A stretch of DNA of 64,000 nucleotides from Chelatococcus sp. HY11 (GTDB taxonomy: Bacteria > Pseudomonadota > Alphaproteobacteria > Rhizobiales > Beijerinckiaceae). Below, one piece after another: positions 1-64,000 of this stretch. Each line of letters opens with the position of its first letter. The first letter of the stretch is position 1. Where the stretch lies: positions 62,001-126,000 of the forward strand of contig NZ_JAHBRX010000001.1 of NCBI RefSeq assembly GCF_018398335.1. The letters run 5' to 3'. The notes below the pieces were generated by a model, which saw nothing but the letters and a program-made list of their open reading frames with translations, ran no database searches and was not told the origin of the DNA. The position numbers were made by a program, and so were the translations under genes.

Positions 1-1726
1 CGACCTGCGTGCGGGCCGGCCGGATGTCGACGGGCGGATCGACGAGGCCGGTCGGGCGAATGACCTGCTCGACGAAAACACCGCCGGTCCGTTCCATCTC
101 CCACGAGCCGGGCGTGGCCGAGACATTCACGGTCTGGGGTCGCATGGCGTCCCATTCCTCGAAGCGCAGCGGGCGGTTGTCCATGCAGGAGGGCAGACGG
201 AAGCCATATTCCGCCAGTGTCGCCTTGCGGCGGAAGTCGCCGCGATACATGCCGCCGATCTGCGGGATGGTGACATGGCTTTCGTCGGCGAAGACGAGCG
301 CGTTGTCCGGCAGATATTCAAACAGGGTCGGCGGCGGCTCGCCCGGCCGCCGGCCGGTGAGATAGCGCGAATAGTTCTCGATGCCGGCGCAGGAGCCAGT
401 GGCTTCGAGCATCTCGAGATCGAAGGTCGTACGCTGCTCCAGCCGCTGGGCTTCCAGGAGGCGGCCCATCCGGTTGAGCTCCTCAAGCCGCCACTTGAGC
501 TCTTCCTTGATGCCCTTGATGGACTGGATCAGTGTCGGACGCGGGGTGACATAGTGCGAATTCGCATAGACCTTGACGAAGCCGAGATCAGACGTCTTCT
601 GCCCGGTCAGGGGATCGAACTCGACGATGGATTCCACCTCGTCGCCGAACAGCGAGACGCGCCAGGCGCGGTCCTCGTAGTGGGCGGGGAAGATCTCGAT
701 GACGTCGCCGCGAACGCGGAAGGTGCCACGGCCGAAGTCGCCGCCTGTGCGTTTATATTGCAGGGCCACCAGATCGGCGATGAGCTGCCGCTGCTCGATC
801 GTCTCGCCGACTTTCACCGAGAAGGTCATGGCCGTATAGGTCTCGACCGAGCCGATACCGTAGATGCAGGACACCGAGGCGACGATGATGACGTCATCGC
901 GCTCAAGGAGGGCACGCGTCGCGGAATGGCGCATGCGGTCGATCTGTTCGTTGATCGACGATTCCTTCTCGATATAGGTGTCCGACCGGGGTACATAAGC
1001 CTCGGGCTGGTAGTAGTCGTAATACGAGACGAAGTATTCGACCGCGTTGTCGGGGAAGAAGCTCTTGAACTCCCCATAAAGCTGGGCGGCCAGCGTCTTG
1101 TTGGGCGCGAGGATGAGCGCCGGGCGCTGCGTTTCCTCGATCACCTTCGCCATGGTGAAGGTCTTGCCCGAACCGGTAACGCCGAGCAGGACCTGGTCGG
1201 CCTCCTGGCGGCGGATGCCATCGACAAGTTCGACGATGGCCGCGGGCTGGTCGCCCGCCGGCTCGAAATCGGACTGCATGCGAAAGGCGACACCGCCTTC
1301 CGACTTCTCGGGCCGCTCCGGGCGGTGAGGCGTCCAGAGCTTGCCGTTCTTGAAAAGCGGATTGCCACTCTCCAGCAGCGCGGAGAGGGCCGCGACCGTC
1401 GCCGAGACGCCGGAAGCGCCGTCGGGGTCACTCAACGGCTCGGGCGCCGCGGCCTTTTTTCGGGTTGGACTCTTGCCGCCGGGGCGCTCGGACTTTCCGG
1501 GCTTGGCCGGTGCTGAACCCGATCCCGGCGTCCAAACGACACCCGCGTCAAAACGCGCCTGTGGCGCTTCGCCGAAGCCGCCGCGCTCGTCATTGCCGTC
1601 GGACGCGGCTCCGCCGGGGCCGGCGCGACCTTTGTTGATCGCCGGGTTGAGGAGATCCGCGAGAAAGGGATCAAGGGGCTGGACGCGGGGTTTCGCAGCC
1701 TTGGAGCGGGGCGTTTTGGGAGCCAT
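1..1726 (-). CDS. uvrB: Excinuclease ABC subunit B, 3' part outside window
   Basis: UvrB verifies damage and loads UvrC in nucleotide excision repair. The frame runs off the left edge, so about 575 codons are present and the C-terminus is missing. I take the ATG at 1726. About 145 Ala/Pro/Lys-rich, probably disordered residues precede the UvrB core, which begins around [14 protein letters not shown]. Walker A GVTGSGKT lies near residue 182, followed by [13 protein letters not shown] and the aromatic beta-hairpin region [12 protein letters not shown]. The long plus-strand frame at 275-1516 is only the antisense shadow of this gene. Confidence 0.95.
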
Positions 1727-1858
1727 GGGCCCAATATGGGCCTAGTTCTCCGTCGAGAAAAGGCCGCAGGTGTCATCCGCGGCGCTTTCCCCAAAGGCAT
1801 ATGGAGGCGCATTGTCGCGTGGGGGCTGCGCTGAACCCCGTTTCCGTGGCGTTTGCCG

Positions 1859-2053
1859 TCAAATGCCGCTGTAAACGACGCCGATGACCAGCAGGACGAA
1901 GCCGACCAAGAGCGTCTCGAAGCCGTAGCCCGAGAAGAAAGGCACCGGAAACATCCCGTAAGTCACCAGAAGCGCGATGATCGCCAGAATGAGCGCGACA
2001 ATGAACACGATCTTTGACGGAGCCGTCAGAGAAAAGCTGCCTGATCTTGCCAT
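1859..2053 (-). CDS. Small two-helix membrane protein
   Basis: A 64-residue protein that I do not recognise by family. After a short polar N-terminus there are two hydrophobic segments, about residues 14-33 and 43-63, separated by a Pro/Phe/Gly-rich turn (FPVPFFSGYG). It should be an inner-membrane hairpin. A GGGAGAG ribosome site lies about 6 nt before the ATG. It stands alone between uvrB and the phytochrome operon. No function can be inferred. Confidence 0.65.
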   Translation of the reverse strand: MARSGSFSLTAPSKIVFIVALILAIIALLVTYGMFPVPFFSGYGFETLLVGFVLLVIGVVYSGI

Positions 2054-2241
2054 CGAAACTCTCCCGCATGAAGGAGGGTGGGGCCGTGCCTGTGCATGAA
2101 GGAGCCGGGGATAAGTCCGATCCTGTGTGCCCAGAATAATCTTAACGATAGCAGAAGCTTAGTAATCAGGCGTGGCAGCTGCTGCCAACTGAACGGCGTC
2201 TCGCCCACGTCGGTGGAAAGGAGCTCCTCGCATGTTACCCG

Positions 2242-4809
2242 TCAGGTCCGCGCCATGACTGTCCGCATGGCGCCCACCAGGACCTGGCCATCATAGGGCT
2301 TCCGGACCACCGGAACGTCCGAGAATATCGCGGGAATCATCGCGCTGTCGCCATACCCCGTAGCGAAAACGAAGGGGATGCCGCGTCGGCTCAGTTCATC
2401 GGCGACCGGGATAGACGTGCCCTCTCCGAGGTTGACGTCCAGCACGGCCACATCCGGTGTCAGGCCGTTCAGCTTGGCCAAGGCCTCGGATGACGAGCTG
2501 GTGATCACAACGTTTGTCACACCGTGCGTATCGAGGATGTTCTCCACATCCATCGCGATCAGCATCTGGTCTTCCACCACGAGAACTTCGACGTCCGGCG
2601 CAAACGCCGCATGGGCGATCTCGATCCCCATAGGTAAGATGTTGCCGGACGCCGGTCCGCTGTCCGCGGCATTCCTCACATGTCGAGCCGGAAGCACGAA
2701 TTCGGCGTGCAAGCCTTTGGGATTATAGGAAACCGCGCTTCGGCCCCCGAGATCATAGGGGATGCTACGATTGATGAGGGCCGTGCCAAAGCCGCGGCGG
2801 CTCGGCGGCTTCACCTCTGGACCGCCGCTTTCGCTCCAGGACAGGGCGAAATCCCCGTCCTGATCAAGCGACCAGCGAATCAAGAGCTTGCCGTTTGGTG
2901 ACGACAGGCTTCCATATTTTGCGGCGTTCGTCGCCAGCTCGTGGAGCACCAAGGCCATGACGGAGAACGAGCGGTTGTCCAGCCATACCGCCGGCCCCTC
3001 AAGGGTAACTTCCGCGGAATGTCGCTGATAAGGTGACAGCTCGGCGGTGATAAGATCGAGCAGCATGCCGCCGTCGTTGCTGCGTACGATCTGGTCATGG
3101 GCAAAGGCGAGGGCCTGGATGCGTCCCTTCAGGGTCAGCACGTAGTCGGTGAGGCTCAATTCCTCGGCCGAGGGGTGGCTCACTATGGACTTGATGACGG
3201 CGAGGATGTTCTTGACGCGGTGATTGAGCTCTTCGTTGAGCATGCGCTGGCGGACATCAGCCTTGTTACGCTCGTCCGCCATCATCTCGTTGTGGCGTAG
3301 CACCACCTCGACGGTCGCGATGCGAGCCGCCTCCGCGATCTCCCGATCGGCTTCCGTCCAGGGTTGCGATTGGTGCCTTACAGTTTCCTTCCAGATCGCG
3401 AAACTGCGACGGGGTGTCAGACGGTCGCCGAGGGGCCCGGTTTCGTAGGACTTTTCCGGATTGCCTGCCCATTCGAGTGTCTGCACGAATTCCTTGCGGA
3501 AGAAAAAGAGGTAGTCCCGGGGAGTTTGCGAGAGGGGAATAGCGAGGATGCCGGAAGCGATCTCGTGGTAGTCCGCCGCGGAGGGAAGGCGTTGCGACAG
3601 AGCATGGGTGGCCCAAACTTTCCCTTCCGCGACCTCACCGATAAACCGGGTGATCTCGGGCAGCGCGTCGAGGGGTGGTGTCGTGCCGTAGCCGTTCCAC
3701 GTTCCATTCATCCATAAGCCGACGCCGTTGCACGGCATCAGCCGCATGAAATCCGGCAGGTTGTCGCGCAGAAGGCTTTCTATGTCCGCGTAGTGAGACG
3801 CGGCTTGCAGAAAGCGGTCGAGAGCATCGCGCGCAGCCGTCGCCGATTCAAGCTTGCGCTTCTGCTTGAGGACATGGAGGTGCAGGGAAAAAAACTCCCC
3901 GAACATCTCGGCGGAGACCCGCTGCGCCATCGGCAGAACGCGCGGCGCGTAGTGGTGACAGGCAATGAGCCCCCAGAGCCTGCCGTCGATAATGACAGAA
4001 ATCGACATCGAGGCGGCAACGCCCATGTTGCGCAGGTATTCGCAATGAACGGGCGAAACGCTGCGCAGATGCGCGAAGGACAGGTCGAGCGGTTCGCCGG
4101 ACGGGTCGAGCTCGGGCACAACCGGCACACGATGCCCACTCGCGTCGGAAATGATGCGGATCGTGTTGCGAAGATAGAGTTCGCGCGCCTGTTGGGGAAT
4201 GTCGCCGGCCGGAAAATATTGACCTAGAAAGCTCTCGAGATCGGCACGCTTCGCCTCGCTGACGACTTTGCCAGCACCGTCCTGCTCGAACCGATAGATC
4301 ATCACCCGATCGTAACCGAGCAGCGCACGCACCAGTTTGGAGGTCTTGTCGATCAACTTGTTGACTTCGGTGACGTCGCTGATGCGGCTGATGAGCTGGC
4401 GTGCGAGCTCAAGCGGCGAAACGACCGTCTGCGTGGGCTCGAATTCAATGATGACGGTGGCCTTGTAACGATGAACGGCAACATCGAAACGGCGACCGTC
4501 CGCGAGGGCGACGTCAAAAAGAAGAGATGGGCGTGAAGCACCGCTCGACGTGGTCAAAGCATTGCGCAGGGCATGCGTGACACGCGCGCCGAGGATGTCG
4601 TCCAGATGCGCATTGACGAGCTCGGTCTTTTGCAGACCCAGCATGTCGGCGGCGTTTCTCGAATGCCGCAGCACAACGGCCGCGTTGACGTCACAGGCGA
4701 GCAGGCAGCCATGCGGCTGAATGCTGCCGGGTATATGAATGGGTTCGCGGTCACAATTGGTCAAGTCGACCGAGAAAGCTCGGCCGGCCAACGTCCGACT
4801 AGACGGCAT
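2242..4809 (-). CDS. bphP: Bacteriophytochrome hybrid histidine kinase (PAS-GAF-PHY-HWE kinase-REC)
   Basis: Red/far-red photoreceptor kinase of 855 residues. Cys19, just before DREPIHIPGSIQPHG, is the expected biliverdin-binding cysteine. The GAF domain shows the PASDIP-like motif FPAGDIPQQARELY and the PHY domain follows (FFRKEF, FAIWKETV). The kinase is of the HWE/HisKA_2 type, with LNHRVKN as the phosphoacceptor region and HELATNAAKYG as the N box. A C-terminal receiver domain begins at VEVLVVEDQ, has its acceptor Asp in VAVLDVNLG and its conserved Lys in VVRKPYD. The ATG at 4809 is chosen because it overlaps the end of the heme oxygenase gene by 11 nt and follows GGAAAGG; an earlier in-frame start at 4863 would lie inside that gene. 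Confidence 0.93.
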   Translation of the reverse strand: MPSSRTLAGRAFSVDLTNCDREPIHIPGSIQPHGCLLACDVNAAVVLRHSRNAADMLGLQKTELVNAHLDDILGARVTHALRNALTTSSGASRPSLLFDVALADGRRFDVAVHRYKATVIIEFEPTQTVVSPLELARQLISRISDVTEVNKLIDKTSKLVRALLGYDRVMIYRFEQDGAGKVVSEAKRADLESFLGQYFPAGDIPQQARELYLRNTIRIISDASGHRVPVVPELDPSGEPLDLSFAHLRSVSPVHCEYLRNMGVAASMSISVIIDGRLWGLIACHHYAPRVLPMAQRVSAEMFGEFFSLHLHVLKQKRKLESATAARDALDRFLQAASHYADIESLLRDNLPDFMRLMPCNGVGLWMNGTWNGYGTTPPLDALPEITRFIGEVAEGKVWATHALSQRLPSAADYHEIASGILAIPLSQTPRDYLFFFRKEFVQTLEWAGNPEKSYETGPLGDRLTPRRSFAIWKETVRHQSQPWTEADREIAEAARIATVEVVLRHNEMMADERNKADVRQRMLNEELNHRVKNILAVIKSIVSHPSAEELSLTDYVLTLKGRIQALAFAHDQIVRSNDGGMLLDLITAELSPYQRHSAEVTLEGPAVWLDNRSFSVMALVLHELATNAAKYGSLSSPNGKLLIRWSLDQDGDFALSWSESGGPEVKPPSRRGFGTALINRSIPYDLGGRSAVSYNPKGLHAEFVLPARHVRNAADSGPASGNILPMGIEIAHAAFAPDVEVLVVEDQMLIAMDVENILDTHGVTNVVITSSSSEALAKLNGLTPDVAVLDVNLGEGTSIPVADELSRRGIPFVFATGYGDSAMIPAIFSDVPVVRKPYDGQVLVGAMRTVMART

Positions 4810-5395
4810 CGGCGAGCCTTTCCGGCCTTGCGTGTGCGGCACTGGTCGGAGCCGATGCACCAAACGCCAATTCCGCTTCCCTGAATGTTGCCAGCGAGGC
4901 CTCGATAGTGGCTTCTATATCGATGTGTTCGACTTGATCCAGCCGGGCAGTAAAGGCACGCCAATCATCCAAACCGCTGGCTTGGACGGCGAGATGCCGG
5001 GCGCCGTGACAATCGCTAAGGCCGATTGCATTGGCACGCTTCTGCAGGATTTGGGCGCCGAGGTTAGACCCAAGGAGAACGTACAACGTCCCGAGAAGCT
5101 CCGCCTCGGTCCGCATTTTCGGCAGCGCAGCGGCCGGCTCAACGTCCGGGAGCCCGAGATCAAGCAAATCCTGCCTGAGAACATGTCCGATCATCCGTGG
5201 GCGCCAGGGACCCCAGGCCTCCGGCCAGCGGGACAGATCCAGGCGATGCTCGACCGGCAGCCTGAACTTCGCCATTCCCCGGATATACCGCGTATAATCT
5301 TCCCGTCGCTCGAATGTGCCCACTAATGCGTCAACGCGTGCGTGAGCGAGACTGGTCTTTTCTCGTAAAATAAACCGCCGCGTTAACTCAGACAT
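4799..5395 (-). CDS. bphO: Bacterial heme oxygenase, biliverdin supplier for BphP
   Basis: A 198-residue protein with the heme oxygenase plan: a candidate proximal His in SLAHARVD near the N-terminus and the distal-helix glycine motif YVLLGSNLGAQIL. It should open heme to biliverdin IXalpha, CO and iron. It lies directly upstream of the phytochrome kinase and overlaps it by 11 nt, so translation is probably coupled and the pigment is made beside its apoprotein. The frame continues upstream to 5521. I prefer the ATG at 5395 because family members start shortly before the helix-1 histidine; the ribosome site there (AAGAAG) is modest. Confidence 0.88.
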   Translation of the reverse strand: MSELTRRFILREKTSLAHARVDALVGTFERREDYTRYIRGMAKFRLPVEHRLDLSRWPEAWGPWRPRMIGHVLRQDLLDLGLPDVEPAAALPKMRTEAELLGTLYVLLGSNLGAQILQKRANAIGLSDCHGARHLAVQASGLDDWRAFTARLDQVEHIDIEATIEASLATFREAELAFGASAPTSAAHARPERLADAV

Positions 5396-5670
5396 ATCAC
5401 TTCTTTCTGCCCCAATATCGCATCTGATGTCACAATTGCTTTTTGTCAACATCGTGTGGCGCATGCGAAGACGACGACGCATCATCGGAACGCGTGGCAG
5501 GGAAAACGACACAATATCCAATGGCTCGATAGCTTAGACTTGGCCTTTTTTGCGGTGTGCGCCGCCAAATGCTGTATGCTGCGAGGCCGCGCTGGTGGTT
5601 TTACGGCCTCAGCACAAATTCGTTCGCCTTACTTCGCTCTCGCAGAAGTATCTGCCTGTGGAACATCCTG

Positions 5671-6363
5671 ATGCATTGCAATATCTGTGGCGGTAAAGCC
5701 TTCCTCGATATGCCGAAACGCCCGCTTGCGCGTTGCGCCGGTTGCGGCTCGCTTGAGCGCACCCGTGTGGCCGCTTTGCATATCAAGGCGCTCCGATTGG
5801 CTGAAGGCGCGCATATCCTGCATTTCGCGCCGGAGCGCGGACTGGCGAAGCTCCTGCAGGGCATAGGCGGCGAGAACTATCGCGCGGTCGACATCGCGCC
5901 GGAGGCCTACGCGGATGTGGGCGTGCCCGTCGGCGCCTTTGATCTCTGCCGCGACGGTTTCCACCTGAAGCCGGACAGCTTCGACCTGATCGTGCATAAC
6001 CATGTACTGGAACATATCGCCTGCAACTACACCGTGGTGCTGACCCAGCTGGCCCGCTCGCTCAAGCCCGACGGGGTGATGCTCTTTTCCGTCCCCATCG
6101 TCAGTGACGACTATTGGGAGGAGATTACGAGGCCGGACACCATCAACCCGGAGCGATTCGGTGACTACGGCCATCGCCGGCATTTTGGGCGGGCTTTCAT
6201 CGCCGATACGCTCGGAATGCTCTTCCATATGGACGCCGCCTACGACGCCACCCGTAGTTTTCCGGCTGATGTCCTGCGCGACGCGAATATTCCGGAGCGG
6301 CTGTGGCATGGGTTCAGCGGCAGCAGCATTTTCGCGGTGCGGCGCGGGGACTTACGGATCTGA
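5671..6363 (+). CDS. SAM-dependent methyltransferase with N-terminal zinc ribbon
   Basis: A 230-residue class I methyltransferase. The N-terminus carries a CNIC...CAGC pair of Cys-x2-Cys motifs that could bind zinc. The Rossmann core has ILHFAPERGLAKLL at the SAM loop, an acidic VDIAPEAY strand end, and NHVLEHI as post-motif II. The substrate cannot be told; relatives are often in sugar or cell-surface modification loci, but no such genes are next to it. The frame runs upstream to 5557, but the zinc ribbon begins at the ATG at 5671. Confidence 0.8.
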   Translation: MHCNICGGKAFLDMPKRPLARCAGCGSLERTRVAALHIKALRLAEGAHILHFAPERGLAKLLQGIGGENYRAVDIAPEAYADVGVPVGAFDLCRDGFHLKPDSFDLIVHNHVLEHIACNYTVVLTQLARSLKPDGVMLFSVPIVSDDYWEEITRPDTINPERFGDYGHRRHFGRAFIADTLGMLFHMDAAYDATRSFPADVLRDANIPERLWHGFSGSSIFAVRRGDLRI

Positions 6364-6671
6364 AGCGGTTCTGGATGAAGCGAGAGCCTGACTATGCAAA
6401 AGCCAATCACAATTGCGAGATGACAAAAAATTCATCTTCCTGACATCCGGAGGTAATGGGGTGTAACGGCACCATGCTTCTCATGAGCAGGCGGCAGGTT
6501 CCTGTGACAGCAGGTTTCATGATGCCGCCAGCGCATACCCCAAAGGCAATGTCGCTTCACGACAGCACTTTGGAAATACTGATCTTTGGGCCCGCTATAC
6601 TGTGCAGCTTCGGTCGGCGGCACGGTTCGTCCGGTCCTTGAAGTGCTCTCTTTCGGCACGGAGAAGTGCGC
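6364..6671. other. Intergenic gap, nothing recognised
   Basis: About 300 bp between the methyltransferase and the DUF1800 gene. The first part is locally A/T-rich, as a promoter region would be. I see no RNA gene, no clear terminator and no convincing small gene. Confidence 0.5.
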
Positions 6672-8153
6672 ATGGCAAGCGAACGGGACACGCGGCTGGC
6701 GGTCTTTGCAGTCAATCGTTTCGGGCTTGGCGTGAAGGCGGACGGCATTGGCGGGCTCGCCGATGATATCCGTGAAAGGCTGCGTGAGGAGGTGCGCGCG
6801 GGGCTGAGCGCCGGCACCCCAGCACCGCAGGGTGGCGACAGCGGGCTACAAACAAGCGCGGCCCTGTTCCGAGCCTGGCGTGAGCAGGAGGATTTCCTGC
6901 GTGTCGCGCGTATGCCGGTGCGTCCCGATCCGGGACAGCCCTCGACACCACAGCCCGGCACGCCGGGCCTGCGGGTGGGCGGCATGGAGCCCAACAAGCC
7001 GGTTGGCCCGCTGCGGGTGCCGGGCAGCACGATCCCCCAGACCACTTACCTGGCGGAAGCGGCTGCCCGCATGGGTTACGGGCTCATGCCCGACATCGGT
7101 TTCGTCGAGCGGCTGGTCATTTTCTGGTCCAATCATTTTGCGATCGCGACGTCCAAGGGCGGGCAGGTGAAGACGCTGGCGGGGGCCTTCGAGCGTGAGG
7201 CAATCCGTCCTTATGTGCTGGGCCGTTTCTCCGACATGCTGCTGGCGGTGGAGACCCATCCCGCCATGCTGATGTATCTCGACAATCAGCAGTCGGTCGG
7301 TCCGCAGTCACAGGCTGGCAAGAAGCAGCGCAAGGGGCTCAACGAGAACCTGGCGCGCGAGATCCTCGAACTGCACACGCTTGGCGTCGGTTCCGGCTAC
7401 AGCCAGGCGGACGTGACCAGCCTCGCGCGAACCATCACCGGCTGGACAGTGGCCTATAACGATTCACCCAATCGTGTGCAGGGGCGCTTCATCTTCAGCG
7501 CTTACCAGCACGAGCCGGGCGACCACAGCGTGCTCGGCACGAGCTACCGCGCGGGCGGGGCGGTTCAGGGCCAGATGGCGCTGCTCGATCTTGCCCGCCA
7601 TCCGGCGACCGCGCGCCATGTCGCCCGCAAGCTCGCGCGCCATTTCACAGCCGATGTACCGGACCCCAAGCTGGTCAGCCGGCTGGAGCGGTCGTTCATC
7701 GACACCGACGGCGATCTCGCGGCCGTGTCCCTCACGCTGATTGAAGCGCCGGAGGCTTGGCGCGAGGAGACGCGAAAGCCGCGTCTGCCCTATGAGTTTC
7801 TGATGGCGGGCCTGCGGGCCACGGGGCGCTCCGGGCTCGACAAGTCGAACGCGGTCAATCCGCTCCTGTCAGCGCTCAACGCCATGGGGCAGGGGCTGTG
7901 GGATCCATCGGGACCGAACGGCTTCCCTGATACGACCGATGCCTGGATTTCCGCCGAGGGTATGACATCGCGGCTGGAAACGGCGGCGATGCTGGGCCGG
8001 CAGGCGCCGGGTGCGCGCAACCCCAATGACGTGCTCGCCGGCGTTCTCGGGCCGCTCGCGTCGAAGGAAACGCGGGTGGCGGTCTCCCGCGCCGACAGCC
8101 GCGCGCAAGGCCTTGCCCTGTTGTTCATGGCGCCTGAGTTTCAATGGCGCTGA
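6672..8153 (+). CDS. DUF1800 family protein
   Basis: A 493-residue member of the DUF1800 family, recognised from FGLGVKADGI near the N-terminus, VERLVIFWSNHFAI, NENLAREILELHTLGVGSGYSQADVT and RHFTADVPD. The family has no established biochemical function; it is nearly always encoded beside a DUF1501 protein, as here. GGAGAAG precedes the chosen ATG at 6672; a GTG two codons earlier is possible. The 54-nt gap to the next gene suggests one operon. Confidence 0.88.
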   Translation: MASERDTRLAVFAVNRFGLGVKADGIGGLADDIRERLREEVRAGLSAGTPAPQGGDSGLQTSAALFRAWREQEDFLRVARMPVRPDPGQPSTPQPGTPGLRVGGMEPNKPVGPLRVPGSTIPQTTYLAEAAARMGYGLMPDIGFVERLVIFWSNHFAIATSKGGQVKTLAGAFEREAIRPYVLGRFSDMLLAVETHPAMLMYLDNQQSVGPQSQAGKKQRKGLNENLAREILELHTLGVGSGYSQADVTSLARTITGWTVAYNDSPNRVQGRFIFSAYQHEPGDHSVLGTSYRAGGAVQGQMALLDLARHPATARHVARKLARHFTADVPDPKLVSRLERSFIDTDGDLAAVSLTLIEAPEAWREETRKPRLPYEFLMAGLRATGRSGLDKSNAVNPLLSALNAMGQGLWDPSGPNGFPDTTDAWISAEGMTSRLETAAMLGRQAPGARNPNDVLAGVLGPLASKETRVAVSRADSRAQGLALLFMAPEFQWR

Positions 8154-8207
8154 CCGTATTGATGTCGTGACGGCGCACCAACGCCGCTTTGTCCGGAAGG
8201 GTATGCG

Positions 8208-9449
8208 ATGAGCGAACTCTGCGAAACCATCACCCCGTCACGTCGCGCCATCCTTGGTACGGCGGGTGCCCTGTTCGGCTGGTCTTTCATGCCACGCTTC
8301 GCCTATGCCGCTGGCGGGCGTGACGTGCGCTTCGTCTGTATCGTCCTGCGCGGCGCGATGGATGGCCTCGCGGCCGTCGCGCCGATCGGCGACTCCGACT
8401 ATGTGGGGCTCCACGGCGATCTCGCCCTTGAACGCGGTGGACCGAACCCCGCGATCCCACTCGACGGCTTTTTCGCGCTTCACCCCGCCATGCCGCATTT
8501 CGCGAGGCTCTATGGCAAAGGCCAGGCGGCTGTCGTCCATGCGGTGGCGACCGCCTATCGCGACCGCTCGCATTTCGACGGGCAGGACGTGCTGGAAAGC
8601 GGGCAGGCGGGCGTCGGGCGCACCGACAGCGGTTGGCTCAACCGGCTTGTCGCGGCGCTGCCTGAAGGGGAGGCGGTGGCGCGCCGGGGTTGCCTCGGAG
8701 TCGGCGCGGTGGCGCCTCTCGTGGTGCGTGGCGCGGCGCCCGTGCTCGGCTGGGCGCCGCCGAGCCTGCCACCGGCGGGTGATGATCTCGCCCGCCGGCT
8801 CATGGATCTCTATGGGCAGACCGATCCGGTGCTGGCGCAAGCCTTGATGCGCGGTGTCGATACTGAAAAGCTCGCTCTCGCGAGCGCTGGCCAGGGCGGG
8901 GCGATGATGGGACGGCGCGGGGGGCCTGACACACCACAGGGCATGCGGCAGATCGCGGAGGGCGCGGCCCGGCTTCTCGCCGCGGATGATGGGCCGCGTA
9001 TCGCGGCGATGGCTTTCGAGGGGTGGGACACACATGCCCGCGAGGGCGGCGCCACCGGGCGGCTCGCGCAACTCCTTGGGGGGCTCGATGGCGCCATCGC
9101 GGCGCTGGAGACGGGGCTTGGTAACCGCTGGGCCGACACGGTGGTGATGGTCGTGACGGAATTCGGCCGCACGGCGCGGATCAACGGCACCGAGGGCACG
9201 GACCACGGTACAGGTACGGTCTCCTTCCTCGCCGGCGGCGCCGTCAAGGGCGGTAGGGTGATCGCCGACTGGCCAGGGTTGAAGGACGCCGAACTCTACG
9301 AAGGCCGTGATCTCAACGCGACGACGGACTTGCGTGCCGTCACGAAAGGTCTGCTCACCGATCTCTTCGGTGTCTCGGCGACGGTTCTCGGCCGGGACGT
9401 CTTTCCCGACAGCGGCCTGGTGAAGCCCATGTCCGGGCTGATCGTGTGA
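8208..9449 (+). CDS. DUF1501 family secreted protein (Tat signal)
   Basis: A 413-residue DUF1501 protein, related to the alkaline-phosphatase/sulfatase superfamily. The N-terminus SRRAILGTAGALFGWSF followed by AYA is a twin-arginine signal, so export of a folded protein is expected. Family landmarks are RGAMDGLAAVAPIGD, HPAMPHFARLY, YRDRSHFDGQDVLE and VVTEFGRTARINGTEGTDHG, which hold likely metal ligands. It is the partner of the DUF1800 gene just upstream. The ribosome site is GGAAGGG. Confidence 0.9.
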   Translation: MSELCETITPSRRAILGTAGALFGWSFMPRFAYAAGGRDVRFVCIVLRGAMDGLAAVAPIGDSDYVGLHGDLALERGGPNPAIPLDGFFALHPAMPHFARLYGKGQAAVVHAVATAYRDRSHFDGQDVLESGQAGVGRTDSGWLNRLVAALPEGEAVARRGCLGVGAVAPLVVRGAAPVLGWAPPSLPPAGDDLARRLMDLYGQTDPVLAQALMRGVDTEKLALASAGQGGAMMGRRGGPDTPQGMRQIAEGAARLLAADDGPRIAAMAFEGWDTHAREGGATGRLAQLLGGLDGAIAALETGLGNRWADTVVMVVTEFGRTARINGTEGTDHGTGTVSFLAGGAVKGGRVIADWPGLKDAELYEGRDLNATTDLRAVTKGLLTDLFGVSATVLGRDVFPDSGLVKPMSGLIV

Positions 9450-9479
9450 CGTTAGATTGACTTTCCTCCCAGACGCAGG

Positions 9480-9815
9480 GTGTTATTGCCCGGCGCGCCC
9501 ACGGTGGCAGAAGCCTGCGATGCGGTTGGCGCCGCCGCTCTACCTGGCCTGCCGTCGCCGGCATTCTCATGCCTATGGTGCTCACGGAAAACCTTGGCGC
9601 CTCGCCGCAGGCTATCCGCATCATCCGCACCCGCGACACGCGCGCTCTATCACATCGCGCAGGTTGCTTTCGCCTACGGCATTTTTCTGTGGCTGGTCTA
9701 CGGACTGCGCGTCGGCAACTGGCTCTTCATTGTCGCTAATCTCGCCACCCTGCCGTTCATGCTTGTCATCATCTGCATGAAACCGCAGTTTGGACAAAGC
9801 CTCTTAACTCATTGA
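9480..9815 (+). pseudogene. Frameshifted SemiSWEET/MtN3-like sugar transporter remnant
   Basis: The last third of this frame, from ALYHIAQVAF through FLWLVYGLRVGNW to LPFMLVIICMKPQF, matches the second and third helices of a SemiSWEET transporter. The expected preceding part (a VAGIL helix and PQAIRIIRTRDTRAL) is present, but in another frame between about 9550 and 9640. At least one frameshift near 9635-9645, and probably one near 9530, break the gene. It may be a decayed gene or contain sequencing errors. Confidence 0.55.
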
Positions 9816-10118
9816 TCGCAACGGTCTTGGCGTAATAATCCATTTACCATTCCGACGTTGCACCGCGTGGGACGCGTCGGCGGTCTTGCCTTGGCGCTTG
9901 CTCTGTGTTGCACTGCAGCATCGGCAAGCGGCTGACTGCCGGGCTATCCCTTGGCAGGTGCGTAGGCGCACCTGAGCCAGCCTGAACTGCTGCTAGACGC
10001 GAAAATAGAACTGAATTTGCCCCGCTTCGAACCGGGGCCGAATGGCCGAGAGCTTGTGGGCTGCGAGGAGGTGAGCCCGCGTCCTCGGTGTGGATGATTT
10101 GAGAGGTTTTGACCAGCC
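9816..10118. other. Intergenic gap, nothing recognised
   Basis: About 300 bp between the SemiSWEET remnant and the next secreted protein. I found no RNA gene, terminator or credible small gene; it probably holds the promoter of the following gene. Confidence 0.5.
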
Positions 10119-11111
10119 ATGCGACCACTTAGCGCTCTCAACCGATTGCGTACCGCGGCTGTGATAATGGTCTGGGCTGGTGTCGGCGCAGCCTCCGCTG
10201 CGACAGGGGCCGTCGCGCAAACCCATGGCGGACGTTCGCCGCACGAGCAGGGCCGCACGCCGGATGCCCATGCTGAGGGGCGGACGCCGGAGCGCTCTTC
10301 AACGCTCGATTTGGCGACCTACAAGGGTATTACCCTTGAGGATTTCGAACTTCCTTCCCAGTGCTTGGCCTCGGAAGGCGATCTCGATCTGGCGGGTTCC
10401 CGTGACGGTGGCGGTGTCGCCGAGGATGAGAGCGGCTTTTTCGATGCAAGCCAGCTCGCCAGCATTCAACTGCCCAATCTCGCGACCCTTACCCCCTACC
10501 GTCTTGCCGCGGGGCAGCGCGCCCTACGTCCGGAATGGCGCGTGGCTCCGATCGCACGCGGCGTGACGGCGACGCGTTCTGTTGGGGTGATCGCCCTTCC
10601 CGGCGTCCCCCAGCCATCGGAACGGGCGCTTGGCATGTCGGTGGGGGCTGGCGGCAACGTGAGCTTCTCGACCGAGGTCGCGAGCGAGGGTGGCTCCTGG
10701 CGGCAGGACGATGCGCGCTGGGGCTGGACCTTGAGGAGGCAGGCGGCAGACGGCACGCGCGGTTTCGTCTGGTCTGGCTCGACGACCGGACGCGTCGACA
10801 TGCAAGGCGGGCGTAACCAGGACATGGATCTGCGGCTCGGCTATCGTCGCGGATCGAGCGATGGGGACTGGCTGCTGACACCGCAGGTCTCGGTATCATC
10901 CTCCTACCAGCCCGCCAGCGGTGACCGTTGGGGGACGACGACCGTCAAGCCCAGCGTGACCGCCACCGCCCGCGTCTTCGGCACCGATGAGGATTGGGTC
11001 AGCGCGAAAGTCGACACACGCCTTGGTTATTCCATTCCCGTGGCGGCGAGCGCGGCTGGCCAACTTGACGCGGCGGCCATGCTGCGGCTGACGTTCAGGG
11101 GGCTACAGTAG
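10119..11111 (+). CDS. Secreted protein, possible outer-membrane beta-barrel
   Basis: A 330-residue protein I cannot place in a family. A signal peptide is evident (AAVIMVWAGVGAASAA...AVAQ). A low-complexity Gly/Arg/His stretch follows, then a C-terminal half of alternating polar/hydrophobic strands (WGWTLRRQ, FVWSGSTTGRV, DMDLRLGYRRG, LLTPQVSVSSSY, SAKVDTRLGYSIP) ending in MLRLTFRGLQ. That pattern resembles an outer-membrane barrel or autotransporter-like sheet, though the last residue is not aromatic. It stands alone. Confidence 0.7.
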   Translation: MRPLSALNRLRTAAVIMVWAGVGAASAATGAVAQTHGGRSPHEQGRTPDAHAEGRTPERSSTLDLATYKGITLEDFELPSQCLASEGDLDLAGSRDGGGVAEDESGFFDASQLASIQLPNLATLTPYRLAAGQRALRPEWRVAPIARGVTATRSVGVIALPGVPQPSERALGMSVGAGGNVSFSTEVASEGGSWRQDDARWGWTLRRQAADGTRGFVWSGSTTGRVDMQGGRNQDMDLRLGYRRGSSDGDWLLTPQVSVSSSYQPASGDRWGTTTVKPSVTATARVFGTDEDWVSAKVDTRLGYSIPVAASAAGQLDAAAMLRLTFRGLQ

Positions 11112-11234
11112 TTTCCGCGCAAGATTTTCCGGCGCAACGTTTCCCGCCGAAGGGGCGGGGCATGAAGGGTGAGCATAGCCAGAATCGGGCAAAGCTTTAA
11201 TGTGGGCGCACGATTCTCATCTTTCGAGCGCTCC

Positions 11235-11606
11235 ATGCCACAGTTGTTCGCTCAGCCCTCCATGGCTGCCCTCGTGCCCATCGTCCTTCTTCTCCTGTCC
11301 AACGTGTTCATGACCGTCGCCTGGTACGGCCATCTCAATTACAAGTCGGCCCCGCTATGGGCCGTTGTTCTCGTCAGCTGGGGGATCGCCTTCTTCGAGT
11401 ATTGTCTTGCGGTCCCGGCAAACCGCTTCGGCTCGGCGGTCTACTCGGCCGCCCAGCTCAAGACGATCCAGGAGGTCATCACCCTCATCGTGTTCGCGGG
11501 ATTTTCAGTCACCGTCCTCAAGCAGCCGTTGACCATCAATCATGGCATCGGCTTCGCCCTGATCGCGCTCGGTGCGTCCTTCATCTTCAAGAGCCCGCCG
11601 GGATGA
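11235..11606 (+). CDS. DUF486 / DMT-family small membrane protein
   Basis: A 123-residue protein with four predicted helices, matching DUF486: [44 protein letters not shown] and [13 protein letters not shown]. The family belongs to the drug/metabolite transporter clan; substrates are unknown. The frame is open from a GTG at 11169, but homology favours the ATG at 11235. Its last 20 nt overlap the convergent sugar dehydrogenase gene. Confidence 0.82.
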
Positions 11607-12723
11607 TTCGCAAAAGGCGCCCGTCGTTTTCGTCGGTCAGAAGATAGATGAGGCCGTCCGGCCCCTGTCGGACATCGCGTATGCGCGCGCCGAGATCCGG
11701 GAGCAGGCGCTCCTCGCGAATCACACGATCTCCCTGAAGCTGGAGCCTGACCAGCATCTGGCCGGCGAGCGCGCCGGTAAACAGGCTGTTCTGCCAGCCT
11801 GGATAGCGATCACCGGTATAGAACACCATGCCGGAGGGAGCGATCGACGGATCCCAGTAGAAAATCGGCTGCTCCATGCCCTTCTGCGCGGTGCCCACCC
11901 CGATCTTGGCTCCGCTGTAGTGGGTGCCGTAGCCAATGACAGGCCAGCCGTAGTTGGCGCCCTTTTTGGAGATGTTGATTTCATCACCGCCGCGCGCGCC
12001 GTGTTCGATCGTCCAAAGCGTGTTCGTGCGGGGATTGATGGCTGCGGACTGCGGGTTGCGATGGCCGTAGGTCCAGATTTCGGGCTTCGCGCCACTGCGT
12101 CCTACGAAGGGATTGTCGCGGGGAACACTGCCGTCGCGGTTGATCCGCACGACCTTGCCGAGATGGTTGTCGAGATCCTGCGCCTTGTCGCGAAGGTCAA
12201 AGCGTTCCCCGAGCGTCACGAAGAGCGTGCCATCGGATGCAAAAGCTAGGCGAGAGCCGAAATGGTTGTTGCCGGAGTAAGCGGGCTCCTGCCGGAAGAT
12301 CACCGCGACGTCACTCAGACGCGTGGCGCCCTCGTCGAGCTTGCCGCGGGCGACAGCCGTTCCTCCGAGCCCACCTTCGCGGGGCTCGGCGTAGGTCAGA
12401 TAGATCAGGCGATTCGTCGCGAAATCCGGATCAAGCGCGACATCGAGCAGACCACCCTGGCCGCGCGCCCGCACGTCCGGAACGCCAGCTATTGGGGTGG
12501 CGTTGCCATTGCCGACGACACGGAGGCGCCCTGCGCGTTCCGTCACCAGCATGCGGCCGTCCGGCAGAAAGGCAACGCTCCAGGGATGATCGAGCCCGCG
12601 CGCGACTGTCTCGACGGTGAGGCCACCAAGACGCTGCCGCTCCGGAGCCGTTTGAGCCACCGCCGGGGCATTTGACAGGAAAGCCGCGCCAAGAAGCGCC
12701 AACCCGCACAGGATCATTCGCAT
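11587..12723 (-). CDS. PQQ-dependent sugar dehydrogenase (soluble aldose dehydrogenase type)
   Basis: A 378-residue periplasmic beta-propeller enzyme. The signal peptide [22 protein letters not shown] is followed by family motifs: [78 protein letters not shown] and [11 protein letters not shown]. It should oxidise aldoses with PQQ and pass electrons to the respiratory chain. I use the ATG at 12723 because GGGAGAAG lies 5 nt upstream and the signal peptide starts there, although the frame opens earlier. Its 3' end overlaps the DUF486 gene tail to tail. Confidence 0.9.
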
Positions 12724-12938
12724 CAGATCTTCTCCCGCTCGGACGGTCGGGCTCTCGCCCGGCAACGCCCATGCCCTCGCCTTGCTACGATCTTCGCATA
12801 CAAGGCATAAAGGAGGAGATCTATTCAAAGATCCCAGCCATTCATCTGTCCGGGATCAATATTTTGCGAGTGATTGTGAAGCTGACGTGCCAGATTGCAG
12901 AAAAAGTCCCATCATCCGGCTTCCGCGTTATTGACGAA

Positions 12939-13154
12939 TTATGATACGCGGGTCACGGCCCCTTCAGGAGCACGCACAGTATTCGTCGAGGCAATATGGT
13001 TGATCGCTGTCACAGCGATAGTCGCGACCGTCAGGACGACGACCAGCATCAGCGACATCTTGAACTGACGCGCGACTTCAACGCGCGACATGCTGCTAAC
13101 CGCGTTACCCGACTTACGAATATCCGACATGCGGATAGGATCACTTAGACGCAT
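12939..13154 (-). CDS. Small single-helix membrane protein
   Basis: A 71-residue protein with a basic N-terminal half and one hydrophobic segment (MSLMLVVVLTVATIAVTAI, about residues 33-51). The ribosome site AGGGGAG precedes the ATG at 13154. No family recognised. It is divergent from the aminotransferase gene and shares a 236-bp intergenic region with it. Confidence 0.55.
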   Translation of the reverse strand: MRLSDPIRMSDIRKSGNAVSSMSRVEVARQFKMSLMLVVVLTVATIAVTAINHIASTNTVRAPEGAVTRVS

Positions 13155-13348
13155 GATGAGCTCCCCTGAGCCCGAGTGAGACTGTCCAGACATTAGATCC
13201 ATCCGCAACAAATGGTCGTGCGATGGCACACAATGGCAGATGCCATCCAGCCTGGCTTCCTGAAGTGAACGGCGGGGTTAATGGAAAGTTCCCTGAATCG
13301 TCGCCGCGCTGCTTGCAATAGCTTGCGCGGCGGCCTTCGGCGGACTAG

Positions 13349-14593
<1,245 letters not shown>

Positions 14594-14732
14594 TGACTTT
14601 AGGCAGCCGGGGGCGGAACCGCCGGCTGCCTCACCCCGTTGGGTAGACGTTTCGAATGCCAGGTCATCACTTGCCAAGGCTACGCGTGGCAAGACTGCCC
14701 TTGGCGGTCACTGCGATTGGCAGGAGGGGCTT

Positions 14733-15251
14733 ATGGGATTGGTTAGCTTTACACGAAAGATCTTTGTGCGTGCTCTCGGACTCGCGGCTGTCGGCGGCCT
14801 CATGGCAGCCGCGCCGGTGTTCACGAGCGCGGCTGAGGCCCAGAGCGGGGGGAATGTCCGCGTCGGCCGGCTCACGTGCTCGGTTTCCGGGGGCGCCGGT
14901 TTCATCATCACCTCCTCGAAGGCACTGAGTTGCGTGTTCAGAGGTACGGGCGGGCGGCGTGACCACTATGCCGGCACCATTCGCAAGTTCGGCCTCGATA
15001 TCGGCGCCACCACCGGCGGCACCATGATCTGGGATGTGTATGCCACCGGAAACCGCACCGTCGCGGGGATGCTCGCTGGAACCTATGCGGGCGTGTCGGG
15101 CGAGGCGACCGTCGTTGGTGGCGTGGGCGCCAATGTGCTCGTTGGCGGATCTCGCCGCTCCATCAGCCTGCAGCCTCTTTCGATCCAGGGCCAGGAGGGC
15201 TTCAACCTCGCCCTCGGCGTCGCTGACCTTCAGCTGCACAGCGTCCGCTGA
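14733..15251 (+). CDS. DUF992 family secreted protein
   Basis: A 172-residue protein with a signal peptide (VRALGLAAVGGLMAAAPVFTSAAEAQ) and a mature part matching DUF992: VGRLTCSVSGG, ALSCVFRG, HYAGTIRKFGLDIG, and a Gly-rich Y.G.S stretch. DUF992 proteins are small exported proteins of Hyphomicrobiales with unknown role. CAGGAGG sits 7 nt before the ATG. Confidence 0.88.
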   Translation: MGLVSFTRKIFVRALGLAAVGGLMAAAPVFTSAAEAQSGGNVRVGRLTCSVSGGAGFIITSSKALSCVFRGTGGRRDHYAGTIRKFGLDIGATTGGTMIWDVYATGNRTVAGMLAGTYAGVSGEATVVGGVGANVLVGGSRRSISLQPLSIQGQEGFNLALGVADLQLHSVR

Positions 15252-15327
15252 ATTCCAAGCGCGCGACCTGCCTTTCTACCAAGGCGGGTGAATCCGGGGC
15301 AGGCACGCACTGCGATCCCAATCCAGG

Positions 15328-15347
15328 GCGCCGCTTCAACGCGGCGC
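15328..15347 (+). terminator. GC-rich hairpin after the DUF992 gene
   Basis: GCGCCGC and GCGGCGC form a 7-bp stem with a 6-nt loop, followed by TTGATT. It is about 77 nt past the DUF992 stop. The weak T tract makes a Rho-independent terminator possible only. Confidence 0.4.
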
Positions 15348-15553
15348 TTGATTCTCGCGCCCGTTAGCGAGACGATTGCCGTTCTGGGCCGCAAAGAGCC
15401 CGCGAGAATGGCGATCCTGCCGGGCGCTCTTCCGCACCTTGGACACATTCTCACACCCATGCGCGTCCGGCGTGATGCTGGCCGCGCGGGAACCAGGCAC
15501 GACTGCCGGGGCGCTCCGCCCCCGGCAGGGATTGGGCTGGAGAGGAGAATGCC

Positions 15554-17602
15554 ATGGGAGATCAAGGCGGGAGAGTATCCGCTGGGCCGCGATGCATCGC
15601 CATCGTGGGTCCCCAGCAAAGCGGTAAGACAACGTTGCTGGAGGCGCTTCTTGCACGGGCCGGTGGGCTCGACCGTCAGGGCCGCGTTGCCGACGGCAAT
15701 ACGGTGGGCGATGCCAGTCCGGAAGCGCGCGCTCATTTGATGAGCGTGGAAGCCAATGTCGCTTCGCTCGAATTCCTGGGCGAGAGCTATACGTTCATCG
15801 ATTGCCCCGGTTCCCTCGAATTTCGCCACGACATGTGCGCAGTCTTGCCGGCTTGCGATGCGGCCATCGTTGTCTGCGAGGCGGATGTCCGCAAACTGCA
15901 CGCGCTGGAAGTCGTCCTGCGCGAACTCGAAGAGGCGGGCATTCCACGCCTCATCTTTCTGAACAAGGTCGATACCTCGTCTCTGGAGGTGAGGGATGCG
16001 CTTGGGCTGCTGCAGGCCGCATCGCGCACCCCTCTGCTGATGCGCCAGATCCCGATCTGGAATGACGGCATTGCCGTCGGCTTCATCGATCTCGCGCTGG
16101 AGAGGGCCTTCATCTATCGCGAACATGCGGCGAGTGAGGTCGTCGACCTGCCGGAGGCAGAGCTGTCTGCCGAGAAGGAGGCACGCTTCTCGATGCTCGA
16201 GAAGCTCGCGGATTATGACGACACCTTGATGGAAGCCCTGCTCGAGGAGATCGAGCCGCCGCGTGACCGTGTCTTCGATGATCTGGCGCGTGAGTTGCGG
16301 GAGCAGCACGTCGTGCCCGTCCTCATCGGCGCGAGCGAACGCGGCAACGGCGTCACGCGTCTATTGAAGGCGCTTCGGCATGAAGTGCCGGGTGTCGAAG
16401 GCGTGGTGAGACGGCTCGGCGTCGGGTCGGATGGGCCGGCGCTGGCGCAGGTCATGAAGACAACGCATCTGGCGCAGGGCGGCAAGCTTTCGCTCGTGCG
16501 GGTGCTGCGCGGCAACCTGACCGAAGGTGACACTGTAACCGGTTCCGGTGGCAACGAGGCCCGTATCGCGGGCATTTTGCGCCAGAACGGCGGGGCGACC
16601 ACCCGCCTGCCGACGGCGGGTCTCGGGGACACGGTGGCCCTCGCGCGGCTGGAAGGGATCGCGACTGGCGAAACACTCAGTGCGGGGCGGACGGCGCCGG
16701 AGCCGCTCGTGAGCATCGCGGCGCCGCAGCCTGTCTACGCCTGCGCGCTGGTGACGACCGACCTCAAGGACGACGTGCGTTTGACGGCGGCGCTCGCCAA
16801 GCTCATGGAGGGCGATCCGTCGCTTGTTGTCGAACAGCGGCCCGAGCTTGGGGAATTGCGTCTGGCGGGGCAGGGCGAAATGCATCTGCGGGTGGCGCTG
16901 GAGCGTCTCGCCAATCGTTATGGCGTGCAAGTCGCGGTGCGCAAGCCGCAGGTCGCCTATCGCGAGACCATCCGTAACACGGCCTCCGCCCGGGGGCGGC
17001 ACAAGAAACAATCGGGCGGCCACGGTCAATACGGCGACGTGGTCATCGACATCGCCCCCCTCAATCGCGGCGACGGCATGATCTTCGCGGATATGATCAG
17101 CGGCGGGGTCATACCCCGGCAGTATATCTCGTCGGTGGAAGCGGGCGTGCGCGAGGCGACAGGCAAGGGACCGCTCGGTTTCCCTGTGGTCGATGTCGAG
17201 GTGACCCTCAAGGACGGCTCCTATCATACGGTCGATTCCTCGGACATGGCTTTTCGCGCCGCCGCACGCCTTGCGCTCGCGGATGCCCTGCCCAAGGCCA
17301 GTCCGGTCCTCCTGGAGCCCGTGCTCGGGGTTGAACTGGCGGTGCCGTCCGAGGTTATGGTGAAGATCACCGGCCTGATCTCGGCGCGGCGGGGCCAGAT
17401 CCTTGGGTATGACAAGCGGCCGGGCTGGGACGGATGGGATATGGTGAAGGCCCATATTCCGGAGGCCGAAATCAGCGACATGATTATCGAGCTGCGTTCG
17501 GCGACCCAGGGGGTGGGAACCTTCTCGTCAAGCTTCGATCATTTCGCGGAACTGACGGGCAAGGCCGCTGAAATGGTCGCGCAGCAGGCCGCGCACGCCT
17601 GA
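15554..17602 (+). CDS. EF-G-like translational GTPase
   Basis: A 682-residue protein with EF-G domain order: GTPase domain, beta-barrel II (LAQVMKTTH, LSLVRVLRG), III, IV (HKKQSGGHGQYGDV) and V (ISARRGQILGYDKR). The G1 loop GPQQSGKT, G3 DCPG and G4 NKVD are intact. The switch I sequence that is RGITI in canonical EF-G reads RAHLMSV, so the Thr that coordinates magnesium is absent. This places it with EF-G-like paralogues, whose role is poorly defined, not with the housekeeping fusA. GGAGAGGAG precedes the ATG. Confidence 0.9.
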   Translation: MGDQGGRVSAGPRCIAIVGPQQSGKTTLLEALLARAGGLDRQGRVADGNTVGDASPEARAHLMSVEANVASLEFLGESYTFIDCPGSLEFRHDMCAVLPACDAAIVVCEADVRKLHALEVVLRELEEAGIPRLIFLNKVDTSSLEVRDALGLLQAASRTPLLMRQIPIWNDGIAVGFIDLALERAFIYREHAASEVVDLPEAELSAEKEARFSMLEKLADYDDTLMEALLEEIEPPRDRVFDDLARELREQHVVPVLIGASERGNGVTRLLKALRHEVPGVEGVVRRLGVGSDGPALAQVMKTTHLAQGGKLSLVRVLRGNLTEGDTVTGSGGNEARIAGILRQNGGATTRLPTAGLGDTVALARLEGIATGETLSAGRTAPEPLVSIAAPQPVYACALVTTDLKDDVRLTAALAKLMEGDPSLVVEQRPELGELRLAGQGEMHLRVALERLANRYGVQVAVRKPQVAYRETIRNTASARGRHKKQSGGHGQYGDVVIDIAPLNRGDGMIFADMISGGVIPRQYISSVEAGVREATGKGPLGFPVVDVEVTLKDGSYHTVDSSDMAFRAAARLALADALPKASPVLLEPVLGVELAVPSEVMVKITGLISARRGQILGYDKRPGWDGWDMVKAHIPEAEISDMIIELRSATQGVGTFSSSFDHFAELTGKAAEMVAQQAAHA

Positions 17603-17791
17603 TTGGGGTCATTCGGCGCGGAGCGGATGAACCATCTGGAGCGCCCGGATGCTGAAAGGTGTCCGGGCGCCAACTTTTGGTCCATCATCGCGGGCGATGA
17701 TGTTCCTGACTTTGCACCGGTGATTGCGCTCTGGCTTCGGCAGGTTGGGCATGTGGACAGTGGCCGCGGTGAAGCCACCGGAACCTCCGTC

Positions 17792-17938
17792 GTCATTCCG
17801 GGGCGGGCCGGAAGGCCCGAGCCCGGAACCCATGTACACAACGCCAGACAAACAGAGGGCCGTGTCCAACGCGTCTTCTTTTCCGACGCCATGTTCATGG
17901 TTTCCGGGCTCTTCGCCGACGCGAAGCCCCGGAATGAC
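17792..17938. repeat. REP-like inverted repeat
   Basis: GTCATTCCGGGGC at 17792 is matched in inverse by GCCCCGGAATGAC ending at 17938, and inner copies of CCCGGAA and TTCCGGG lie between. The same type of sequence recurs at 31002-31118. The gap of about 540 bp between the EF-G-like gene and the acyl-CoA ligase consists largely of such repeats and has no gene I can support. Confidence 0.6.
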
Positions 17939-18004
17939 GCGATCTTCGGCAAGGCCACGCGACCAACTGTCCGCTCACCTCGAGCCTGTCCTGCGCCCCT
18001 GGGG

Positions 18005-18086
18005 TTCGCTGGAAATGCTCTAGGCCCTTGTTTCCACGCATTTTCTCCACGCGAACCGGTTCCCACTTCGCTGGAAAATGCTCTAG
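18005..18086. repeat. Direct repeat, TTCGCTGGAAA-ATGCTCTAG
   Basis: TTCGCTGGAAATGCTCTAG at 18005-18023 recurs with one extra A at 18067-18086. The second copy is preceded by GAACCGGTTCCCAC, itself containing a palindrome (GAACCGGTTC). The arrangement resembles dispersed intergenic palindromic elements of rhizobial genomes. Confidence 0.55.
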
Positions 18087-18140
18087 TCTGTCCACCGGCG
18101 CGGCATGCGCCGTGCAAGAACAAGATCGGGAAGGCAAGGG

Positions 18141-19874
18141 ATGGCGGGCGAGGATAGGGGAGGCGAGACCCATCTCGCCACGAATGAGACGGCGCCCTGG
18201 TTCTCGGCTTATCCAGACTCAATCCCTCACGCGATAGAGCCGCGCGGCACCCTGGCGGATCTGTTCAGCACGGCGATCGCGCAGTTCGACAGCCGCCCGG
18301 CCTTCAAGAGCTTCGGCTCGGTATTGAGCTACCGGGCTCTTGGGCAGGCGGCTGACAAAGTCACCGCCTGGCTGCAGGCGCAAGGATTCGTGAAGGGCGA
18401 CCGGATCGCCATCATGATGCCGAACGTGCTCGCCTTTCCCGCGGTGATGATCGGCGCCATCCGCGGCGGTTACACGGTCGTCAATGTCAATCCGCTCTAT
18501 ACCGCGATCGAGCTGACCCACCAGCTCCAGGATGCGGGCGCGCGTGCCATGTTCGTCCTGGAGAATTTCGCACATACCGTCGAGATGGCGCGGCCGGATC
18601 TCGGGCTCGACGCCGTTGTGGTGGTCGCCCCCGGCGATCTCATGGGGTGGAAGGGCCATCTCGTCAACGCCGTTTCGCGGCACATGAAGCGCGCCGTGCC
18701 GCCCTTCGCCTTGCCGGGACACCACAGGCTCAGCGCCATCATGGCCGCCCCGGCCGGACGGGTGTCACCCGTCGCCATCGACGGCGCGGATATCGCTTTC
18801 CTGCAATACACCGGGGGGACCACGGGAACACCGAAGGGCGCGATGCTGACGCACCGCAATATCGTCGCCAATGTCGCCCAGATCCGCGCCTGGGTCGGCG
18901 CCTGGGTGCCCGATGGCCTCGAAGGGCAGGTTATGGTGACGGCGTTGCCCCTCTATCATATCTTCTCACTGACCGCCTGCTGTATCAGCCGCTTCGTCTG
19001 CGGCGCCTGCTCGCTTCTGATCGCCAATCCGCGTGATATCGCGGGGCTGGTGAAGACCCTCCAGAAGGAGCGCTTCACGATGCTCTGCGGCGTGAACACC
19101 CTGTTCAATGCCATCCTGAACCATCCGGGAGCGAAGGAGATCGACTTCTCACGGCTTGCCTTTTGCGTGTCGGGAGGCATGGCGACCCAGGCGGCGGTGG
19201 CGGAGCGCTGGAAGGACCTGACGGGCCAGCCGATCATCGAGGGCTATGGCCTTTCGGAAACCTCGCCCGTGGTGTCCGTCAACCGGCTCGATATCGAGGC
19301 GTTCACGGGCACAATCGGCTATCCCCTGCCGTCGACCAAGGTGGTCATCCGTGCCCCGGGCGCGAGCGATGATTTGCCGATCGGCAGCGTTGGCGAGCTG
19401 TGCGTGCGTGGCCCGCAGGTGATGGCCGGTTACTGGCGACAACCGGACGCGACAGCCGCGGTGATGACCGCGGACGGCTTCTTCCGCACCGGCGATCTTG
19501 CCGTGATGGAAGCGGATGGCGCGTTGCGGATCGTCGATCGCATCAAGGACATGGTGATCGTCTCGGGTTTCAACGTCTATCCGACCGAGGTGGAGGACGT
19601 GCTGGTGCGGCATCCGAAGGTACTGGAGGCGGCCGTGATCGGCTTGCCGGACGCGCAGTCGGGTGAAATGGTCGCTGCTTACATCGTGCGGCGCGATGCG
19701 AGCCTGACGGATGAGGAGATCAGGACCTTCGCGCGCCAGTCGCTTACGCCTTACAAGATGCCGCGGCAGATCATCTTCTGCGACAGCCTGCCGAAGTCCA
19801 ATGTGGGCAAGGTCCTGCGCCGCGTCCTGCGCGAGACCGTGCTCGACGGGCATCCGTCGGCGTCAAGCACCTGA
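18141..19874 (+). CDS. fadD: Long-chain fatty acid-CoA ligase
   Basis: A 577-residue adenylate-forming enzyme. The phosphate loop YTGGTTGTPKGAMLTH, the A5 motif YGLSETSP, the hinge GFFRTGDLAVME...VDRIKDMVIVSGFNVYP and the C-terminal PKSNVGKVLRR with its catalytic Lys are all intact. It should activate fatty acids to acyl-CoA for beta-oxidation or lipid synthesis. GGGAAGG lies just before the ATG at 18141. The chain-length preference cannot be read from sequence. Confidence 0.92.
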   Translation: MAGEDRGGETHLATNETAPWFSAYPDSIPHAIEPRGTLADLFSTAIAQFDSRPAFKSFGSVLSYRALGQAADKVTAWLQAQGFVKGDRIAIMMPNVLAFPAVMIGAIRGGYTVVNVNPLYTAIELTHQLQDAGARAMFVLENFAHTVEMARPDLGLDAVVVVAPGDLMGWKGHLVNAVSRHMKRAVPPFALPGHHRLSAIMAAPAGRVSPVAIDGADIAFLQYTGGTTGTPKGAMLTHRNIVANVAQIRAWVGAWVPDGLEGQVMVTALPLYHIFSLTACCISRFVCGACSLLIANPRDIAGLVKTLQKERFTMLCGVNTLFNAILNHPGAKEIDFSRLAFCVSGGMATQAAVAERWKDLTGQPIIEGYGLSETSPVVSVNRLDIEAFTGTIGYPLPSTKVVIRAPGASDDLPIGSVGELCVRGPQVMAGYWRQPDATAAVMTADGFFRTGDLAVMEADGALRIVDRIKDMVIVSGFNVYPTEVEDVLVRHPKVLEAAVIGLPDAQSGEMVAAYIVRRDASLTDEEIRTFARQSLTPYKMPRQIIFCDSLPKSNVGKVLRRVLRETVLDGHPSASST

Positions 19875-19965
19875 ACGTGATTTGCGCTTCGCGCGCGAGA
19901 GGCGCTTCCTCTGGCGCAACAGACGTCAGCGCTGGAAATCAGCGCCACAAGCGATGGGGCCGTGT

Positions 19966-20901
19966 ATGTTCGTCAGAGCAAAACGTGGCTGGGATATTCC
20001 CGAACGTGAAGCTGTTGAAGAGGCGATCTTTCTCAATCGCCGCGCTTTCATGGCGGGTGGTACCGCGATGGCGCTTGCCGCCGGCGGGCAGGCACTTGCC
20101 GCAGACAGCCCCTATCCGGCGGCCCGCAATGATCGCTACAAGCTCGCCCAGCCGGTGACGCCGGAGAGCGACAACACCAACTACAACAATTTCTACGAGT
20201 TCGGCTTCTCCAAGCGCGTCGCCTCCGCAGCCGAGGCGCTGCCGATCTCGCCTTGGACGGTCAAGATTGACGGCCTCGTCGAGAAGCCGTTCGAGATCGC
20301 CTTCGAGGATCTTCTGCGGCGCGTCAGCCTGGAGGAGCGCCTCTATCGGCACCGCTGCGTCGAGGCATGGTCAATGGCCGTGCCATGGACGGGCTTTCCG
20401 ATGCGCGCATTGGTGGATATGGCGCGACCGCTCGGCTCTGCCAAATATGTCGTGATGAAGACCTTCCTCAATCCGAAGGTGGCGCCCGCGCAGAAGCAGA
20501 CGTGGTATCCTTGGCCCTATACTGAGGGGCTCACCATCGCCGAGGCGACCAATGAGCTCACATTCATGGTCACGGGCGCCTACGGCAAACCGTTGCCCAA
20601 GGTGATGGGCGCGCCGATCAGGCTGGCGACTCCCTGGAAATACGGCTTCAAGTCCATCAAGTCGATCGTCGCCATCTCCTTCTCGGAGACGCGTCCGGTC
20701 AGCTATTGGGAGAGCCTGCAAAACTCCGAGTACGGCTTCTGGGCCAATGTGAACCCCGATGTTGCCCATCCCCGCTGGAGCCAGGCGCGCGAGGAGGTGC
20801 TGGGCACGGGCGAATATCGGCCGACCGTGATCTACAACGGCTACGGGGAATACGTCGCCGACATGTACAAGGGAATGGAAGGGGAACGCCTCTTCATGTA
20901 G
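19966..20901 (+). CDS. msrP: Periplasmic methionine sulfoxide reductase, molybdopterin subunit MsrP
   Basis: A 311-residue sulfite-oxidase-fold protein that repairs oxidised methionines in the periplasm. The Tat motif NRRAFMAGG precedes the mature domain. HRCVEAWSM holds the Cys that ligates molybdenum, and KYGFKSIKSI and GFWANVNP are family landmarks. The usual partner MsrQ (heme membrane subunit) is not next to it. The ATG at 19966 is chosen with GGGG upstream; an in-frame ATG at 19954 is also possible. Confidence 0.92.
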   Translation: MFVRAKRGWDIPEREAVEEAIFLNRRAFMAGGTAMALAAGGQALAADSPYPAARNDRYKLAQPVTPESDNTNYNNFYEFGFSKRVASAAEALPISPWTVKIDGLVEKPFEIAFEDLLRRVSLEERLYRHRCVEAWSMAVPWTGFPMRALVDMARPLGSAKYVVMKTFLNPKVAPAQKQTWYPWPYTEGLTIAEATNELTFMVTGAYGKPLPKVMGAPIRLATPWKYGFKSIKSIVAISFSETRPVSYWESLQNSEYGFWANVNPDVAHPRWSQAREEVLGTGEYRPTVIYNGYGEYVADMYKGMEGERLFM

Positions 20902-21861
20902 AGGCTCCTGTCTCGCAGGACGTCGATTTCCCGGTGAAGATGCTGGCCATCGGGACGCTTAGAACAAGCCGGTCCGCAAAGACATCATCTGGCTCACAGC
21001 GTCGGGGCAACGCGCTCGACCAGGCCCACAAAGAAAAGGAGCCGGATCTCCGCTAGGGAAATCCGGCCCGAGTTAATGTCTGACCGAAGTCAGAACACTT
21101 CCAGAGGGGAACGGCCGAAAACAAGCTCTACGCCGGGAGGTGGTGCGGAGCCCAACGTCTTCAGCCACGATCAATATGATAGAGTTTCTGCCTTTTTGCA
21201 ATGCAACATGTGACATGACTGCTATGCAGTTGCCGCATATTTAGTCGGTAAGTCCTGCTGATACCCGTACAACTTGGCCGTTCGCGCGGATGCGGCTGCT
21301 GAAAAAATCAATCATCTTAGACCGTTAATGGGCATCCGGAACTGCTTGAACGTGGCGGCAAGAATCCGTTGACTCTTTTAAAAAAATTCAAACTGGCTCT
21401 TCCCGAGCGGCATTTAACGCTAAAATTCCGCATGGTTGCGAATTTCAAGGTACTTAAATACCCGAATCACTTTGACAAGGATGGCCGGCTTGTATGTCTC
21501 AGCTCAGTTCGGCGATTGGCTTAGATCTGATTGACGCTGTCGAATCGTGCGATGGATGCATGCGAGCCCGCCCGTGGACAGCGAAAACCATTGCGCGCCG
21601 CAACCTGCTGATTTTTTAGGCACAGAGATAACGGGTTTGGTTGCCACTTTTTGAGTTGGAATTGACGGTTATTCCCAATTCAGACTTCTAGGCGACCCCG
21701 TGACTAACGAGGCGGGCCTGATGCGACATCGCGTCTAACGACGAGGTCGAGCTTCGCGAGGCTCGATAGAATCCGAAATGCCGCGAGGCCGCACGCGCTG
21801 GTTGCGCGCGCTCGATCCGTGATGGCGGCAAGGCGGCGCACGTGCCTCACGAAGCCCTTGG
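20902..21861. other. 960-bp intergenic region, partly A/T-rich
   Basis: Between msrP and the convergent lsrB-like gene there is no supportable coding frame. Much of 21060-21700 is clearly more A/T-rich than its surroundings. A candidate small RNA on the minus strand is listed separately at 21030-21169; in the rest I see nothing I can name. Confidence 0.5.
21030..21169 (-). ncRNA. Candidate AbcR-like (alpha-r15-type) small RNA
   Basis: Read on the minus strand, a TATCAT box at 21181-21176 would start a transcript near 21169. It contains an unpaired CCACCTCCC (anti-Shine-Dalgarno-like), a UCUGAC-UUCG-GUCAGA hairpin at 21094-21079, and an end hairpin GCCGGAT...ATCCGGC (21067-21041) followed by TCCTTTTCTTT, a Rho-independent terminator. 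In Sinorhizobium the AbcR small RNAs lie on the far side of lsrB from trxB, the same position as here. The -35 box is poor, as expected for an activator-dependent promoter. Identity is inferred from position and form. Confidence 0.42.
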
Positions 21862-22752
21862 TCAGTAGGTCCAGCGTTGGGCCTTGCTGATCAGGAAGTC
21901 CCGGAAAACCTGGACGCGCGCCACATTCTTCATCTCTTCGGGAAAGACGAGGTAGCTGTCGAGCGACGGCATCTCCACATCGGTGAGGATCTGCACAAGG
22001 CCAAGCCCGGGTTCGACGAGATAGTCCGGCAAGACCGCTATACCTGAGCCCTTCTCCGTGGCCTTCTTGAGCGCCGTGATATTGTTGACCACGAGGTGAT
22101 AGGCGCGCGGGTCCTTGACGTCGCGGCCCGCCGTCGCGAGCCAATGGGCGGCGAGCAGATAATGCGGGATCGCGCCGCCGAATGTCAGGATGCGGTGGCT
22201 GTCGAGATCGGCGAGCTTGTCCGGCTGGCCGAAGCGCTTGAGATACTCGGTGGACGCATAGACATGGAAATGCACTGTGAACAGCCGTCGCTGGATCAGG
22301 TCACCCTGAACCGGCTGGCGCAGCCGGATCGCGACGTCGGCCTCGCGCATGGAGAGGTCGAGTTCCTCATCGGTAAGAATAAGCTCGACGCGCACGTCGG
22401 GATAAAGGTCCAGGAATTCGCCGAGGCGCGGCGTCAGCCAATGTGATCCGAGCCCCAGTGTCGTGGTGACGCGCAGATTACCCGAGGGGCGTTCCCGGGA
22501 TTCGGCGAGACGGGCGCGGGTCGAGTCGAGCCGCATGGTCATGTCCCGCGCGGCGCGGAACAATAGCTCGCCCTGCTCGGTCAGGATGAGGCCACGGGCG
22601 TGTCGATGAAACAGTGGCGCCTTCAGCTCTCGCTCAAGAGCGCTGACCTGCCGGCTGACGGCAGACTGGCTGAGGCCGAGATCATCGCCGGCCCGGGTGA
22701 AACTCCCTGCTTCAGCAACTGTGTAGAAGATACGAACTTTGTCCCAATCCAC
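21862..22752 (-). CDS. lsrB: LysR-type regulator, LsrB/VtlR family
   Basis: A 296-residue LysR protein. The winged HTH covers residues 1-60 (MDWDKVRIFYTVAEAGSFTRAG, LSQSAVSRQVSALERELKAPLFHRHARGLILTEQGE), and the effector domain includes LILTDEELDLSMREADVAIRLRQP. This matches the LsrB/VtlR regulators of rhizobia and Brucella, which control redox, surface polysaccharide and AbcR small-RNA genes. trxB lies immediately upstream on the same strand, as in rhizobia. Confidence 0.88.
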   Translation of the reverse strand: MDWDKVRIFYTVAEAGSFTRAGDDLGLSQSAVSRQVSALERELKAPLFHRHARGLILTEQGELLFRAARDMTMRLDSTRARLAESRERPSGNLRVTTTLGLGSHWLTPRLGEFLDLYPDVRVELILTDEELDLSMREADVAIRLRQPVQGDLIQRRLFTVHFHVYASTEYLKRFGQPDKLADLDSHRILTFGGAIPHYLLAAHWLATAGRDVKDPRAYHLVVNNITALKKATEKGSGIAVLPDYLVEPGLGLVQILTDVEMPSLDSYLVFPEEMKNVARVQVFRDFLISKAQRWTY

Positions 22753-22806
22753 GGCCGCCCCCCGGGCGTTTCTTCGTTATCATCACTCTATCGTCGTCGA
22801 GCACGA

Positions 22807-24811
<2,005 letters not shown>

Positions 24812-24923
24812 GACAGGCTCCGATTACGGTGCGCATGGTGGCTATCGCCCGACAGCCGCGCTTGTGTCAGTCTGCTCACCGGTCTACACAGCCTTCGCAC
24901 CTGCGGGAAGGGATGGTTTCCCC

Positions 24924-25403
24924 TTGCGTTTCACTTTGGACGATACTGACTGGAAAATTCTGGCGGAGTTGCAGTCCGAAGGACGCATAACGAACGTCGA
25001 GCTCGCCAAGCGCGCGGGTCTGTCCGCTCCTCCCTGCCTCAGGCGGGTGCGTGCGCTCGAGGAGGCAGGCCTCATCAAGGGCTATCGCGCCATTCTTGAT
25101 GAAAGACAGCTTGGCTACGAGGTGACCTGCTTTGCGATGGTTCATCTCGCCAGTCAGGCGGAGACCGATCTCGCCCAGTTCGAGGCGCGCATCCGGGCTT
25201 GGCCCCTGGTGCGGGAATGCTGGACCCTGTCCGGCGACATCGACTATCTCCTGAAATGCGTCGCGCCGGACCTAAAGTCGTTCCAGTCCTTCGTGCTGGA
25301 ACTGACCGGATTGCCCAATGTGCGTAATGTACGCACGGCCATCACCCTTGATCAGGTCAAGGATGCGCCGATCATGCCATTTCCGGACAAGGAGACGGTG
25401 TAA
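24924..25403 (+). CDS. Lrp/AsnC-family transcription regulator
   Basis: A 159-residue regulator: N-terminal winged HTH (LDDTDWKILAELQSEGRITNVELAKRAGLSAPPCLRRVRALEEAGLIKGY) and a C-terminal RAM/ligand domain (VTCFAMVHL, ECWTLSGDIDYLLKCV). A TTG start at 24924 fits the family, with GGAAGGG about 10 nt upstream. Longer starts would add a Pro/Ser-rich extension antisense to the ELM1-family gene. It probably senses an amino acid; targets are unknown. Confidence 0.88.
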   Translation: MRFTLDDTDWKILAELQSEGRITNVELAKRAGLSAPPCLRRVRALEEAGLIKGYRAILDERQLGYEVTCFAMVHLASQAETDLAQFEARIRAWPLVRECWTLSGDIDYLLKCVAPDLKSFQSFVLELTGLPNVRNVRTAITLDQVKDAPIMPFPDKETV

Positions 25404-25405
25404 AG

Positions 25406-25936
25406 TTACGGGTGGAAGTAGCTCTTCACCCAACGGGCGAAGTTCGTCGACAGGTACACCAGCCGCAGTTGATCGATGTTCGGCAGGTACCAGGCACCGG
25501 CCCCGTCGGAGGGCAAGGCGAGCAGAATATGTTGCTTGGCGAGCGTCTCGCCCGTCGAGGAGATGACGAAAGCATCGCCCTCGAGATAGTCGGTGGAGCT
25601 TCCGCCATCCATGGGCAGATCACCGCCGTCGCCACCGACGAAGCTCGTCAACGTCACGCCGGTGATAATGACCTGAAGGGTCGCGCCGGTCTTCGACGTC
25701 GTTCGCCGGTCAGCGAACTCCTTGGTGAGCTGGGCGGCGGTGGCCTGCTGGATGATGGCCGCCCAGTCAGTCAACCCTTTGGCCTGCAACGGAGACACAT
25801 CAACGCTGATCGCTGAATATTGCAGTGTCGCTGCGACTTCGGCTGGAAGCTTGAGGTCGCCCCTCGATACGCAGCCTGCCAGAATGAGGGCCGCCAGTAC
25901 GCCAGCGGCGGCGGTGCGACGTGATACGCTACGCAT
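25406..25936 (-). CDS. Lipoprotein of unknown function
   Basis: A 176-residue protein with a basic N-terminus, a hydrophobic core and the lipobox LAGC (Cys22), so it should be a lipid-anchored envelope protein. The mature part has no domain I can name; TLQVIITGVTLTSFVGG and SFVGGDGGDLPMDGGSS suggest a small beta domain with a Gly-rich loop. Its stop is 3 bp from the end of the convergent Lrp gene. Confidence 0.72.
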   Translation of the reverse strand: MRSVSRRTAAAGVLAALILAGCVSRGDLKLPAEVAATLQYSAISVDVSPLQAKGLTDWAAIIQQATAAQLTKEFADRRTTSKTGATLQVIITGVTLTSFVGGDGGDLPMDGGSSTDYLEGDAFVISSTGETLAKQHILLALPSDGAGAWYLPNIDQLRLVYLSTNFARWVKSYFHP

Positions 25937-26029
25937 GACGGTCCCTCCTGCTTACTCTTTTAACGCGAATTCCAGGCTCGCGGTTCACTTGCGCCGCAGA
26001 GATGCCAGCCTGCCAAAAAAGGCGCGGGA

Positions 26030-26503
26030 CTAGATGAAAGCGACTTTGACGATCTCGTAGGACTTGCCGCCGCCGGGCGTATTGACCTCGACCGTGTCGC
26101 CGACGGATTTGCCGATGAGCGCGCGAGCGACGGGGGACGTGATCGACATCTTGCCGCGGCGCACGTCCGCCTCGGGCTCGCCGACGATCTGATAGACGCG
26201 TTCTTCCTCGGTGTCCTCGTCGACGAGGGTCACGGTCGCACCGAACTTGACGCTCTTTCCATCGAGTTTGCTGACATCGATGATGTCAGCGCGCGAAATC
26301 AGGCCCTCGAGCTCCTGTACGCGGCCTTCATTGAGGCCCTGGGCTTCCTTCGCCGCGTGATACTCGGCATTCTCAGACAAATCGCCCAACGCACGCGCTT
26401 CCGCGATCGCCTGGATGATGCGCGGACGCTCCTGCTGCTGGCGGTGCTTCAACTCCGTTTCCAGAGCAGCGTAGCCCGCCGCGGTCATCGGGATCTTCTC
26501 CAT
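26030..26503 (-). CDS. greA: Transcription elongation factor GreA
   Basis: A 157-residue GreA of normal length. The N-terminal coiled coil starts [19 protein letters not shown] and carries the acidic tip [14 protein letters not shown]. The C-terminal FKBP-like domain has [30 protein letters not shown] and [23 protein letters not shown]. It rescues backtracked RNA polymerase by stimulating transcript cleavage. The placement near carB is typical of rhizobia. Confidence 0.96.
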
Positions 26504-26652
26504 TCGTCCTTCTCTCGCAATACAATGTCGCCCCCGGCCGTCCCGCCTTCGCGGGGTGGTCCGAACCCAGGGTTCCAGGGTCGGGATATTAGGCTATCGG
26601 GGATGCGACGGGATCAATGAAAAAACTCTGTTCTGCCACGACTGGCGGTCGA

Positions 26653-29985
<3,333 letters not shown>

Positions 29986-30475
29986 GGTCGTCCGGTATTG
30001 TCCTGACTCGGGGAACCCGTGCTGTCGCGAGGCCTGGAACAGATCAGGCAACAGCATGAGCGCTTCTTATATCTGAGTGTGCGGCTCAACGCGAAGAACG
30101 GTTGCCCGTTGTCCGTGGGGCCTACACCCGGCGTGGCGGCGCGATCCGCCTCCGCACATCCCGGGACACGTTTGGCCAGGATGAGCGCGCGGACCGCAAA
30201 GTTCGAGAATAACGTCGGCTGAAGCTGTCGTTTACACGGGGTCGCGCGGCAAAGGAAGCCCTAAAGGCGTCTCGCCAGTGCATCGCACACATGCGTTGGT
30301 GGTTCATGCGCGGTCCGTTAGACAGTTGTTGGGTGGTTAGACGGTGCTTGGGCGGTGGTTGCATTCCAGATGGCCGAGAAACCCGGTTGGCAAAGCGATA
30401 GCCGAGGCGATATGGCAAGGTCACGTGCTGCGTGCCGCAGTGGCTGGGCTGAGGGGTGCGCGCCGAAGGAACATC
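29986..30475. other. 490-bp intergenic region between carB and the divergent GtrA-family gene
   Basis: I find no gene or RNA here. Frames on both strands are short or Arg/Pro-rich shadows without ribosome sites. Promoters for the two divergent genes must lie in it, but no site stands out. Confidence 0.45.
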
Positions 30476-30898
30476 ATGAGCGACCGTTCGTCCTTCATCG
30501 CCCGTCATGCCGCCGGTTTGCCGCGGCAGGTCGGCAGCTTCGTCATCGTGGGCCTTCTCGCCGCGGTTGCCCATTTTGGCACCCTGATCGGCCTCGTCGA
30601 GGGTCTCGGGCTGCCGCCGGTGCCGGCCACGCTCATCGGCTTCATCGCTGGCGGCATCGTGTCCTACATTCTCAACCGCAGCATGACTTTCGAGAGCACG
30701 CGTCCCCATCGCGAGGCCGGCTGGCGTTTCGCGATCGTAGCGAGTGGCGGTTTCGGGCTCACTTTCGCATTGATGTATGTCTTCATTCATCAATGCGCGC
30801 TGCCGTATCTGCCCGCACAGGTCGTGACGACTGGCATCGTGCTCGTCTGGAATTTCCTCGGCAATAAGCTCTGGACCTTCGGCGCCGGGCCGCTGTGA
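30476..30898 (+). CDS. GtrA family membrane protein
   Basis: A 140-residue protein with four transmembrane helices and the GtrA signature: QVGSFVIVGLLAAVAHFGTL, FIAGGIVSYILNRSMTFES, and the ending WNFLGNKLWTFG. GtrA-like proteins are thought to flip polyprenyl-linked sugars for surface glycosylation. No glycosyltransferase is next to it. GAAGGA precedes the ATG. Confidence 0.88.
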   Translation: MSDRSSFIARHAAGLPRQVGSFVIVGLLAAVAHFGTLIGLVEGLGLPPVPATLIGFIAGGIVSYILNRSMTFESTRPHREAGWRFAIVASGGFGLTFALMYVFIHQCALPYLPAQVVTTGIVLVWNFLGNKLWTFGAGPL

Positions 30899-31001
30899 GG
30901 GAGGCTGCGGTGCTCCCTCTCCGATATGGGAGAGGGCTGGGGTGAGGGACAGGCGCTTGCGCGAGAGGATAGGGCGCCGCGTGCGCTATTCCATCGCGGG
31001 C

Positions 31002-31118
31002 GTCATCCCGGAGCGTTGCGCAGCAACCAGTCCGGGAACCATGAACACAGCCGGTGCTCCATGAATACACGTAGTGTTCATAGATCCCGGACAGCGGCTA
31101 TGCCGCTTCCGGGATGAC
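31002..31118. repeat. REP-like inverted repeat
   Basis: GTCATCCCGGAGC at 31002 mirrors TTCCGGGATGAC ending at 31118, with inner GTCCGGGAACCATGAACAC and GTGTTCATAGATCCCGGAC forming a second nested inverted pair. The 347-bp gap between the GtrA-family and methyltransferase genes is mostly this element and GC-rich hairpins; no gene is seen. Confidence 0.6.
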
Positions 31119-31210
31119 CGCTGAGGGTCCATTGCTTAAAAAGGGCCAAAGGCCGAGGCAGTACGGTTTCCGGCCGCGTGGCCCCACCCGACCTCGCTGA
31201 CGCGAGGCCA

Positions 31211-31229
31211 CCCTCCCCGGAGGGGAGGG
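31211..31229 (-). terminator. Perfect 8-bp hairpin after methyltransferase gene
   Basis: CCCTCCCC-GGA-GGGGAGGG, 16 bases beyond the methyltransferase stop. No U run follows. It is similar to hairpins common in the intergenic repeats of this chromosome (34605, 34687). Confidence 0.35.
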
Positions 31230-31245
31230 ATCGGCGCCCCACGCC

Positions 31246-31977
31246 TCACCCTGCAGCAGCCGTCTCCACGCGCGCCGCAGCTGCCGCCGGAGCAGGTTCG
31301 GCGATGATCAGCATGCGATCCTGGTTATGGCCGATGTTCGGGCGTTGCCGTCGGGCGGAAAAGCCGGCGGCGGCCAGCGCTGCGATGATCTCGCCCTCGC
31401 TGTAATGGGTCAGGCCGAGCTGCCCGCGCAGTTTCCGATAGTCCGACAAGGCCGTGCGGACCAGTCCGAGGCAGGCGGCGCCGAGGAAGCCTCCAGTCCA
31501 CCCGAAGCCAAGCAGCGCCTTGACGTCGGCGAGCGGGCTCATGCCGGGTTGCAGGATATCGGCGAGCACCAGTCGGCCATCCGGCACCAACTTGCCGCGC
31601 AAGGTGGCGAAGACTGCGGCCGCCTCATCCTTGGTCAGGTACTGCAGCACCGAGTTGATGATCACGAGATCGAAGGATCCGCCCGGCAGGGCGGCGATAT
31701 CGTCCGGCGAAGCGACATCGATATTGGCGACAGAAGCAAAGCGCTCGATCAGCTTCTCGCGTACGCGAGGGGCCGCATCGACGAGGGTGAGTGACCGGCA
31801 TTGCGCCGCGACATCGGTCGACGCGAGCGCTTCGCCGCAGCCGTAATCGAGCACGCGCGCTTCGCGGGACGGCAGAAGCTTGACGATGTCGCGCGCGATC
31901 AGGCGGTAGTGCAGGAGCTTGTGGCGCTCGTTGACATAGATCGGTGTGTCGGAATTCCAGAAATCGGTCCAGGTCAT
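31246..31977 (-). CDS. Class I SAM-dependent methyltransferase
   Basis: A 243-residue methyltransferase: motif I VLDYGCGEALAS, the acidic strand LTLVDAAP, and post-motif FDLVIINSVLQYL followed by DGRLVLADIL. The substrate is unknown. The ATG at 31977 gives the start MTWTDFWNSDTPIYVNERHK; a GTG at 32007 is possible, but neither has a good ribosome site. The alanine-rich C-terminal tail (about 20 residues) looks dispensable. Confidence 0.78.
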   Translation of the reverse strand: MTWTDFWNSDTPIYVNERHKLLHYRLIARDIVKLLPSREARVLDYGCGEALASTDVAAQCRSLTLVDAAPRVREKLIERFASVANIDVASPDDIAALPGGSFDLVIINSVLQYLTKDEAAAVFATLRGKLVPDGRLVLADILQPGMSPLADVKALLGFGWTGGFLGAACLGLVRTALSDYRKLRGQLGLTHYSEGEIIAALAAAGFSARRQRPNIGHNQDRMLIIAEPAPAAAAARVETAAAG

Positions 31978-32016
31978 GCGCTTGGCACTCGCGATTGGCG
32001 CAAGCACTGTGGCGCT

Positions 32017-32532
32017 TCACCAGGCGTCGAGCAAGCCGCCTTTTATACCCGTCACGGGGTCGGTTTCCGGTTTTGGCACCTTGGCGATCCGCACGCGGGC
32101 GGCCTCATAGGCCGCGAGATCGGCTTTTATCAGGTCATAGCCACATCCCGGCGGATAGGCGCCGACGACGAGGAAGTCCTTGGACGCCTCAAGGCACATG
32201 TGGCCGACGCCTGCCGGAATGACGACGACATCGCCAGCCCGGACATCGAGATCCTGGCCGGTCTCGCCGCCGAACCGCACACGGCCATGCCCGCCCGCTA
32301 TGCCGAGCACTTCGTGGGTCAAGGAGTGATAGTGGTGATAGGGGAAGATCCCGTTGCGCCAGCTATCCGTCCAGCCGTTGCCGGTGAACAGGTCTTCCAG
32401 CGCTCCGGCCGGGTCGTCCGCATCGAGCCTTGCCGCGGCCCGATAGACGAGGAGCGGCAGGCTGTTGTTGGGAATTGCGCCATCGCCACTGAAGGTGAAG
32501 CGCTGCGGCACGGCCGGCGTATCCTGTCCCAT
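32017..32532 (-). CDS. Cupin domain protein, YjlB-like
   Basis: A 171-residue single-domain cupin. HHYHSLTHEVLGIAGGHGRVRFGG and the second motif VVIPAGVGHMCLEA give the usual His/Glu metal set. The layout matches the YjlB-like cupins of unknown substrate. It lies 39 nt upstream of the methyltransferase start on the same strand and may be co-transcribed with it. Confidence 0.8.
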   Translation of the reverse strand: MGQDTPAVPQRFTFSGDGAIPNNSLPLLVYRAAARLDADDPAGALEDLFTGNGWTDSWRNGIFPYHHYHSLTHEVLGIAGGHGRVRFGGETGQDLDVRAGDVVVIPAGVGHMCLEASKDFLVVGAYPPGCGYDLIKADLAAYEAARVRIAKVPKPETDPVTGIKGGLLDAW

Positions 32533-32642
32533 GGCGGCGGCTCCCGATTGTTGATCCCGGTAGAGCCGGACAAAGCGTCCGGCTCTGGGACAACTGACAT
32601 CGCCGCCGTTGGTTCAAGACCGCGGGCTTAAAGCCTCAGCTT

Positions 32643-33881
32643 TCAGATCTGCTTGGCTTTCTTCTCGCTCTCGATGAGCGCGACGAAGCGATCGAACAGG
32701 TAGTGGCTGTCCTGTGGACCGGGCGAAGCCTCGGGATGGTGCTGCACCGAGAAGGCCGGACGGTCCGTCAAGGCGATGCCGCAGTTCGAGCCGTCGAACA
32801 GCGAGATATGGGTTTCGACAGCGTTGGCTGGCAGGCTGTCGCGGTCGACCGCGAAGCCGTGGTTCATCGAGACGATCTCGACCTTGCCGGTCGTCTCGTC
32901 CTTCACGGGGTGGTTCGCGCCATGATGGCCCTGGTGCATCTTGGCGGTCTTGGCGCCGATGGCGAGCCCGAGCATCTGGTGGCCGAGGCAGATGCCGAAG
33001 GTCGGCAGCTTCTCGTCGAGGATCCTGCGGATTACGGGGACCGAATACTGGCCCGTCGCGGCCGGATCGCCGGGGCCGTTGGCGAGGAACACGCCATCCG
33101 GGTTCAGCGCAAGGATGTCCTCGGCGGAGGCCGTCGCCGGCATGACCGTCACCTTGCAGTCGCGCTCGGCGAGGAGACGCAGAATGTTGCGTTTCACGCC
33201 GTAGTCGATCGCGACGACATGGTACTTGGCCTCGCCTTCGCGGCGGCCATAGCCGTTGTCCAGCGTCCAGGGCGTCTCGTCCCATTCGTAGCGCTGGGTG
33301 GTGCCGACCAGCGGCACGAGGTCGAGCCCATCCATGGAGGGCACGGCGGCCGCCTTCGCCTTCAGGGCCTCGACATCGAAATTGCCGTCGGGGTCATGGG
33401 CGATGATGGCATTCGGCATGCCCTTGTCGCGGATGAGCGCGGTCAACGCCCGGGTGTCGATGCCGGACAGGCCGACGATGCCGCGCGCCTTCAGCCACTG
33501 GTCGAGATGACGGCTCGCGCGCCAGTTCGCCGGCGAGGTCACGTCCGCGTGGACGACGATGCCGCGCACGCCGGACGATGCGGCCATGTTGACCGTCTCG
33601 ATGTCCTCGTCGTTGACGCCGACATTGCCGATATGCGGAAAGGTGAAAGTAATGATCTGGCCGGCATAGGAAGGATCGGTGAGGATCTCCTGATAGCCGG
33701 TCATGGCCGTGTTGAAGCAGACCTCGCCGGGCGCCTCGCCCGCGGCGCCAAGCCCGAAGCCCTCAAGCACCGTGCCGTCAGCCAGCACGAGGAGTGCGGT
33801 CGGGCGCGGCTCGCTCCAGCCGGCGACAGATTGCGCGCCGGAGTGGAGGCCGCGGTCAGCATCGTCTTGCAGCGTCGCCAT
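32643..33881 (-). CDS. carA: Carbamoyl-phosphate synthase small subunit (glutamine amidotransferase)
   Basis: A 412-residue subunit that feeds ammonia from glutamine to CarB. The N-terminal CarA-specific domain (LLVLADGTVLEGFGLG, GYQEILTDPSYAGQIITFT) precedes the class I amidotransferase domain, with the catalytic Cys in FGICLGHQMLGLA and the His/Glu pair in VQHHPEASPGP. About 18 extra N-terminal residues (from MATLQDDADRG) precede the conserved start. The start at 33881 has only GGA close upstream. It is divergent from yqeY. Confidence 0.96.
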   Translation of the reverse strand: MATLQDDADRGLHSGAQSVAGWSEPRPTALLVLADGTVLEGFGLGAAGEAPGEVCFNTAMTGYQEILTDPSYAGQIITFTFPHIGNVGVNDEDIETVNMAASSGVRGIVVHADVTSPANWRASRHLDQWLKARGIVGLSGIDTRALTALIRDKGMPNAIIAHDPDGNFDVEALKAKAAAVPSMDGLDLVPLVGTTQRYEWDETPWTLDNGYGRREGEAKYHVVAIDYGVKRNILRLLAERDCKVTVMPATASAEDILALNPDGVFLANGPGDPAATGQYSVPVIRRILDEKLPTFGICLGHQMLGLAIGAKTAKMHQGHHGANHPVKDETTGKVEIVSMNHGFAVDRDSLPANAVETHISLFDGSNCGIALTDRPAFSVQHHPEASPGPQDSHYLFDRFVALIESEKKAKQI

Positions 33882-34062
33882 GTTCCGTTTAAGCCCTCGG
33901 TCAGCCCGGCGTGCGGGCATGGAAAAGGCGGGCCAAAAAGCCCGAAGGCCGCCCGCGCGTCACATTCGTCGTCGTTTAATGAACGAATGACATACACGTC
34001 AACGCTCTATTCGTCACCTCCCGTGTGAGGTGGCGGATGGGGAAACAAAGGATGCCCTGGCG

Positions 34063-34527
34063 ATGTCCACTTTGCGCGAAAGCTTCACCGCGGCCATGAA
34101 GGAGGCCATGAAGGCGGGCGACAAGACGCGGCTGTCCGCCGTGCGCCTCATCCAGGCCAAGCTCAAGGACAAGGACATCGAGGCGCGCGGCGCCGGGAAG
34201 GGTACCGCCACCGACGACGAGATCCTCTCCATGCTCCAGAAGGAGATCAAGCAGCGCCAAGAGTCGGCGGCCATCTACAGCCAGGCCGGCCGCGCCGAGC
34301 TCGCCGACCAGGAGAATGCGGAAATCGCCGTCATTTCCTCCTTCCTGCCGCAGCAGCTTGATGAGGCCGAGGTCGCGGCCGCCATCGACGCGGCGATCGC
34401 CGAGACAGGCGCCGCCAGCATCAAGGACATGGGCAAGGTCGTCGGCCATCTCAAGGGCGCCTATGCTGGCCGCATGGATTTCGCCAAGGCGAGTGCTGCG
34501 GTGAAGGCCAAGCTGTCGGGCGCCTGA
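34063..34527 (+). CDS. GatB/YqeY domain protein
   Basis: A 154-residue YqeY-type protein: LRESFTAAMKEAMKAGDKTRLSAVRLI, IEARGAGKGTATDDEILSMLQKEIKQRQES and DMGKVVGHLKGAYAGRMD. The fold is the tRNA-binding domain found in GatB and GlnRS, but the free-standing family has no proven role. The ATG at 34063 has AAGGA about 10 nt upstream. Position between carA and dnaG is typical of the lineage. Confidence 0.92.
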   Translation: MSTLRESFTAAMKEAMKAGDKTRLSAVRLIQAKLKDKDIEARGAGKGTATDDEILSMLQKEIKQRQESAAIYSQAGRAELADQENAEIAVISSFLPQQLDEAEVAAAIDAAIAETGAASIKDMGKVVGHLKGAYAGRMDFAKASAAVKAKLSGA

Positions 34528-34604
34528 GGAGCTTCCGGTCTGTCGTTCTTCGGCACCGGGTGTCACCGATTGACGTGATGACGCGCGACGATTGCCTCCT
34601 CCTA

Positions 34605-34709
34605 CCTCTCCCCGCCGGGGAGAGGTCGCGCCGCAGGCGCGGGTGAGGGGGACGCCCGCCGGAAAACGACAATCCCCTCACCCCAACCCTCTCCCCGCCG
34701 GGGAGAGGG
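34605..34709. repeat. Paired CTCTCCCCGCCGGGGAGAG hairpins
   Basis: Two near-identical perfect hairpins, at 34605-34625 and 34687-34709, separated by GCGGGTGAGGGG and CCCCTCACCCC, which also pair. The whole thus forms a nested inverted repeat. It occupies much of the 400-bp gap between yqeY and dnaG, where I see no gene. Such elements are common intergenic repeats in high-GC alphaproteobacteria. Confidence 0.6.
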
Positions 34710-34928
34710 AGAAAACCGGGTGGCCTTGTTCTCTCCATTGGCGGAAAAGCCGCGCGGCTCGGTGCATCACCACTGACCTGACGACACGTCTAGCTCCTGT
34801 GGACGAACGGGATAAGCCGCTCAACAGGGGATAACTTTCTCGCGCTGTGGTCGCGTCTTCCGGCGTGGCAGCGCGGCGATGCGGCTGCTCTTGCGTTGGC
34901 CGCGCTCGGGGACCATCCTTCGGTGATC

Positions 34929-36890
34929 ATGCGTTTTCCGCCCTCGATTCTCGAAGAAATTCGGGCACGGCTGCCGGTGACGGCGGTGGTCGGCCGACGC
35001 GTTCGGCTGACCAAGGCCGGCCGCGAATGGAAGGGGTTGTCTCCTTTCAACGCCGAGAAGACACCCTCGTTCTATGTCAATGATCACAAGGGTTTTTACC
35101 ACTGCTTCTCCTCCGGCAAGCATGGCGACATCTTCACCTTCCTGATGGAGACGGAGGGCGTGTCCTTTCCGGAGGCGGTGGAGCGGCTCGCGGCGGACGC
35201 CGGTGTCACCCTACCGAAGGTGTCGGAGGAAGCGCGGGCCGAGGAGGAGCGCCGGCGCGGCCTGCATGAGATCATGGACATGGCGGCGCGCTTCTTCGAG
35301 GCCAACCTGGCGAAGAAGGAAGGCGCGCAGGCCTCGCGTTATCTCGACGGACGCGGGCTCGGCCGCGAGGCGCGGGAGCGCTTCCGCCTGGGCTATGCCT
35401 TGCCCGACCGATTCGCGCTGCGCGAGCATCTGGCCGCCCAGGGTGTCGACGCGGACGCGATGATCGAGGCGGGCCTTCTGGTCAATCGCGAGGACGTGGC
35501 TGTTCCGCATGACCGTTTTCGTGACCGGATCATGTTCCCGATCACCGATGTCAGGGGCAGGGTGATCGCGTTCGGTGGCCGCGCGATGAGCGCGGACGCC
35601 CCGGCGAAGTATCTCAATTCGTCGGAGACGCCGCTCTTTCACAAGGGCCACGTGCTCTACAACCACCAGGCTGCCCGAAAGGCGGCGCATGACAAAAGCT
35701 CGGTCGTGGTCGTCGAGGGCTACGTGGATGTCATCGCCATGACCATGGCGGGCTTTCCGCATACGGTTGCGCCGCTCGGCACGGCGCTGACCGAGGACCA
35801 GCTCAATTTGCTGTGGCGCATGGCGCCGGAGCCGATCCTGTGTTTCGACGGCGATGGGGCGGGGCGGCGCGCGGCCTATCGCGCCATCGACGTCGCCCTG
35901 CCGCATCTCGTCGCAGGCCAGTCCCTGCGCTTCGCCTTGCTGCCCGAGGGGCAGGACCCGGACGATCTTGCGCGCAGTGGCGGCGCCTCTGCCATCGCCA
36001 AGGTGCTGGACAACGCGCAGCCGCTGGTCGACCTGCTCTGGATGCGAGAGGTGGAAGTGGCCTCCCTCGATACGCCGGAGCGCCGGGCCGCTTTGGAAAA
36101 ACGATTGTTCGGCCTGCTCGCCGGCATCCGCGACGAAGACCTGCGGCGTCATTATCGGGCGGAGATCGGCGAGCGTCTTCGGCAATTGCTGCCGCAATCC
36201 GGTGGGCGTCGCGGCAATTACGGTAGCGGGCGAGGGCAGGGCTATCAGCAGGGGTCTTTCCAGCAGGGTGCTGGCTACGGCGGTCAAAATTTCGGGAGGA
36301 ATGGCCGTGGTGGCCGGGATGCGCGCCAGCGGCCAGGTAACGCGCCGCTGCGGGCCAGTCCGAGCCTTGCTCGGCATCCGCTGTTCGCCGCCACGAGCGC
36401 CGGGGCGCCGCGGGAGGCCTTGATCGTGCTGACGCTTCTCGCCCATCCTGAATTGATGCACCGCTACGGGGAAGACGTGACTTCGCTTGATTTTGTCAAT
36501 GCAGATGCGTTACGGCTGCGAGCCTGCCTGATCGACAGGGAAGCCTTGGCGATGGATGGGCCGAAGCCATCCAGTTCGCTACCGCAGGAAGTCGCGCTGG
36601 CAGCCGAGCGGCTGCGCGTCGTGGTGCGCCACGGGGATGTCTGGGCCTTTGATCGCGACGCCGAATTGTCGGCAGTCGAGGAGATATTGCGGCAAGCACT
36701 GACCTTGCATCGGCGCGCATTCACGCTACATAGCGAATTGAAGGCTGCCGAACGTGCGCTTGCCGACGACGAGAGCGAGGCGAATCTCGCTTGGCTGACG
36801 GAAGTGCGCACCCAGTTGACTTCGCTCGACGGAGCGGAGGCCGACAGGGAAGCGGCGAAGAAAATGTCAACCTCCCGTAACCGCCCTTAA
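34929..36890 (+). CDS. dnaG: DNA primase
   Basis: A 653-residue DnaG: N-terminal zinc-binding-type domain, TOPRIM catalytic core (VVVVEGYVDVIAM, CFDGDGAGRRAA) and a C-terminal helicase-binding domain after a Gly/Gln-rich linker (GNYGSGRGQGYQQGSF). The N-terminal domain keeps the fold signature EKTPSFYVNDHKGFYHCF, but the positions that are CPFH and HCFGCG in zinc-binding primases read SPFN and HCFSSG, so three of the four metal ligands are gone. The ATG at 34929 is used; a shorter or longer start is unlikely given MRFPPSILEEIRAR. Confidence 0.95.
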   Translation: MRFPPSILEEIRARLPVTAVVGRRVRLTKAGREWKGLSPFNAEKTPSFYVNDHKGFYHCFSSGKHGDIFTFLMETEGVSFPEAVERLAADAGVTLPKVSEEARAEEERRRGLHEIMDMAARFFEANLAKKEGAQASRYLDGRGLGREARERFRLGYALPDRFALREHLAAQGVDADAMIEAGLLVNREDVAVPHDRFRDRIMFPITDVRGRVIAFGGRAMSADAPAKYLNSSETPLFHKGHVLYNHQAARKAAHDKSSVVVVEGYVDVIAMTMAGFPHTVAPLGTALTEDQLNLLWRMAPEPILCFDGDGAGRRAAYRAIDVALPHLVAGQSLRFALLPEGQDPDDLARSGGASAIAKVLDNAQPLVDLLWMREVEVASLDTPERRAALEKRLFGLLAGIRDEDLRRHYRAEIGERLRQLLPQSGGRRGNYGSGRGQGYQQGSFQQGAGYGGQNFGRNGRGGRDARQRPGNAPLRASPSLARHPLFAATSAGAPREALIVLTLLAHPELMHRYGEDVTSLDFVNADALRLRACLIDREALAMDGPKPSSSLPQEVALAAERLRVVVRHGDVWAFDRDAELSAVEEILRQALTLHRRAFTLHSELKAAERALADDESEANLAWLTEVRTQLTSLDGAEADREAAKKMSTSRNRP

Positions 36891-37129
36891 GCGTGGCGGC
36901 GCGTTCGGGGCGGTGGAGTTGGTTGATGGTGCGTGGGCGCGAGGCGCCGCAGTTTTCGAGATTTTCGGTTCGGCTTGCCGCGACCGGGGGTTGGTTAACG
37001 GTTAGTCAAGCGGTCACGCGCTTGAATGAAGTATGAGACGGGTGGCTGAGCGTCGGGGCTCATGCTGCCTTTTTGTCTATGAGCGCATATGGCTGACGCG
37101 ATAGGCTGTGTGCGAGTGGAGCATGGAAC

Positions 37130-39118
<1,989 letters not shown>

Positions 39119-39229
39119 TCTGCGTGGGGCGACATTTGGGTTGCCCACATCCGCCGCCTTGGACGCACAACTCTTGTCCGGTCGCATCAGGATAAGCGGC
39201 GGTGGCGCCTGAATGGAGAGGAATTGACC

Positions 39230-39517
39230 ATGTCGTTTTTGAAATCTCTCTTCTCGCGCCGTTCCTCCAGCGAGCCGGCTGCGCCAAAGACATTGAAAAC
39301 CTTGGAGCATAAGGGCTTTCTCATCCGTGCGGAGCCCTTTCAAGCCGAGGGCCAATATCAGACGGCCGGCGTGATCCAGAAGGAAAGCGATGGCGTTCTG
39401 CGCGAGCAGAACTTCATCCGCGCCGACCGGTTTACCTCCGCTGATGAGGCCGCCGAATTCGCGCTCTCCAAGGGCCGGCAGATCATCGATGAACAGGGTG
39501 ATGGGCTGTTCCGCTGA
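39230..39517 (+). CDS. HlyU family protein
   Basis: A 95-residue protein matching the HlyU family: KTLEHKGFLIRAEPFQAEGQYQTAG and FIRADRFTSADEAAEFALSKGRQIID. In databases the family is called a transcriptional activator after a Vibrio name, but this alphaproteobacterial group has no HTH and its role is unclear. GGAGAGGAA precedes the ATG at 39230. Confidence 0.82.
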   Translation: MSFLKSLFSRRSSSEPAAPKTLKTLEHKGFLIRAEPFQAEGQYQTAGVIQKESDGVLREQNFIRADRFTSADEAAEFALSKGRQIIDEQGDGLFR

Positions 39518-39767
39518 TCGGAAGCGTGGTGAAGGCCAGTCACCAAATAATCTGAAGCGCCGTTCAAAGCGCTGATATCGACGATTGTCTGACTTGTTCA
39601 TTCGCTCAATCCGGCTTTGGATCAGGGCTTATGTTGCCTTGACGGGCCTCCCGGCAGTGAACATAATGAGAACAAATCAATGAGACGGGGATGATCCTGC
39701 GCGATCTCGCGGGATTGTATGCGTCTTTTTTTCGCGATGGATTGCAGTCGCAGAAAGGCATGCCCAC

Positions 39768-41102
39768 ATGAATGCGCGCATGACCGAAGACACGTCCCTC
39801 TCCGATGCCGATAGCAATGGGATCACGCCCATGTTGGCAGACGTTGGTGCGCCGGCGCCTCCCGCGCCAATTTTTGTAGAACCCGCAGCTTCGGACGCCG
39901 CGGCGACAATCACGTCGATCCAGAACTCCCTCAAGGGGTTATCCCTCGACGGGCTGCGGTCGATGATCTCTATACGCGACTGGCTTCTCACCGAGGCGCG
40001 GGAGAAGAAGGATCAGACGTCACTGCTGACCACGCTCGCCGAACAGCTCAATGCTGCGGGCGTGCCAATCGATCGCGCCTCCATGACCACCGAAACGTTG
40101 CATTCCGAGCATGCGGCGGTCACCAGCGTGTGGCTGAAGGGTGGCAACAGCGAGCAGAAGGCTTTTCCCTATTCGGGCAATTCTGATGGCACCTATGAGC
40201 GCAGCCCCTTTTTTCATGTGCATCAAAAGCGCGAGCCCTTGTTCCTGGACTTGCGGGAAACCCCGGATGAGCGCTTTGGCATCATTCCTGAGCTGAAGGC
40301 CGACGGTTACGTCGGATACAGCTGCTTTCCGGTTTTCTTCGCGAATGGTGACGAGAACGGCATCTCCTTCGCGACAAAGTCGAGCGAGGGCTTTTCCAAG
40401 CCTCATCGCACTTTCCTCGAGGGTATTGTCCCGGCGCTGGCGGCGGCGATGGAGATCCGCGCGGGTTACGCGACGCTCGATCAGATCCTGAGGGTCTATA
40501 TCGGTGACGAGCCGCATCAGCGCGTGCTCTCGGGGGATGTCCGGCGCGGACAGGTCAGCCGGATCCGCTCCGCGATCCTGTTCGCGGATATGCGCAGTTA
40601 TACCCGGTTGACGTCCAGCATGCATCCGGAAGACGTCGTCAGCCTGCTGAACGTCTATTTCGACTGCCTCGTGCCGCCCATCGAGGCCGAAGGCGGCGAG
40701 GTGTTGAAGTATCTCGGCGACGGGCTCCTGGCGATTTTTCGCGACAGGGGCGACGATACCGGCGCTGCCGCGCAGTCCGCGCTGACAGCGGCCCTCGACG
40801 CCCTGGCGCGGATTGACGCCGCCAATGCCTCCGGCGTCGCCGGCGTGCCGTTGAAAGCGGGCATCGCCCTGCATCATGGCGAGGCGGCTTATGGCAATGT
40901 GGGTTCAGGCCAGCGCCTCGATTTCACGGTCGTCGGCCGCGACGTCAATCTCACGAGCCGCATGGCGGGGCTTAACAAGGTGCTGGGCGAACCGCTCCTT
41001 CTTTCTCGCCCCTTCGTCGAGCATCTGTGGGCGGATCCGCGCAGCCTCGGCTTCTTCGAGCTCGACGGTCTCGACGGCACGTTCGAGATTTATTCGCCTT
41101 AG
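39768..41102 (+). CDS. Class III adenylate/guanylate cyclase with N-terminal sensor region
   Basis: A 444-residue cyclase. The first ~250 residues look like a GAF-like sensor (SPFFHVHQKREPLFLDLRETPDERFG, GYSCFPVFFANGDENGISF). The catalytic domain follows: SAILFADMRSYTRL with the first metal Asp, GGEVLKYLGDGLLAIF with the second, and VVGRDVNLTSRM with the transition-state Asn and Arg. All catalytic residues are present, so activity is expected. No membrane helix is seen, so it should be cytosolic. Ligand and effector are unknown. Confidence 0.88.
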   Translation: MNARMTEDTSLSDADSNGITPMLADVGAPAPPAPIFVEPAASDAAATITSIQNSLKGLSLDGLRSMISIRDWLLTEAREKKDQTSLLTTLAEQLNAAGVPIDRASMTTETLHSEHAAVTSVWLKGGNSEQKAFPYSGNSDGTYERSPFFHVHQKREPLFLDLRETPDERFGIIPELKADGYVGYSCFPVFFANGDENGISFATKSSEGFSKPHRTFLEGIVPALAAAMEIRAGYATLDQILRVYIGDEPHQRVLSGDVRRGQVSRIRSAILFADMRSYTRLTSSMHPEDVVSLLNVYFDCLVPPIEAEGGEVLKYLGDGLLAIFRDRGDDTGAAAQSALTAALDALARIDAANASGVAGVPLKAGIALHHGEAAYGNVGSGQRLDFTVVGRDVNLTSRMAGLNKVLGEPLLLSRPFVEHLWADPRSLGFFELDGLDGTFEIYSP

Positions 41103-41382
41103 AGCAGGCCGATCTACAAAGCGGTATCCGCTGCTCTGTCTCTTTGTTCTCGCCATCGTAAGACCTGAAAGCCCTCATGCGCTTTCGGTTGCCCGTGCCC
41201 TCTGCAAGCCACCGCCAGGGCTGCGATATCGCCAGCCGGGCGGCCCCCCTGCGCATTGCTTTGCCAGCGCAACCAAGTGGTTACATCTATTGATAGATTT
41301 TATTGCATAATACAACCTTAGGGTGAACTCGGGATTTACACTCTCCCTGTAGCCTTGCCGGATTGCATGTTTGGAGCCTCCA

Positions 41383-43170
41383 ATGAGCAATCACGGTTCT
41401 GCCGATCGTGGCGGGAGCAGGCACAGGGTCTGGACGGGCACGCGTCGTTTCGCGGCATGCGGCTTTGCCTCGCGGCCATGGCGGGCCGCGCGGGCGTTCT
41501 GGCGCGCTGAAGATGCCAATATGGTGCTCTGGTTCGCCTTTATGCTCCTGCCGATTCTGCTCGCTGCGGGAGCGGCCGTGGACTATGCGCGGGCGGCGAC
41601 TTTGCGCACGAAACTGCAGCAGGCGACCGATGCCGCGACGCTCGCCGTAGCGCCTTTCGCCGGCCAGAAGACGGATGCTGAACTGAGGGCCATGGCGGAA
41701 AGCTTCCTGCGCGCGGCTATGGCATCGGCCATCAACAGCATGGGCGGACGTGACGTCCGCATCGATTCCATCACGATCAGCGTGGATCGCGGAGATGTGA
41801 CGGTGGTCAGCTCGGCCGCCTATGAACCGATGGTCATGGGCCTCGTGAGCTCCGGCGGCGACGCTATGACAGTGAGCACATTGTCGCGCACCATCGCTTC
41901 CGACGTGGAATATGAGATCGCACTCGTGATCGACAATTCCGGCTCAATGTCGAGCAATGCCGGCTCGCAGAATAAGATGCAGGCGACGAAAACGGCTGCG
42001 ATCAAGCTCGTGGACGCCATGTTCTCGACGCCGCAAGCCATCAACCGCACGAAGATCGCATTGGTCCCCTTCAATCTCTCGGTCAATACCGGCGGGCAGG
42101 TGCCTAGCATGTACACCGACACGACGGGCCGCTCGGAGATCCATTGGCCGTCGAATATCTTCGAGGGGCGCCCCAGCAATCCGCGTACCGCGTCCGCGAC
42201 CTGGCCCCCACAGTCGCGCTTTGATCTTTTCGCCGAGCTTGCGGCCGTTAAATCCAGCTATGGCTGGGGTGGCTGCTTCGAAATGCGGCCGGGCACCATC
42301 GGCACGACGGATACCCCGCCGGTGACATCCCCCGTGAGCCAGGCGGATTTCAACACGTTGTTCGTGCCCCAGTTCTGGCCGGATGAGCCTGACGCCAACA
42401 ACGGTTCCAACTACAGGTTCACGTCGGGAAAGACGACCACCACGTGGACCTATCTCAATAGCTATCTGAACGACAACACGGCGAGCGCTTGCAGCGCCTC
42501 GAGCAATCAGACCGCTGCCGGCGCATATGTGAAGGCCCAGAACAAGCTTTGCAAATATCGGTCAGCGAAGGTTTCGAGCGGAGGCTACGGCCCGAACTAT
42601 CTGTGTTCCTCCCAGGCACTGACGCGCCTGACGAATAATGCCTCCAACCTTAAGACCAAGATCAACCAGATGGTCGCTGATGGCGGCACCAATCTCGTCG
42701 AGGGCTTTATGTGGGGATGGCGCACACTCAGCCCGCGTGCCCCCTTCGCGGACGGCAAAGCTTATACGGAGCGCAGAAACCGGAAGATCATCATCATGAT
42801 GACGGATGGAAACAATCAATGGCTGCAGGCGAACAATCACAACGCCTCATATTACTCGCCTTTCGGCTTCTTCACGAACAACCGCATCGCCTCCGGCTTG
42901 ACGACAACGCAGGCATCCCGCAACGCCATGGATGCGAAGACCCTCGATGCCTGCAACAATGCCAAGGCCGCAGGGCTTATCGTCTACACCATTGGCTTCG
43001 ATACGGGATCCGATATCGACGCCCAGGGCAAGACGCTGCTTCGCGATTGCGCTTCCGCGGATTCCAGCGGCACCCAGAGGTTGACCTATATTGCGACCGA
43101 CAGCGCCGATATCGTGGAGATCTTCAACAATATCGCACGACAATTGGGAAGCCTGCGTCTCGCGCAATAA
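41383..43170 (+). CDS. Tad-type pilus-assembly protein with von Willebrand A domain
   Basis: A 595-residue protein resembling TadG-like proteins. A basic N-terminus leads to one helix (MVLWFAFMLLPILLAAGAAVDYARAATLRTKLQQATDAA, the TadE/TadG signature). The vWA domain begins at EYEIALVIDNSGSMSS, whose DxSxS is the MIDAS metal site; MMTDGNN supplies a further ligand region. A long Ser/Thr/Asn-rich insertion and several Cys residues lie within the vWA fold. No other tad genes are adjacent. GGAG precedes the ATG at 41383. Confidence 0.85.
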   Translation: MSNHGSADRGGSRHRVWTGTRRFAACGFASRPWRAARAFWRAEDANMVLWFAFMLLPILLAAGAAVDYARAATLRTKLQQATDAATLAVAPFAGQKTDAELRAMAESFLRAAMASAINSMGGRDVRIDSITISVDRGDVTVVSSAAYEPMVMGLVSSGGDAMTVSTLSRTIASDVEYEIALVIDNSGSMSSNAGSQNKMQATKTAAIKLVDAMFSTPQAINRTKIALVPFNLSVNTGGQVPSMYTDTTGRSEIHWPSNIFEGRPSNPRTASATWPPQSRFDLFAELAAVKSSYGWGGCFEMRPGTIGTTDTPPVTSPVSQADFNTLFVPQFWPDEPDANNGSNYRFTSGKTTTTWTYLNSYLNDNTASACSASSNQTAAGAYVKAQNKLCKYRSAKVSSGGYGPNYLCSSQALTRLTNNASNLKTKINQMVADGGTNLVEGFMWGWRTLSPRAPFADGKAYTERRNRKIIIMMTDGNNQWLQANNHNASYYSPFGFFTNNRIASGLTTTQASRNAMDAKTLDACNNAKAAGLIVYTIGFDTGSDIDAQGKTLLRDCASADSSGTQRLTYIATDSADIVEIFNNIARQLGSLRLAQ

Positions 43171-43407
43171 CGCGGAGGGGTGGCAAGGGTTCGGTCGGAC
43201 TATGGGGCTGACTGGCCCATGGGCTCAACCGGGCATCAAGCCTCACGTGTCGCCGGGGAACATGATCATCAGCATAACATATGATGATCCTCGCCCCGGG
43301 CATCTCCTCGGGTTCTCTTGCGTGGTCCCTTGACCGCCAAACTGTGCCGTGTCATCCAGAGCGTCGATGAGGATGCCGTCGACGGCTTTGGTTGCCAGGC
43401 ACCTCAT

Positions 43408-43483
43408 GGGCCTGTAGCTCAATGGTTAGAGCCGACCGCTCATAACGGTCTGGTTGCAGGTTCGAGTCCTGCCGGGCCCACCA
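43408..43483 (+). tRNA. tRNA with CAU anticodon, probably Ile2
   Basis: A 76-nt cloverleaf including CCA. Acceptor GGGCCTG pairs with CGGGCCC (one U-G), anticodon stem GACCG/CGGTC, loop CTCATAA, T stem GCAGG/CCTGC with TTCGAGT. The general sequence resembles bacterial tRNA-Ile2, whose C34 is changed to lysidine by TilS to read AUA; elongator tRNA-Met cannot be excluded. It is not the initiator: the first pair is G-C. The prophage integrase gene starts its 3' flank, so this is the integration target. Confidence 0.93.
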
Positions 43484-43540
43484 ATGATTTCAATGGCTTA
43501 CAAAATCGCCATTCCCAATCTCCAATGAAATCTCCAATGA
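43481..43540. other. Probable phage attachment region at tRNA 3' end
   Basis: CCAATGA occurs three times, at 43481 (joined to the tRNA CCA end), 43522 and 43534, the last two inside a 12-nt direct repeat (TCTCCAATGA-type). The integrase stop codon is one base beyond. This is the expected place for the attachment core and integrase arm sites. The matching site at the other prophage end lies outside the window. Confidence 0.55.
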
Positions 43541-44746
43541 TTAGGCCGATTTCTTTGGTTTGAAGCCTCGGACGGCCTCGGCCAGATAGTCAGGGTGGTG
43601 GTGGCCGTACGTCCGCTCGACCATCTCAGGCGACATGCCCAAGAAGCCCGCCGCCGTCCAGATCGGCACGCCGTTCTGCATGAGCCAGGTCGCCGCGGTA
43701 TGTCGGAGGGTGTGCGGCGTGACGTTCCCGTCCAGGCCCGCCTTATCGACGGCCGTCCCGAACGCCGTCTTCACCGAGATGACGGGCTTGCCGTTCCACT
43801 GCACGAAGTACTCGCCTGCGATCCCCTTGGCCTGCCATCGCCGCATATGAGCAAGAAGGTGAGGGGGGATGGGAACCGGAGGCTGGCGCTTGTTCGTCGC
43901 CTTCTTTCCCTCAGCAAGCCGATAGAAGATGCCGCGATCGAGGTCGACATAAGATCGCCCGACTGCCCTCGACGGCGATGCGGCAGCCAAAGCAGCGGCC
44001 CGCGATCCCGTGTACAGGCCCAGGAGAATGAAGCGCGCGACGTGCCGCAGTGGCCGCTTGTCGGTGGGGAGCACCTTGCCGGCATCTGGGCCCCGGTGCC
44101 GCCTCTGCTCTTCTCGGGCCCGCCAACACACCCAGAGCAACCGCGCCGCCTCGTCTCGCGTAAGCCAGCGATCGCGTGCCGTTCCCTTTTCAGGAAGCGC
44201 GACTTTCACGACGCCCCGGTGGAGCCCCTGTTTTGCATGGTGGTTAATTGCGGCCCGTAGGTCTTCCAGATCACGGCGCGCGCCGCCAGCCGTCGGAGCG
44301 GTGGGCGTGCCCTTCGGCCGGTGCTTGGCTGTGGCGCGTCGTTGCAGCTCAACTGCCCTGCGATGCTCGACGTAGGCCCGGCATGATTCGCCCGTGACGT
44401 CGGACAGCATTTTGCCGCCCCACCATTCGGCGAGACGGCTCAATCGCTGATCAAAGGTGCGCAGGTTAGCCTGGCGCTGGCGCGTATCGTCGTCGTAGAT
44501 CGAAAGCACATCGGCAATATCGATGCGTTCGATATCTCGCTCGCGCCGCTCCGGCCTGTATTTCTCCGCGATATATTCTTTTAGGCGCTTTTCCGCTTGC
44601 TCAATTTCGCCAGCAGCGCATCCCGTGGGGATATGCTCGCCGCCGTCGAGAATGAACCAGGCAGCATTGGCGATGCGCTTGCCCGTTCGCTTGTCAATCC
44701 GCTCCTTCCGGAGCCAGAGCCGGGCGCCCTTCGCTGGACGTGGCAT
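43541..44746 (-). CDS. Tyrosine-recombinase integrase
   Basis: A 401-residue phage integrase. The catalytic domain shows the first Arg in LGLYTGSRAAALA, the HxxR box TPHTLRHTAATWLM, the later His/Trp region GMSPEMVERTYGHHHPDY containing the nucleophilic Tyr, and the SAM-like core-binding domain in the N-terminal half. It should insert the phage at the tRNA 3' end next to it. GGAG lies 11 nt upstream of the ATG. It starts within the preceding gene, overlapping it by 166 nt. Confidence 0.94.
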   Translation of the reverse strand: MPRPAKGARLWLRKERIDKRTGKRIANAAWFILDGGEHIPTGCAAGEIEQAEKRLKEYIAEKYRPERRERDIERIDIADVLSIYDDDTRQRQANLRTFDQRLSRLAEWWGGKMLSDVTGESCRAYVEHRRAVELQRRATAKHRPKGTPTAPTAGGARRDLEDLRAAINHHAKQGLHRGVVKVALPEKGTARDRWLTRDEAARLLWVCWRAREEQRRHRGPDAGKVLPTDKRPLRHVARFILLGLYTGSRAAALAAASPSRAVGRSYVDLDRGIFYRLAEGKKATNKRQPPVPIPPHLLAHMRRWQAKGIAGEYFVQWNGKPVISVKTAFGTAVDKAGLDGNVTPHTLRHTAATWLMQNGVPIWTAAGFLGMSPEMVERTYGHHHPDYLAEAVRGFKPKKSA

Positions 44747-44940
44747 AGCCGACGCATCTCCTCAATTGCCCTGAGCGTGGTAAAATCCTTGCCAGCGATC
44801 CGCTCGACTGCCAGCCGCCCACGCTTTGCCTCCTTGCGGAGGCCACTCAACGTCATGCCCCCGTGAGGGAACCCATAACGCACCGCATCCACCAAGCGAA
44901 GCGGCTCGTCCGGCCCGATGTTGTCATTTGCGGTGGCCAT
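44581..44940 (-). CDS. Probable excisionase / recombination directionality factor
   Basis: A 119-residue protein with a MerR-like small winged motif: VDAVRYGFPHGGMTLSGLRKEAKRGRLAVERIAGKDFTTLRAIEEMRRLC. Rhizobial phages commonly have such a protein directly upstream of and overlapping the integrase gene, as here. The Ser/Ala-rich C-terminal part (about 50 residues) is encoded within the 5' end of the integrase gene in another frame. GGGGG precedes the ATG. Confidence 0.7.
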   Translation of the reverse strand: MATANDNIGPDEPLRLVDAVRYGFPHGGMTLSGLRKEAKRGRLAVERIAGKDFTTLRAIEEMRRLCHVQRRAPGSGSGRSGLTSERASASPMLPGSFSTAASISPRDALLAKLSKRKSA

Positions 44941-44952
44941 AACACCCCCAGA

Positions 44953-45132
44953 TCATTCTTTGCCAGCGATTGCCACCCGAAACGCAGCCTCTGCCGACGG
45001 CCGGATCAATTCCCGGATCTCCCGCCGGTACTGCTCGCTGCAGTTCTCCCATCGCAGGTGGTTGCGTTCCTTGTTGGCCATGTGGAACGCCGCAGCTGCG
45101 GCTTCGACGGCTTGTTCAATCGGGTCACTCAT
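44953..45132 (-). CDS. Small phage protein (59 aa)
   Basis: A short gene with a strong ribosome site (GGGAGGA, 8 nt before ATG). The product starts MSDPIEQAVEAAAAAFHMAN, is helical and charged (KERNHLRWENCSEQYRREIRE), and ends VAIAGKE. No family recognised. It lies 12 nt upstream of the excisionase gene on the same strand and is divergent from the DUF982 gene. Confidence 0.7.
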   Translation of the reverse strand: MSDPIEQAVEAAAAAFHMANKERNHLRWENCSEQYRREIRELIRPSAEAAFRVAIAGKE

Positions 45133-45172
45133 CTATCGGTCCTCCCGGCTGGCGATCGTGCTATCATACAGC

Positions 45173-45418
45173 ATGCCCCGTCTCTCGTTTGAACCGGTTG
45201 ATATCTGGATCTCTAACAGCACGCGACGGACGGTAACGAGCGTGGAAGAGGCGGCTCGGGTTCTTATGGAGGAGTGGCCGGGCACTGCCGCTGGCACTCC
45301 GTCTCACATGACCGCGCAACGGACTTGCCTTGCAGCGTTACAGTCCGAACGGCCCAAAGCGATCCTTGCTGCCCGTGCTGCCTTTCTCAAGGCTGCTGAG
45401 GAAGCGGGGATGGGGTGA
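45173..45418 (+). CDS. DUF982 domain protein
   Basis: An 81-residue DUF982 protein: FEPVDIWISNSTRRTVTSVEEAARVLMEEWPG, a middle MTAQRTCLAALQ and AARAAFLKAAEEAG at the end. DUF982 is a small rhizobial family without known role, frequent on phages, islands and plasmids. It is the only rightward gene within the leftward block, so it may be an accessory gene with its own promoter. No clear ribosome site is seen, and the 40-bp divergent spacer leaves little space. Its last 32 nt overlap the next minus-strand gene. Confidence 0.72.
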   Translation: MPRLSFEPVDIWISNSTRRTVTSVEEAARVLMEEWPGTAAGTPSHMTAQRTCLAALQSERPKAILAARAAFLKAAEEAGMG

Positions 45419-45659
45419 GGGTTTTCGGTAGCGAGTAGACCGTGCGCGCCTCGGGATGACTAAGCGCCATCTTTATGACGCTGCGAAGCTCTCTTTTGAC
45501 GACCTCGTGCAACTGCGCAATCTCGTCGTAGCTGAGGTCATCCCGCAAAAACTCCCCGAGACCGAGCGCGCCGACAACCTCTCCGCTCCAGATGACCATC
45601 TGCTCATCGTGGCAGATCCTGTCGACAGCGGCGTTAGGCAGTAGGGTGATCGTTGCCAT
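45387..45659 (-). CDS. Phage protein of unknown function (90 aa)
   Basis: Starts MATITLLPNAAVDRICHDEQM with GGAGAG 5 nt upstream. The middle is helical and acidic (LRDDLSYDEIAQLHEVVKRELRSVIKMAL). Longer starts are open but lack a ribosome site. Part of the leftward operon. No family recognised. Confidence 0.68.
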   Translation of the reverse strand: MATITLLPNAAVDRICHDEQMVIWSGEVVGALGLGEFLRDDLSYDEIAQLHEVVKRELRSVIKMALSHPEARTVYSLPKTLTPSPLPQQP

Positions 45660-45660
45660 C

Positions 45661-46206
45661 TCACTCTCCATTGAGGGCGGCGCGGGCGCGGATGTCAGCG
45701 AGCAAATCCTTATATGCCGCGTACCATCGGGTCTCGTGCTCTGGATCGAGGTTAATTTCCGCATCCCAGAGCGCCTTCTCCGCCCTGTCAGCGCGGGCTT
45801 TCTCTGCCACTGCATGTTCCTGCGCGAAGGCGGCAAAGGCTTCGGCGACATGGCTGCTCTGGGTAAACAGCCATCCGTTCTTGCTTGCTTTCTTCATGTG
45901 GTCCCACGCCCTCTCCACGAGATCCGCAGGCGGTTCGGGCAACTTGTGCATTTCCTGCATAAGTTGGTCACCACCATCAACGCCTTGCTGCGCATGGATT
46001 TGCGGTGATTTCAGACCGCTTTGATCACCACCAGAAACAGGCGGTTCGGGCTGCGGCGCGGCGGCGAGATAGGCGACGATCGCAGCGCGCACAGTTTTCT
46101 CACATTCTTCATCGTGATCGCCGCACATATCGATGGGACAATCAAGATAAGCCTTGTAGGCAGCCTCAAGCGCGGCTTCATCCAGCCGGTATCCGGGCGC
46201 GGTCAT
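45661..46206 (-). CDS. Phage protein of unknown function (181 aa)
   Basis: MTAPGYRLDEAALEAAYKAY starts a protein with a short acidic/Cys segment (CPIDMCGDHDEECEK), a Pro-rich linker, and a long helical C-terminal half rich in Ala, Glu and Trp. Such proteins with a modular D/E-C-E core are frequent in rhizobial phage early regions; the function is unknown. Start overlaps the upstream stop (ATGA). Confidence 0.72.
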   Translation of the reverse strand: MTAPGYRLDEAALEAAYKAYLDCPIDMCGDHDEECEKTVRAAIVAYLAAAPQPEPPVSGGDQSGLKSPQIHAQQGVDGGDQLMQEMHKLPEPPADLVERAWDHMKKASKNGWLFTQSSHVAEAFAAFAQEHAVAEKARADRAEKALWDAEINLDPEHETRWYAAYKDLLADIRARAALNGE

Positions 46207-46418
46207 AGCCTTTCATCCTCCCTGCGAAGCGCTTCCCTTCCAGCGTCGGTCAGCTTTTCGTCTCTGATGAGCCCCCTCCGGTAGAGCGCAACAAACGTTC
46301 CGCTAAGACCGCCGCTCATAGACCGTCCGCCGGGAAATCCGTCCGTTGCCGATCGGCCTGCCCCGATGTTTCTCAGAACCTTGAGCATGGTATTGCTAAG
46401 GCGACGTGGCGCGGTCAT
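46203..46418 (-). CDS. Small phage protein, possible winged helix (71 aa)
   Basis: The C-terminal half GTFVALYRRGLIRDEKLTDAGREALRRE looks like the end of a winged-helix domain, and the N-terminal NTMLKVLRNIGAG could be its first helix. DNA binding is an inference. GGAGGGG lies 5 nt upstream; both ends overlap neighbours by a few bases. Confidence 0.68.
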   Translation of the reverse strand: MTAPRRLSNTMLKVLRNIGAGRSATDGFPGGRSMSGGLSGTFVALYRRGLIRDEKLTDAGREALRREDERL

Positions 46419-47254
46419 TACTTCCCCTCCGGCTTGCTGAGGGCGGCGGGCGCGATCGTGAACGGGTCGATTTTGGCGAACAGCCCTATGGAAATCTCGT
46501 CGGGATCATCTGTCGGCATATCCTCAAGGCGCCAGTGCTCTTCATTGAGGCCCGGAGTGATGATCAGATGGCCGTGAGGGCCATACAGCCTTCCGTGGTA
46601 GGCTTCTCCATCAACGGGTTCGCTGTCCTCCACATCCAGCGACGGCTCGGGCTTGGGCGGGTGCGAAACACCCATGCCGGCGCGCTTGCGCCTGGCTATC
46701 GCGGCAACATAACGTTCCCGTTCATCGGCTATCCGCTCTCCGCGCTGATGCAGCATCATGGCGAGGTTGCCGACATCCAGAGGATCGCCTTTATCGACGT
46801 GCTCAACGAGAAGCAGAGACAGATATTCGCCGCTGCACTGCGCCGGGTCATCCCAGCCGCTTCGTCCCTCGGTGCGCTTCTGTGCAAGTTTGGCCTTCAT
46901 CGCGGCGGCAAAGCGGTTAACGGCCAAGTCGTCAGGGTGCGCATCCGTCACAACCTCGGTGCGCCTATCACACGGTTCGCAGCGCGTCTCGTCCGTCGGG
47001 TAGCCAACAGGCGGGCAGTCAGAGCAGCGCGACGCCTCGGCGCGTTCCGCCTCGCGACCGGCATCGCGCCCCCGCTCGATTGCATTAGCGAACCAGCCAA
47101 TAAGCCAGTCTTCATCCATATCGGAATATCCGAGACGCTTGGCTATGGTTCTAAACTCATGCGCCCATTTAGCGGCGTCTAGACCAATGCGTTCAAGAAA
47201 ATCGCCATCGCTTTCTGACGCAAAATCAGCGCTCTCTTTGTCTGTGTTGGTCAT
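46418..47254 (-). CDS. Phage protein of unknown function (278 aa)
   Basis: A mosaic: MTNTDKESADF start, a helical segment with WLIGWFANAIERGRDAGREAE, a Cys-rich stretch (CSDCPP...CEPCDRR) that could bind a metal, a segment with LSLLLVEHVDKGDPLDVGNLAMMLHQRGE (a module repeated in rhizobial phages), and an acidic C-terminus. GGAGGACA lies upstream of the ATG at 47254. The plus-strand frame opposite is its shadow. Confidence 0.75.
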   Translation of the reverse strand: MTNTDKESADFASESDGDFLERIGLDAAKWAHEFRTIAKRLGYSDMDEDWLIGWFANAIERGRDAGREAERAEASRCSDCPPVGYPTDETRCEPCDRRTEVVTDAHPDDLAVNRFAAAMKAKLAQKRTEGRSGWDDPAQCSGEYLSLLLVEHVDKGDPLDVGNLAMMLHQRGERIADERERYVAAIARRKRAGMGVSHPPKPEPSLDVEDSEPVDGEAYHGRLYGPHGHLIITPGLNEEHWRLEDMPTDDPDEISIGLFAKIDPFTIAPAALSKPEGK

Positions 47255-47493
47255 GGGGTGTCCTCCGATTGAGTGCGCGTCCATTTCCAATGGTTCCGGG
47301 CATAGACAATCCACAAGGCGAAGTTCATAGGGATGAGGCCCCATGTCTTCGTTGCCACTATCCAGAACAGCCATAGCGCCTGCGCCAATAGGCCGACTGC
47401 CCATGCATTCCGAGATCGGTTGCCAGCAAGGATGGTCATGTAGATGGTGATGGCCGATAGCAGCCACGGCATAAGTTCGATTGCTGCGCTCAT
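47251..47493 (-). CDS. Small phage membrane protein, PnuC-like outline (80 aa)
   Basis: Three short hydrophobic segments (MPWLLSAITIYMTIL, WAVGLLAQALWLFWIVA, GLIPMNFALWIVYARNHWKW). The last two resemble those of PnuC-type or small phage inner-membrane proteins. GGAGAAG is upstream; its stop overlaps the next ATG. Confidence 0.72.
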   Translation of the reverse strand: MSAAIELMPWLLSAITIYMTILAGNRSRNAWAVGLLAQALWLFWIVATKTWGLIPMNFALWIVYARNHWKWTRTQSEDTP

Positions 47494-47867
47494 GGCTTCT
47501 TCTCCGCGAGGGCTTCGATGGCTTTGGCGATGCGATGGCCCGCCTGTTCTTGAAGTGAACCGGCACGCTCATCAGCGTCAGTGTCGGCAATAGCCTTGCA
47601 CTCCGCATACGCCTCGCGCTTTGCTCGATCTAAGATGCTGTTGAAATAAGCATCACTGGTCTGCTGAGCCTGCTCCATAAGCCTGATCGACGTTCCTGTT
47701 ACCGGCACATCAGTAGCGGCGGGAAGGGCGCGGGAGGCGAGGGTGAGAAGGTCGCCTGAAGCCTTGTCCAGAGCCTCAAGCCAGATCGCGTATTCCCTGG
47801 TTGTGCCAGCGCGAGCTACCGCCGCCTCACGCAGGCGCTGCAACTCCGCAATTTTATGGGGTGTCAT
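47490..47867 (-). CDS. Phage protein of unknown function (125 aa)
   Basis: Largely helical, with MTPHKIAELQRLREAAVARAG at the start and a long amphipathic C-terminal helix (RIAKAIEALAEKKP). GGAGAG is upstream. Overlaps the following gene by 4 nt (ATGA). Confidence 0.7.
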   Translation of the reverse strand: MTPHKIAELQRLREAAVARAGTTREYAIWLEALDKASGDLLTLASRALPAATDVPVTGTSIRLMEQAQQTSDAYFNSILDRAKREAYAECKAIADTDADERAGSLQEQAGHRIAKAIEALAEKKP

Positions 47868-47870
47868 CTG

Positions 47871-48158
47871 TCACTCTCCGGGGCCGGCTTTGTCGATGGT
47901 CGCGCGAATCCGGCTGTAAACTATGGCGGAAATATCCTTGGCAATTACGTCGCCTTTCCCCTCTCGGGATCTGGCTGACCTGCCGTCTCCTATATCGACG
48001 AAGTACGAGTGGCTTCGGTCGCAGAATGCGTCGAATAGGCGTGCGTCATCATCAAGAACGGACTTCGCAGCTTCATGCGCGCTCTTCCCAGACATAAAAT
48101 GAGGAAGCATGCGCATTGCAAAAGCTTTCTCGGATTCGCTAAGCCCCGTGGGCGCCAT
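47871..48158 (-). CDS. Phage protein of unknown function (95 aa)
   Basis: Starts MAPTGLSESEKAFAMRMLPHFMSGKSAHEAAKSV, giving a helical N-terminal half, then a basic Gly/Ser/Arg loop. GGAGCGACGGAA precedes the ATG at 48158; two upstream ATGs (48176, 48182) lie inside the operator repeats and lack ribosome sites. Divergent from the ribbon-helix-helix gene. Confidence 0.65.
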   Translation of the reverse strand: MAPTGLSESEKAFAMRMLPHFMSGKSAHEAAKSVLDDDARLFDAFCDRSHSYFVDIGDGRSARSREGKGDVIAKDISAIVYSRIRATIDKAGPGE

Positions 48159-48170
48159 TTCCGTCGCTCC

Positions 48171-48265
48171 AATCATGTGCATGATTGAAATTATAACGTG
48201 TGCATGTTATTGTCAATATCATGCACACGAAAAAGGTGCCGCTTGACTCACATTCATGCACACGA
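48171..48265. promoter_or_regulatory. Cluster of TGTGCATG operator-like half-sites between divergent genes
   Basis: AATCATG-TG-CATGATT (48171-48186) is an inverted repeat. CGTGTGCATG (48197-48206) is mirrored exactly by CATGCACACG (48220-48229) with a 13-nt spacer, and CATGCACACGA recurs at 48255. The last copy lies between a TTGACT (48244) and ATACGC, a plausible promoter for the ribbon-helix-helix gene. This looks like an autoregulatory operator set. Confidence 0.6.
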
Positions 48266-48278
48266 TACGCCTCGACGC

Positions 48279-48467
48279 ATGGGGCGGAAGAAACTCTGGG
48301 CCGAACGCGTTCACGTGACCCTCGCCGAGGGCGTAAAAGACCGCATCAAAGCGGCTCTTGAGCCGGGCGAGGATTCCCTAGACCTTATCAGGGACGCTAT
48401 AGAGCGGGAGCTTCGGCGCCGCGATCGTGCAAAGAAACCTGATGCCGTACCCACGAGAAATACTTGA
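48279..48467 (+). CDS. Small ribbon-helix-helix DNA-binding protein (62 aa)
   Basis: MGRKKLWAERVHVTLAEGVKDRIKAAL...DLIRDAIERELRRRD has the strand-helix-helix pattern of Arc/CopG regulators, with the basic strand ERVHVTL for the major groove. The ATG at 48279 has no clear ribosome site. It reads rightward inside a leftward block, from a promoter covered with TGTGCATG repeats, so it most likely represses its own and the divergent gene. Confidence 0.62.
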   Translation: MGRKKLWAERVHVTLAEGVKDRIKAALEPGEDSLDLIRDAIERELRRRDRAKKPDAVPTRNT

Positions 48468-48538
48468 GGTGGGATCCTTCTTGCTTACAGATTGAAGCCG
48501 CACCACCACGCGCCGCAACTCCGCGATCTCATCAGCGG

Positions 48539-48928
48539 TCATAGCCCAGGCCTCACGTCGATGTCGGGGATGATGACGGAAGGCTTGAAGATGACCCGGT
48601 ACCGATAGACGTTCGCTTGGGCCGCCTCGATCTGCTCAGCGAAGTAAGTCACGTTGTCAGAAAGGCCGAGGAAGTGCTTCTTGAAGGTTCCGGGACCGGT
48701 CTTGCAAGTAACTGTCAGCTCACGGGACTTGTCGGCGTTTCCGAGAGAGCAAAGGCCCTCCATGGTCAGCATGTAGTCGCCGGTGATCCCGTTGTAGAAG
48801 ACGATCCGTCGGCTAATCTCAAATTGGTCAGCGGCTTTCGATAGGTTTCGGGATGCTACATTCGCATCGCTGTCGCATGCGGATAAGACTGTCAGCGCAA
48901 AAAGCGCTGTGATGACGCTCTTATTCAT
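48539..48928 (-). CDS. Phage lipoprotein, beta-sandwich type (129 aa)
   Basis: MNKSVITALFALTVLSAC gives a lipoprotein signal with Cys18. The mature part (QFEISRRIVFYNGITGDYMLTMEGLCSL, ELTVTCK, YRYRVIFKPSVIIPDIDV) matches the small beta-sandwich lipoproteins found in many proteobacterial phages. Such prophage lipoproteins may alter host surface properties, but this is unproven. AAGGAAACGACCA precedes the ATG. Confidence 0.8.
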   Translation of the reverse strand: MNKSVITALFALTVLSACDSDANVASRNLSKAADQFEISRRIVFYNGITGDYMLTMEGLCSLGNADKSRELTVTCKTGPGTFKKHFLGLSDNVTYFAEQIEAAQANVYRYRVIFKPSVIIPDIDVRPGL

Positions 48929-49223
48929 TGGTCGTTTCCTTGTATGGGGAGGAGTCTGTCGTCGGGCATTTGAAGCACTTGCCCCCAGGCCATGACCCGC
49001 AACGGCATGGACCGATCACATCACCTGCCGGATAGTTCGGCACCACCATCCCCTCACCATCCATCAGCGCCATTGCTGCGGTGTCGGTGAGGTTGAGGGC
49101 TTTGAGGGCGGTGGATGCGAGATGCAGGTAGATTTCCTTCAGATCAGGGAACTCGCTTTCCCATGTGAATGCTTCATTCGCAGCGGAATGCAGCGCCATC
49201 GCCAGCCGCTCACGCGCTTCCAT
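48921..49223 (-). CDS. Phage protein of unknown function (100 aa)
   Basis: Starts MEARERLAMALHSAANEAFTWESEFPDLKEIYLHLA. The C-terminus holds CRCGSWPGGKCFKC, a likely zinc knuckle. Its ribosome site GGAGGCCAGCC is identical to that of the next gene upstream, suggesting a duplication of the translation-start module. Overlaps the lipoprotein gene by 8 nt. Confidence 0.68.
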   Translation of the reverse strand: MEARERLAMALHSAANEAFTWESEFPDLKEIYLHLASTALKALNLTDTAAMALMDGEGMVVPNYPAGDVIGPCRCGSWPGGKCFKCPTTDSSPYKETTNE

Positions 49224-49512
49224 GGCTGGCCTCCATAGGGATCTCGGCGCCGAGTTGGCGAAGACGGCGCTCGCAGGCGGCCACACGCTGATCGGCGTCT
49301 TGACGGATAAGTGCGGCGACGCGATTGCCAAGGTCAGAGGTGACGTAGCTGCTAATATTGATCTGCTCGTCGCTATACCCGCCCGGTCGCTGCATGAAGG
49401 CCGCGACGCTCACTCGGTTCATTTTCCCGCTGATAGACTTCCTGTGAGCCCTGGCAGTCTTCAGCGCCTCGATCGCTGCCAGCACTTCCTTGACGTACTT
49501 CTCAGTTATCAT
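49210..49512 (-). CDS. Phage protein of unknown function (100 aa)
   Basis: MITEKYVKEVLAAIEALKTARAHRK starts a helical, basic protein; the C-terminus has RQDADQRVAACERRLRQLGAEI, probably a coiled coil. GGAGGCCAGCC is upstream. No family recognised. Confidence 0.66.
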   Translation of the reverse strand: MITEKYVKEVLAAIEALKTARAHRKSISGKMNRVSVAAFMQRPGGYSDEQINISSYVTSDLGNRVAALIRQDADQRVAACERRLRQLGAEIPMEASHGSA

Positions 49513-49837
49513 GGCTGGCCTCCAGCTTGGAGAGGAGGAAGTACCCGCGCGACACAAGAGGATTGTTGTGAGCCTCTGGGAATCTCGCAGTGAGACTGTC
49601 TAAGAGCTCCCGCAACACCCCCACCACCTCATCGAAATGATTGACGGCTTCGACAATAAGGGCGGCGTTGGCGCGGCTCTCTGCGTCTATATCGGCGCGG
49701 AATCCAAGCTCGCGCGACACAATGGCCAGCCTAGTATCTTCAATGAGCTTGAGCGTTGTTATCTCAAGGACCTCATCAAAGGTATCCTCGACAACAATCC
49801 ACGGCCTCGGCGTGGCCTCGCGTGTGTCAGTCGGCAT
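49502..49837 (-). CDS. Phage protein of unknown function (111 aa)
   Basis: MPTDTREATPRPWIVVEDTFDEV starts the product; the remainder is helical (ANAALIVEAVNHFDEVVGVLRELLDSL). GGAGGCTGAGC precedes the ATG at 49837. Overlaps both neighbours by about 10 nt. Confidence 0.66.
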   Translation of the reverse strand: MPTDTREATPRPWIVVEDTFDEVLEITTLKLIEDTRLAIVSRELGFRADIDAESRANAALIVEAVNHFDEVVGVLRELLDSLTARFPEAHNNPLVSRGYFLLSKLEASHDN

Positions 49838-50525
49838 GCTCAGCCTCCATCTGATCGATGTTGCAGCGGTGGACGGTGAAGGTGTAGGCGGCAACCCATG
49901 GGTTCGCGTCCCAAGCGTCGATACCGCCATGGATGTCGCTCCAAAGGGCGAGAAAGTTGCCCCGCCCGGTGGACATGTGCCAGAAGTCGCCATGCACGGG
50001 TGGCGGACGCTGTGCGAGCTCGTTGTTGGTGGCGACCTGTTCCGACGTCAGTCCGCACCCCTCGGCGATCGCATCTTCTTCGCTGATGTCCTGGAGACGT
50101 TGGACGCGGACGTCTGTCACGATCAGCGTCAGGCGGGAGAATTCGCGAGGTAGATGGATAGACGACCACCAGCCATCGATACTTTGATGTCCATCCGACC
50201 GGTAGATTATTTCCTCCTCGAACAGGCGGGAGCGAGCATCAGCAATCGTCCAGCCGTGAACCATGCAAGCCGTCCACGTCTCGCGCACCCATAGGCGGTC
50301 GCCGATGGCATAGGAAAGGCGCTTGATCAGTTCCCCGTTGCGCAGATCGTGCCAGCGCATTGCGGCATCGCGAAAGTGCCAGTCATAGCCACGCGTATCG
50401 GACGGGCCGAATTCGCTGAAAGACCGATGCCCGCGCATTTTGAGAACCCTTCGCGTCTGCGTCTTGCGACCTTCAAGCAAGGCGCGGACCATAGGCGCGG
50501 AAAAGAGGATAGGACGATCAGCCAT
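49827..50525 (-). CDS. ASCH/PUA-like phage protein (232 aa)
   Basis: MADRPILFSAPMVRALLEGRKTQTRRVLK is the hallmark start of a phage protein family with an ASCH (PUA-like) fold, continuing with YAIGDRLWVRETW and SRLTLIVTDVRVQRLQDISEEDAIAEG. The fold suggests binding of RNA or modified bases. Tail of about 45 residues has WSDIHGG..AWDANPWVAAYTF, also typical. GGAGAAGG is upstream. Function unproven. Confidence 0.85.
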   Translation of the reverse strand: MADRPILFSAPMVRALLEGRKTQTRRVLKMRGHRSFSEFGPSDTRGYDWHFRDAAMRWHDLRNGELIKRLSYAIGDRLWVRETWTACMVHGWTIADARSRLFEEEIIYRSDGHQSIDGWWSSIHLPREFSRLTLIVTDVRVQRLQDISEEDAIAEGCGLTSEQVATNNELAQRPPPVHGDFWHMSTGRGNFLALWSDIHGGIDAWDANPWVAAYTFTVHRCNIDQMEAEHAD

Positions 50526-50593
50526 CCGCCTTCTCCATCTGCGCAATCAAAGCCCGGAACAGTGCGGTGAGGAGGGCGAGGGGTGGGGTGGGG

Positions 50594-51160
50594 CTAGACA
50601 TCGCAGCCATCCGCCTTGGCCACGGCGGCGCGCTGAAGCGTTTGCCAGTAGTAGGACACCCATTGCGCCTGAAAGACGGCGTCATCGAGAGCCTGATGAT
50701 GCGTCCCGGCCCTTGGATGAGGAAAGGCCGCTATGTCACCCGCGATATCTTTGATCGTGCGGCAATCGCGCACGTTAAAGAACCGCCATGGCGATGCTTG
50801 CCCGGTGATTTTGGGGAAGGCGTAATCCAGAATGGCGATGTCGAATGTTGCGCCGTTGCCCCATGGCTTTATCCTGTCGCCGCGCGTCAAGCAAAAAGCC
50901 CTAAATGCGTCGAAGACTTCCTTGGAGCTTTTGTTGCCTGCGATAGCAGCAGCCCTGGCGTCGTCGCCCTGCATCATCCAGAACTTGATCGTCGACCCGC
51001 TAGGGTGGCCATATCGGCAAGCGTCCTCGATATCGATCGCGTCATAGAATCGCTCGCCAATCTCGCCCGTAGAGGGCTCGAAGAAGACCGCCCCGATTGC
51101 CAGAACCGGCGCGTCATACGACGTGCCCATGGTCTCCAAATCGACCATCAGGTGCAGCAT
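50594..51160 (-). CDS. DnaQ-fold 3'-5' exonuclease (phage type)
   Basis: A 188-residue nuclease of the DEDD superfamily: HLMVDLETMG (Exo I Asp/Glu), WGNGATFDIAILDYAF (Exo II Asp), and HHQALDDAVFQAQWV (Exo III His/Asp). The layout fits the phage exonuclease/Rv2179c-like exoribonuclease family. The ATG at 51160 gives the usual short leader; an upstream ATG at 51208 has a better ribosome site and would add 16 residues. Likely role: degrading host or invading nucleic acid, or proofreading. Confidence 0.85.
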   Translation of the reverse strand: MLHLMVDLETMGTSYDAPVLAIGAVFFEPSTGEIGERFYDAIDIEDACRYGHPSGSTIKFWMMQGDDARAAAIAGNKSSKEVFDAFRAFCLTRGDRIKPWGNGATFDIAILDYAFPKITGQASPWRFFNVRDCRTIKDIAGDIAAFPHPRAGTHHQALDDAVFQAQWVSYYWQTLQRAAVAKADGCDV

Positions 51161-51264
51161 CGGCTCGCCGCCCGATGTGGTCGCGTGTTCTGCTCTTAAC
51201 CCTCCCATCACACACCTCTTCCGTCTGCGCCTAAGCCGCGCCAGCAAAACCAATTTTCCGTGTT

Positions 51265-51402
51265 TCAGACGTCCCAGTCGGGATCAAGCATGCGGTTGCG
51301 GCTGTGCCACCAGTCTCGGACAGCACGAACCGCAGCCGCCGCACAGGCGCCAGCTAAGAACGCTATCCCCATTAGCGCCGCGGCGCCCTGTTCAGTGGCC
51401 AT
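51265..51402 (-). CDS. Small phage membrane protein (45 aa)
   Basis: MATEQGAAALMGIAFLAGACAAAAVRAVRD has one transmembrane helix, followed by WWHSRNRMLDPDWDV. GGAGG lies 7 nt before the ATG, so the gene is credible despite its size. It starts inside the end of the upstream HTH gene. Confidence 0.62.
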   Translation of the reverse strand: MATEQGAAALMGIAFLAGACAAAAVRAVRDWWHSRNRMLDPDWDV

Positions 51403-51901
51403 CCCCGAACCTCCGGACATAGCGGGCAGCGAGAATGGCCGCGTCGATGTCGTCGATCCGCTGCTCGGCGGGAACGCGCCTTGCGTTGGGCTCGCGGCGG
51501 CGTTCGTGGGGAATGCGTTGGAGTTCGTGGGATCTTAATTTGCACAGCCTGCGGATCGCGTCTGCGGATCCAAGCGAGACATGTTCGCCATTGAACAAGT
51601 GCCGGATGCCAGCGCGGCTATCAATGAAGTCTCGCGCCACGCCTTTGTGGAGACTAATTTCGCTCATCCTGCGGCGGCGCGGATCTCCACCACGGAGAGC
51701 CTTCGAGATCGTAGAGTGATCGAACCCAAGCCGCCGTGCCATTTCGCGAAGCGACAACCGCGAGTTCTGTCTTAATCTCCGGAATAGATCGTGCCTCGCT
51801 TCGACCAGTCCTGTAGTCCGCTCCGCGGACAACAGGAGATCGGTGGGAAATCCGTACTCAGCCGAAACGGCCTGCACGGTATCGCGCATCACGGGAGTCA
51901 T
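51392..51901 (-). CDS. Phage HTH protein with DnaA C-terminal-like domain (169 aa)
   Basis: The N-terminal 75 residues (VSAEYGFPTDLLLSAERTTGLVEARHDLFRRLRQNS...SLREMARRLGFDHSTISKAL) follow the DnaA box-binding domain pattern: a short helix, an ER..xxxxAR helix, and a DHSTI signature. A basic C-terminal half follows. It lacks the AAA+ part of DnaA. It may bind DnaA-box-like sites in the phage origin or host. GGGAGGG is upstream of the ATG at 51901. Confidence 0.75.
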   Translation of the reverse strand: MTPVMRDTVQAVSAEYGFPTDLLLSAERTTGLVEARHDLFRRLRQNSRLSLREMARRLGFDHSTISKALRGGDPRRRRMSEISLHKGVARDFIDSRAGIRHLFNGEHVSLGSADAIRRLCKLRSHELQRIPHERRREPNARRVPAEQRIDDIDAAILAARYVRRFGDGH

Positions 51902-52188
51902 GAAACCCTCCCGTTGCGCTTCGCCGAGCAATAATCGAGTAAATTGATATAGCCGTCGACAATATGTTCGTTATGAAAACCACGGGCGAGGGTCTTGGCG
52001 ACTTCCACCGAGCCCACGTAAGACACTATCGTCAGGCCATCCTCGAGCCTGATCTCCAATTGCGGGCCAATTGCCTTGACCTCTACGCCCTTGTTCACGG
52101 TGGATTCTCCTGCCGGTAATCTTCTTGTTGGGGTGGCTGGCGGGAGAGGTCTTCTTCTGGGGGTGGGGTGGGTGGTTGCTTCCATCAT
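51898..52188 (-). CDS. First gene of the leftward phage operon (96 aa)
   Basis: MMEATTHPTPRRRPLPPATPTRR is a basic, disordered start; the remainder forms a small alpha/beta unit (VEVKAIGPQLEIRLEDGLTIVSYVGSVEVAKTLARGF). GAGGACAAAGCG precedes the ATG at 52188. It is directly behind the leftward early promoter. Function unknown. Confidence 0.65.
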   Translation of the reverse strand: MMEATTHPTPRRRPLPPATPTRRLPAGESTVNKGVEVKAIGPQLEIRLEDGLTIVSYVGSVEVAKTLARGFHNEHIVDGYINLLDYCSAKRNGRVS

Positions 52189-52217
52189 CGCTTTGTCCTC
52201 TGTGCTGCGATGAACAC

Positions 52218-52246
52218 AAGCTAACAAGCGAATCAGATTCTGTCAA
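52218..52246 (-). promoter_or_regulatory. Leftward early promoter with repressor half-sites (PL-like)
   Basis: On the minus strand TTGACA (52246-52241), a 17-nt spacer and TAGCTT (52223-52218). The region 52215-52282 carries several ACAAG/CTTGT half-sites, in the spacer and just upstream, the same motif as at the rightward promoter. The phage repressor probably binds here. Confidence 0.6.
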
Positions 52247-52262
52247 CAAGTGATTGTATCGA

Positions 52263-52282
52263 CGGCTTGTTATGACAAGCCG
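52263..52282. promoter_or_regulatory. Perfect hairpin CGGCTTGT-TATG-ACAAGCCG at repressor stop
   Basis: An 8-bp inverted repeat with 4-nt loop overlapping the repressor stop codon. It contains the CTTGT/ACAAG operator half-sites and could be both an operator and a weak terminator. Confidence 0.5.
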
Positions 52283-52989
52283 GGCACGACGATCTTATGG
52301 AGTGCTACCACCTCGTCGCCGTCGAACTCGAGATCCTCGTCGGGATTGAACTGATGCAGAATGAGCATGCCGCGGTCCCATCCCTTGTACTGCTTAATGT
52401 AGCCGTGAGGCTCGAAGTCGCCCGGCCTCTTGACCTGCGCGACGACGAAATCGTTGGGCGACGGGGGCTTATGGGGATGGATGTAGACCCGCTCACCTGG
52501 AAAATATCGCGGCACCATCGATTCGCCATCGACATAAAGCGCGTAGGCGCCGTCAACGCTCTCGAGCCATGGCGGGCAGGGAACGCGCTCTATAATGTCG
52601 CCCATGATTATGAAGCCCCGGCCAGGCGCGCCTCCGGCCGCATGTCCCAGTACGGGAATAGTGCGTATCACGCCCCCCATGGGCGTCAGATTGGCCGCCC
52701 GCCCGGCATTCGGCGCGGGAACTCGTGACGACGAATCAGACGCAAGGGTTAGGTGGCTGCCCTTTATCCTCCCGTCCTCGGCCTTCGCCTGGTCCATCAG
52801 GGTTTTGAGGTCCTGGAGGGGGATGTCGAGCGCTGCGGCGATTCGCTTCCAGCTCGTTGTGGGGGCCTTTGTCCGCCCTGATTCGATCAGCCCAACGGCC
52901 TGTTGGCTGATTCCAACCGCCTCCGCCAGCTGGGCCTGAGTCATCCCCTTGGCCTCACGCGCCCGGCGCACCACATCCGCAAGTGTCAT
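52270..52989 (-). CDS. S24-type phage repressor (LexA/CI-like)
   Basis: A 239-residue repressor. The Xre HTH covers about residues 2-60 (DVVRRAREAKGMTQAQLAEAVGISQQAVGLIESG). A linker leads to the S24 peptidase domain with the catalytic Ser in YVDGESMVPRYF and a Lys expected within FVVAQVKRPG. RecA-stimulated self-cleavage and SOS induction would follow if active. AGGA precedes the ATG at 52989. It sits between the two divergent early promoters. Confidence 0.9.
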   Translation of the reverse strand: MTLADVVRRAREAKGMTQAQLAEAVGISQQAVGLIESGRTKAPTTSWKRIAAALDIPLQDLKTLMDQAKAEDGRIKGSHLTLASDSSSRVPAPNAGRAANLTPMGGVIRTIPVLGHAAGGAPGRGFIIMGDIIERVPCPPWLESVDGAYALYVDGESMVPRYFPGERVYIHPHKPPSPNDFVVAQVKRPGDFEPHGYIKQYKGWDRGMLILHQFNPDEDLEFDGDEVVALHKIVVPGLS

Positions 52990-53059
52990 TTTAATAAATC
53001 CTGGCAATAACTTGGTGCAACTCTCATAGGCCCAACAAGTCTTTTGGGCAAGCAAGTGG

Positions 53060-53089
53060 TTGACATCTAACAAGCGCTTGTTGTAAGTT
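53060..53089 (+). promoter_or_regulatory. Rightward early promoter with palindromic operator (PR-like)
   Basis: TTGACA (53060-53065), an 18-nt spacer and TAAGTT (53084-53089). The spacer contains the perfect 14-bp palindrome AACAAGCGCTTGTT (53069-53082), so a bound repressor would block RNA polymerase. Further ACAAG half-sites lie at 53034-53040 and 53095-53104. Confidence 0.7.
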
Positions 53090-53120
53090 GCGTCATCCCT
53101 TGTTGCAAAGGCCGCACCTG

Positions 53121-53318
53121 ATGAGACAGAGCCAGATCCGTACCGGTTTTGATTTCCGCACAAGGCGTTCCCGCGCCGTGAACTTTGGCCCCAGGCCGAC
53201 ACGCGACGAAGATGGGCACCAGCCCGCCGTCGACCCCGACTTCGACCGCCAAGGCGGCCGGGTCTCCCTCTCGCCCGACACAGGGCGCCGCCTCGCCGCA
53301 CGTCGGCTGGAGGCTTGA
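53121..53318 (+). CDS. First gene of the rightward phage operon (65 aa)
   Basis: MRQSQIRTGFDFRTRRSR starts a very basic small protein with no evident family. It occupies the cro position, after the rightward promoter and before the antirepressor gene, but no HTH is obvious. AAAGG lies about 11 nt upstream; the stop overlaps the ribosome site of the next gene. Confidence 0.5.
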   Translation: MRQSQIRTGFDFRTRRSRAVNFGPRPTRDEDGHQPAVDPDFDRQGGRVSLSPDTGRRLAARRLEA

Positions 53319-53319
53319 G

Positions 53320-54042
53320 ATGGGCAACGCAGTCTCCTCCTTTGAATTCGCCATCGACACGCAGAGTCATAATGTACGTGTGGTCGATATCGACGGCGCG
53401 CCGTGGTTCGTGGCGGCCGATGTATGTCGGGCGCTGGACCTGCGGCCTGGGCGACGGGGCGAGTACACTCGCCACCTGGTCAAGCTAGCAGCTGATGAAC
53501 GAACGCCGATACCCCCCAATCAGATTGGGGGGATACATCACCCCATTTCGATCATCTCCGAATCCGGTCTCTACAAACTCATCATGCGCTCGGACAAGCC
53601 GCAGGCCCGGTCGTTTCAGGACTGGGTGACCCGCACGGTGCTCCCCGCCATCCGCAAAGACGGCGCTTACATCAAGGGCGAGGAGAAAGTCGCTTCAGGC
53701 GAACTCTCGGATGACGAGTTTGTTCTTCGCGCCATCACCCTCCTGCAGACGAAGGTCGAGCGACTGACGGCTGAACGCGATGCGCTCGCAGCCCAATCTG
53801 CCTTTATGACATTGGACCAATATCGGGCAGCCAGCCGAGCGTCATGGCATTGGAGCTACAGGCGAGCCCTTGCCGCGGCGGCATGCAAGCTAGCCCGAGA
53901 GCGCGGCATCAAACTCGAGAAGCACACCCGCGAATATACGCGGGACGGGCAGAAGCTCACGGGCGCTGTCAACATTTATCCGCGCGGATTGCTCGACGAG
54001 GCACGTCACAAGGTTGGCGAGCCGGCTCAGTTCGCGGCATAG
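53320..54042 (+). CDS. BRO-N domain antirepressor
   Basis: A 240-residue phage antirepressor. The BRO-N domain is in the first 110 residues (FEFAIDTQSHNVRVVDIDGAPWFVAADVCRALDL, ISESGLYKLIMRSDKPQARSFQDWVTRTVLPAIRKDGAYI). A helical linker (LLQTKVERLTAERDALAAQ) leads to a basic C-terminal domain (YRRALAAAACKLARERGIKLEKHTREY). Such proteins counteract the repressor or switch host transcription. GGAGG lies 7 nt before the ATG. Confidence 0.88.
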   Translation: MGNAVSSFEFAIDTQSHNVRVVDIDGAPWFVAADVCRALDLRPGRRGEYTRHLVKLAADERTPIPPNQIGGIHHPISIISESGLYKLIMRSDKPQARSFQDWVTRTVLPAIRKDGAYIKGEEKVASGELSDDEFVLRAITLLQTKVERLTAERDALAAQSAFMTLDQYRAASRASWHWSYRRALAAAACKLARERGIKLEKHTREYTRDGQKLTGAVNIYPRGLLDEARHKVGEPAQFAA

Positions 54043-54056
54043 AGAAAGACAACCAA

Positions 54057-54602
54057 ATGACAGCTGCACCAGACCTGAGATTACATCCGATCGAGCCTGA
54101 GAGCGCGACCAGTATCGCCGCACGTCTTTTGGATGAATGCGGCGGAGACCGCTCGGCCGCGTCAAAGAAACTGACCTCGGTGGCACGTCGCCGCAAAGAC
54201 TGGCACGAGGATATTTTTCGCCGATGGGCGGACGTTGCAATAGGCGAAGCGGCTCGCGCCCGAAACGAGGCTATTCGGACGCCTCTTCGCGTTGAGCCCA
54301 CGCCTAATAGCCTAAACAGGGCGCGGACCAGAGCAGCGCGCTTTGGAGCGGCGGTGACCCACAGCATCCTCGACTACGAGCTCCGCCTGAACGGCAAGTC
54401 CATTTTGCTGAAGAACGCGACCGGCGAAGAAGTGCTTGCTGTCGCCCATCACTACCTCTCGCAGGGCACGACCATGATCCGCACAGGGCGATGGCTCGAG
54501 CGCGTTGCAGCATCTGTGCCGGACGGCAAGCGCGTCGGCGAGGTCATGGGCGTGAAGGAATTGGAGAGGTTGCAGGCCACCTCTCGGAAGGAAGCCGCAT
54601 GA
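54057..54602 (+). CDS. Phage protein of unknown function (181 aa)
   Basis: MTAAPDLRLHPIEPESATSIAARLLDECGGDRSAASKKL is an amphipathic helical start; the second half holds SILDYELRLNGKSILLKNATGEEVLAVAHHYLSQG, ending in GVKELERLQATSRKEAA. It resembles uncharacterised proteins of rhizobial phages. Its stop codon lies 5 bp before the first hairpin of the array. Confidence 0.72.
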   Translation: MTAAPDLRLHPIEPESATSIAARLLDECGGDRSAASKKLTSVARRRKDWHEDIFRRWADVAIGEAARARNEAIRTPLRVEPTPNSLNRARTRAARFGAAVTHSILDYELRLNGKSILLKNATGEEVLAVAHHYLSQGTTMIRTGRWLERVAASVPDGKRVGEVMGVKELERLQATSRKEAA

Positions 54603-54607
54603 GCGGC

Positions 54608-54655
54608 GGGGCAGGCCAGGTGGCGTGCGCAGCCCATGCAGAATATGCCCGCCCC
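54608..54655 (+). repeat. Hairpin unit 1
   Basis: Arms GGGGCAGGC / GCCCGCCCC, one A-C mismatch; 30-nt loop; motif CGCAGCCCA. Begins 5 bases after the preceding stop codon. Confidence 0.8.
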
Positions 54656-54663
54656 AACTGAAT

Positions 54664-54709
54664 TCGTGGGCCACAATTCAACCGCAAACCATGTTCCGGG
54701 CGCCCACGA
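54664..54709 (+). repeat. Hairpin unit 2
   Basis: Arms TCGTGGGC / GCCCACGA, perfect; 30-nt loop; motif CGCAAACCA. Confidence 0.9.
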
Positions 54710-54717
54710 TCCACTTC

Positions 54718-54761
54718 GGCTGGCCAATGAACCGGCGCAATCCACAAGGCTAGCGCCAGCC
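54718..54761 (+). repeat. Hairpin unit 3
   Basis: Arms GGCTGGC / GCCAGCC, perfect; 30-nt loop; motif CGCAATCCA. Confidence 0.9.
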
Positions 54762-54771
54762 AACCCTATGA

Positions 54772-54819
54772 CGATGGGGCCATTGAATGCTCGCAACCCG
54801 TTCGGTGCGCGCCCCATCG
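54772..54819 (+). repeat. Hairpin unit 4
   Basis: Arms CGATGGGGC / GCCCCATCG, perfect; 30-nt loop; motif CGCAACCCG. Loop and inner stem closely resemble unit 11. Confidence 0.9.
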
Positions 54820-54828
54820 CCACCTCTC

Positions 54829-54876
54829 GCTGAGGGCCACGCCCACGACGCAACCCACCCCACTTGCGCCCTCAGC
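54829..54876 (+). repeat. Hairpin unit 5
   Basis: Arms GCTGAGGGC / GCCCTCAGC, perfect; 30-nt loop; motif CGCAACCCA. Ends 20 bases before the ATG of the IS110-like gene. Confidence 0.9.
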
Positions 54877-54896
54877 AACCCACTCAGGAGACTGCC

Positions 54897-55862
54897 ATGC
54901 TTTCCGTCGCCGAGATCGCCCAATCGACCACCCGGAATTCACGAATTGCTGCTGGCCCTGGCTCCGTCGCAACCATCAGGACTAAAGCCAGCAGCAACCC
55001 CACGCATAGGGAGCGGGCCAGCGCGCCGCCGCCGCCCACCATCATGTCGCCCGCTCCCTATGCCACCCCAGACATCATCCCACTGGCACCCTATGAGGCC
55101 ACCGCCGAGATCCAGGAGGCGACAGACCAGATCATCGAATTTTGGCGACTGCGTCAGGACATGGTCTCGGCACAGACAAAGCTAATCCTCCAGGCGAAGT
55201 CACTGCTACGGCGCGCCATTGGCGGTGACAAGAAGGAGGCGTCTGCGGCGTTCGATCGGATCAAGGCCGGGGAGCCTCATCCGTATTCGGGGCACATCTT
55301 CCCGCACCTTGCTGCACTCGAGCCCATCGAAAAGCAGCGCGCCGCCTATGAGAAGTCGCTCGTAAAGCTCGTCCGCACCCTCCCGATCCATGCTTGGGCA
55401 AAGTCCGTCAAGGGGCTCGGCGAGATGTCGCTTGCCGGCATCGTCGGGGAGTGCGGGGACGTGGGCACCTACAAGAGCGTCTCGGCTGTGTGGAAGCGGA
55501 TGGGGCTAGCCGTGATCGACGGCAAGGCCCAGGGCCGGCCGGGGGCAGGCGCGTCCGCGGACGACTGGATCAAGCACGGATACAGCAAGCGCCGCCGCTC
55601 TGTGTCCCGCGTCGGGCTTCAGTATGTGATCGGCAGCATGGGGCTGTACCGATCGCCGTTCGGGGCGGATGACCCTGGCGCGACCTATTACCAGAAGGTC
55701 TTTACCGATCGCGCTCGATACGAGGCGGAGATGCTCGGGTTGCCCGTCAAAGAGTCCAAGACGGGCAAGGACTCTTACGATGCGCACGTCGCAAACCGCG
55801 CCCTGCGGTATGTCGAGAAGCGAGTGCTGAAGCACTTGTATTTGGAATGGCGGCGCGCATAG
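54897..55862 (+). CDS. Orphan IS110-type C-terminal transposase-domain protein inside the hairpin array
   Basis: A 321-residue protein. After a low-complexity start, residues 70-110 form a coiled coil (EIQEATDQIIEFWRLRQDMVSAQ). The C-terminal half follows the Transposase_20 pattern of IS110/IS116: helix-hairpin-helix VKGLGEMSLAGIVGECGDVGTYKS, then WKRMGL, a Gly/Ala/Ser loop (GRPGAGASADDW) where IS110 enzymes carry the catalytic Ser, then YSKRRRSVSRVGLQYVIGSM and a final helix. The N-terminal RuvC-like DEDD domain of IS110 enzymes is missing. AGGAG precedes the ATG at 54897. Hairpin units 6 and 7 lie within the frame and encode about residues 17-56; a start at 55044, inside the unit 7 loop, is the alternative but lacks a ribosome site. 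Confidence 0.8.
   Translation: MLSVAEIAQSTTRNSRIAAGPGSVATIRTKASSNPTHRERASAPPPPTIMSPAPYATPDIIPLAPYEATAEIQEATDQIIEFWRLRQDMVSAQTKLILQAKSLLRRAIGGDKKEASAAFDRIKAGEPHPYSGHIFPHLAALEPIEKQRAAYEKSLVKLVRTLPIHAWAKSVKGLGEMSLAGIVGECGDVGTYKSVSAVWKRMGLAVIDGKAQGRPGAGASADDWIKHGYSKRRRSVSRVGLQYVIGSMGLYRSPFGADDPGATYYQKVFTDRARYEAEMLGLPVKESKTGKDSYDAHVANRALRYVEKRVLKHLYLEWRRA
54946..54997 (+). repeat. Hairpin unit 6, inside coding sequence
   Basis: Arms TTGCTGCTGGC / GCCAGCAGCAA, perfect 11 bp; 30-nt loop starting CC; motif CGCAACCAT. Shares 15 identical loop bases (GGCTCCGTCGCAACC) with unit 12. Confidence 0.88.
55004..55063 (+). repeat. Hairpin unit 7, inside coding sequence
   Basis: Arms GCATAGGGAGCGGGC / GCCCGCTCCCTATGC, perfect 15 bp, the longest uninterrupted stem; 30-nt loop; motif degenerate, CGCCGCCCA. 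Confidence 0.88.
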
Positions 55863-55870
55863 CGCTGCCG

Positions 55871-55916
55871 GGGCGGGCCAGAGAATGATTGCAACCCATC
55901 AGCCCTTCGCCCGCCC
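55871..55916 (+). repeat. Hairpin unit 8
   Basis: Arms GGGCGGGC / GCCCGCCC, perfect; 30-nt loop; motif TGCAACCCA. Starts 8 bases after the stop of the IS110-like gene. Confidence 0.9.
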
Positions 55917-55924
55917 TAACAGCT

Positions 55925-55984
55925 TGACATGAGATGGGCCATCGGAAGACCGCAACCCATTGCTGCTACGCCCTTCTCACGTCA
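55925..55984 (+). repeat. Hairpin unit 9
   Basis: Arms TGACATGAGATGGGC / GCCCTTCTCACGTCA, 13 of 15 pairs; 30-nt loop; motif CGCAACCCA. Confidence 0.88.
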
Positions 55985-55990
55985 TCCCTT

Positions 55991-56039
55991 TGTGCGGGCC
56001 ATGGTCCTCGCGGAACCCATGGAGCGTGCCGCCCGCACA
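55991..56039 (+). repeat. Hairpin unit 10
   Basis: Arms TGTGCGGGC / GCCCGCACA, perfect; 31-nt loop, the only one that is not 30; motif CGGAACCCA. Confidence 0.85.
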
Positions 56040-56040
56040 C

Positions 56041-56063
56041 TATGACGGCCGTCGGCCGTCATA
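56041..56063 (+). repeat. Loop-less hairpin between units 10 and 11
   Basis: TATGACGGC / GCCGTCATA, perfect 9 bp around CGTCG (10 bp if the next C-G is counted). The stem closes with GGC/GCC like all array units, but the 30-nt loop is absent. It may be a unit that lost its loop, or a separate element. Confidence 0.8.
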
Positions 56064-56070
56064 TGAGAAA

Positions 56071-56131
56071 TTGGTGGGGTTGGGGCCACTGAATGTGCGC
56101 AACCCATTCTTTCTGCGCCCCATCCCACCAA
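56071..56131 (+). repeat. Hairpin unit 11
   Basis: Arms TTGGTGGGGTTGGGGC / GCCCCATCCCACCAA, 14 pairs with one T-T mismatch and one bulged G; 30-nt loop; motif CGCAACCCA. Confidence 0.88.
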
Positions 56132-56135
56132 CCAA

Positions 56136-56189
56136 AGAGAGCGGGGCCAGGGCTCCGTCGCAACCCAGGGTCTCCGCGCCCCGCTCTCT
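56136..56189 (+). repeat. Hairpin unit 12
   Basis: Arms AGAGAGCGGGGC / GCCCCGCTCTCT, perfect 12 bp; 30-nt loop; motif CGCAACCCA. Last unit of the array. Confidence 0.9.
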
Positions 56190-56200
56190 CACTATCTAAC

Positions 56201-56218
56201 CATCCCCCACGGGGGATG
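56201..56218. terminator. Hairpin CATCCCC...GGGGATG after the array
   Basis: CATCCCC and GGGGATG pair around CCAC/G, 12 bases past unit 12. It has no U tract and no array loop. It could bound the array transcript. Confidence 0.4.
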
Positions 56219-56255
56219 TGGACCGCCGTCAGAGGATCCGGGTTACGAGGCCGGT

Positions 56256-56381
56256 CTAGAAGGAAAATGAGAGTTGGTCGGGATGGGAACGCCAGTGAGC
56301 ACAGACATGCTCAAGGCGTCCAAACCGCCAGCGGACGTAGGCCCGCACTCTCACCACCTTCGACTTCAACATGTTGGCCAT
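56256..56381 (-). CDS. Small basic phage protein on the opposite strand (41 aa)
   Basis: MANMLKSKVVRVRAYVRWRFGRLEHVCAHWR with a SFSF end. GGGAGAC lies 7 nt before the ATG at 56381. Short proteins with this R-A-Y-x-R...W-x-x-V-x-x-H-W-R outline occur in rhizobial phages; function unknown. It is reversed relative to the surrounding rightward genes and faces the hairpin array. Confidence 0.6.
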   Translation of the reverse strand: MANMLKSKVVRVRAYVRWRFGRLEHVCAHWRSHPDQLSFSF

Positions 56382-56630
56382 GTTGTCGTCTCCCTGGTTC
56401 GAGGCAGGGGGGAGCCCTGCTGCCCCAGTCTTGCTTGCGCAAGACCGTGCCCCGTGCGGGCGCAGCAAATGCTGTCGAACCAAGGCACTCTGACGGCGGT
56501 CCAGTTCAAGTTGAGCATGCACAGCTTTTACTGTCCAGCCACAGCTGCGACGCCTCGTAAAAAAGTTGAGCTTGCAAAACGTTAACGGCCAAGATCAAGC
56601 TCTTTATGGGGACAATCGGGGGATTTAACC
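56382..56630. other. Short intergenic stretch with inverted repeats
   Basis: It contains CTTGCTTGCGCAAG (56435-56448), a near-palindrome, and A/T-rich sequence before the next ribosome site. Probably holds promoters for the divergent small genes. Confidence 0.4.
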
Positions 56631-56879
56631 ATGCCACCTATAGATGCGTGGATCGAGACGGCCAAAGCCGCAGAAATGGAAGACTGGCGGGCCGAAGAAG
56701 CAGAGCGGCGGGAGACGGAGCTAACGGCGCACGAGCCGGATATATCAAGGGAGATGCTTTTGGCTGGCGAGGCGGCGGCTGCCAAATATGGAGGCCATTG
56801 CAAGCACTGCAGCGGCCCCGATCCCCTCGACCTTGCGGTCGAGATCTATCTCGCGATGAGGCGAACAGTCAGCCCATAG
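56631..56879 (+). CDS. Phage protein of unknown function (82 aa)
   Basis: MPPIDAWIETAKAAEMEDWRAEEAERRE is acidic and helical. HCKHCSGPDPLD could be half of a zinc site, and LAVEIYLAMRR ends the fold. GGGGGA lies upstream. No family recognised. Confidence 0.65.
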   Translation: MPPIDAWIETAKAAEMEDWRAEEAERRETELTAHEPDISREMLLAGEAAAAKYGGHCKHCSGPDPLDLAVEIYLAMRRTVSP

Positions 56880-56920
56880 CTATGGCGCGCGGCGCCATAG
56901 CCTCACCAAGGAGTGCCGCC

Positions 56921-57097
56921 ATGAATGACAAGACAGTTGAGGAGCGAGTGCAGGCCGCTATTGAGCGGATTGGGGCTCGGCTGGATCAGGCTTTCGATCG
57001 GATCCAAGCACGGCGTCAAAAGTGCGGGCGAGCCCGCGTGCGAAATCTAGGTTCGCATTGGATTCGGCGCCGCGCGCCTCGATCTTCTGGACGATAG
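56921..57097 (+). CDS. Small helical phage protein, possibly truncated (58 aa)
   Basis: MNDKTVEERVQAAIERIGARLDQAFDRIQARR is a good helix with AAGGAG upstream, but the C-terminal 25 residues are Arg/Ser-rich and antisense to the gene at 56958-57218. The natural 3' end may have been replaced by an inserted gene. Confidence 0.45.
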   Translation: MNDKTVEERVQAAIERIGARLDQAFDRIQARRQKCGRARVRNLGSHWIRRRAPRSSGR

Positions 57098-57218
57098 TAT
57101 TCCTCAGAGCGTTGATCGTCGTCGGCAAGAGCGGCGCGTTTGATGTCGCGACGATCACCTGAATGATGCTTTCCAGAGCGAAGAGACGCCCCTTCAACTC
57201 ATCTGAACCGCTTTCCAT
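56958..57218 (-). CDS. Phage protein of unknown function, reversed (86 aa)
   Basis: MESGSDELKGRLFALESIIQVIVATSN, followed by a helical region and an acidic Pro-rich tail. GGAGGGG lies 5 nt upstream of the ATG. It overlaps the plus-strand gene by 140 nt. One of the two frames may not be real; this one has the better composition. Confidence 0.58.
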   Translation of the reverse strand: MESGSDELKGRLFALESIIQVIVATSNAPLLPTTINALRNTIVQKIEARGAESNANLDFARGLARTFDAVLGSDRKPDPAEPQSAQ

Positions 57219-57373
57219 TTTACCCCTCCAAAATGGACCACACCGTAAGCTTAGCGGGTATCGTCATCTTTGCCCATCGCCGAGCGCTGCACTCCAGCGT
57301 TCCGCCGTGGGGCAACTCACGACCCGCAGCGGCTCGGCCGCCGGGAAAAGAACCACATGACGAAGGTAAAGTC

Positions 57374-57631
57374 ATGTCGGAAGCAGAATATGAAATTGAC
57401 GATGTTGTTCGAGCAAATATCGAAGGACGTGTGATTGAGGTCAGACGCAACGGCCAGGGCGAGCAGGTCGTTGTCGAGTACTACGACAATGAAGGAGATC
57501 TGAGGAGACGCGCGCTCTGGACGACAGAGATCGAGCCGGTGGTCGATGACGAAAGCGCGGCGCCTGCCGTTGCTATGGCGGCCCCGATCCCGCGCATCGC
57601 AGAGGTAATTCCCCTTCGGAGAGCGGCATGA
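57374..57631 (+). CDS. Small beta-rich phage protein (85 aa)
   Basis: MSEAEYEIDDVVRANIEGRVIEVRRNGQGEQVVVEYYDNEGDLR looks like an SH3/KOW-type barrel with an ALWTTEIEPV last strand, similar in outline to the larger protein at 57837. GAAGG precedes the ATG. Function unknown. Confidence 0.65.
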   Translation: MSEAEYEIDDVVRANIEGRVIEVRRNGQGEQVVVEYYDNEGDLRRRALWTTEIEPVVDDESAAPAVAMAAPIPRIAEVIPLRRAA

Positions 57632-57837
57632 CGAACGACGATTTCGCGTTCGACATGCTGAGTACAGTTTGCATTTTGCACACGGAAGTCGTCTGGGAGG
57701 TCATTGCCCAGACACGCCACGCATATGCCGAGAACACATACGTAATCCGACGGATAAATGTGCAGACCGGGGAGGTTCTCCAGGCGGTCTATTCCGAAAG
57801 TTTGCTCGTTCCGGCTGGCCCGAAGGGGAAAAACTGA
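57628..57837 (+). CDS. Phage protein of unknown function (69 aa)
   Basis: MTNDDFAFDMLSTVCILHTEVVWEVIAQTRH starts a small alpha/beta protein ending with AYSESLLVPAGPKGKN-like residues. Start and stop overlap the neighbours (ATGA and TGATG), so it is translated with them. Confidence 0.62.
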   Translation: MTNDDFAFDMLSTVCILHTEVVWEVIAQTRHAYAENTYVIRRINVQTGEVLQAVYSESLLVPAGPKGKN

Positions 57838-58580
57838 TGGCATTTTCAATTGGTGACAGAGTGGTGCTGGCGAATGGCCGGCACGACGAAGTCTATACGA
57901 TCCGCAAACTGAACCCTGCAAAGGGCTATAGGCTACGCACGGTTGGAGGTGAGAAGTATCCGTTCTGGTGGGGCGACGATGAACTCGCCAGTGCGGACCC
58001 GATCTTCAAGGTCGGCGATCGGGTGGTGGTGAGTTCGGTTGCTTACGGGCCTGAGTGCGAGGTGGGAGAGATCGTTAATGGGCACGCCGATGGAACCTTT
58101 GAGGTTCAGTTGGATTCATGGGCCAATGGACACAACGGGTCATCCGATGACGTGAAATCGAGAGATCGTTGGTACTGCGCTCCAGACGATCTCACCCCCA
58201 TCCCCACTCCCGACGCCACGATTTACGACGCGTCAATCCATACCAGCATCTTTGGGCGCGTGGTCGTCGGCAAGATCTATGGCGACGGAAAGGGGCGCTT
58301 CGCTGACGGCATGCCGATCCGCACGAGCGCGATCGTCGAGGATCTGCCCGACAACACGGTCCGCACCCGCAACAGCGTCTACAAGCTGGTGTTCGGCCCG
58401 CCGCCTGGGCGCAAGTTCAAGCCCGGCGACTGGGTGAGGACGCGCGACGGAGAGGTCGGAATCGTCTTCCATGACGACGGTGATTCCGAAGACGGCGATC
58501 CCTATCGCGTCGGGACCGTCGAGTGCGGCGGTACAGGCTTCTACTCCGCCAACGAACTCGTTCCCCACCTCCCCAGCTGA
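57837..58580 (+). CDS. Tandem SH3/KOW-like phage protein (247 aa)
   Basis: Three or four barrels are visible: FSIGDRVVLANGRHDEVYTIRKL, FKVGDRVVVSSVAYGPECEVGEIV, and FKPGDWVRTRDGEVGIVFHDDG, all with the Gly-Asp-x-Val pattern of KOW/SH3 folds. They could bind nucleic acid or protein partners. Function unknown. The stop of the previous gene overlaps its start. Confidence 0.72.
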   Translation: MAFSIGDRVVLANGRHDEVYTIRKLNPAKGYRLRTVGGEKYPFWWGDDELASADPIFKVGDRVVVSSVAYGPECEVGEIVNGHADGTFEVQLDSWANGHNGSSDDVKSRDRWYCAPDDLTPIPTPDATIYDASIHTSIFGRVVVGKIYGDGKGRFADGMPIRTSAIVEDLPDNTVRTRNSVYKLVFGPPPGRKFKPGDWVRTRDGEVGIVFHDDGDSEDGDPYRVGTVECGGTGFYSANELVPHLPS

Positions 58581-58590
58581 GGCGCAATCC

Positions 58591-58800
58591 ATGCACGTAA
58601 TTTCAATTGAACGCGCCCTGGCGGAAGCTGGGAGCGCAACGAGAGCGGCTGCGCGTTTGCAGCGAGTGGCCGCGTGGAACGAGCGCCGGGCTGCGAAGGC
58701 GAGAGGCCGGGCGGACATACGGCGCCACGAGGACAACGCCGCGGCGTTACGGGCCAGCGCTGCGAGCCTCTCCGGCCAATACGAAAGGATGGCGGCGTGA
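58591..58800 (+). CDS. Small basic phage protein (69 aa)
   Basis: MHVISIERALAEAGSATRAAARLQRVAAWNERRAAKARGRADIRRHED is a single long basic helix, likely a coiled coil. GAGG is about 9 nt upstream. Overlaps the next GTG start. Confidence 0.62.
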   Translation: MHVISIERALAEAGSATRAAARLQRVAAWNERRAAKARGRADIRRHEDNAAALRASAASLSGQYERMAA

Positions 58801-58910
58801 CCCTCCCCATCAAGATCATCCTTTGGCTCGTGGCGGCTTCGCTGCTGCTGTCCATCATCGGCGACCTCGGCCAGTACCTCACGGTCGCCAAGTTCATGGG
58901 AGTGCTGTGA
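58797..58910 (+). CDS. Small phage membrane protein (37 aa)
   Basis: GTG start in a GTGA overlap, AAAGGATG upstream. LPIKIILWLVAASLLLSIIG is one transmembrane helix. The stop overlaps the ATG of the ATPase gene. Confidence 0.55.
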   Translation: MTLPIKIILWLVAASLLLSIIGDLGQYLTVAKFMGVL

Positions 58911-59725
58911 TGGCTATTTCACTTTCCAAGCTCAAGTCGACCAAGAGCCGAAAGCCGCCAATCATCGTCCTGTATGGCGTTGACGGCGTTGGCAAGACAT
59001 CCCTGGCAGCGGAATTTCCCGACCCGATCTATCTCCAGACGGCAGGAGAGAGTCCGCCTTCCGACGTCGAGCTGGCGACACCTGGCACGATCGAGACCTA
59101 CGGTGACATGCTGGATGCGATCGGCGAACTGCTAACCCAGCCGCATGACTTCAAGACGGTCATCATCGATAGTCTCGATGGGTTCGAGCCGCTGCTGCAG
59201 CGGGCCACCGCACAGCGCATCGGCGCCGACTCCATCGACTCCAACGAGAAAGGGTCGCCGGCCTCCTATGGCCGTGGCTACTCGGAGGCGGACAACGAGT
59301 GGAATGACTACCTGTCCGGCCTGGCCGAACTCGCGGCGCAAGGTATCGGTGTGGTGCAGCTTGCTCACCCCGATATCGTGCGTTTCGACTCCCCGACATC
59401 CGACCCGTACAGCCGCTACAGCCTGAAGCTCCACAAACGGGCCAACGCTCTGGTGCGCGAGCGGGCGGACATCGTCGGATTCATCAACTACCGGGTCACG
59501 TTGAAGACGGCGGACGCCGGTTTCAACAAGAAGGTGACCCACGGTGAATCTGGCGGCGACCGACAGATTCACCTGGAAGAGCGGGCCGGCTTTGTGGCCA
59601 AGAACCGCTACAACATGCCCCCAAGTGTCCCCTACAAGAAAGGTCAAGGCTACTCCGAACTCTCGAAATACTTCCCGGCGCCGGCAGGTGTCGCAAACGA
59701 TAACGACATCGCAGAAGCTGCGTAA
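58910..59725 (+). CDS. RecA-fold phage ATPase (Sak4-like recombination mediator)
   Basis: A 271-residue AAA/RecA-fold ATPase of the phage type. The Walker A motif GVDGVGKTS is at residues 23-31 and Walker B is FKTVIIDSLDG. IGVVQLAHPDIVRF and SRYSLKLHKRANALVRERADIVGFINYR are family landmarks. Neighbouring DUF669, clamp and Cas4-like genes fit a single-strand annealing/recombination module; Sak4-type function is inferred from that context. Confidence 0.85.
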   Translation: MAISLSKLKSTKSRKPPIIVLYGVDGVGKTSLAAEFPDPIYLQTAGESPPSDVELATPGTIETYGDMLDAIGELLTQPHDFKTVIIDSLDGFEPLLQRATAQRIGADSIDSNEKGSPASYGRGYSEADNEWNDYLSGLAELAAQGIGVVQLAHPDIVRFDSPTSDPYSRYSLKLHKRANALVRERADIVGFINYRVTLKTADAGFNKKVTHGESGGDRQIHLEERAGFVAKNRYNMPPSVPYKKGQGYSELSKYFPAPAGVANDNDIAEAA

Positions 59726-59738
59726 GGAGATATATTGA

Positions 59739-60257
59739 ATGGCTGCTTTAGGTGGAAGCTACAACCCGGATGCGGATCCTTCAACGGGCTCGTACGATCC
59801 CATTCCGGCCGGTGATTACAACCTCGAGATCGTCGAGTCAGACTATGCCGCCAATGCCAAGGGCAACGGCATGGTGCTCAAGCTGACCGCGCAGATCCTC
59901 GACGGCGAATACGCCGAGCGCAAGCTCTTCATCAACCTCAACCTCGAGCACGAGAACGAGAAGGCGCAGGATATCGCTCAGCGTGACTTCGCCGCCTTGC
60001 GACGAGCGGTAGGAGTGCTCAACCCTCAGCACAGCGAAGAGCTGCACTTCAAGGCGTTCATGGCAAAGGTCGGCGTGGAGAAGCGGAAGGACAACGGCGA
60101 ACTCACGAACCGAGTGAAGCAGTACTACTTCGACGGTGAAGGCGGCGCACCCGCCAACGACAACCGATCCGCTGCCAACGAGAACCGGCCAGCGCCGCAG
60201 CAACAGGCGGCAACAGGCACGGCCGGCAAGCGGCCGTGGCCGACGGGACGGCGGTAG
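59739..60257 (+). CDS. DUF669 protein, probable phage ssDNA-binding protein
   Basis: A 172-residue DUF669 protein: YDPIPAGDYNLEIVESDYAANAKGNGMVLKLTAQIL, FINLNLEHENEKAQDIAQRDFAALRRAVG. The acidic/Asn/Gln-rich tail (ANDNRSAANENRPAP) is typical of ssDNA-binding proteins. In related phages the gene follows the RecA-fold ATPase and is thought to be a Gp2.5-like ssDNA-binding protein. AAGGAG precedes the ATG. Confidence 0.85.
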   Translation: MAALGGSYNPDADPSTGSYDPIPAGDYNLEIVESDYAANAKGNGMVLKLTAQILDGEYAERKLFINLNLEHENEKAQDIAQRDFAALRRAVGVLNPQHSEELHFKAFMAKVGVEKRKDNGELTNRVKQYYFDGEGGAPANDNRSAANENRPAPQQQAATGTAGKRPWPTGRR

Positions 60258-60312
60258 TACCTAACCCCCAGGGCGGCGTTCGCGCCGCCCACCTCTCCCA
60301 AGGACACAAACC

Positions 60313-61389
60313 ATGCGCGTAGAGATTGCGCGCGCCGACTTGGCGCGCCTGCTGACGGCTGTCGACCGCGTGGTCGAGGCCAGAAGCACCATCCCCATCT
60401 TGCAGAACGTGCTTCTGACGGCCGAGGCCGGCCGTCTGAAGGTGCAGGCGACCAACCTGGACATGGAGGCGCAGGCAAGCGCGGAGGCCGAAGTGGGCGA
60501 GCCTGGCGCCGTCACGGTGCCTGGCCGAACATTGAAGGACATCGCGGCGCGCCTGCCCAAAGATGCGCTGGTCACGATCAGTGTCGAAGGCGACACTGCG
60601 ACCGTGAAGGCCGGGCGGTCGCGGTTCAAATTGCAAACGCTGCCGGCCGACGACTATCCGAACCTCGCGGCGGGCGCGTTTGACGTGACGTTCGCGCTGC
60701 CCGCCCACGACGTCAAAACCCTCTTCGGCCGAGCGGCCTACGCCATGAGCACGGAGGAGACGCGCTATTACCTCAACGGCGTGTACATGCATGTGGTTGG
60801 GGACGATCTGGTGGTGGTCGCTACCGACGGCCACCAGCTGGCACGCGTTGCGGTGCCTAGTCCCGTAGCCGAAGTGCCGGCCGTCATCATCCCGCGCCAG
60901 ATGGTGGGTGAGATCCAACGGCTAGACGCGGATCTGACCGTGTCGCTTTCCCAGTCCAAGATCCGGGTGGAGACCGGCGCGGTCGTCGTCACGTCCAAGC
61001 TGGTCGACGGCTCGTTCCCCGACTACGAGCGGGTCATCCCCCGGCAGAATGACAAGGTCGCCGTCATTGCGTCGGAGGCGCTCGCGGGAGCCGTGGCCCG
61101 TGTCTCAGCCATCCAGGACCGCAGCAGTCGGGCCGTCCGCTTTGAACTCGCCGGTGATGGTGCTGCCCTGTCCGCAACCGGGCCAGAGGGCAAGAGCGCC
61201 AGCGACGAGATCGCCATCGAGTACAGCGCGGAGCCCATCACCATCGGGTTCAACGGCGAGTACGTCACGGGCACCCTCGCGGCGATCGGGACTCCGACCG
61301 TCTCGCTGAAGCTGGGCGACCCTGGAACGCCGGCCCTTATGTGCGGGGACGATACAAGCCTGCACGTCATCATGCCGCTGAGGGTTTGA
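60313..61389 (+). CDS. dnaN: Phage-encoded bacterial-type DNA polymerase sliding clamp (beta clamp)
   Basis: A complete 358-residue beta clamp, about ten residues shorter than host clamps. Three repeated domains are recognisable: RADLARLLTAVDRVVEARSTIPILQNVLL, LNGVYMHVVGDDLVVVATDGHQLA, and a third ending LHVIMPLRV, the last matching the MPMRV-like end of DnaN. GSFPDYERVIP is the characteristic linker. It sits in the recombination/replication operon, so the phage seems to bring its own clamp for a host or phage polymerase. AAGGACA precedes the ATG. Confidence 0.95.
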   Translation: MRVEIARADLARLLTAVDRVVEARSTIPILQNVLLTAEAGRLKVQATNLDMEAQASAEAEVGEPGAVTVPGRTLKDIAARLPKDALVTISVEGDTATVKAGRSRFKLQTLPADDYPNLAAGAFDVTFALPAHDVKTLFGRAAYAMSTEETRYYLNGVYMHVVGDDLVVVATDGHQLARVAVPSPVAEVPAVIIPRQMVGEIQRLDADLTVSLSQSKIRVETGAVVVTSKLVDGSFPDYERVIPRQNDKVAVIASEALAGAVARVSAIQDRSSRAVRFELAGDGAALSATGPEGKSASDEIAIEYSAEPITIGFNGEYVTGTLAAIGTPTVSLKLGDPGTPALMCGDDTSLHVIMPLRV

Positions 61390-61392
61390 GGG

Positions 61393-61689
61393 ATGAGCAG
61401 AACAGTCACCGTTGACATGGAGGTCGAGGTCTATCTCGGGCTTCTTGATGACGATGATCTCATCAACGAGATCAGCGACCGCGGCCTACTCGATCAGCTT
61501 CCCTATAAAGCATCCGCATTGGCCGAAGACGGCCTGCGTGAGATCCGGCGCGGACACCTCGATCACGGAGTTTGCCTCATAGAGGCGGCGCTCTACCCCC
61601 GCGAAATCTCCCCCGAAACCGAACGCAAGAAATACGACGCGGCCATGGCCGCCAAACGCGAGGCAACCCATGTCCAACTTGCTGCTTGA
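61393..61689 (+). CDS. Phage protein of unknown function (98 aa)
   Basis: MSRTVTVDMEVEVYLGLLDDDDLINEISDRGLLDQL, an acidic small protein with a helical C-terminal half (RHLDHGV-like). It follows dnaN by 3 nt and overlaps the Gp157 gene by 20 nt. Similar proteins occur in rhizobial phages; function unknown. Confidence 0.7.
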   Translation: MSRTVTVDMEVEVYLGLLDDDDLINEISDRGLLDQLPYKASALAEDGLREIRRGHLDHGVCLIEAALYPREISPETERKKYDAAMAAKREATHVQLAA

Positions 61690-62173
61690 AGTCCACCTTC
61701 TGGAACGTGAGTTCCAGGATCTCGTCGCCGCCTATCCCGAGCTCGCGGAGGACGAGCAACTCCGCGCCGACACGATCGAGGGGGAGACCAACGCGGAGAT
61801 CATCCTGTCGCGGATTGCCGCGCAGATCCTGGACGCCAAGGCACTGTCTGCGGCGCAGCAATCCCGCATCGACGATCTGAAGGCCCGTCAGGCCGGCAGC
61901 GAGCGCCGTGGAGAGGCCATGCGCAAGTTGGCACTACGTCTCCTGCAGGCCGCGGACCTGCCACGTGTGCGGCTGCCTGAGGCCACGCTCACGGTCGCCA
62001 AGGGTCGCGACAGCGTCGAGATAACCGACGAGGCCGGTCTGCCCGCCTGGGCATGGAAGACCGACGTGACGAAGTCCGTGTCCAAGTCGGCGATCAAGGA
62101 AGCGCTCGACGGTGGGCTGTCCGTGCCCGGCGCCCGCATCAAGACCGGCGAACCGACGTTGCAGGTGCGGTGA
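61670..62173 (+). CDS. Gp157 family phage protein
   Basis: A 167-residue protein matching the siphovirus Gp157 family: LDAKALSAAQQSRIDDLKARQAGSERRGEAMRKLALRLL is the long coiled coil, then LPEATLTVAKGRDSVEITDEAGLPAW, then KTDVTKSVSKSAIKEALDGG. Gp157 has been linked to phage resistance or recombination in streptococcal phages; its molecular job is unclear. Confidence 0.85.
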   Translation: MSNLLLEVHLLEREFQDLVAAYPELAEDEQLRADTIEGETNAEIILSRIAAQILDAKALSAAQQSRIDDLKARQAGSERRGEAMRKLALRLLQAADLPRVRLPEATLTVAKGRDSVEITDEAGLPAWAWKTDVTKSVSKSAIKEALDGGLSVPGARIKTGEPTLQVR

Positions 62174-62337
62174 TGGAAGTGGCGAGCAGACTCCTAAACG
62201 TACTGGTCGGAATTGGCGGCGGCGTAATGGCCGGCTTCGGCTGGTATCACCATGACGTCTTCTGGGTGGCGCTCGGCGCGTTCTTTAGCATCTCAGCTCA
62301 CCTTTCCATCATCTCAGACAAACTGGACGCCCGCTAA
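62173..62337 (+). CDS. Small phage membrane protein (54 aa)
   Basis: MEVASRLLNVLVGIGGGVMAGFGWYHHDVFWVALGAFFSISAHLSI has two hydrophobic stretches. TGATG overlap with the Gp157 stop; the last base of its stop is the first of the next ATG. Confidence 0.65.
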   Translation: MEVASRLLNVLVGIGGGVMAGFGWYHHDVFWVALGAFFSISAHLSIISDKLDAR

Positions 62338-63305
62338 TGGCGCCCCTCCCGCAAATCGCGACGGTCGCCCCGACGATCGCAGCCATCTACAAGCACTACG
62401 AGGCCCGTGAACAGTGGGAGGGGCGCACCCTATCGATCTCCACGCTGGCGGATCCGTGCCTGCGCAAGCTCTGGTACGACTTCCATTGGGTGTCGCCCGG
62501 AGAAGTCCTCACGGGCCAGAAGATCCGGCTGTTTGCCACCGGCAACATCGAGGAAGACCGGTTCATCGAGGAGCTTCGGGCCATCGGCTGCGAGGTCCAG
62601 GACAAGGACCCCGCAACCGGCCGTCAGATCACAGTGACCGCCGTCGGCGGTCACGTGAAGGGCAAGCTCGACGCGGAGGTCTTGGGGCTGCCGGAGGCGC
62701 CCAAGACCATCCACGTGGCGGAAATGAAGAGCCACAATGACAAGTCATTCCGCAAACTGCTCAAGGAGGGCGTGGCCAAATCGAAGCCCGACCATTTTGG
62801 GCAGTTTCAGATGTACATGCATCTGCGGCACCGGGATCGAGCAATCTATCTCGCGGTCAACAAGAACACGGACGATCTCTACGCAGAGCGCGTCAATTAC
62901 GACGCGGAATATTGCCTACGGCTGATTGCCAAGGCAGAGCGCATCGTCCGCGCTGACGAGCCCCTGATGCGGCTCCACGAAGACCCGGACTCCAAGGCGG
63001 CCTTCGTCTGCGGCTGGTGCAAGCACAAGCCGCACTGCCACGAGAAGGCTTGGCCACGGGTGAATTGCCGGACGTGCTTGTACTCGACGGCGGAGATCGT
63101 CGGCGATCGGGGCGTCTGGACCTGCGGCCGTTGGGACAAGCCGCTGACTCACGAGGAACAGCAGGCCGGCTGTGCGGCGCACCTTTTCATCCCGGCGCTG
63201 GTTCCGGGGGAGCAGGTGAACAGCTGTGAGGAAGAAGAGTGGGTCGAATACCGGCTCGCGGATGGCGAACTGTGGAGGGATGGGGGAATGCGGGATGCTG
63301 CCTGA
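62337..63305 (+). CDS. Cas4/AddB-like PD-(D/E)XK nuclease with probable iron-sulfur cluster
   Basis: A 322-residue nuclease. The PD-(D/E)XK core is VKGKLDAEVLGL (metal Asp) followed by IHVAEMKSHN (ExK). A lone Cys41 (ADPCLRKLW) pairs with a C-terminal Cys-rich region (FVCGWCKHKPHCHEK, VNCRTC), the split-cluster layout of Cas4 and AddB. It probably resects DNA ends in phage recombination beside the RecA-fold ATPase. It is not a CRISPR component: no cas1, cas2 or array is near. Confidence 0.85.
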   Translation: MAPLPQIATVAPTIAAIYKHYEAREQWEGRTLSISTLADPCLRKLWYDFHWVSPGEVLTGQKIRLFATGNIEEDRFIEELRAIGCEVQDKDPATGRQITVTAVGGHVKGKLDAEVLGLPEAPKTIHVAEMKSHNDKSFRKLLKEGVAKSKPDHFGQFQMYMHLRHRDRAIYLAVNKNTDDLYAERVNYDAEYCLRLIAKAERIVRADEPLMRLHEDPDSKAAFVCGWCKHKPHCHEKAWPRVNCRTCLYSTAEIVGDRGVWTCGRWDKPLTHEEQQAGCAAHLFIPALVPGEQVNSCEEEEWVEYRLADGELWRDGGMRDAA

Positions 63306-63639
63306 CATCAACGACGCTCGAATTCCCGACCGAATCCGCGAGCGGATCCAGTGCCACGGCTGCTGGAACTGGACCGGGAGTGACAGCGGATCGGGCAGGG
63401 GAGGTGGATACGGCCGGGTGAGCTATCGCGGCGCGACCGTGGGTGTCCACCTCCTCATGTGGCGGTTGCTTGGCGGCCGTCGGCTACGGCCGGGCGAGCA
63501 ACTGGACCACGAATGCAACAACCGCAGGTGCTGCAACCCGCTGCACCTGCGACCGCGGACACAGGCCGTGAACCTGCGCTTGGCGCATAAGCGGCGGGTG
63601 GCCGCGAACGACAACGGCGGGAGGGCGGCATGCGCATAG
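63295..63639 (+). CDS. HNH endonuclease
   Basis: A 114-residue phage HNH protein: CHGCWNWTGS, GYGRVSYRGATVGVHLLMWRLLGG, and EQLDHECNNRRCCNPLHLRPRT. The zinc Cys pairs and the catalytic His in LDHEC are intact. The start at 63295 has GGGGGA about 7 nt upstream; earlier in-frame ATGs have poor ribosome sites. Confidence 0.85.
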   Translation: MLPDINDARIPDRIRERIQCHGCWNWTGSDSGSGRGGGYGRVSYRGATVGVHLLMWRLLGGRRLRPGEQLDHECNNRRCCNPLHLRPRTQAVNLRLAHKRRVAANDNGGRAACA

Positions 63640-63989
63640 TCACCGAGAGCGAATTTGCGGAGCGTTTGCGCCGTGTGCTCACCGCTCTGCCGGCGGTGGG
63701 GTCGGTGACAGGGCCGGGACGCTCCGGGGCTGTCGCGGCGGTCTATGCCAGCCATCAACTGCACATCCCGTTCATTCCCTACGGCGCGACCGCGCCGGTG
63801 CATCTCGGTCGCATCCTGATCATCGATACGGCACGGGAAAGTGGCTCCACGCTTCGAAAAGCTGCGCGCCGGTACGAGGCCGCTAACCCGGTCGTCGTGG
63901 CCTGCTTCGAGGAGCCGCCACGGGTGGCGTTCTGGTACGAGGCGCCGAAGCCGCAGCGCTACCGGCATGAGTTGAAGGCGGCGGCATGA
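63630..63989 (+). CDS. Phosphoribosyltransferase-like phage protein (119 aa)
   Basis: A compact type I PRTase: VGSVTGPGRSGAVAAVYASHQL is the first loop, and GRILIIDTARESGSTLRKAARRY is the PRPP-binding motif with the acidic-Thr-Ser core. It lacks the flexible hood of full-size enzymes. It may salvage bases or modify phage DNA. GGGAGGG precedes the ATG. Confidence 0.82.
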   Translation: MRIVTESEFAERLRRVLTALPAVGSVTGPGRSGAVAAVYASHQLHIPFIPYGATAPVHLGRILIIDTARESGSTLRKAARRYEAANPVVVACFEEPPRVAFWYEAPKPQRYRHELKAAA

Positions 63990-64000
63990 CTCTCTCGTTG
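63986..64000 (+). CDS. Start of next phage gene, cut by window end
   Basis: An ATGA overlap with the PRTase stop opens a frame beginning MTLSL. Only five codons are visible, so nothing can be said about the product. Confidence 0.4.

Follow-up and report, generated by a model that had tools for sequence, protein, structure and literature searches.

The window analyzed here is a stretch of 64,000 nucleotides (contig C1:62001-126000) from the 6.95-Mb genome of Chelatococcus sp. HY11. It contained twelve hairpin units, a tasA-like gene lying among them, and a further gene ahead of them (Table 1). The surroundings of the array were prophage-like, with integrase-, repressor- and replication-type genes and an adjoining tRNA-Met gene.

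Table 1. Features of the array locus, in window coordinates, with the two spacers (A and B) of each guide unit
Feature	Position	Strand	Spacer A	Spacer B	Remarks
Conserved neighbour gene	53844..54602	+			aligned part from ATG 54057 (alignment A7)
Guide unit 1	54608..54655	+	GGTGGCGTG	TGCAGAATA	covariance model
Guide unit 2	54664..54709	+	CAATTCAAC	TGTTCCGGG	1-bp overlap type; covariance model
Guide unit 3	54718..54761	+	ATGAACCGG	CAAGGCTAG	covariance model
Guide unit 4	54769..54822	+	TTGAATGCT	TTCGGTGCG	covariance model
Guide unit 5	54829..54876	+	CGCCCACGA	CCCCACTTG	covariance model
tasA, 321 aa, TasA-like	54897..55862	+			start ATG 54897 after AGGAG; NF052498 match
Guide unit 6, within tasA CDS	54946..54997	+	TGGCTCCGT	CAGGACTAA	1-bp overlap type; 16/17 to tRNA-Gln(ctg)
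Guide unit 7, within tasA CDS	55004..55063	+	GCGCGCCGC	CCATCATGT	covariance model
Guide unit 8	55870..55917	+	GAGAATGAT	TCAGCCCTT	covariance model
Guide unit 9	55925..55984	+	TCGGAAGAC	TTGCTGCTA	covariance model
Guide unit 10	55991..56039	+			31-nt loop; covariance model
Guide unit 11	56077..56126	+	CTGAATGTG	TTCTTTCTG	covariance model
Guide unit 12	56136..56189	+	GGGCTCCGT	GGGTCTCCG	covariance model

The twelve hairpins were found at 54608-56189 as the original prediction had described them: all on the plus strand, with stems of 7-15 bp in 12/12 units and a loop of 30 nt in 11/12, unit 10 having 31 nt. When loop lengths of 24-36 were scanned on the plus strand of the region, 30 nt gave 11 hairpins and 31 nt gave one, and no such hairpin was obtained at any other length in this range. 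The 11 hairpins with 30-nt loops compared with a mean of 0.08 and a maximum of 2 in 300 dinucleotide shuffles, and the first 54 kb of the window (plus strand) contained 4 at this loop length. A covariance model, trained on 24 units of which 11 came from the window and none from the loci L008 or L027, recovered the window units 12/12 at E <= 0.0013. Furthermore, its matches included 12 units in the congener G015 (L027) and 9 in a second prophage that the genome carries (L008), and the best non-array match in 264 kb had an E value of 0.25. On these same 24 units, the stem covariation score was 0.713 against 0.140 for shuffled stems, and 97.9% of the stem cells were paired against 67.1%; none of the 500 shuffles reached the observed pairing or covariation score. 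Selection for structure, which had been proposed from the unrelated yet paired stems, was borne out. Paired stems persisted in related phages, 30-nt loops were kept in nearly all of their units rather than drifting in length, and homologous arrays do exist elsewhere.

Other parts of the original prediction had to be revised. The units had been said to fill the space between neighbouring genes at intervals of 1-10 nt, but units 6 and 7 sit within the tasA coding sequence, the remainder of tasA divides units 1-7 from units 8-12, and units 10 and 11 are 37 nt apart, with a separate inverted repeat in the gap. The loop described as constant actually holds two variable 9-nt spacers flanking a constant CGCAACCCA. 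The distinction from CRISPR stood, as the stems differ among units and near-identical direct repeats are absent; REP elements and attC sites were dismissed on anatomy alone. The form had been thought to belong to no described family, but stem-loop TIGR arrays beside TasA were published in 2025 (PMC12045711).

The layout of the unit was stem-GGC, CA, 9-nt spacer A, CGCAACCCA, 9-nt spacer B, C and GCC-stem. Twelve arrays provided 87 units whose spacers are distinct; among these, the usual loop was CA, spacer A, CG-CAAC-CCA, spacer B and C, and the stem was closed by GGC/GCC in most units. Each 9-nt spacer was preceded by CC in nearly all of these units and by CCA in most, and was followed by CG or TG in nearly all. 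In the TIGR guides of TasR, box C is CCA and box D is UG according to the main text of PMC12045711. By sequence, the CCA before the spacers and the CG/TG after them correspond to these boxes. In unit 6, box C was altered and the loop repeat was shifted.

The tasA product matched the profile NF052498 TIGR_Tas_endo with an E value of 8.3e-20 and 71.7 bits, under the curated cut-off of 100. The match to the IS110 model NF033542 was weaker (E 2.4e-7); a related domain is what the protein has in common with the transposase of the IS110/bridge RNA system. IS110 transposons possess an N-terminal DEDD/RuvC domain. Here the profile matched only at 120-260 of 343, outside that N-terminal domain, and the assignment to IS110 was rejected; in addition, the locus carries many single-loop guides, unlike the one bridge RNA of IS110. 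With a profile of 8 TasA relatives, the sole PDB chain at E<=0.1 was 9mty_A (E 2.9e-6), a 331-residue protein annotated with the IS110 C-terminal domain, and from this length 9mty is probably the published TasR. In Pfam and NCBIfam searches, TasA had no Pfam match and no recognised nuclease domain. Its AlphaFold model (pLDDT 51.8) was too poor to confirm the fold and was discarded. On the profile matches, a Nop-domain Tas protein adjoins the array. A search for tasA in plasmids gave 0 matches.

Units 6 and 7 occupy the N-terminal stretch of tasA ahead of the conserved domain. Eleven tasA loci were examined, and in 9 of the 10 whose start was placed by rule, 1-3 guide units lay within tasA; Metarhizobium album had 0. 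In the four closest tasA copies, the distance from the start to the domain was equal and no stop occurred, despite differing spacers. Because excising the inner units must break the message, guide maturation would probably compete with tasA translation and thereby with the synthesis of TasA.

A homologue of the neighbour gene was present beside tasA in 11/11 loci tested, and this gene may be a second component of the system. Searches of Pfam, NCBIfam and PHROGs with the window copy were negative at E 0.001, five homologues had no convincing Pfam or PHROGs match, and no fold match was found among viral models at E<=0.001. The protein was predicted to be mostly helical.

Judged from the sequence, the twelve hairpins form a stem-loop TIGR array that is carried by a phage together with a TasA-type protein. 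The locus was filed as stem-loop TIGR-Tas of the TasA type because of the profile matches and the published TasA/stem-loop precedent. Tandem hairpins with variable palindromic stems were found by the shuffles, the covariation and the covariance model. Binding of the two spacers to opposite strands of one DNA site is putative, the indirect signs being complementarity of the last spacer bases (A9/B9) and exact A-rc(B) matches. The precedent, in the main text of PMC12045711, is a TasA from a Peromyscus leucopus gut contig, accompanied by 13 stem-loops grouped in sub-arrays. Both systems have a nuclease-less Tas protein, hairpin sub-arrays with variable palindromic stems and a pair of short spacers flanked by boxes C and D, with 12 units here and 13 there. 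Unlike that array, the one in the window has a nearly constant loop repeat (CGCAACCCA) and a loop fixed at 30 nt. It is further set apart by signs that half-sites overlap by 1 bp, by candidate natural targets, by the units within tasA and by the conserved neighbour gene; none of these differences was found in the sections of PMC12045711 consulted. The same paper raises the possibility of an intermediate form, stem-loop arrays whose loop sequences are conserved, and the window array fits that description.

Dual-repeat TIGR systems (TasR, TasH and FpTasA), as presented in the main text of PMC12045711, share with this array the 9-nt spacers, the CCA box C and the opposite-strand rule. Moreover, the GGC-to-GCC span of 36 nt equals the length of mature dual-repeat tigRNAs (36 nt), and the hairpins may mature at that point; cut sites vary in the published stem-loop system (PMC12045711). 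Unlike the dual-repeat systems, the array has unrelated stems in place of edge repeats. Like CRISPR, it is a series of short guides that vary in sequence and are apparently directed at mobile elements; unlike CRISPR, it lacks a constant repeat, and its spacers change in place. The natural targets and spacer origin of TIGR arrays were described as open questions in PMC12045711, and beyond this paper and PMC12385481 no paper on TIGR-system biology was apparent among the titles listed by the literature search. In the sections of PMC12045711 consulted and among these titles, no report was found of guide units within tasA, the conserved gene adjoining tasA, A9/B9 complementarity, capsid start/stop matches or in-place all-or-none spacer replacement.

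Spacer A and spacer B were complementary in their last base in 33/87 pairs, compared with 17.6 expected (permutation p 5e-5), and in 0/400 permutations was any of the 81 position pairs as high. The signal was replicated in three later-fetched arrays (16/35 vs 7.6, p 2e-4). It amounted overall to 49/122 vs 24.8 expected, where the 122 spacer pairs exclude non-30-nt loops and imperfect units missed by the scanner, window unit 10 being included in the target searches only; three units (one of the second prophage, S, and two of G55) were added by hand. When each array was left out in turn, z stayed at 4.75-5.77. The window (W) and its two nearest relatives (G15 and G55) had no such signal (5/32 vs 5.2). 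Complementarity at A9/B9 is expected if one DNA site is made up of A next to the complement of B, as halves that overlap by 1 bp. The pattern supports the view that in many arrays the half-sites would overlap in a single central base pair of a 17-bp target, and is in line with the opposite-strand rule described for TasR. Faure et al. reported no obvious covariation of spacers A and B in dual-repeat TIGR, having tested gaps, and overlaps are not reported in the section consulted (PMC12045711); unlike there, some covariation was present in the arrays studied here. When the geometries A-rc(B), rc(B)-A, A-B and B-A were searched at gaps of -4 to 9, nothing stood out except the array's own sequence (A-B, gap 9).

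Five guides were scanned as exact 17-mers against IMG/VR, with 1 match for G15_4, 7 for W_2, 4 for X2_7, 0 for W_6 and 5 for X2_5. Guide X2_7 of the related phage RHph_X2_25 corresponds to the 17-mer ATGGAGTCTCCATACGA, and three of its four exact matches covered the ribosome-binding site and start of a gene read as major capsid because it is placed after portal and protease. The three phages had about 60% GC and formed two lineages some 80% alike; the fourth match was in an unrelated contig. The related capsid loci collected numbered 69; among the 50 leaders listed from them, 19 matched X2_7 at 16 or 17/17. Many of these 19 were close relatives. Guide X2_5 of the same phage matched 16/17 at the capsid-gene stop codon of phage 16-3, which prompted its IMG/VR scan. 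Three of the resulting five exact matches lay on the capsid stop codon and two elsewhere; the capsid was assigned by similarity in L233 and L235, and in L237 by the C-terminal peptide and DNA identity to L235, to which L237 and L233 were 81% and 76% identical, respectively. X2_5 and X2_7 are two of the seven X2_25 guides listed, and the other five had no exact match. Two guides from a single phage thus coincide with the beginning and the end of major-capsid genes of rhizobial phages, in two capsid lineages, which is hard to ascribe to chance. Neither capsid site occurred with fewer than 4 mismatches in the genome of RHph_X2_25 itself (positions 4867-68757 of 68757, 93%).

No guide of the window matched exactly in any sequence of demonstrated rhizobial origin. 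Of the seven matches of W_2, four were in AT-rich contigs and three in one family, about 91% alike, with a GC of 0.49-0.50 and a protein-level relation to a prophage stretch of G015. In addition, 49 overlap-type guides were searched against 2.82 Mb, excluding the loci fetched by each guide's own scan. Two of them, Resp_2 and S_5, had exact matches in independently fetched loci, compared with 0/60 control sets, in which the overlap-type class was preserved, and the other 47 had no exact match in the 2.82 Mb. The site of Resp_2 (Rhizobium esperanzae) was 4 nt past an ORF of rhizobial phages, in three loci (L131, L138 and L153) of one lineage, L131 being 95-98% identical to the other two. The site of S_5, a guide of the second prophage, was in G015, 318 bp from a tRNA-Arg gene and some 27 kb from a terminase gene. 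At the one-mismatch level, 5 guides were obtained against a control mean of 0.82, one control set also reaching 5, and this count includes X2_7 and G15_4, whose loci were fetched on their own leads; neither own-lead loci nor equality with a control affects the exact matches of Resp_2 and S_5, which are alone in this. Non-overlap guides had no target above permuted pairs, and an exact gap-2 match of Malb_5 in RHph_X2_26 was taken as chance.

Some guides matched tRNA genes. W_6 (unit 6) matched 16/17 in a tRNA-Gln gene of G015 and at the same place in a tRNA gene of its own genome, and G15_4/G55_4 matched 17/17 in a tRNA-Pro of a viral contig, obtained from its own scan, and 16/17 in the host tRNA-Pro. 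None of the 20 permuted sets reached 16/17; the controls permuting spacer B, used here and in the non-overlap searches, hold fewer overlap-type pairs. These matches, the integrase gene adjoining the tRNA-Gln copy in G015, and the proposal of Faure et al. that TasA might aid integrases (PMC12045711, main text) suit a reading in which the guides act mainly on the host. TasA at tRNA genes (attachment sites) or other loci would then aid or steer integration or regulate the host. We consider this unlikely, as only these two of 124 guide pairs matched a tRNA at 16/17 or more, the window prophage adjoins tRNA-Met and not Gln or Pro, and the capsid-gene sites belong to phages rather than to the host. 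Across 397 family genomes, G15_4 had 0 matches.

The A9/B9 complementarity might also be a base pair of RNA within the guide instead of an overlap of target half-sites, since A9 and B9 occupy equivalent places directly before box D. However, all four Watson-Crick classes were raised and G-U hardly (15 vs 14.1 and 17 vs 13.9), and the exact natural matches are contiguous 17-mers sharing that base, so a pair within the guide appears improbable.

The best explanation, which we hold to be likely, is that the prophage carries a stem-loop TIGR array together with a TasA effector, and that the guides are directed against rival elements. The array and the tasA message would be transcribed, and excision of each hairpin would yield a guide RNA with two spacers, held in a TasA dimer through box C (CCA) and box D (CG/TG), by inference from Faure et al. 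2025 (PMC12045711, main text). Spacer A would pair with one strand of the target DNA and spacer B with the other, and in many arrays a central base pair common to both half-sites would make the target 17 bp long. Binding and bending of the site by TasA, rather than cleavage, is proposed because the protein has no nuclease domain, and this would most likely block expression or integration of rival mobile elements. Faure et al. likewise speculate on a non-cleaving blocking or silencing role for TasA (PMC12045711, main text). The sites blocked would be the start and stop of the capsid gene for RHph_X2_25 and possibly tRNA genes for others. We infer processing, RNA-guided binding and cleavage-free silencing or blocking of rivals from this analysis, and the capsid-matching guides of an array relative suggest the purpose of such systems.

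The turnover of spacers was compared among related prophages. The second prophage of the same genome carries a tasA relative 86% identical to that of the window, and two congeners carry copies of 97-98%. Between the window and the second prophage, 135/148 stem bases were alike in eight matched units (63% in unmatched units), compared with 43/144 spacer bases (25% in unmatched units). Between the window and the two congeners, the non-spacer columns were 88-92% identical and the spacers 27-46%. For 120 orthologous spacer comparisons in four arrays, 110 shared 0-6 of 9 bases, two shared 7 or 8, and eight shared 9. Among 60 unit comparisons, both spacers were retained (at least 7/9) in 4, one in 2 and none in 54. 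Related prophages keep the stems in order, and within this fixed scaffold whole spacers, mostly in pairs, are replaced all-or-none; by this comparison, renewal proceeds unit by unit. A decayed or selfish repeat with freely drifting spacers, to which the nearly random spacers of orthologous units (30% vs 25%) and the altered unit 6 might point, is highly improbable, because spacer identity was all-or-none and not graded, the stems and boxes were kept, and the A9/B9 signal and capsid-matching sites exist.

With somewhat less assurance than for the locus itself, we favour the broader proposal that temperate rhizobial phages use TIGR-TasA arrays as a nuclease-free programmable weapon against phages. 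Guides would be aimed at starts, stops or attachment sites of rivals, capsid genes included, 17-bp sites would have a central pair checked by both spacers, and renewal would be chiefly by exchange of whole spacers or spacer pairs within the hairpins, not by adding units as in CRISPR. The analysis offers candidate natural targets in named phages (the start and stop of the major capsid gene), a signature of targeting geometry readable from arrays alone, and closely related prophages that reveal how spacers turn over, and all three points are testable in isolated Sinorhizobium and Rhizobium phages, including 16-3. As a first guess, replacement might occur by cassette exchange between phages via the stems. 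The number of units 3' of tasA was three in the second prophage and five in the other arrays.

The gene beside tasA, the TasA-like protein gene of the array, may encode a second component for TIGR systems of the stem-loop type. It accompanied tasA in all 11 loci tested (L008, L016, L011, L022, L013, L035, L036, L037, L030, L032, and L033). The protein was predicted to be mostly helical, with the L013 copy modelled at a pLDDT of 76.9. No family match was obtained (Pfam, NCBIfam, and PHROG for the window copy), nor was there a fold match among viral models at E<=0.001.

Features beside tasA and within the array
Feature	Window position	Strand	Remark
tasA-neighbour gene	53844-54602	+	homologues beside tasA
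Inverted repeat ATGACGGCCG-T-CGGCCGTCAT	56042-56062		between guide units 10 and 11

The inverted repeat, which lacked the box motifs, was also present in both congeners and is perhaps a regulatory site. Within the window array, the A spacers of units 6 (54946-54997) and 12 (56136-56189) were alike at 8/9 bases (TGGCTCCGT and GGGCTCCGT).

Another prophage in the same genome (G000:C1:270001-350000, L007-L010) carried an array of its own and shared 94.7-97.0% DNA identity with the window prophage over 4.7 kb. In three further phages or prophages (L011, L022, and L036), the arrays had position-specific stems in common (GCAGATCGGC, TTGCTTGT.., and TTCCTGA..) and differing spacers; by sequence comparison, spacers have turned over in place in this other lineage too, as in the window array and its relatives.

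The 17-mer of guide unit 2 of the window array, spacer A joined to the reverse complement of B, had 7 exact copies in IMG/VR (L102-L108). In every one of these copies the reading frame is the same and yields IQPGT as a peptide within several phage proteins, which perhaps reflects a structural-protein motif or, alternatively, codon usage.
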